DNA of 33,081 nucleotides, taken from Myxococcales bacterium. GTDB lineage: Bacteria; Myxococcota_A; Polyangia; Haliangiales; SHYZ01. Shown here piece by piece: positions 1-33,081 of this stretch. Both the position numbers and the translations under genes were made by a program. How positions within the stretch are numbered: the first letter of the stretch is position 1; each line of letters starts with the position of its first letter. Below the pieces are notes generated by a model that was not told the DNA's origin, searched no databases, and saw only the letters and a program-made list of their open reading frames with translations. The stretch lies in contig SHYZ01000015.1 in NCBI GenBank assembly GCA_009692535.1, positions 1-33,081 of the forward strand, in the 5' to 3' direction.

Positions 1-212
1 GCAGCGTCAAGATCGTCGAGCGCAGCGAGCGCGTCGCCAGCGGCAGTGGCGCGCTCATTCGGAGCACCGCCGAGCCGCTTGCCGACCATCACGCCGAGCA
101 CGAAGACCATCGACACGACGACAGCTCCCCCGAAGAACAGGAAGAAGATCTGCCGACCGTCGACGACGACTTCCAACTTCTCCCGCAGCCGCTCTGAATC
201 CCGGATGCTCAT
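1..212 (-). CDS. Membrane-anchored protein, SPOR-domain-protein-like N-terminus (partial; runs off the left edge)
   Basis: My translation of the minus strand from ATG at 212: MSIRDSERLREKLEVVVDGRQIFFLFFGGAVVVSMVFVLGVMVGKRLGGAPNERATAAGDALAALDDLDA, open to the window edge. Short cytoplasmic segment plus one TM helix. Absent from the ORF track because it has no stop in the window. Confidence 0.7.
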   Translation of the reverse strand, partial: MSIRDSERLREKLEVVVDGRQIFFLFFGGAVVVSMVFVLGVMVGKRLGGAPNERATAAGDALAALDDLDA

Positions 213-280
213 CACCGCATTGTCGGGCAGCGGGCGGTGCGGGCAACTTTTGCGGGCGCGTCACGGGCGCGCCGCGCGAA

Positions 281-3214
281 TCAGTCGAACGCGAAGCCGG
301 TCAGCGCAGCAGCGCGCGTGTCGACCTCGAGCAGCTGCCCGCTTGACGGCGAGAGCCCGGTGTCATCGCCAGCATCGAGCACCCAGAACGAACCAGCCCC
401 CGCGCGAATCCGCACCGGCAGCGCGGCGCCGAGCGCCTCGAAGCGCGGCGTGAACCCGCCCGCGATGTCGAAGAAGAAGCTGTAGCCGCGCACCACCGGC
501 GCCATCCGCTCGCCCGGCGCGTCGGGCGAGTCCGCAACGACATCCGCAAAGTCGAGCGCGAGGCCATGGCCACGCAGGCGCACGCTGTGGCTCACGCGCA
601 GCTCGAAGCCGGCCTCGGTCAGCACCGGCTCGTCGAGATCGAGGCTGCACGGGTTGGGTCCGACATCGAGCGGCCCGTCGCCAACGCACGCGGGCGGCTC
701 GAGCTCAAACCGTCCCACCGACAGCGGGCTCGCCGCTGCATCGTCCACGCAGCGCCCCGATCCGTCGTCGGCGAGCACGCGCCGATGGAGATAGCCGACC
801 TGGCTCGAGGTGACGGTGTACGCCTCGCCCGCGCGCACGCGATGCGCCTGCAGCGCGACCATACATTCTGCCGGCGGCAGCGGCCCCGCTATGCAGCGCC
901 CCTCCGAGCAGATCGTGCCGGGCACGCAGCCGGCATCGCAGGTCATCACACAGCGCGACGCTCCGCCGAGCGCGACCTCGTCGCGACACGCAAAGTCGTA
1001 GCGCGGCGCGACCTGGCCCGAGAGCACTTCCTGCTCGGCCTGGACCCGCTCGTGGATCGCGACGCACTGCTCGTCGGACGCGCAGCCGGCGAGCGGTGTC
1101 TCAGCCAGCGTCTCGGCACGCACCGCGAGGTCGAGTCGATCGGCGTGCACGCTGTCGGGGACCACCACGTAGCGCCGGCTCGAGATCAGCAGGTCGCGGC
1201 AGAGACCCGCGAGCTCGTCCACACGTGCGGACGGCAGGCAGAGACCGGTGCCGCCCACCGGCGTGTCAGGGTGCAGGGTGCAAGTCTCGCCAGCACCACA
1301 CGCAACGTCGCTGGTGCAGCCGAGCAGCTCGATCACGTCGCGATCCTCCACGCCGACCGCGCAGAATCGGCCCGCGCCATCGTGCAGCGTCACGCGCCCA
1401 CCATCCGCGGTCACGCGGCCGAGGGTAGACACAGCGAGTGCGCCCTCCCAGGCCACGAGAATCCGCTCGCGGGGGATGCGCGCGAGGTCGGAGAAGACCC
1501 GCTCGCGCAGCACGGAGCTCGCGGTGGTGGCGAACTCGAAGACCGCGTGCTCCGCGTCGCACAGCTCGCGGTGGAGCATCGGGTGGTACGGCCCGGTGGT
1601 GAGACCGCCGAAACTCACGCGCACACCGGCCGGGAGCACCGTCGGCTGTCCCTCGGTGCGGACGCCACCGTGGACGGCGTCCCGGTAGCCGGGGTCGACA
1701 CAGTCCTCGGGGTGCGAGCGGCGACCGGGCACGTCGTCGCGCAGCTGGTGGGGCAACGCGAGCACGAGATCGTTGCGGCCGGGAAACTCGGGGTTCTCAA
1801 AGTCCTCGTAGTTGTCGTCGTCGACGTTGATGTAGAAGAGGCCGCCGCGCGGTGTCGAGAAGAGCGGGCCCTGCGCGGTCACCAGCACGAACAGGCCGGA
1901 GAGCTTGTCGGGGCGCTGGTCCTCTTCAACCTCCGTCGGGACGTCGACGTTGGCGAAGGCGTCGTCGCCGCGCACGAACACCAGGTCGAGCGGCAACGCG
2001 CCGTTGGGCAGCACGATGCCGGGGCCGAGCGCGCCGGCACGACGTGGCAGCGCGTCGGGCGCGCCGGCTGCGCCAACCGGAAAACAGGCTGCGAGTTCAG
2101 CGTCGGCCAGATCGTGGATCGCGCGCGGGTCGACCTGCGTGTCGCACTCGGTGGGCGCGCGGTCCGGCGTCACGTCGACGACGCGGATCGACCCGTCGCG
2201 CGCGATGGCGTAGGCGAAGCGACGCGTCCCCCCCTCGCCCCCCTGTCCCATTTCCTCATCGGGGCCGACCGCGAGCCGCGACACGCCGCCGGCATTTTCG
2301 AGCACCACGGTGGTGAGTAGATCGCCCGGTCGACCGTCGGGGAGCAGCGGCACGATCACCAACCGCGACGAATTCCACGCGCCGATGAACAGCCGACCGC
2401 CGTCCTCGTCGAGCGCGAGCGTCACCGGCTCGTCGCCCGGCCCGGGGTCACCGGCCGTGCCGACGCCCACGCACTCGGCGGGACAGGCCACGTCGGCGTC
2501 CCCGAGCACCGGATCCGCGCCGGCGGGGAGCCGAATCGTCGAGTCGATCGCGCCGGTGGCGAGATCGACGACGGCGACCATGTGGCACGAGGGATAGGCG
2601 AGGTACGCGAAGCCGGTGGCCCCGGCGCCGCAGGTCTGCGGTCCGGCATCCTTGGGCAGCGACGGCGGCGTGAGGATCGTCTGCGGGCGCGCGCCGAGCA
2701 CACCCGCGGTGCCCGTGACCACAACGCGCGCCACCGCTCCGCTCTGCCCCTCGACGGCGGCGAGCACGTTGATCACGCCGAGGTCGCACGAGCCGCGGTT
2801 CGCGGTGACGACGTGACAGCCGTCGGGCGTGGTGGCGATCGCGGTCGGCAGCGTCCCGACCGGCAGACCGTTCCAACCCGGCGTGTAGGGATCCGAGTCG
2901 AGCACGTTCTGTCCGCCGAACTCGTAGAGGTGGGCGACCAGCACCTCGCCGCGCGGTTCCTCGACGAGGAAACCGTATGGAAAGTAGGTAGCAACGACGC
3001 CACCGTCAGCCGACGCGCTCGCGCCTGGCTCGCACGCGGCGGGCGGGAAGATGCGGTTCTCGTTGCCGCCCGCTTCGGCGACGATCCCGACGCAGGCGAA
3101 CGCGAGGTCGGTGGGGCGGTCGAGTTGTCGAATCGGCAGCGGCACGGCGTCGGTGGAGCACGCACCGGTGGTGAGAGTGATGGCGAGTAGGAGGAGCAGG
3201 AGGTCGCGGCGCAT
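281..3214 (-). CDS. Large secreted lipoprotein with beta-propeller-like repeats and Cys-rich inserts
   Basis: Signal peptide and lipobox MRRDLLLLLLAITLTTGACS; propeller-like segments (PTAIATTPDGCHVVTANRGSCDLGVINV); Cys clusters (CTSDVACGAGETC, CDAGCVPGTICSEGRC). Start overlaps the upstream stop (TAATG). Confidence 0.8.
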   Translation of the reverse strand: MRRDLLLLLLAITLTTGACSTDAVPLPIRQLDRPTDLAFACVGIVAEAGGNENRIFPPAACEPGASASADGGVVATYFPYGFLVEEPRGEVLVAHLYEFGGQNVLDSDPYTPGWNGLPVGTLPTAIATTPDGCHVVTANRGSCDLGVINVLAAVEGQSGAVARVVVTGTAGVLGARPQTILTPPSLPKDAGPQTCGAGATGFAYLAYPSCHMVAVVDLATGAIDSTIRLPAGADPVLGDADVACPAECVGVGTAGDPGPGDEPVTLALDEDGGRLFIGAWNSSRLVIVPLLPDGRPGDLLTTVVLENAGGVSRLAVGPDEEMGQGGEGGTRRFAYAIARDGSIRVVDVTPDRAPTECDTQVDPRAIHDLADAELAACFPVGAAGAPDALPRRAGALGPGIVLPNGALPLDLVFVRGDDAFANVDVPTEVEEDQRPDKLSGLFVLVTAQGPLFSTPRGGLFYINVDDDNYEDFENPEFPGRNDLVLALPHQLRDDVPGRRSHPEDCVDPGYRDAVHGGVRTEGQPTVLPAGVRVSFGGLTTGPYHPMLHRELCDAEHAVFEFATTASSVLRERVFSDLARIPRERILVAWEGALAVSTLGRVTADGGRVTLHDGAGRFCAVGVEDRDVIELLGCTSDVACGAGETCTLHPDTPVGGTGLCLPSARVDELAGLCRDLLISSRRYVVVPDSVHADRLDLAVRAETLAETPLAGCASDEQCVAIHERVQAEQEVLSGQVAPRYDFACRDEVALGGASRCVMTCDAGCVPGTICSEGRCIAGPLPPAECMVALQAHRVRAGEAYTVTSSQVGYLHRRVLADDGSGRCVDDAAASPLSVGRFELEPPACVGDGPLDVGPNPCSLDLDEPVLTEAGFELRVSHSVRLRGHGLALDFADVVADSPDAPGERMAPVVRGYSFFFDIAGGFTPRFEALGAALPVRIRAGAGSFWVLDAGDDTGLSPSSGQLLEVDTRAAALTGFAFD

Positions 3215-4664
3215 TAGTTATCCCCCGCGGCGCGAAGCCGCCCGAGATGGAGCACGACGCGGTGTTGCGTCGGCGTGCCATCCTCCGCGTCGAGCACGGC
3301 GATCGTGTCCTCCGCGTAGTTCGACACGAACACTCGCTTGCGACTGGCCGCGGCAACCACGCCGTGCGGGCCGTGACCAGCGTCGGTCGTGGCAAGCAGC
3401 GTCATGCGATCGAGGTCGATGATCTGCACCTGCCCGGTCCCAAAGCAGGGCAGCCAGCCGAGCCGATGGCCGCCGACCTGCGCGACCGCGAGCGTCGCCG
3501 GCTGGGCGCAGACCTCGAGCGTGGCGAGCACACGGGCCTGCTGCTCGCCGGCCGCGCTGCGCGTGGTGTCGAGCTCGAGCAGCGACGGTGGCGTGCGGCT
3601 GAGGAGGTAGGCGCGATCGCCCGACGTGGTGGCGTCGAGGAACGCGATGGCGCGGGCATCACCGGGGGCGCCGTCCTGTGCGAGCCCTGCGAACGCGGGG
3701 TAAAGGAAGGACGGCCCGTCGAGCAATTCCTCGCCGGGCACGTCCGCGACGACCTCGGGGCCGGTGGCGACATAGACGGTGGCGAGGCGTGACTCGTGGC
3801 GTCCGGTCACCCAGACCAAGCTCGACGAATCGCCCGGGTGCTGCACGGCGATGCCCACCGCGCCTGCACCACCGGTCGCGCCGCCGGGACGGAACAGCGC
3901 GCCGACATCGTCGAGCAGGATCGGTGCGCGCACCGCATCGCGCGGGGCGTGCAGCAGGGTCACGCGCCCGGTGGTGAGGTGGGTGACGAAGAGCCGCTCA
4001 TTCGCACCGTCGAGCGCGAGTTGGAACGGCTCGAGCGCGAGCGGAGTCTCGGCATCGCCGCGCAGCTCGTCGAGCCGGTGGGCCTCGTCGCAGCGGGGAA
4101 AGCTGCCGTCGCCGCCGCAGGCGAGCGTGCCTGCGGTCGGATCGAAGTCGGCCCAGGTGATCGAGGGATCGCCGCGCACCGTCGTGAACGCGCGCAGTCG
4201 GCCATCGTTGAGTTCCTGCACCGCGACACCGACCGCGAAGTTGCCGAGCTTCACGGTCGCGCCCGGCACGACGTAGTCGGCGGGCGTGCCGTCGTCGGAG
4301 ACGGAGCTGCAGAGAAACGTCTCGGGGCGCAGCGCCTCGCGCGTACAGGTCGCGGGCAGCTCGGCGGGGGCGGAGCGGGACTTGGCGACGAGGCGGTCGA
4401 CGGCATCGAGGTCGAACACCGAGAGCGTGCCGGAGTCGTAGCGCAGGTCGGAGTTGGAGCTGACGACGAAGAGCCAGCGCTCGTCGGGAGAGAGCGCGAG
4501 GCCGGTCGGGTAGTAGGGCGCGAACTGCGGCGGCGCGACCTCGGCGGAGCTGGCGGTGCAGCCGGCAAGTGCGGCGAGCAGAGCCGGCAGGGCCAGCAGG
4601 GAAACCACAGTGGGGAGGAATACGAGCGGGCGCACGGGGCCCTGGGTCTGACGGGAAGTGCGGG

Positions 4665-4668
<4 letters not shown>
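3214..4668 (-). CDS. YVTN/beta-propeller-type lipoprotein
   Basis: GTG at 4668 preceded by AGGAGG. Translation VTRTSRQTQGPVRPLVFLPTVVSLLALPALLAALAGCTASS (lipobox LAGC), then PTGLALSPDERWLFVVSSNSDLRYDSGTLSVFDLD and HGVVAAASRKRVFVSNYAEDTIAVLD. ORF-track start at 5058 rejected because it lies inside ppdK. Confidence 0.8.
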
Positions 4669-7309
<2,641 letters not shown>

Positions 7310-7313
<4 letters not shown>

Positions 7314-9454
7314 TTCGGCCCCTGCCCGACGGCGAGCTTGCGAAAGTCGGCGATGCGGAGGAACGCGGCGTTCACCATGCCGAGCAGCGCGAGCCGGTTT
7401 CGTCGCACGGTGGGCTCGGGGTCGAGCACCATCACGCCGTCGAAGAAGCGCGCGACGTGCGGCTCGAGCGTGGCCAACTCGGCGAGCGCGACGCCGTAGT
7501 CCGCCGCCGCGCTGGCCGCGGTCGCCGACGCGGTTCGTGCGCGCTCCGTCGCTGCGCCGACCCGCTCTCGCACCGCGGTGAACGCGGCGTAGAGCGCGCC
7601 CTCGCTCTCGTGGACGAACTGCGCCGAATCGGGCACGCCGCTGGCGTCCTGCCCGTCGAGAATGTTGGCGACGCGGCGGAACGCCACGCCGAGCGGCTCG
7701 AAGTCGGCGCGGTCGCGCAAGCGTGCCACCGCAGTCGCGCGCGCCGCAGCGTCGGGCACGTCTTCGAAGCCGGCTGCGAGCGCGGCAGCGACACAGTCGG
7801 CGGCGAGTCCGACCGCTGGCTCGCGCTGGTCGTCGCGCCGACGGGGCTCGACGAGCAGGCCCTCGAAGCGGGTGCGCACGAACTCGAGCAGCTTCTCGCG
7901 CAGCGCCGGTGTCCAAGTGATCTTGCCGGCGAGCAGCGTCGCCGCTTCGTCGACCAACGTGCCGAGCGGCGTGTGCCAGCCGCGCTCGAGCAGCAGGTGC
8001 AGCGTGGCGAGCGCGGCGCGGCGCAGACCGAAGAGGTCGCCCGAACCGGTCGGCGCGAGCCCGACGGCGAAGCACCCAACCAGCGTGTCGACCCGATCAG
8101 CGAGACCAAGCGCAGCGCCGAGCGCGGCGGTCGGCACGCTCTCGAACCCGCCGCGTGGCAGGTAGTGCTCGAAGATTGCCAGCGCGACCTCGGGCGGCTC
8201 GTTCGCGAGCTCCGCATAGCGGCGCCCCATGCCACCCTGTAGGTCGGGGAACTCGCCGACCATCTTCGAGACCAGGTCGGCTTTCGCGAGCCGTGCTGCG
8301 CGCGCCCAACACTCCGGCGTCGCGCCCGAGAGCGCGCGAGCACCGCCGGCGCCGGCGAGCCGCGCTGCCTTCTCGGCGACGGTGCCGAGCTTGGTCTGGA
8401 ACACCACGCCGCCGAGTCGGTCGGCCATCGCGTCGAGCCCGGTCTTGCGATCTTCGGCGAAGAAGAACTCTGCATCGGCGAGGCGAGCACGAAGCACGCG
8501 CTCGTTGCCGCTCGCGACCAGCGCTTCGTCGGCGACGACGGTGCCGGCGATGGTGACGAAGCGGTTGTCGAGTCCACCCACGCGCTCGGTCGCGAAGTAA
8601 CGTTGGTGCCCGCGCATCGACGAGACGATGACGTCCTCGGGCAGCGCGAGCAGCGCCTCGTCGAACGCGCCGGTCACCGCGCGCGGCCACTCGACCAAGT
8701 TCGCGACCTCGTCGAGCAGCGTGTCGTCCCGACGGACCCGCAGGCCGCGCTCGACCTCGATGCGCGCGAGCTCAGCCGCCGCAGCGGCGCGACGCTCCGC
8801 CGGATCGACCAGCACCCGCGCGCCACGGAGTCGCGCGACATAGTCGGCGATGGACCCGCCAAGCTCGATCGCCCCCGGCGCGAGGAACCGATGACCGAAG
8901 GTGGTGCGCCCGCTCGTGATCCCAAAGAGCGTGAGCGGCACGACCTCGCCGGCGTAGAGCGCGACCAGCCAGTGCACCGGCCGCGCGAAGCTCTCGTCGA
9001 GCGAGCCCCACCGCATCGACTTCTTCCACGGGATCGCGCGCACCAGCTCGGCGAGCAGCCGCGGCAAGATCGCGCTCGTGCCCTGCCCCTGCTCCTGCCG
9101 ATCCGCGGCCACGTACGGCCCCTTCCCCGGCACCTCGACGACCCGCAGCGCGCTCGCCGGCACGCCGTTCTTCTGCGCGAATCCCTCGGCCGCGCGCGTC
9201 GGTCGCCCCTCGGCATCGAACGCCACCTTCGCCGCCGGGCCGAGCACCTGCTCCGACAGATCGCGTTGGCTACGCGCGAGCCCGACCACCGAGAGCGTCA
9301 GCCTGCGCGGCGCGCCGAGTACGCGCACACCCTCGTGCTCCAGCCGCAGCGTGGCCAACCGCTCCGTCGCGAGCGCCTCGAGGTCGATGATCGCCTTCGC
9401 CAAGAATCCAGCGGGGAGCTCCTCGACGCCAAGCTCAAACAGCAACTCGGCCAT
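7310..9454 (-). CDS. glyS: Glycyl-tRNA synthetase beta subunit
   Basis: [81 protein letters not shown]; directly downstream of glyQ. Confidence 0.96.
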
Positions 9455-10413
9455 CAGCGCACCGCCCGCGCGGCGGCGAGCGCGGCCGCCGACACGCCAG
9501 CTTCACGGCCCGCGTCGAACGCCGCCTTGGCCCGCGCGCCAAGCTCCGCCGGCAGCAGCGGGAACCCAAGCCGCGCGCGCTCATCCACATACGCCTCGGC
9601 ACATTTCCGCGCGAGCCCACGCACGCGCCCGATGAAGCGCTGCCGCTCGGTCACGCCGATCGCGCCGCGCGCGTCGAGCAGGTTGAACGCGTGTGAGCAC
9701 TTCATGCAGTAGTCGTACGCTGGCAGCACCACGCCCGCGGCGAGCAGACGGAGGCACTCGGCCTCGAAGCTGTCGAACAGGCGAAGCTGCAGCGCGGAGT
9801 CGGAGTGCTCGAAGCTGAACTTTGAGTACTCGACCTCGCTCTGGTGGTGCACCTGCCCATAGCGCACGCCCTTCATCCACTCGAGATCGAACACGTTCTC
9901 GACGCGCTGCAGGTACATCGCGATCCGCTCGAGCCCGTAGGTGAGCTCGGCGGTCACCGGCATCAGGTCGATCCCGCCCGCCTGCTGGAAATAGGTGAAC
10001 TGCGTCACCTCCATGCCGTCGGACCAGACCTCCCAGCCGAGCCCCCACGCGCCGAGCGTCGGCGACTCCCAATCGTCCTCGACGAAACGGATGTCGTGCG
10101 CACCGGGATCGAGCCCGAGCGCGCGCAGCGAGTCGAGGTAGAGCTCCTGCACGTCGAGCGGCGCCGGCTTGAGCCCGACCTGAAACTGGTAGTAGGCACC
10201 GAGTCGGTTCGGATTTTCGCCGTAGCGCCCGTCGGACGGACGGCGCGACGGCTGCACGAACGCGGTCTTCCACGGCTCGGGGCCGAGCACGCGCAAGAAG
10301 GTCGCAGGGTGGAACGTGCCCGCGCCCACTTCCATGTCGACCGGCTGCAAAAGGACGCAACCGTGACCCGACCAGAACCGCTGTAGCGTGAGGATGACGT
10401 CCTGGAAGTACAC
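9454..10413 (-). CDS. glyQ: Glycyl-tRNA synthetase alpha subunit
   Basis: [79 protein letters not shown]. Confidence 0.97.
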
Positions 10414-10461
10414 GGTATGGCCCTGCCGATTTGAAGGCGCGGCACCCTAACAAAGGCACCC

Positions 10462-11217
10462 ATGTCGAGCAAGCAAAGGCCCCGTCGAGCTTCAGGCTGT
10501 GCGACGGCCGCTAGCCTCGACCGGCTCGACACTCTCGACCGGCTCGACGCCGCGGTGATCTCGTGCCGGCTCTGTCCACGACTGGTTCGCCACCGTGAAG
10601 CGATGGCGCGTGAACCTCGCGCGGCGTACCGCGGCCAGACCTATTGGGCGCGACCGCTGCCGGGGTTCGGCGATGCTGCGGCGCGCGTGCTGATCGTCGG
10701 GCTGGCGCCGGGCGCACACGGTGCGAACCGGACCGGCCGGGTCTTCACCGGCGACCGCTCCGGCGACTGGCTCTACCGCGCGCTCCATCGCGCCGGCTTC
10801 GCGAACCAGCCTGAGTCGACCGCGCCAGACGACAACCTCACGCTTACCGGTGCGCGCGTACTGAACCTCGTGCGCTGCGCCCCGCCCGACAACAAACCGT
10901 TGCCGGTGGAGCGCGATCGCTGCCGCCCATTTTCAGTGCGCGAGCTCGCACTGCTGCCGAGCGTGCGGGTGCTGCTCGCGCTCGGCGGCTTCGCATGGCA
11001 CGGCAGCCTGCGCCTGCTTGCCACAGAGGGAAGCGTGATCACGCCGCGCCCACGCTTTGGCCACGGCGCTGAGACGACCGTCGGCCCGGTCACGCTGGTC
11101 GGTTGCTACCACCCGAGCCAGCAGAACACCTTCACCGGGCGGCTCACCGAGGCGATGCTCGACCGCGTCGTCGGCCGCGTCGCCGAGCTCGCGCGCGGGG
11201 CGATTACGAACAGCTAA
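10462..11217 (+). CDS. Uracil-DNA glycosylase, type-5 (UdgB)-like Fe-S family
   Basis: ISCRLCPRLVRHREAMA, VLIVGLAPGAHGANRTGRVFTGDRSGDWLYRALHRAGFAN, LNLVRCAPPDNKPLP, GCYHPSQQNTFTGRLT. Confidence 0.9.
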   Translation: MSSKQRPRRASGCATAASLDRLDTLDRLDAAVISCRLCPRLVRHREAMAREPRAAYRGQTYWARPLPGFGDAAARVLIVGLAPGAHGANRTGRVFTGDRSGDWLYRALHRAGFANQPESTAPDDNLTLTGARVLNLVRCAPPDNKPLPVERDRCRPFSVRELALLPSVRVLLALGGFAWHGSLRLLATEGSVITPRPRFGHGAETTVGPVTLVGCYHPSQQNTFTGRLTEAMLDRVVGRVAELARGAITNS

Positions 11218-14047
11218 AGCCACAAAAGAGCGCGACCTCTGTCACGCAGAAGGCGTCCCAGACCGTCGAGCAGCAGTAGAGATCGCCGGCGCAGAGCAGC
11301 GTCGCGCAGGGGTCGCAGCCGGGCACGAGCGCGACGCCTGCGGTGCAGACGTCATGCACGCAGTTCTCCTCGGTGGCGTCGGCCGCGCGCGTGCAACCCG
11401 GGTCAGCGGGATAGTCGGTGAGCCCATCGCCGTCGTCGTCCGCGCCGTTCGCGCAGGCCGGGGACGCGGCGGGGTCGGCTTCGTCGTCGTCGGTGACAGC
11501 GTCACAGCCCGGATCGGCGACGTCGGCGAGTCCGTCGCCATCGTCGTCGACGCCGTTCGCGCACGCGCTCGTGGCGCACGCGCCGCCTTCGCACACGAGC
11601 CCCGGGCCGCAGACGTAGGCCGCCTCCCCCGGCGTGCAGGACGCACCCGCGCCGAGCTCACCCACGATGGTGAACACGAAGCTCCCCGCCGACGACCAGA
11701 TCCCGTCGACGACGACGTAGTAGAAACCGAGCGCAGGCGCGGTGAGCGACAGCAGCGACGTGGTCGTCACGAGGTCGACATCGTCGTTGCACCAGCCGTC
11801 GGGTCCTGCTGCTGCGCAGTCACCGGCCCGCACGTAGATCACGGTGTCGAAGCTCGAGCCGGCGGTGTCGAGTGTGAGCCGCGTGACCGGGCGGGTGAGC
11901 TGGAAGCTGTAGACCAGCTCGGGCGACGTGCCGGTGGTCCCGAACGGGTCGCACGAGGCCGGCGCCGAGTACGCGTAGGTGCCGCTGATCGTATCGCCGG
12001 CGACCGCGCCGCCCGGGTGCGCGAGCACCGGCACGCCGGGCGTGCACTCATCGAACTCGTTGTCGTCTGAGGCCGAATCGCAGCCGGCGTCGGCGGGGAA
12101 ATCGACGTGAGCGTCGCCATCGTCGTCGAGCCCGTTGGCGCAGGCGGCAAGCACGACCGGATCGGTCTCGTCGTCGTCGCTCGCGGCGTCGCAGCCCGGG
12201 TCGAGCGGAAAGTCGATGCGGCCATCGCCGTCGTCGTCCTCGCCGTCGCCGCACGCCGCGAGCACGCAGGCATGCACGCCCGGCGTCAGCTGACCGCAGA
12301 CCGTCCCCTCCACACACGCGAACCGTGGCAGCGCCGGATCACAGGTCGCGCCGGCGGCGACGAGGCCGGACACGACCAGCAGGTAGTCGCCCGCAGCGCC
12401 GAACGTGCCGTCGATAAACAGATAGGCCGGCACCCCGACGGTCGGCACAAACGTCACGCGGGCCGCCGTCGAGAACGGCGATGCGTCGTTGTTGCACGCG
12501 AGCTCCACGCCGCCGGTGCAGTCAGCGTTTCGCACATAGAGCACTGAGTCAAAGGTCGTGGCGGTGGCATCGACAGCAACGGTGGCCGCGAGCAGCGGGA
12601 ACGGCGCGAGGAAGGCGTGGACCGCCTCGGGTGCGTCGGTGCCGCCGCACGAGCCGCGCGCAAGCGTTGCACCCGAGGTCGTGCCGGTCGCCCCCGACGC
12701 GGCATCGAGCGTCTGGATGAGCAGGCCCGCACCGCACTCGTTCACCTCCTGGTCGTCGGACGCGTAGGCGCAGCCGGGATCGTCGGGAAAGTCGACCGCA
12801 CCATCGCCGTCGTCGTCAACGCGGTTACCGCACGCTGGCCGCGGCGACGGATCAGCTTCGTCATCATCGTCGGGGCTCACGCAGCCGGGCTCGAACGGAA
12901 AGTCCACGATCCCGTCGCCGTCGTTGTCACCGCCGTCGGCGCATACATGCGGCTCGCACGTGACAGGCGCGCCGGGGGTGAGTTCGCGGCAGACCAACCC
13001 GGGCGCGCAGGCCGGCGGCGCGCTGCACGGGGCATGCAGCGGGAGGCGCGCTTCGATGGTGAGGCGATAATCACCGAGGGACCCGGGCCCGAACGCATCG
13101 ACGACGACAAAGTAGGTCCCGGGCGCGACCTCGGGGATCAGCAGCGTCGACGCGCTCCCCGTGCCAAGCACCCCGCTGTCATCGTCGCAGCCGAGCTCGC
13201 TCTCCGCGCGGGTGCAGCTGGCGCGCAGGTAGATCACCGTGTCGAGCGTGGTCTCCGCGTGGTCAGTCGTCGCCAGCAAGGCGCGCATCCCGGCGGTGAC
13301 CGTGAAGGCATAGGCGCGCTCGCCGCCCCGTCCCCCGCAGCTCGGTGACGAGAGCGTGTCGGGGAGCGCGACGGCCACCGACGCCAGTATGGTGCCGGTC
13401 GCGGTGAGATCGCGCACCTCGACCATCGGGCCGCAGACGCCATCGAGTACGTTCGCCTCGTCGTCGTCACCGGCACTCTCACAGCCGGGATCGGTTGGAT
13501 AGTCGATCCGCTCGTCGAGATCGTCGTCGCCTCCGTTGCTGCAGGCCGGGAGGGGCTCGGGGTCGGTCTCATCGTCGTCGTCGGCGCTGGCGCAGCCGGG
13601 CTCGAACGGAAAGTCCATGATCCCGTCGCCGTCGTTGTCGAGGAAGTCCTCGCACAGATGCACGACATCTTCGTCGTCTTCGACCGGACTTTCGCAGCCA
13701 TCGTCCTCAGGGAAATCGATCAGCCCGTCGCCGTCGTTGTCGTCGCCGTCGTTGCAGGCGCGCAGCGGATCGACCTCGTCAAAGTCCTCGCGGTCCTCGC
13801 AGCCCCAGTCGGCGTCGTCGGCAAGGCCGTCGCTGTCGTCGTCGAGACCGTTCTGGCACGCGGGCGGATCGGGCGACTCGTCTCGGTTGGCGTTCTTGGC
13901 GCAGCCAGGGTCGGCCGCATCGATCAGTCCGTCCCCATCGTTGTCGGTGCCGTCGTTGCAATTCGTCGCCGTCCGACCACCAGCACACGCGCCCAGCAGA
14001 AGCGCGAGCGCGGCGGTCCCGAGCGTGCGAGCGATGCAACGGTTCAT
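11204..14047 (-). CDS. Secreted lipoprotein with 11 Asp-rich (thrombospondin-3-like) repeats, three PPC-like modules and a C-terminal Cys-rich domain
   Basis: Internal ATG at 14047 gives MNRCIARTLGTAALALLLGACAGG (lipobox). Repeats such as CNDGDDNDGDGLIDFPEDDGC. PPC-like segments with TxxDTVIYLRASC / TTFDSVLYVRNADC / SSFDTVIYVRAGDC. C-terminus LYCCSTVWDAFCVTEVALFCGFSCS. Stop overlaps the convergent UDG 3' end by 14 bp. Confidence 0.85.
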   Translation of the reverse strand: MNRCIARTLGTAALALLLGACAGGRTATNCNDGTDNDGDGLIDAADPGCAKNANRDESPDPPACQNGLDDDSDGLADDADWGCEDREDFDEVDPLRACNDGDDNDGDGLIDFPEDDGCESPVEDDEDVVHLCEDFLDNDGDGIMDFPFEPGCASADDDDETDPEPLPACSNGGDDDLDERIDYPTDPGCESAGDDDEANVLDGVCGPMVEVRDLTATGTILASVAVALPDTLSSPSCGGRGGERAYAFTVTAGMRALLATTDHAETTLDTVIYLRASCTRAESELGCDDDSGVLGTGSASTLLIPEVAPGTYFVVVDAFGPGSLGDYRLTIEARLPLHAPCSAPPACAPGLVCRELTPGAPVTCEPHVCADGGDNDGDGIVDFPFEPGCVSPDDDDEADPSPRPACGNRVDDDGDGAVDFPDDPGCAYASDDQEVNECGAGLLIQTLDAASGATGTTSGATLARGSCGGTDAPEAVHAFLAPFPLLAATVAVDATATTFDSVLYVRNADCTGGVELACNNDASPFSTAARVTFVPTVGVPAYLFIDGTFGAAGDYLLVVSGLVAAGATCDPALPRFACVEGTVCGQLTPGVHACVLAACGDGEDDDGDGRIDFPLDPGCDAASDDDETDPVVLAACANGLDDDGDAHVDFPADAGCDSASDDNEFDECTPGVPVLAHPGGAVAGDTISGTYAYSAPASCDPFGTTGTSPELVYSFQLTRPVTRLTLDTAGSSFDTVIYVRAGDCAAAGPDGWCNDDVDLVTTTSLLSLTAPALGFYYVVVDGIWSSAGSFVFTIVGELGAGASCTPGEAAYVCGPGLVCEGGACATSACANGVDDDGDGLADVADPGCDAVTDDDEADPAASPACANGADDDGDGLTDYPADPGCTRAADATEENCVHDVCTAGVALVPGCDPCATLLCAGDLYCCSTVWDAFCVTEVALFCGFSCS

Positions 14048-14154
14048 GTCAACGACGTCGACCGCCACGATAACGAACCGCTCCGCCGACGCAAGATCAT
14101 CGATCACCCTGCGTCGGCTTGACGCCTGCGCAGGCAGGCGGCTACCGTCGCCGC

Positions 14155-14691
14155 ATGTCCTTCTGTCGGGCGCGCGCCCCTTGGCCGGCGGCCCTCACGT
14201 TGATGGTCAGTGGCTGCACGGTGCTCCTCGACTTCGATGGCGCACTGCAGGACGGTGCGCCGCCGGCTGATGTGACCCTGCCTGTACTCGATGCGGATCC
14301 GCTCGCGCCCGACGCGCCCCCTGCGCCCGCCGAGCGCTTCGAGCCGAACAACCGTTTCTCCGACGCCACGCGCATCGAGCCCGGCAGCTACGGGCCGCTC
14401 GCGATCTTCCCGGTCGGCGATCACGACTACTTTACCTTCACGCTCGACTTCCCACGCGACGTCGTGGTGCGCGTGCTGTTTGCGCAGATCGCGGGCGACC
14501 TCGACCTCAAGCTCTACGATGCCACGATGGCTCAGATCGCGTCGGCGGAGGGCTTCGTCTCCAACGAGGAGCTCGCACGCGGGGCAGCGACGGGCAACCA
14601 ACTCGTCGCTGGCATGTACTATGTCGAGGTCTACGGCTTCAACAACGCGAACGCCAACGCGTCCTACATCCTCGAGTTCGAGCTTCACTGA
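14155..14691 (+). CDS. Small lipoprotein with PPC-like domain
   Basis: MSFCRARAPWPAALTLMVSGCTVLLDF (lipobox VSGC); RFEPNNRFSDATRIEPGSYGPLAIFPVGDHDYFTFTL...LVAGMYYVEVYGFNNANANASYILEFEL. Confidence 0.75.
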   Translation: MSFCRARAPWPAALTLMVSGCTVLLDFDGALQDGAPPADVTLPVLDADPLAPDAPPAPAERFEPNNRFSDATRIEPGSYGPLAIFPVGDHDYFTFTLDFPRDVVVRVLFAQIAGDLDLKLYDATMAQIASAEGFVSNEELARGAATGNQLVAGMYYVEVYGFNNANANASYILEFELH

Positions 14692-14734
14692 GCCGGCCCT
14701 GCAGGACGGCGCTCACGCCGGGTGAACGCCGAGG

Positions 14735-15928
14735 CTAGAAACGCCCGGCGATGCCAAGGCCGACGAGGTTCGGCGCGACCAGCGGTGCGAACGTCATCCC
14801 CGGTGCGTCACCGTCGTCGCGGTCGCTGCGGTCGTCGCTGCGGTCGTCGCTGCGGTCGTCGCTGCGGTCGTCGCTGCGGTCGTCGCTGCGGTCGTCACTC
14901 TCACGCTCGCGCTCGCGTCGACGTGACGGGCGCGTGCCCGAGTCCTCAGCAGACTGCGCATTGTAGACGCGCGAGTAGTACCAGTACGTGTACGCGCCGG
15001 CCGACACCGCGCCGACGAGCAGCAGGTCGGTGGTGAGCGCGAGCACTTCGCCCGAGTCGCGGGCCGCCTGCCGCATGCTCGCGTCGTTCGATGCGCTGGC
15101 GAAGATGTCGTGCTGTGAGTTCGCCAGCAGGCCGGTGACGGCCGCCCCAAGCGTCATCGTCGCGGTCGCGCCCGCACCGATCATCAGCCGACGGCGTTGC
15201 TGCTGGCGACGGGCGACGGCGGGACTTACCGCGTTCACCTTCGGCTTCGTGCTCTTGGCGCGCGGCGGAGCGTCGTCATCGTCCCCGTTCCCGCCGGGAA
15301 CATCGGCGTCGCCATCGCCATCGGATGACCGATTGCGCCGGCCCGGCCCGGCGTTCGGGTCGACCGACAGCCGCGCCTTCAGTTCACGCTCTTCGCCGGG
15401 CGCAAGCGCGACCGACTGCGTTCTCGTGCGGTACCCCACGAGCTCGAGCGACACTTGGTGCTCGCCAGGATCGAGCACCAGCGCGTGCCCGAGCGGTGCC
15501 GCTCCGTGGTCGATGTCGTTGACCGCGATGCGCGTCCCGTACGGCTGGACCTCGAACGTCACCCGCGCCAACTTTGGCTCGAGTGCCTCGCGCCGCTTGC
15601 GCGCATCCTCGAGCCGCACTGGCGACAGCGAGCCGGGTTCGCCGGCGAGCAGCACGTCTAAGTGCGCCACGGCATCGACGAACCGTCCGAGCCTCTCTTC
15701 GGCGAGCGCGATCGCGAGCAGCACCGTCGGCGTCGGGTTGCGATCGTACGCCTCATTGTACTGGGCGAGCGCCCCCTCCACGTTGCCCTTGGCGAGCAAC
15801 GCGTCGCCGGAAATCGCGAGTCGCGCAGCCTCCCGCGCAACATCCGCGGCGAGCACCGGCGCCCCGACAACGGCGAAGCCGGACGAGAGGAGCAGCGAAA
15901 CGACGAGCGCGCGGGAAAGGTGCACCAT
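14735..15928 (-). CDS. TPR + PEGA-domain exported protein with C-terminal DDRS repeat
   Basis: Signal peptide; TPR-like EGALAQYNEAYDRNPTPTVLLAIALAEERLGRFVDAVAHLD; PEGA-like VTFEVQPYGTRIAVNDIDHGAAPLGHALVLDPGEHQVSLELVGYRTRTQSVALAPGEE. Confidence 0.8.
   Translation of the reverse strand: MVHLSRALVVSLLLSSGFAVVGAPVLAADVAREAARLAISGDALLAKGNVEGALAQYNEAYDRNPTPTVLLAIALAEERLGRFVDAVAHLDVLLAGEPGSLSPVRLEDARKRREALEPKLARVTFEVQPYGTRIAVNDIDHGAAPLGHALVLDPGEHQVSLELVGYRTRTQSVALAPGEERELKARLSVDPNAGPGRRNRSSDGDGDADVPGGNGDDDDAPPRAKSTKPKVNAVSPAVARRQQQRRRLMIGAGATATMTLGAAVTGLLANSQHDIFASASNDASMRQAARDSGEVLALTTDLLLVGAVSAGAYTYWYYSRVYNAQSAEDSGTRPSRRRERERESDDRSDDRSDDRSDDRSDDRSDDRSDRDDGDAPGMTFAPLVAPNLVGLGIAGRF
14825..14896 (+). 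repeat. Perfect tandem repeat, 6 x 12 bp (gctgcggtcgtc)
   Basis: Six identical consecutive 12-mers counted by hand; on the minus strand they encode the DDRS run. Confidence 0.95.
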
Positions 15929-15945
15929 GCCTCCGAAGGCCCGGA

Positions 15946-16947
15946 CTATAGCTCAGCGCGACGGGGCAGCGCCGCCGTCGCACCGAATCGGGTGACGACC
16001 CGCGCCGCGACCCGGTTGGCAAAGGCACAGGAGCGCTCGACCACCTCGCGGGGGAGCGTGCCGGGACGCGCGCCGGTCGCAAGCGGTGCCGCAAGCTCGG
16101 CGAGCAGGCCCGCGACGAAGCCGTCACCCGCGCCGGTGGTGTCGACCACTTCGACCGGCACGCCGGGCACGTGCCCCACGCCGGCAGTCGCGCCGTCAAA
16201 CCAACAGCCGCGCTCCCCAAGCGTCACCACCGCCAACCCCACGCCGAGCCGGCGCAGTGTCTGCGCGCCTTCGGCAGCGTCAGACGCTCCGAGGAGCGGA
16301 CCGAGCTCGTCCTCCGCGAGCTTCACGAGATCGAAGTCGACCAGCAGCGCGCGAATCCGCTCCGCCGCGTCGGGGACCGCCTCCCAGAGATGCGGGCGAA
16401 GATTCGGATCGCACGAGAGCACCCGCCCGGCGGCGCGTGCCGCTGCCACTGCTGCGAGTGTGGCCGAGCGTGCCGGCTCGCGCGCGAGCGTCGACGAGCC
16501 GACATGGAGCACACGAGCGCGCGTGACCACTGCCGGCGCGACGTGTTCCGGCGCGACCAGCTGATCCGCCGATGCGTGGCGATAGAAACTGAAGGAGCGC
16601 TCGCCGTTCGCCCCGACCGCGACGAAGGTGATCCCGGTGCGTGCGGTCGGATGCACGCCGACCGCGGAGACGTCGACGCCTTCGCGTGCGAGCGATTCGC
16701 GCAGGAACGCACCGAACTCATCCGGTCCGACGAGCGTGACGAGGCCTGCGCGCGCCCCGAGCCGCGCGAGCCCGACGCAGACGTTGGCCGGTGCGCCGCC
16801 CGAGTGGCGCGAAAAGGTCTCCGCGTCGCGGAGCGCGATGCCGGGGCGTGGCGGAAAGAAGTCGACGATCGCCTCACCGAACGCCAAGACATCGAGGACC
16901 GGCTCGCCCGCGTGCGGCAGCGACTCGGCTGATCTCGGCTCGCTCAC
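15946..16947 (-). CDS. PfkB-family carbohydrate kinase (fructokinase-like)
   Basis: LAFGEAIVDFFPPRPG, SGGAPANVCVGLARLGARAGLVTLVGPDEFG, EVVDTTGAGDGFVAGLLAEL. GTG start at 16947 overlaps the recO stop. Confidence 0.88.
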   Translation of the reverse strand: MSEPRSAESLPHAGEPVLDVLAFGEAIVDFFPPRPGIALRDAETFSRHSGGAPANVCVGLARLGARAGLVTLVGPDEFGAFLRESLAREGVDVSAVGVHPTARTGITFVAVGANGERSFSFYRHASADQLVAPEHVAPAVVTRARVLHVGSSTLAREPARSATLAAVAAARAAGRVLSCDPNLRPHLWEAVPDAAERIRALLVDFDLVKLAEDELGPLLGASDAAEGAQTLRRLGVGLAVVTLGERGCWFDGATAGVGHVPGVPVEVVDTTGAGDGFVAGLLAELAAPLATGARPGTLPREVVERSCAFANRVAARVVTRFGATAALPRRAEL

Positions 16948-17771
16948 GGTTGCCCTCGCAGTTGACGAATAAACTCCAGCGAGCGGAGCGGAGCGGTCAG
17001 GTGCTCCGCGATCAGCGCGTGCATCGCCTCGCGGGCGCGAGTCGTCGCTCCAGCATCGACCACACCCGCGAGCGAGGGGGCGCTCGCCAGCGGCGCAGCA
17101 GCGACCGCGAGCAGCGCGCGCCGAGCCTGCGCACAGAGCACGTTCCCCGCCCGCAACGACGCGGCACATCGCGCGCATGCCAGCCCGCCACGCTCGGACA
17201 CAACCGTCGCGCCCGCCTCGTCGAGCGCGGCGCCATCGGTCACCCCGCACACCACGCAGCGCGTGAGCGCCGCCGCAAAACCGAGCGCCTCGAGCAAGCG
17301 CAGCTCAAACGCCCGCAGCACCCACGCCGAGGGCGCACTCGCCACGGCCGTACGGTAGAGCTCAACCAACAGGTCGTAGATCGTCGGCTCCGCTTGGCGC
17401 TGCGCGGTGAGCCGATGCACGAGCTCGGTGCCGTACGAGGCGTGCGCCAGCCGAAGCACGTCCCCGCCGAGGCCGGTGTGATCCTCGCGCGCCTCGAAGC
17501 GAAGCAGCACGTAGAGCTCGCTGCCGTGCCGCTCTTCGAGCGCAGCCTCTCCGACCACGAACGGCGCGAGGCTCGCGCCGAAGCGAGTGCGGCTCTTGCT
17601 GGCCGCCCGTCCGAGCGCCGACACCTTGCCGAGATCGCGCGAGAAGAGCGTCACGATCCGATCCGCCTCGCCGTACGCCACGCTGCCGAGCACCAGCGCG
17701 GGCGTCGTCAGCTCACGCCCACTCGCGGCTCGTGCACGGGGGCGTCCCGCTCCGCGCGCCGCCGTGGCCAC
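16944..17771 (-). CDS. recO: DNA repair protein RecO
   Basis: TPALVLGSVAYGEADRIVTLFSRDLGKVSALGRAASKSRTRFGASLAPF; CVVCG...CARC zinc-finger-like motif. GTG at 17771 chosen as start just after the upstream stop (ORF track extends to 17825). Confidence 0.85.
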   Translation of the reverse strand: MATAARGAGRPRARAASGRELTTPALVLGSVAYGEADRIVTLFSRDLGKVSALGRAASKSRTRFGASLAPFVVGEAALEERHGSELYVLLRFEAREDHTGLGGDVLRLAHASYGTELVHRLTAQRQAEPTIYDLLVELYRTAVASAPSAWVLRAFELRLLEALGFAAALTRCVVCGVTDGAALDEAGATVVSERGGLACARCAASLRAGNVLCAQARRALLAVAAAPLASAPSLAGVVDAGATTRAREAMHALIAEHLTAPLRSLEFIRQLRGQP

Positions 17772-17772
17772 C

Positions 17773-18309
17773 TCAGCCGGCGCGCGCGGTGGGCGCCGGC
17801 AGCGCCGAGACACCGTCGCCCACATGGCCGGGGCGCTGCAGCAACAGGGAGAGCGTGACCGTCGCCACGATCACCAGGATCACCACCGCAACCGTGAGCG
17901 ATGCGCGCCGTGCGCCACGCCCGGCCCCGAGCAGCGAGCGAGCGAGCGCACCGAGCTCGTCGCCATCCGGCGTCGCGTCGCCCCCGCCTACGCCCCCGCC
18001 TGCCGACGGCGCCGAAATGTCCCGCCCGGCATCATCGCTCAGACGCGCGCCCGGCCCCTCCAGCTGGCGCGACAGGTCGGCGTAGCGACGCACCCACTCG
18101 TCGGCATCGAGGCCAAGCTCGCGCGTGACCGACTTTACGAAGCCGCGCACGAATACATCGGCCGGCAGATCATCAAAGCGCCCCCGCTCGAGCAGCCCCA
18201 GCGACCGCTCGGGAATCTTGGTGCGATTCGCCAGCTCCGAAATGGAGAGCCCGCGCGCCTCTCGCTCCGCCCGCAACCGCCTACCGAATTCCTCACGTCG
18301 AGAGTTCAT
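17773..18309 (-). CDS. RodZ-like helix-turn-helix protein with one TM helix
   Basis: FGRRLRAEREARGLSISELANRTKIPERSLGLLERGRFDDLPADVFVRGFVKSVTRELGLD, then TM SLTVAVVILVIVATVTLSLLL. Confidence 0.8.
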   Translation of the reverse strand: MNSRREEFGRRLRAEREARGLSISELANRTKIPERSLGLLERGRFDDLPADVFVRGFVKSVTRELGLDADEWVRRYADLSRQLEGPGARLSDDAGRDISAPSAGGGVGGGDATPDGDELGALARSLLGAGRGARRASLTVAVVILVIVATVTLSLLLQRPGHVGDGVSALPAPTARAG

Positions 18310-18320
18310 CCCACCTCCAG

Positions 18321-19199
18321 CTACTCGCCCAGCTGCGCGAGATGGTTCTTACATTTTCTGGCGATGCACGAGCGTGGCGCCGCAACCACGCAGCGGCCGA
18401 GACTAGCACGCGCGCCCACGAGATCGCCGAGCCGATGTGCCGTCTGCGCGTCGAGATAGAGCGCCTCCAGCACGTTTGGGCAGCCCTGATCGCGCAGCGG
18501 CTCTTCCGGCAGCGCGGGCCGGAACAGCTCGAGCCGCCGCTTTGCCGAGTCGAACTGTTGCTGGTCGAAGTAGACCTCCGCGAGGCGATACGCCGCGAGG
18601 CAGAACCGCGGATCCCCCTGCAGTGCCTGGAGCAGCGCCGTCGTCGCCTTCGTCACCTCGCCCTGCTGGTAGCTCGCCCACCCAAGGTTCGCGCGCGCGA
18701 GCCGCTCGCCCTGCACCGGGAGCCGCGCCAAGTTCTCGAGTGCGCGAAAGGCGAGCTGCCCGGCAGCCTCCCAGTCGCGAAAGTGGAGCGCGACCCCTGC
18801 GCGGTTACCCCACGCATCGCCATAATCTGGCGCCAGCGTGGTCGCGCGCGCCAGCTTCTCGTCGGCCTTGCGCATCAACTCATCGTTGGTCGCGCCGAAC
18901 GAGTCGCCCTCGGGCGTCTCCTCGAGGCATTGCTCGACCTCGGCGGTGTTGGCGTTCCTGCCGGCGCGCACCACATAAATAAGGCCCCACAGGTTCCAGG
19001 CCTCCTCATTCTCGGCGTCGAGCGCGAGCGCCCGCTGGACCTCGACCTCGGCGGAGAGGTCGTCCCCCTTGGCCAGCAGGTCACGCGCGAGGTCCACGCG
19101 AGTACGCGATTTCTCGGGCTGAACGTCCTGCCCACAGCGCCCCGCGCCGACCGAGAAGAACGCGGCAAATACCAAGCATATCGCTAGCTTGCGTGGCAT
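18321..19199 (-). CDS. TPR-repeat exported protein (PilF/Tgl-like architecture)
   Basis: ATG at 19199: MPRKLAICLVFAAFFSVGAGRCGQ; TPR-like LLAKGDDLSAEVEVQRALALDAENEEAWNLWGLIYV and later repeats. Lipobox is not canonical. Confidence 0.7.
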   Translation of the reverse strand: MPRKLAICLVFAAFFSVGAGRCGQDVQPEKSRTRVDLARDLLAKGDDLSAEVEVQRALALDAENEEAWNLWGLIYVVRAGRNANTAEVEQCLEETPEGDSFGATNDELMRKADEKLARATTLAPDYGDAWGNRAGVALHFRDWEAAGQLAFRALENLARLPVQGERLARANLGWASYQQGEVTKATTALLQALQGDPRFCLAAYRLAEVYFDQQQFDSAKRRLELFRPALPEEPLRDQGCPNVLEALYLDAQTAHRLGDLVGARASLGRCVVAAPRSCIARKCKNHLAQLGE

Positions 19200-19240
19200 C
19201 TGCGAAGCCACGCTAGCAACTGCCATCTTAGGTGTCAACC

Positions 19241-19276
19241 ACGAAACTGACGACGAAGCTCACGACGAAGCTGCGC
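19241..19276 (+). repeat. Short degenerate tandem repeat, 3 x 12 bp (acgaagctgacg-like)
   Basis: acgaaactgacg / acgaagctcacg / acgaagctgcgc, just upstream of the TPR gene start. Confidence 0.6.
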
Positions 19277-19302
19277 GCGGAACGGCCGCCCCACGCGGGT
19301 GC

Positions 19303-19929
19303 CTACCGGCCGGTGAACTTGGCCTCGCGGGTAATCGGGCCGGTATCGGCCGCGGTCACCCGCAGGGTCGCGAGGCTCCGGTCGATGCTGACTGAGCCGC
19401 CGCCTGAGACACCCTCCCCGACCACTACCTCAAGCTGGTCGGTGGGTGAGCTCGACCGGCGCTTCCCGGTGGCCTGCTTGGCCGCGACGAAGCGCACGCG
19501 GTTCTCGCCGGCGCGCACGTCCTTGGTCACCTCGATCGCGACCCGGCCGTCGCCGCCGCGCACCTTTTTGACCAACCTGCCGTTCAGGTAAACATCGACG
19601 TCGTACTGCGCGGCGCCCGAACCGCGCTCGCTCGCCACGAGAAAGTAGCGGCGCGAGATCCGGCCATCGGCGGGCGGCGGCTCGTCGATCGGCTCCTTCG
19701 TGCTGGCCTGCACCGCGATCTTGAAGCCCTTGGCGGTGATGTGGATGTTCCCCTGCGCGTCGAACTTGACCTCACATGCCGCGAAGGTCTGGTTCGTGAG
19801 CACCAGGTTCTCGTCGAGCTTGATGCCGTTCAGCATGACGTCGCGCGCCGCAGCGACCCGTGGCAGCAGGAGGAGGACGAGGACGAGCGAGACCACAGAC
19901 GGAAATACAAAGCGAAGGGTTCGGGGCAT
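19303..19929 (-). CDS. Hypothetical exported protein
   Basis: ATG at 19929 with GGAGGAG upstream; signal peptide MPRTLRFVFPSVVSLVLVLLLLPRVAAA; then DVMLNGIKLDENLVLTNQTFAACEVKFDAQGNIHITAKGFKIAV. Confidence 0.65.
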   Translation of the reverse strand: MPRTLRFVFPSVVSLVLVLLLLPRVAAARDVMLNGIKLDENLVLTNQTFAACEVKFDAQGNIHITAKGFKIAVQASTKEPIDEPPPADGRISRRYFLVASERGSGAAQYDVDVYLNGRLVKKVRGGDGRVAIEVTKDVRAGENRVRFVAAKQATGKRRSSSPTDQLEVVVGEGVSGGGSVSIDRSLATLRVTAADTGPITREAKFTGR

Positions 19930-19971
19930 CGGCTCCTCCAATTATGAGCGCCAGTAGTATAAACGGTTGCC

Positions 19972-20826
19972 ATGGCGCGCGATGTGACCTTCGACGGAAC
20001 AGGTCGGCTTCGTCTTCACGGGACGCTCACCGAGCCGACTGGCCACGCGCCTCGCAAGGGCGCCGCGCTCGTGGTCCACGGCTTCGACGACCACTCGGGG
20101 CGCTACGGTGAGGTGGTCGCGCGGCTCGTGGGGCTCGGCCTCACGACGCTCGCGTTCGACTACCGCGGGCACGGTCGCTCCGAGGGCAAGCGCGGGCACT
20201 GTGACCGTTTCGACGACTACCTCGGCGACGTGGACGCGGCGATCGCCGTGCTGCGCGCCGAGGCTGGCGACGACGCAAAGCTCGCGCTCGTCGGGCACAG
20301 CCACGGCTCGCTGGTGCTGCTGCGCGCGCTCTGCGAGCCGGCCCGGGTGCCGCGCGGCGTGGCTGGCGTGGTGCTATTTTCGCCCTTCCTCGGCATCGCG
20401 TTAAAGGTGAATCCCCTCAAGGAGGGACTCGCGCGCGCGCTCAACCGGCTGCTGCCGCGCGTGGGGATCCCGACTGGGATTCCGGCATCGACGCTGAGCC
20501 ACGATGCCGAGCGGGTTCGCGCAGCCGGCTCTGACCCGTTGCGACACGGCGTCGCGACACCGAGGTGGCTCGCCGAGGCCGAGGCGGCACAGGCGTTTGT
20601 GCTCGAGCATGCGCCGGCACTCGCGGTGCCGTCACTCTGGCAGGTTGCGGGCGGCGACCAACTCGCGAGTGTCGCGGCGACCCAGCGCGTCATCGAGCGC
20701 GCGGGTGGCGAGAAGACGCTCCACCTCTACGACGGACTCGCACACGAGGTGTGGAACGAGCGCGATGCCGACCGCGTGCGAGTGCTCGATGACCTGACGG
20801 CGTGGCTCGCGCCGCGCTTCGCGTAG
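19972..20826 (+). CDS. Alpha/beta hydrolase (monoacylglycerol-lipase-like)
   Basis: ALVVHGFDDHSGRYGEVVARLVGLGLTTLAFDYRGHGRSEGKRG; nucleophile elbow VGHSHGS; C-terminal Asp/His region GGDQLAS...YDGLAHEVWNE. Confidence 0.88.
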   Translation: MARDVTFDGTGRLRLHGTLTEPTGHAPRKGAALVVHGFDDHSGRYGEVVARLVGLGLTTLAFDYRGHGRSEGKRGHCDRFDDYLGDVDAAIAVLRAEAGDDAKLALVGHSHGSLVLLRALCEPARVPRGVAGVVLFSPFLGIALKVNPLKEGLARALNRLLPRVGIPTGIPASTLSHDAERVRAAGSDPLRHGVATPRWLAEAEAAQAFVLEHAPALAVPSLWQVAGGDQLASVAATQRVIERAGGEKTLHLYDGLAHEVWNERDADRVRVLDDLTAWLAPRFA

Positions 20827-20976
20827 CTGCGTCACGCTGCCGGCGTGATCACGTGCGCATGAGCCACGCGACCTGACGAGGCGTGCGTTGCGGCGCACGA
20901 TCCCACCGCTATAATCGAAGCGTGGCGGCGGCCTCGTTGCGCGTGGCCCGCTGTTCAGAAGGGGAGCGAGAGCGCG

Positions 20977-21798
20977 ATGACCAGGCTGTTCGGCGTGACC
21001 TGCAACGAACCGGAGCGGCTGCCCTGTGCGTTGCACTCGGCACGCGCGGCGCTCACCGCCGACACCGCGCCGCACGGTTGGGGCCTCGGTTTTTACCAGG
21101 GCGGCGAGGTGCTGCTTCAGCGCCACCCCAAACCTGCTGGGCGCGTGGACTTTCACGGCGTGCTCACGTCGCTCAAAGCCGAGTACGCGATCGGCCACGT
21201 GCGCGAGGCCGGTTTCCCCGCAAAGCTCGAGAACACGCAGCCGTTCCGCTTTCGGCAGTGGGTGTTCGCGCACAGCGGCGCGCTCGCCGACTCCGACCTG
21301 CTGCGCGGCTCGCTCTCGTCGGCGATCCCTGACTTCCTCTGTCGCAACATTCGCGGTGGCACCGACTCCGAGCTGATCTTTCACCTCGTGCTCTCCTATC
21401 TACACGATGCCGGGCGCATCGATGATTCCGGCCTCCCGGCGGCCGAGGCTGGCCGCGCACTCGCCGACGCCGTGCGCGCAGTGCAGCGCTTCGCCGCACA
21501 AGCCGGTGCCGCGCCCCCCGGCCTCGATCTCGTGCTCACCAACGGTCGCATTCTCCTCGCCGTGCGCAGTGGGCGGCCCATGTGGTGGCGGCGCACGAAC
21601 GGTCTCGCCGACTGTGCGCCTTGCCGTGAGCAGGCCCGGCGCCCGGTCGCACATGAGCACCTGCGCGCGATCCTCGTGGTTGGCGATCCGGCGGTCATCG
21701 AGCCGGGGCTCGGATGGGAGGAGTTGCCCGACGGCACGCTGCTCCAGGTGACGCGCGACCTGCAGGTGAGCGCGGCGTCGCTCGCCCGCGCGAGTTGA
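20977..21798 (+). CDS. Class II glutamine amidotransferase-like protein, probably lacking canonical catalytic residues
   Basis: MTRLFGVTCNEP...PHGWGLGFYQGGEVLL...AIGHVREAGFPAKLENTQPFRFRQWVFAHSGAL...GGTDSELIFHLVL. Position 2 is Thr instead of Cys; HSG replaces the usual HNG. Confidence 0.8.
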   Translation: MTRLFGVTCNEPERLPCALHSARAALTADTAPHGWGLGFYQGGEVLLQRHPKPAGRVDFHGVLTSLKAEYAIGHVREAGFPAKLENTQPFRFRQWVFAHSGALADSDLLRGSLSSAIPDFLCRNIRGGTDSELIFHLVLSYLHDAGRIDDSGLPAAEAGRALADAVRAVQRFAAQAGAAPPGLDLVLTNGRILLAVRSGRPMWWRRTNGLADCAPCREQARRPVAHEHLRAILVVGDPAVIEPGLGWEELPDGTLLQVTRDLQVSAASLARAS

Positions 21799-21829
21799 GC
21801 ACGCTGCCGGGGCCTGCGCTATCGTCACG

Positions 21830-23434
21830 GTGTTGAGCGCGCTCGTCGGAACGCGGTTCGGCAACTACCTGCTCGTCGAGCGGCTCGGCGCCGACGGCGT
21901 GGCCGAGATATTTCGCGGCGTGCTGCGCGGCGACGACGGTGGCGAGCAGGTTGTGCTGCTCGAGCTGCTGCGTCCCGAGTTTGCCGACGACACCGCCGTG
22001 CGCGCACAGTTTCACGACGAGGCGCGACCCGCTTTCGGCTTTGCGGAAGCGGACGCGGACGCTGCCGGTTGTCGAACAATCGACCGTGGCGAGGTCGACG
22101 GGCGCGTGTTCGTTGCGCACTTGGTGGTCGATGAGCAAGCGGTCGCGCACGTCGTGGCGCGGCTCGCCGATCCCGCGTGCGTTCCCCACGCCGAGCTCGC
22201 GCCGACAACGCGCTGGCGGCAGGACTTGCTCGCACCCACGATGGCACCGGCGTCGGCAGGGCCGGACACCGCCGCTCGCCCCGTGAGGACTGCGATCACG
22301 CCGCCACGTCGTTCCGACTCATCGGCGCTGCCGATCGCAGTCGTCCTCGGTCTCGTCATTCTCGGCGCGGGCGCGATTGCGCTGCTCCGGCTCGCGCTGC
22401 CGGGCGAGTCCGCTGCCGTGGTGGACACGCCTCCCGACGATGCAGCAGCGAGTCTCCCCGATGCCACCGCCGACGCATCGCCCGATGCCGCGGCAGCAGC
22501 CGCTGCGCCCTACACCCTCGTCGCCACCGCCTCCGCCGCGGAGCGCGCGCGACTCGACGCCGCGGTGGCGCGACACGACTCAGTGGTGCGCGTGGGTCGC
22601 CTCACGCCGGACTACGCGCTGTTCCTTACGCTGCTCGACCTGCGCCTCGCGGGGCTCGTGCTCGATGACGCCGGCCATGCTGAGCCGGGCGCCGGCGCAC
22701 ATTTGCCGGCCGCTCTCATCGCAGTGGCCGCCGCGCGCCCAAGCCTCGTCGCCGCCGTCGATGCGGTCATCGCGTACGTCGCCGGCACCGGTGAGCTCCC
22801 CGCCGCAGTCGCGCTCGCTGCGCGGCGTGCGCTCGCCAGCGGGTCGGCCGTACGAGCGGTTGCACCCGAGCCCGCGCTGGTTATCGCTGCCACCCTTGCG
22901 GCGTGGCTCGCGCCCGCGCGCCCCGACCGACTCACCGACCTCGCGCGCGCTGCGTGGGCGCTGCCACCAGTGTGTCCCGCGATCACGTTGCCACGTCGTC
23001 GCTTCGCGCCGCTCGCGTGTGACACGGTCGCGCTCGACCACGCGCTCCGCGAGGCCGGCAAGGCAACCACCGCCGACGCGCTCGAGCGCTACCGGGCAGC
23101 GCAGAGCGAGGTCCGACTCGCAGGAGCCGCGGTGCGCGTGGCGGAGGTCGTTTGGTCGGCGAAGGGCGGCGTGGCTGCGATTGAGCTCGTCGCCACCGGA
23201 ATCGCTATCGGCATGGCGGCGCCGGACCCACGGTTCCGGCTGCTCGCTGGCGACCTCGACGGCGCGCTGCGCTCGAGTGACGCACTCCCGCTGCTCGCCG
23301 ACGCAGGCAGCGGAACACGGCTTCGCTTCGAGTCGCTGCCAGCGTCGCTGTTCGCGCCGGTGCTCGAACTTGTCGTCGGGGACCAGCGCACGCTGCTGCG
23401 CGTACCGCCGCCGGTTTTTGCGCCAGCGCGGTGA
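21830..23434 (+). CDS. Membrane protein with N-terminal kinase-N-lobe-like (pseudokinase) segment, one TM helix and a large C-terminal domain of unknown function
   Basis: GTG start: MLSALVGTRFGNYLLVERLGADGVAEIFRGVLRGDDGGEQVVLLELLRPEFADDTAVRAQFHDEARPAF...IDRGEVDGRVFVAHLVVDEQAVAHVVARL. No HRD or DFG follows. TM LPIAVVLGLVILGAGAIALLRLAL. Confidence 0.65.
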   Translation: MLSALVGTRFGNYLLVERLGADGVAEIFRGVLRGDDGGEQVVLLELLRPEFADDTAVRAQFHDEARPAFGFAEADADAAGCRTIDRGEVDGRVFVAHLVVDEQAVAHVVARLADPACVPHAELAPTTRWRQDLLAPTMAPASAGPDTAARPVRTAITPPRRSDSSALPIAVVLGLVILGAGAIALLRLALPGESAAVVDTPPDDAAASLPDATADASPDAAAAAAAPYTLVATASAAERARLDAAVARHDSVVRVGRLTPDYALFLTLLDLRLAGLVLDDAGHAEPGAGAHLPAALIAVAAARPSLVAAVDAVIAYVAGTGELPAAVALAARRALASGSAVRAVAPEPALVIAATLAAWLAPARPDRLTDLARAAWALPPVCPAITLPRRRFAPLACDTVALDHALREAGKATTADALERYRAAQSEVRLAGAAVRVAEVVWSAKGGVAAIELVATGIAIGMAAPDPRFRLLAGDLDGALRSSDALPLLADAGSGTRLRFESLPASLFAPVLELVVGDQRTLLRVPPPVFAPAR

Positions 23435-23440
23435 GCCACC

Positions 23441-25360
23441 TCACTCGAGACCGGACTCATCGGGCGGCGGGGCCGCGTCGGGGGTGGGCGGTGCTTCGAG
23501 CAGCCGGTAGGGGTCCTCTTCCACTTCCGGCAGCGACTGCGCTGCAGCGTCGGGCGGCACGCGGATCGGCACACCGGCGTCGGGCCACGGCAGGTCCAGC
23601 GGTTGTGCGGCGGGGATGATCACGGACGCGGGTGCCGCGGGACCATCGAGCAGCAAGAGCAGCGCTGCGGGATCCAGCCGCGTGGCAGTTCCCGACGGGA
23701 CTCCACTCGGTGCTGCCACCGTCGGGGCATCGGGCGTCGGCGTCCTGGCACGAACCACGATGAAGGTGCACGACACCTCGAGCGCGACCTTTTCCGGCAG
23801 CCGCACGCGGAGCCGATGGAGACCGACCTGCGTGAAACGTCGGCGCAGCTCGAACGCACCGACTCGCCGTGTCGACGCCCGTGCCACGAGCTCCCGCTTC
23901 GATCCGGTCGGCTCCTCGACCGAAACTTCGAGCGACCGCGTCTCATGCGGCGCACCGCCAGGCGCGAGCAGCTGCAGCAGCAGCAGCTGTTCATCGCCGA
24001 CGATCAGCTGCTGCGGCAGGACCACGCGCACCTGCCAACCCCTTGCGGCGAGCACGACCACTCGCCCCGACGGTCGCGGTTCGCGCGGCGCGGGCTCGAC
24101 CGCTGCCACCACTTTGGCCGCGCCCGCATCGACCACGGTGCCGGCCTCTGCGAGCTTGGCTGCCGCTTCCGTTCGCGCGCCTTCATCGCTCGCGCCGCTC
24201 GAACGCCATGCAACCGCGCCGAGCGCGATGCTGCCTACCGCGAGGATCGTGGCCAGCACAGCGAGCGCAGTGCGTCGTCCAGTGGGCGCACGCCACTCGA
24301 GCGACGAGTTGCCAAAAGCCGAGCTGGCGAACGGTGCGAGCTCTCCCGTCGGCAGGCTCCACGGGACTGGGTGTGACGCCGGCGCGGCGACGAACGGTGC
24401 CACCTGCTCTGCCGCGTGGCCCAGTGCGGCGTCGACTGCGGCCGCCAGCTCGTCGGCCGTCTGAAACCGCGCTGCGGCCGACTTCTCGAGTGCGCGCAGC
24501 ACGAGCGCGTCGACTTCCGGCGGCAACTCGGGGACCAGCGCACGCGGCGAGGGCGGCACCTCCTTGAGATGCGCGAGGACCACCATCATCCCCGAGCCCT
24601 CGAATGGAACCCGCCCGGTCAGCAGCTCGTAGAGGATCACGCCGAGGCTGTAGAGATCTGCGCGGTGATCGACCGACGCGCCCGACACCTGCTCAGGCGA
24701 CAAGTACGCTGGCGTACCGACGATCGTCCCCTCGCGCGTGAGGTGGCTCGGCTCGCCCGCGCCCGGCTCGCGCGCCACCTTCGCGATCCCAAAGTCGACC
24801 AGCTTGACGAAATCTCCGGCGGTGCGCCGCCGCGCGAGCAGCACGTTGGCCGGCTTGAGGTCGCGGTGCACCACCCCCTCGGCGTGCGCCTCGGCGAGTG
24901 CGGAGGCGATCTGGCGCACGATGCGAAGCGCGCGCGCGGGCGGCAAGCGGCCCTCGCGCGCGAGCAGCACCGAGAGCGGCTCGCCGGCGACGTACTCCAT
25001 CACGAGGTAAGGCACGCCGTCGTCGGTGCCACCGACGAGAAAGAGCGTCACGATGTGCGGATGCGAGAGCCGTGCGATGGCGCGCGCCTCACGGCGAAAG
25101 CGGCTCACCGCGTCGGCCTGGAGCATGAGGCCGGGGCGCAGCACCTTCACCGCGACGTGCCGATCCATGCCGCGCTGGCGTGCGCGGAAGACCGTGCCCA
25201 TCGCGCCCGCGCCGATCTCCTCCTCGACCTCGAACTGCCCGGCGAGCACCGCGCCGATGCCTACGCCGGCGTCGCTCCGCTCGAGCCGCGCGCCGTCACG
25301 CGGGCAGAACTGCGAACCGTCGTCGTACCGGTCCTGGCAGCGTGGACAGAGGTTCATCAC
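23441..25360 (-). CDS. Ser/Thr protein kinase with N-terminal zinc ribbon, TM helix and C-terminal extracytoplasmic region
   Basis: CPRCQDRYDDGSQFCPRDG; IGAGAMGTVFRA; HVAVKVLRP; VVHRDLKPANVLL; VDFGIAK; GTPAYLSPEQ; TM TALAVLATILAVGSIALGAVAW. Confidence 0.95.
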   Translation of the reverse strand: MMNLCPRCQDRYDDGSQFCPRDGARLERSDAGVGIGAVLAGQFEVEEEIGAGAMGTVFRARQRGMDRHVAVKVLRPGLMLQADAVSRFRREARAIARLSHPHIVTLFLVGGTDDGVPYLVMEYVAGEPLSVLLAREGRLPPARALRIVRQIASALAEAHAEGVVHRDLKPANVLLARRRTAGDFVKLVDFGIAKVAREPGAGEPSHLTREGTIVGTPAYLSPEQVSGASVDHRADLYSLGVILYELLTGRVPFEGSGMMVVLAHLKEVPPSPRALVPELPPEVDALVLRALEKSAAARFQTADELAAAVDAALGHAAEQVAPFVAAPASHPVPWSLPTGELAPFASSAFGNSSLEWRAPTGRRTALAVLATILAVGSIALGAVAWRSSGASDEGARTEAAAKLAEAGTVVDAGAAKVVAAVEPAPREPRPSGRVVVLAARGWQVRVVLPQQLIVGDEQLLLLQLLAPGGAPHETRSLEVSVEEPTGSKRELVARASTRRVGAFELRRRFTQVGLHRLRVRLPEKVALEVSCTFIVVRARTPTPDAPTVAAPSGVPSGTATRLDPAALLLLLDGPAAPASVIIPAAQPLDLPWPDAGVPIRVPPDAAAQSLPEVEEDPYRLLEAPPTPDAAPPPDESGLE

Positions 25361-25393
25361 CGCGCATTATGACGCGGAGTGCGCCGCATCGCT

Positions 25394-26488
25394 TCAATGC
25401 AGCAGGCGCGTCGCGTTGTCGCCGTAGATCTTACGCAGCAGCTCGCGCGAGAGGCCGACTCCGTCGATCGTCCACCGGCCTTGGATTGGCGTCGGGTGGG
25501 GAAAGCCGCGGTCGGTCGTCTCAAAGTAGCGCCACGTCGCTGAGAAGAAGCGCTCGACGTCGGCCTCGGTCGGCGGCTCGGGACCTGTGGAGCCAAGCAT
25601 CAACTCCCCGGGGCCTACGCCCACGCCGAGGTCGGTGCCAAAGAGCACGCGGTCGGCGAAGCGCTCGTAGAAGGCGCGCATACGGGTGGCGTCGTGTCGG
25701 CCGACCTCGGGGATCCGTGCTGCGGTGTCGATGGTGAGGTTGGGATATCGGTCGAGCAGTGCGCCGACGCGGTCGGGATACTCGGGCGCGTTGCCGAAGT
25801 GCACCGAGATGAAGGTCGTCTTCGGGTGGCGCGCGACGCGTCGCTCGAGCGCGGCGAAGAGCTCCTCCCAGCTCGGCACGCCAGCGCGATGGAACGACCA
25901 CTCGGGGTGGGCCGAGAGTTCATCCCAGCGCTCGTTCTCGGGCGTAGCGGGCGAAAAGAAGGCGACCGGATCGCCGGTGTGGATTGCGACCGGCATGCCG
26001 AGCGTGCCGGCGGTGGTGAACACCTCGTCGAGTTCCGCGCTGTCGACCGGGATGAGCGCGCCGAGCTCGTCGGTGTAGCCGAGCCCTAGCCCCTTGGGGA
26101 TCTTGAGTCCGCGCGCCCCGAGCGCGTGGGCGGCGCGCAGGCTCGCGGCCAGACGCGCGCCCCAACCCGGTCCGCGCCTCGGCTCACGAAAGTCGAGCGT
26201 GGCGAATACGACGATGCGACCCGGGTAAGCTCCGGCCGCTGCGAGCTGCTGCTCGAGGCCGCGACCGGGTGAACCGCCCGACAGGTTCCAGACCGTGTCG
26301 ATGCCGCGTGCATCCATGAGAGCGATCATGCGCGGCGCTGCAGCGGGGCCAAAGTGCGTGTGCACATCGATGCGGCGCGCGCGCGCAGGCGGAGCAGCGT
26401 CGGCGGCAGGCGAGCGAGAGCCACACGCAGCAGCGAGCGTGAGCGCGAGCAGCGCTGTCGCGAGTGCGCTTGTGCGAAGCGCGGTCAC
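25394..26488 (-). CDS. Amidohydrolase-2-family metal-dependent hydrolase, predicted lipoprotein
   Basis: GTG at 26488: VTALRTSALATALLALTLAAACGS (lipobox); metal-ligand-like motifs RIDVHTHFGP, VAIHTGDP, FISVHFGN, LFGTDLG. Confidence 0.82.
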   Translation of the reverse strand: MTALRTSALATALLALTLAAACGSRSPAADAAPPARARRIDVHTHFGPAAAPRMIALMDARGIDTVWNLSGGSPGRGLEQQLAAAGAYPGRIVVFATLDFREPRRGPGWGARLAASLRAAHALGARGLKIPKGLGLGYTDELGALIPVDSAELDEVFTTAGTLGMPVAIHTGDPVAFFSPATPENERWDELSAHPEWSFHRAGVPSWEELFAALERRVARHPKTTFISVHFGNAPEYPDRVGALLDRYPNLTIDTAARIPEVGRHDATRMRAFYERFADRVLFGTDLGVGVGPGELMLGSTGPEPPTEADVERFFSATWRYFETTDRGFPHPTPIQGRWTIDGVGLSRELLRKIYGDNATRLLH

Positions 26489-26555
26489 GACATGACACCC
26501 GGCTCGCGCCGCATCGAGGTCCTCGATCCCACGCAGCAGCGCCACTGCCACGCCG

Positions 26556-26885
26556 TCAGATGAGGCCGAGGCTCTTGAGCTCACCGGTGAGGCGCCCGGT
26601 CACGAACCGGCACCACATGCGGCAGTCCCCGCGCAGCGAGTAGAGCGGGTACTTGAACGAGGCGGGCCGGTTCTTCTCGACGAAGAAATGTCCGATCCAC
26701 GCCGGGCCGTAGCCGGCGACCAGCGCCGCCGGGATCGCCAGCGGATTGAACGTGACCACGCCGAAGAGGGCGATCGAAACGCCCGCCGTGGTGCCGATAA
26801 AATGCAGCACGCGGTTCAGCGGATCACGGTGCTCGCCCAGGTAGAACGGCCAAAAGTCCTCAAAGCTCTGAATGCGGTCGGCCAT
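26556..26885 (-). CDS. Mpo1-like / DUF962 family membrane protein
   Basis: ATG at 26885: MADRIQSFEDFWPFYLGEHRDPLNRVLHFIGTTAGVSIAL...VAGYGPAWIGHFFVEKNRPASFKYPLYSLRGDCRMW. Confidence 0.85.
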   Translation of the reverse strand: MADRIQSFEDFWPFYLGEHRDPLNRVLHFIGTTAGVSIALFGVVTFNPLAIPAALVAGYGPAWIGHFFVEKNRPASFKYPLYSLRGDCRMWCRFVTGRLTGELKSLGLI

Positions 26886-26957
26886 GGCTTTTCTCCGCGG
26901 CCAGTATACATGCGCCACTCGCTGGCGACCCCGCGCGCGCCCGCCTACCATGCCGCC

Positions 26958-28259
26958 ATGTCCTCTCCGCTCGGCCGCCTCGCCGACAGGTTCGGCCTCA
27001 CTCGTCCCGAGCTGCGCGCGTGGGCGCTCTACGACTGGGCCAACTCGGCCTTCTTCACGGTCGTGGTCACCGCGATCTTCCCGCTCTACTTCCACGCCAT
27101 CGCAGACGGGGAGATCGGCAAGACCGCCGCGACCTCGCGCTTCACCATCGCCACCACGCTCGCGCTCACCGTGACCGCGGTGGTAGCGCCGCTCCTCGGC
27201 GCGTTCGCCGACTCGCGCCCGGTGAAGAAGCGCCTACTCGGCGGCTTCCTCCTGCTCGGCGCGGGCGCCACCGCCGCGATGGCGCTGATCGGTCCGGGCG
27301 ACATCACCTTTGCGCTGCTCCTCTTCGTCATCGGCAACGTCGGCGTGTCGGCGAGCTTCGTCTTCTACGACGCGCTGCTGCCGCACGTCGCGCGCCCCGA
27401 CGAGCTCGACCGCGTCTCCACCGCTGGCTACGCGCTCGGCTATGTCGGCGGCGGGCTGCTCCTCGCGATCGATCTCGCGCTGCTCTTCCTCCTCCCCGAC
27501 CGGGTACTCGCCACACGGCTCTGCTTCCTCAGCGTCGCCGTCTGGTGGGTCGTCTTCGCGCTCCCGCTCTTCCGCCACGTCCCTGAGCCGCGGGTCGCCC
27601 CGCCCGACGGTGCCAGGCCCCGCGGTGCATTCAGGCAGCTCGCGGCGACGCTGCGCGAACTCCGTCGCTACCCCGAGGCGCTGCTCTTTCTCGTCGCCTT
27701 CCTCCTCTACAACGACGGCATCGGCACGATCATCCGACTCTCGGCGACCTACGGACTCGAGCTCGGTCTCAGCACCGGCGCGCTCGTCGGCGCCATCCTG
27801 CTGGTGCAAGTCGTCGGCATCCCGAGCACGTTCCTCTTCGGCAGGGTCGCCGACCGAGTCGGCGCGCGACCAGCGATCGTCGGTGCACTCGGCATCTACG
27901 CGGCGATCACCCTGCTCGCCTGGCGCATGACCGATGCTTGGCAGTTCTACGTCGTCGCGTTGCTCGTCGGGCTGGTGCAGGGCGGCACGCAAGCGCTCTC
28001 CCGCTCGCTCTTCGCGAAGATGATCCCGCGCGCCCGCTCGACCGAGTTCTTCGCGCTCTTCGCGGTGTTCGAGAAATTCGCCGGCATCCTCGGGCCCGCG
28101 CTCTTCGCCGTCACGCTCGCGATCACCGGCTCCAGCCGCAGCGCGATCCTCGGCGTGCTGGTCTTCTTCATCGCAGGCGGACTGCTGCTCTCTCGCGTCG
28201 ACCTCGCTGCCGGTCGCCGCCGCGCCGACGAAGCGAACGAAGCCGCCCTCACCGCGTGA
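26958..28259 (+). CDS. MFS transporter, UMF1 family
   Basis: ATG at 26958: LTRPELRAWALYDWANSAFFTVVVTAIFPLYF; multiple TM helices; GLVQGGTQALSRSLFAKMIPRARSTEFFALFAVFEKFAGILGPALFA. Confidence 0.92.
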   Translation: MSSPLGRLADRFGLTRPELRAWALYDWANSAFFTVVVTAIFPLYFHAIADGEIGKTAATSRFTIATTLALTVTAVVAPLLGAFADSRPVKKRLLGGFLLLGAGATAAMALIGPGDITFALLLFVIGNVGVSASFVFYDALLPHVARPDELDRVSTAGYALGYVGGGLLLAIDLALLFLLPDRVLATRLCFLSVAVWWVVFALPLFRHVPEPRVAPPDGARPRGAFRQLAATLRELRRYPEALLFLVAFLLYNDGIGTIIRLSATYGLELGLSTGALVGAILLVQVVGIPSTFLFGRVADRVGARPAIVGALGIYAAITLLAWRMTDAWQFYVVALLVGLVQGGTQALSRSLFAKMIPRARSTEFFALFAVFEKFAGILGPALFAVTLAITGSSRSAILGVLVFFIAGGLLLSRVDLAAGRRRADEANEAALTA

Positions 28260-28277
28260 CGTGCGGTCAGGCCGCCG

Positions 28278-28794
28278 CTAGGCCACGTCGATTACGCAGC
28301 CGTCGGCCTGCCGCGCGCGCAGCACGGCGAGCTTGAACTCGGCCACGCCGGCGCGGCTCGGCACCGCGTCCTCGAGCGTCGGCGCGACATAGAGCGTGCC
28401 CGGCGCCGCGCCGATCCGCGCGAGCCACTCACGCGCGGGACCCGCGAGTAGATAAGGCCGGCCGGTCAGGTAGACGATCGCGTGCCCGCGCGCTGCCTCG
28501 ACGTGGGTCAGCGCCGCGCCGCCGGGCCGCGCCACCGTACGCGAACTTGCCGCTCACCACGAACGCGCGCCCTGCGACAGCGAGCACGTCCGGCGCGACA
28601 TGCCCCGACGCGCCGACCCGTCGCACGATCCGGCTGCGACGATGACGGAACGACTCCGTTGCCGACGGCGGTGCCGGCAGCTTGCATGCTGCTCCACCGT
28701 CGGTCGCGCGCGGCGCTAAATCGCCGGCCCACGCTGGCGCGGCCGCGGCTATGAACAGCAACGCCAGCAGCCCGCGCGCCATCGCCATCGCCAT
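28278..28794 (-). pseudogene. Decayed LNS2/HAD-like phosphatase gene (internal deletion and frameshift)
   Basis: Reading from ATG 28794: MAMAMARGLLALLFIAAAAPAWAGDL...VVSGKFAYGG, then homology-like sequence continues in another frame: GAALTHVEAARGHAIVYLTGRPYLLAGPAREWLARIGAAPGTLYVAPTLEDAVPSRAGVAEFKLAVL. No DxDxT motif between the halves. Confidence 0.55.
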
Positions 28795-28796
28795 CC

Positions 28797-29072
28797 TCAG
28801 CGCTCGGCTCGCCACCGATGAATCCGCACCGGCCACTCGCTGCCGCGCTGCCGTTCCTTCCACGCCGAGCGCAGAAACGCGGCGAGCAGCGAGCGTAACC
28901 ACGCCGGCGGCTCACCAGGGCTCCACGTCCCCTCGACGATTACGCCCTCGTCGATCGTCACCGCGGCGGCATAGCTCGCACCACCTGCCGTCAGCGTCGC
29001 GGCATACGCGGCGCGGCCAGCGTCAGCGTCACAGAGCGCCAGCTTCACCCGACCGCCGGTCTCCTGCGCCAT
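28797..29072 (-). CDS. Small hypothetical protein
   Basis: ATG at 29072: MAQETGGRVKLALCDADAGRAAYAATLTAGGASYAAAVTIDEGVIVEGTWSPGEPPAWLRSLLAAFLRSAWKERQRGSEWPVRIHRWRAER; stop 2 bp before the next start. Confidence 0.6.
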   Translation of the reverse strand: MAQETGGRVKLALCDADAGRAAYAATLTAGGASYAAAVTIDEGVIVEGTWSPGEPPAWLRSLLAAFLRSAWKERQRGSEWPVRIHRWRAER

Positions 29073-29152
29073 CGCTCTCTTGTACCAGTCAACCGGCGCC
29101 ACCGCCGCGCGCCGTCGGTCACAACACCGGCAGGATCGCCTACGCTCGCCCG

Positions 29153-29917
29153 GTGGACGCCCCGTTTGCACTCGGTCGTCGCCTGCTTTTCGGCCACCGC
29201 GGCGCGCCGCTCGAGCGCCCCGAGAACACCATCACGTCATTCCGCCTCGCGCTCGAACTCGGCGTCAACGCGCTCGAGTCGGATCTCCACGTCACCCGCG
29301 ACGGCCACGTGATGCTCGCGCACGATCCCGACGGCGTCCGCATGGCCGGCACCGCCGCGCAGATCCGTTCCTCCACCCGCACCGAGGTGGAGCGATGGGA
29401 CGTGGGGGTCGGCTTCACGCTGCCCGACGGCACCCGTCCACTCGCCGGTCACGGCCATCGCATCCCGTCGCTCGAAGACGTACTCGCCGAGTTCCCCGAT
29501 GTGCCGCTCAACCTCGACATCAAGCAGCTTGCCCCCGACCCAACTGCCGCGCTCGCTACGCTCCTCACCCACACCGGCGCCGTGGCGCGAGTGCTCGTCA
29601 CCAGCTTCCACGAACGCGCGCTCCGTCGTCTCCGTCGCGCCCGCTATCCCGGCCCGCTCGGCCTCTCACGCACCGGCGTGTTGCTGCTGCTCGCGCTGCC
29701 CGCGCCGCTCATGCGCCGCGTCGCCCCCGCGGCCGCCGCCCAGCTCCCCGACCGCCTCGCGCGCCCCACGCTCATCAACCGCGCCCACGCCGCCGGCATG
29801 CGTGTCGACATTTTCACGGTGAACGAACTCGACCGTGCGCGCGCCCTCTTCGCCCTCGGCGTCGACGGCGTCATGACCGACGACCCGCGCCGCGTCGCGA
29901 GCGCCCTTCACCGCTGA
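29153..29917 (+). CDS. Glycerophosphodiester phosphodiesterase
   Basis: GTG at 29153: LLFGHRGAPLERPENTITSFRLALELGVNALESDLHVTRDGHVMLAHDPDGVRMAG...PSLEDVLAEFPDVPLNLDIK...VDIFTVNELDRARALFALGVDGVMTDDP. Confidence 0.93.
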   Translation: MDAPFALGRRLLFGHRGAPLERPENTITSFRLALELGVNALESDLHVTRDGHVMLAHDPDGVRMAGTAAQIRSSTRTEVERWDVGVGFTLPDGTRPLAGHGHRIPSLEDVLAEFPDVPLNLDIKQLAPDPTAALATLLTHTGAVARVLVTSFHERALRRLRRARYPGPLGLSRTGVLLLLALPAPLMRRVAPAAAAQLPDRLARPTLINRAHAAGMRVDIFTVNELDRARALFALGVDGVMTDDPRRVASALHR

Positions 29918-30108
29918 ACTCCAAACCGGCTGCCCTCGACCGCGAAACGCGCGCCGAGCCCGGACCCGCGGTCCTGCATGAACGCTGCGTAAAACGCCTC
30001 GACCACCTGCTGTGGCGAGGACTGCGCGTCGGCGGCGCGCGACCCGCCCGATTGCGCACCGCCACAGCCGCCGCTCATCAGCAGCACCCCGAGCACCAAC
30101 ATCACCAT
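29908..30108 (-). CDS. Small putative lipoprotein
   Basis: MVMLVLGVLLMSGGCGGAQSGGSRAADAQSSPQQVVEAFYAAFMQDRGSGLGARFAVEGSRFGVQR; hydrophobic start and GC junction; 10-bp convergent overlap with the GDPD gene. Confidence 0.5.
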   Translation of the reverse strand: MVMLVLGVLLMSGGCGGAQSGGSRAADAQSSPQQVVEAFYAAFMQDRGSGLGARFAVEGSRFGVQR

Positions 30109-30144
30109 CGGGCTGCATCCTGAGCAACTCGTCGTATCGCGTCG

Positions 30145-31533
30145 CTAGTGCCCGCCGCCCTTGAGCTCGGCGGTGAACGCCATCAGCGTTCGCTTCGCAT
30201 CACCGAGCACGAGCATCGCGTTGGGCTTCACGAACAGGTCGTTCTCGATCCCGGCAAAGCCCGGGTTGAGCGAGCGCTTCAGCACGATCGCCGTCTTTGC
30301 CAGCTCCGCGTGGAACACCGGCATGCCGTAGATCGGGCTCTTCGGGTTGGTCTTCGCCGCCGGATTCACCACGTCGTTCGCACCGACGATCAGCACCACG
30401 TCGGTCGCCTGAAAGTCGTCGTTGATCTGGTCGAGGTCGTAGAGCAGCTCGTACGGAATGTTCGCCTCGGCGAGCAGCACGTTCATGTGCCCGGGCATGC
30501 GCCCCGCGACCGGGTGGATCGCGTAGCGCACCTCGCAGCCCCCCGCAGCCAGTACGTTCGCGAGCTCGCGCACCGCGTGCTGCGCCTGCGAGACCGCCAT
30601 GCCGTAGCCCGGGACCACGATCAGCGTGCGCGCCGCGCGCATCACCTCCACCGCATCCTCGATCGAGCCGACGTTGGGCGCTGGCCCGCTCGCGCTCCCC
30701 GCCGGCCCAGTGTCTGCCACCTTCCCAAACGCGCCGAAGATCACGTTCACGAACGAGCGGTTCATCGCCTTCGACATCATCAACGAGAGGATCAGCCCCG
30801 AGCCACCATCGAGCGCGCCGCAGATGATGAGTACGTTGTTGTCGATCGCGAAGCCGGTCGCCGCCGCCGCGAGCCCGGCGTACGAGTTGAGCAGGCAGAT
30901 CACCACCGGCATGTCGGCGCCGCCGATCGGGATCACCAGCAGCACGCCGAGCAGCAGCCCGATGCCGACCACCGCATAGAACACGACGTGCGCCGACGGA
31001 TTGGCGACCAGCCAGCCGACCAACGCGAGCGACGCCGCGAGCAGCGCGAGGTTCGTGACGTTTTGCAGCGGATAGACCACCGGCCGGCCAGGCAAAATCC
31101 CCTGCAGCTTGCCGAACGCCATCAGGCTCCCGGTGAGGGTGAGGCCGCCGAACAGCACCTCCGCGCCGATCGCGATGATCTGCATCGTGTTGATCGCGCT
31201 CCCCAGCCGGAGGTACTCCGCCACGCCGACCAGCCCGACCGCGAGCCCGCCGAACGCGTGCGAAAGCGCGATCCGCTCGGGCATTTTCGTCATCGGAATG
31301 TAGAGCCCCATCGGCGTGCCGATCGCCGTGCCGACGACGATCCCGACGAGGATCCACTCGTAGCTCACGATCTGCTGCTGCAGCAGCGTGCCGACGATGG
31401 CGAGCAGCATGCCGAACTCGGCCATGAAGAGCCCGCGTCGCGCCGTCGCCGCGCGCCCGAGTCCCTTGAGGCTCGCGATGAAGAGCAGCGCCGCCGCGAG
31501 ATAGAAGAGCTGGACCAGCGCGCTCGTGGTCAC
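30145..31533 (-). CDS. pntB: NAD(P) transhydrogenase beta subunit
   Basis: MGLYIPMTKMPERIALSHAFGGLAVGLVG; IIVPGYGMAVSQAQH-like (LIVVPGYGMAVSQAQHAVRELA); HPVAGRMPGHMNVLLAEANIPYELLYDLDQINDDFQATDVVLIVGANDVVNPAA. Confidence 0.97.
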   Translation of the reverse strand: MTTSALVQLFYLAAALLFIASLKGLGRAATARRGLFMAEFGMLLAIVGTLLQQQIVSYEWILVGIVVGTAIGTPMGLYIPMTKMPERIALSHAFGGLAVGLVGVAEYLRLGSAINTMQIIAIGAEVLFGGLTLTGSLMAFGKLQGILPGRPVVYPLQNVTNLALLAASLALVGWLVANPSAHVVFYAVVGIGLLLGVLLVIPIGGADMPVVICLLNSYAGLAAAATGFAIDNNVLIICGALDGGSGLILSLMMSKAMNRSFVNVIFGAFGKVADTGPAGSASGPAPNVGSIEDAVEVMRAARTLIVVPGYGMAVSQAQHAVRELANVLAAGGCEVRYAIHPVAGRMPGHMNVLLAEANIPYELLYDLDQINDDFQATDVVLIVGANDVVNPAAKTNPKSPIYGMPVFHAELAKTAIVLKRSLNPGFAGIENDLFVKPNAMLVLGDAKRTLMAFTAELKGGGH

Positions 31534-31865
31534 GGCTGCCCCCCAGCCGTCACGCTCGGCTTCGCGGCCTTCTCATCCGGCTTCTTCTTGAACATCCGCA
31601 GCATGCGGTCAGTGATCAGGAACCCGCCGACCACGTTCACCGTCGCCGCCGCCACCGCGACCGTGCCGAGTACCGTGGTGACCACGCCGTGGCCCGAGCC
31701 CGCCGCGACCAGCGAGCCGACCAGCGAGATGCCCGAGATCGCATTCGTCGTCGCCATCAGCGGCGTGTGCAGCAGCGCCGGCACTTTGGAGATCACCTGA
31801 AAGCCGACGATCGCCGCCAGCACGAAAATGTAGAGCGGGGAGATCAGCCCCTCGAGTTCGCTCAT
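31530..31865 (-). CDS. pntA2: NAD(P) transhydrogenase alpha subunit, membrane part
   Basis: GFQVISKVPALLHTPLMATTNAISGISLVGSLVAAG; ATGA-type overlaps with both neighbours. Confidence 0.93.
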   Translation of the reverse strand: MSELEGLISPLYIFVLAAIVGFQVISKVPALLHTPLMATTNAISGISLVGSLVAAGSGHGVVTTVLGTVAVAAATVNVVGGFLITDRMLRMFKKKPDEKAAKPSVTAGGQP

Positions 31866-33010
31866 GCAGTCACCTCCTTCGCGAGCGCGGCCGCCGCGCC
31901 CTCGTGCACCACCTCACCACCGCGCGTGATCAGCAACCCGCGCACGATCTCGTCACTCGTGTCGAGCTTCAGCGCGCCGTCCTTGTCCGTCAGGTGCGCG
32001 ATCAGCTTCTCCATGTTCTTCGACCACATCAGGCTCGCATGCACCGGCATCGCGCCCGGCACGTTCCTCGGCGCCACGATCGACACGCCACCGTCGGTCA
32101 CAAAGGTCTCCCCCGGCCGCGAGAGCGCACAGTTGCCCCCCTGATCCGCCGCGAGGTCGACCAACACCGAGCCCGGCCGCATCGCCGAAACATGCTCCGC
32201 CGTAACCAACACCGGCGCCCGCCGCCCCGGCACGAGCGCCGTCGTGATCACCACGTCGGCCTTGCCGATCCGCTCATGCACCAGCGCGGCCTGCTGCTGC
32301 TGGTACTCCGCGCCAACCTCCGTCGCATACCCGCCCGCCGTCTGCGCATCGTCGCCCGCCACCTCGACGAACTTGGCACCGAGGCTCTCCACCTGCTCCT
32401 TGGCGACCTTGCGCACGTCGAACGCCTCGACCATCGCGCCCAGCCGCCGCGCCGTCGCGATCGCCTGCAGCCCCGCGACCCCCGCGCCCATCACCAACAC
32501 GCGCGCCGGCGGCAAGGTACCCGCCGCCGTCATCATCATCGGAAATAGCCGCGGCAGCCGCTCCGCCGCGAGGATCACCGCGCGATAGCCAGCGATCGTC
32601 GCCTGCGAGCTCAGCACGTCCATCATCTGCGCCAGCGTCGTGCGCGGAATCTGATCCAGCGCGAGCGCCGTGACCTTCCGCCCCGCCAGCGCCCGCACCA
32701 GCGCGAGTTGCGTAAGCGGAAAGAGCAGACTCGCGACCGCCTGTCCTTCGGCCAGGAGCGCAATCTCCTCAGTCGTCGGCGGATGGATCTTCATCACCAA
32801 CGTGGCGCCTGCAAGCGCCCCCGCCGGATCCGCCGCGAGCTCCGCCCCCGCCCGCCGATACTCCTCATCGGAAAACCCCGCGCGCACCCCCGCGCCCGCC
32901 TGCACCCGCACCGCGAAGCTCTTCGCGAGCCGCTTCACCGACTCGGGCACCAACGCAACCCGCGCCTCGCCGGAGGTGACCTCCTTGAGCAACGCAATCC
33001 CGAGCGGCAT
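31862..33010 (-). CDS. pntA1: NAD(P) transhydrogenase alpha subunit, soluble NAD-binding part
   Basis: ATG at 33010: MPLGIALLKEVTSGEARVALVPESVKRL; RTTLAQMMDVLSSQATIAGYRAVI (RQD loop); VLVMGAGVAGLQAIATARRLGAMVEAFDVR. Confidence 0.95.
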   Translation of the reverse strand: MPLGIALLKEVTSGEARVALVPESVKRLAKSFAVRVQAGAGVRAGFSDEEYRRAGAELAADPAGALAGATLVMKIHPPTTEEIALLAEGQAVASLLFPLTQLALVRALAGRKVTALALDQIPRTTLAQMMDVLSSQATIAGYRAVILAAERLPRLFPMMMTAAGTLPPARVLVMGAGVAGLQAIATARRLGAMVEAFDVRKVAKEQVESLGAKFVEVAGDDAQTAGGYATEVGAEYQQQQAALVHERIGKADVVITTALVPGRRAPVLVTAEHVSAMRPGSVLVDLAADQGGNCALSRPGETFVTDGGVSIVAPRNVPGAMPVHASLMWSKNMEKLIAHLTDKDGALKLDTSDEIVRGLLITRGGEVVHEGAAAALAKEVTA

Positions 33011-33081
33011 CGTCCATCTCCTGCCCACCGCCCTCGACCGCAACGGTGCGGCCCTAGAATGCCACAGCCGACCGAGCGCGC

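Follow-up and report, generated by a model that had tools for sequence, protein, structure and literature searches.

The gene at 21830..23434 (forward strand) of the window, meaning the whole 33,081-nucleotide stretch of Myxococcales bacterium contig SHYZ01000015.1 analysed here, encodes P0001, a transmembrane (TM) kinase derivative of 534 aa that lacks a C-lobe, as judged from the ORF, a kinase HMM and extracytoplasmic homology. It probably arose in this lineage by duplication of a conserved TM Ser/Thr receptor kinase (L003-type), the copy then losing its C-lobe, the bigger half of the kinase domain, in frame. L003-type kinases run from the kinase domain through a juxtamembrane linker and a TM helix to an extracytoplasmic domain. 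Observed in favour of a duplicate are homology of both the N-lobe and the extracytoplasmic domain, the absent C-lobe, the residue losses, synteny, complete relatives including a sister, and accelerated change. P0001 looks like a gene that was duplicated and then decayed in the ordinary way, not like a new class of signalling protein; it is best read as a relic, or as a sensor domain that is anchored in the membrane but gives no kinase output.

The ORF begins with GTG, with 31 bases between it and the stop codon of an upstream amidotransferase, and is known from a single draft MAG (80% complete, 235 contigs). P0001 had nothing significant in Pfam and NCBIfam, phmmer against the PDB returned StkP alone (E 0.08), and a whole-protein scan of GTDB for orthologues gave no match; the Pfam kinase profile missed it in a genome where about 35 kinase-domain places were counted. 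The N-lobe claimed for this ORF in the original prediction was nevertheless borne out by a family HMM, AlphaFold and Foldseek. Against the HMM, built from about 40 kinase relatives with P0001 itself left out, residues 6–116 (21845..22177, forward strand), a degenerate N-lobe running through the hinge and an alphaD-like helix, score 66 bits (E 1e-22). The best whole-genome match is the kinase N-lobe of a paralogue in the same genome (39% identity over residues 5–121, E 1e-15). AlphaFold predicts beta1–beta5, alphaC and a further helix, with a pLDDT of ~95 across most of residues 1–110; the input held 39 rows of kinase N-lobes, so the prediction rests in part on the same sequence evidence. Foldseek against the PDB aligned ~90–100 residues, and all 50 matches listed are protein kinases (best E 9e-4). 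By sequence and model, residues ~6–116 are identified as a homologue of a Hanks-type Ser/Thr kinase N-lobe (beta1–beta3, alphaC, beta4–beta5).

The beta3 Lys, present in 136/136 aligned kinases, is replaced by Glu45 (21962..21964, forward strand), as first noticed by eye, and the glycine-loop Gly, likewise invariant in 136/136 relatives, by Asp22 (21893..21895, forward strand). Alignment with relatives shows further changes at Met24 (to Val), His73 (the HxN His, to Glu) and the hinge Glu98 (to Leu); the alphaC Glu (Glu64) is retained. In total, 12 of 25 near-invariant columns are broken in P0001, where relatives break a median of 1; with four columns of contested alignment set aside, the count is 10 of 21. 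Two features of an active kinase, the beta3 Lys and a C-lobe with HRD and DFG, are absent, and P0001 is presumably catalytically dead and would be unable to phosphorylate.

The reported lack of HRD and DFG after the N-lobe extends to all reading frames: a six-frame HMM scan of 21601–23500 found no C-lobe or other kinase remnant in any other frame, which rules out a frameshift hiding a C-lobe. At most there is a doubtful HAE relic at residues 120–122, where alphaE-start, HRD and juxtamembrane alignments compete ('VPHAELAP' in P0001 against 'VVHRDVSP'). The linker that starts near the deletion junction (22178..22333, forward strand) bears a weak likeness to the juxtamembrane segment of the same-genome paralogue L031 (50 residues ungapped, p 0.02 for the strongest of twelve comparisons of this kind); this would fit a clean excision and is no proof of one. 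Within L031 itself, the alphaD and juxtamembrane segments share a weak similarity (29/54 bases), which is suggestive only as a clue to possible deletion breakpoints. AlphaFold secondary structure and hydrophobicity place a TM helix at 22334..22396 (residues 169–189, forward strand), close to its earlier placement near 22320–22392.

About 350 residues had been left unplaced. By profile comparison they correspond to an extracytoplasmic domain (22505..23431, forward strand) homologous to those of complete L003-type TM kinases in G104, G075 and G098, which have this domain in common (46–57% identity to the G104 version). The homology was found only once synteny had pointed to the G104 kinase, L196. 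With composition correction off, residues 226–534 of P0001 gave a raw score of 37.6 bits against the three-kinase profile, whereas ~1000 shuffles averaged 4.3 (s.d. 3.0) and reached at most 18.5, and the reversed sequence gave 7.9; with correction on, P0001 scored 7.4 bits against a maximum of 3.2. The match is collinear across about 200 residues, and a pairwise hhalign comparison gave E 6e-4. The Ala-rich composition keeps the statistical support for this homology modest, and a direct search of the extracytoplasmic part against 241 genomes of the class returned marginal matches (E about 2e-3). Over most of its length P0001 is thereby linked to complete receptor kinases, and since receptor-type kinases have this domain too, the suggestion of an envelope sensor was a reasonable one. 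In the three TM kinases (L207, L208 and L196) the domain spans ~290 residues and is not detected by Pfam. In P0001 a low-confidence prediction has its first part helical and its end beta-containing, and the remainder after the TM helix is poorly modelled.

The gene neighbourhood points to the same family. P0001 converges on winK (23441..25360, reverse strand), a complete zinc-ribbon TM Ser/Thr kinase whose orthologues, about 50–57% identical across the kinase domain, lie beside complete L003-type TM kinases in G003 and G104 (both convergent, as here), G051 and G067; in G127 the truncated end of an L003-type kinase lies near the winK orthologue at a contig edge. The class-II glutamine amidotransferase upstream (20977..21798, forward strand) serves as a second anchor and keeps this upstream, same-strand position in G001 and G003. 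A gene for a ~1100-aa lipoprotein is divergent to the L003-type kinase in G003, G104, G051, G067, G075 and G001. Synteny with winK and the amidotransferase therefore indicates that P0001 occupies the place of an L003-type kinase, with the intervening genes lost. Both its position beside the zinc-ribbon kinase and its extracytoplasmic domain, homologous to that of L196, L207 and L208, place P0001 in the L003-type lineage.

Conservation of the N-lobe-only form, on which the original prediction depended, was not found: full kinase domains are present in the sister paralogue and in the syntenic relatives from G003, G051, G067 and G104, so that close orthologues with a complete kinase are essentially what the search recovered. 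No second genome with the N-lobe-only form was seen among 56 genomes or 80 GTDB loci, a set of recovered relatives that includes no congener. The 80 loci hold 92 complete kinase ORFs and four partial ones, each cut by a contig end, and the loci examined from the whole-genome search were all complete, contig ends excepted.

The sister paralogue is L031 (G000:C203:4700-5812), on another contig of the same genome, which has a complete kinase domain 53–56% identical to those of L003 and L022 in a gene that runs off the contig end before its TM and extracytoplasmic parts. Genes resembling electron-transfer flavoprotein subunits lie upstream of it. The tree groups P0001 with L031 (support 86/73), with end branches of 3.91 and 0.14, respectively; P0001 is a long branch, so confidence in this placement is moderate. 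A relative-rate count of N-lobe sites derived in one sister only gave 30 in P0001 and 3 in L031 (p=1.4e-6), and the P0001 N-lobe is by far the fastest-evolving among the family rows compared. L031 likely keeps the ancestral function.

The history we propose would begin with duplication of an L003-type receptor kinase in this lineage, followed by an in-frame loss, presumably in a single deletion event, that took out about 200 codons lying between the hinge and the juxtamembrane linker. A dead cytoplasmic stub would then remain, in one frame, on the kept TM and extracytoplasmic part; the N-lobe would be vestigial, and any remaining activity would come from the TM and extracytoplasmic part. P0001 might bind the same signal as L031 or pair with it, without kinase output, as a decoy or dominant-negative form, or the gene may be in the course of being lost. 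That an N-lobe-only receptor is itself under selection, its N-lobe cap or extracytoplasmic domain acting as a dominant-negative or decoy of L031, seems unlikely. A functionless, dying pseudogene of the same origin, its frame open by chance and high GC, is a more serious candidate but still rather unlikely. The long branch and broken invariant sites speak for it, as does a fourfold-site GC of 0.79, low beside the 0.80–0.95 of most neighbouring genes, but 534 codons run without stop or frameshift and the N-lobe and extracytoplasmic homologies share one frame. In neutral simulations starting from L031 and run to 37% N-lobe identity, about 1–1.7 stops per 108 codons were expected, and the simulated probability of no stop in 534 codons was about 0.0002–0.008; the P0001 frame is fully open. 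Identity is 48% at third codon positions and 62–63% at first and second positions, unlike neutral decay. A frame that is still open speaks against prolonged neutral decay, and together with the excess third-position divergence it indicates that some selection acted on P0001 through much of its past, although part of this constraint may predate the loss of the C-lobe.

The original prediction took the N-lobe for a docking or dimerisation module; if kept by selection as such, it might pair back-to-back with L031 or winK and tune them. N-lobes of PknB-type kinases dimerise back-to-back, through residues that we take to be Arg10, Leu33 and Asp76. Mapped with a PknB sequence checked against the PDB, these positions correspond to N12, G38 and D85 in P0001, so that one of three is kept; among relatives, 110/136 carry K/R at the Arg10 equivalent and 98/136 carry Phe at the Leu33 equivalent. 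On this alignment the PknB-type interface appears to be mostly gone. The retained Asp, the open frame with its departure from the neutral expectation, the confidently predicted N-lobe fold and the adjacent complete kinase would suit a docking module, but the substitutions at the other two positions, the extreme acceleration of the N-lobe and the confinement of the form to one of the genomes searched make it quite improbable. What stands is a non-catalytic N-lobe on a membrane protein (Glu45, no C-lobe, a TM helix); a selected module is not supported, given two of three dimer positions lost, complete relatives and the fastest-evolving N-lobe. The back-to-back PknB dimer is mentioned in PMC6333020, and in the MviN pseudokinase a Leu and an Asp analogous to the PknB dimer residues are crucial (PMC12599244). 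Finally, a C-lobe dropped during contig building of the MAG would be conceivable in a draft of this completeness and fragmentation, but assembly error would not cause the independent loss of the catalytic Lys, loop Gly, His and hinge Glu, and the in-frame junction sits mid-contig, which leaves an artefact highly improbable.

As a duplicated and truncated receptor kinase, P0001 can be set beside several known systems. The L003-type kinases (L003 in G003, L022 in G001, L196 in G104, L207 in G075, L208 in G098 and L031 in G000) have the same N-lobe order, family motifs and linker; L196, L207 and L208 also share the TM-extracytoplasmic architecture and the homologous domain, and L003 and L196 the winK neighbour. 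All possess a complete C-lobe with HRD and DFG, whereas P0001 has none and also lacks the beta3 Lys and the loop Gly. Mycobacterium tuberculosis PknB, a Hanks-type receptor kinase, likewise combines a cytoplasmic kinase-derived domain, one TM helix and an extracytoplasmic domain, but it is complete, active and carries PASTA repeats, whereas P0001 is incomplete and presumably inactive. The MviN pseudokinase (ActPs3 family; PMC12599244), a bacterial Ser/Thr pseudokinase with a complete fold, is similar in being a non-catalytic kinase-derived domain in a membrane protein; it differs in having a complete pseudokinase domain with its dimer-interface residues kept, while in P0001 the C-lobe is missing and only one of the three dimer positions survives. 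The literature searched, which lay outside subscription journals, yielded no description of a bacterial kinase derivative reduced to its N-lobe. P0001 would illustrate how a receptor kinase can turn into a catalytically dead membrane protein: the gene is duplicated, and the copy then loses its C-lobe in frame but keeps the sensor half. If selection has retained it, P0001 would be a decoy receptor of natural origin in the Ser/Thr signalling of bacteria. It also counsels caution: synteny and paralogues should be checked before an isolated truncated domain is called a new module.

Upstream in the window, the gene neighbourhood 18321–21798 is conserved throughout the order; it comprises a TPR-like lipoprotein, a small secreted protein, an alpha/beta hydrolase and the class-II amidotransferase. 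Relatives of this neighbourhood often continue with a vWA protein and a TetR-type regulator, which are absent here. The ~1100-aa lipoprotein, which has no Pfam family, and the L003-type TM kinase divergent to it form a class-wide module, often beside a winK orthologue; the module was matched to no named system. Members noted for it are 23441–25360 of the window and L074, L188, L190, L196, L199, L216 and L069, and in G001 the lipoprotein lies next to a FadL-type outer-membrane protein (PF03349).
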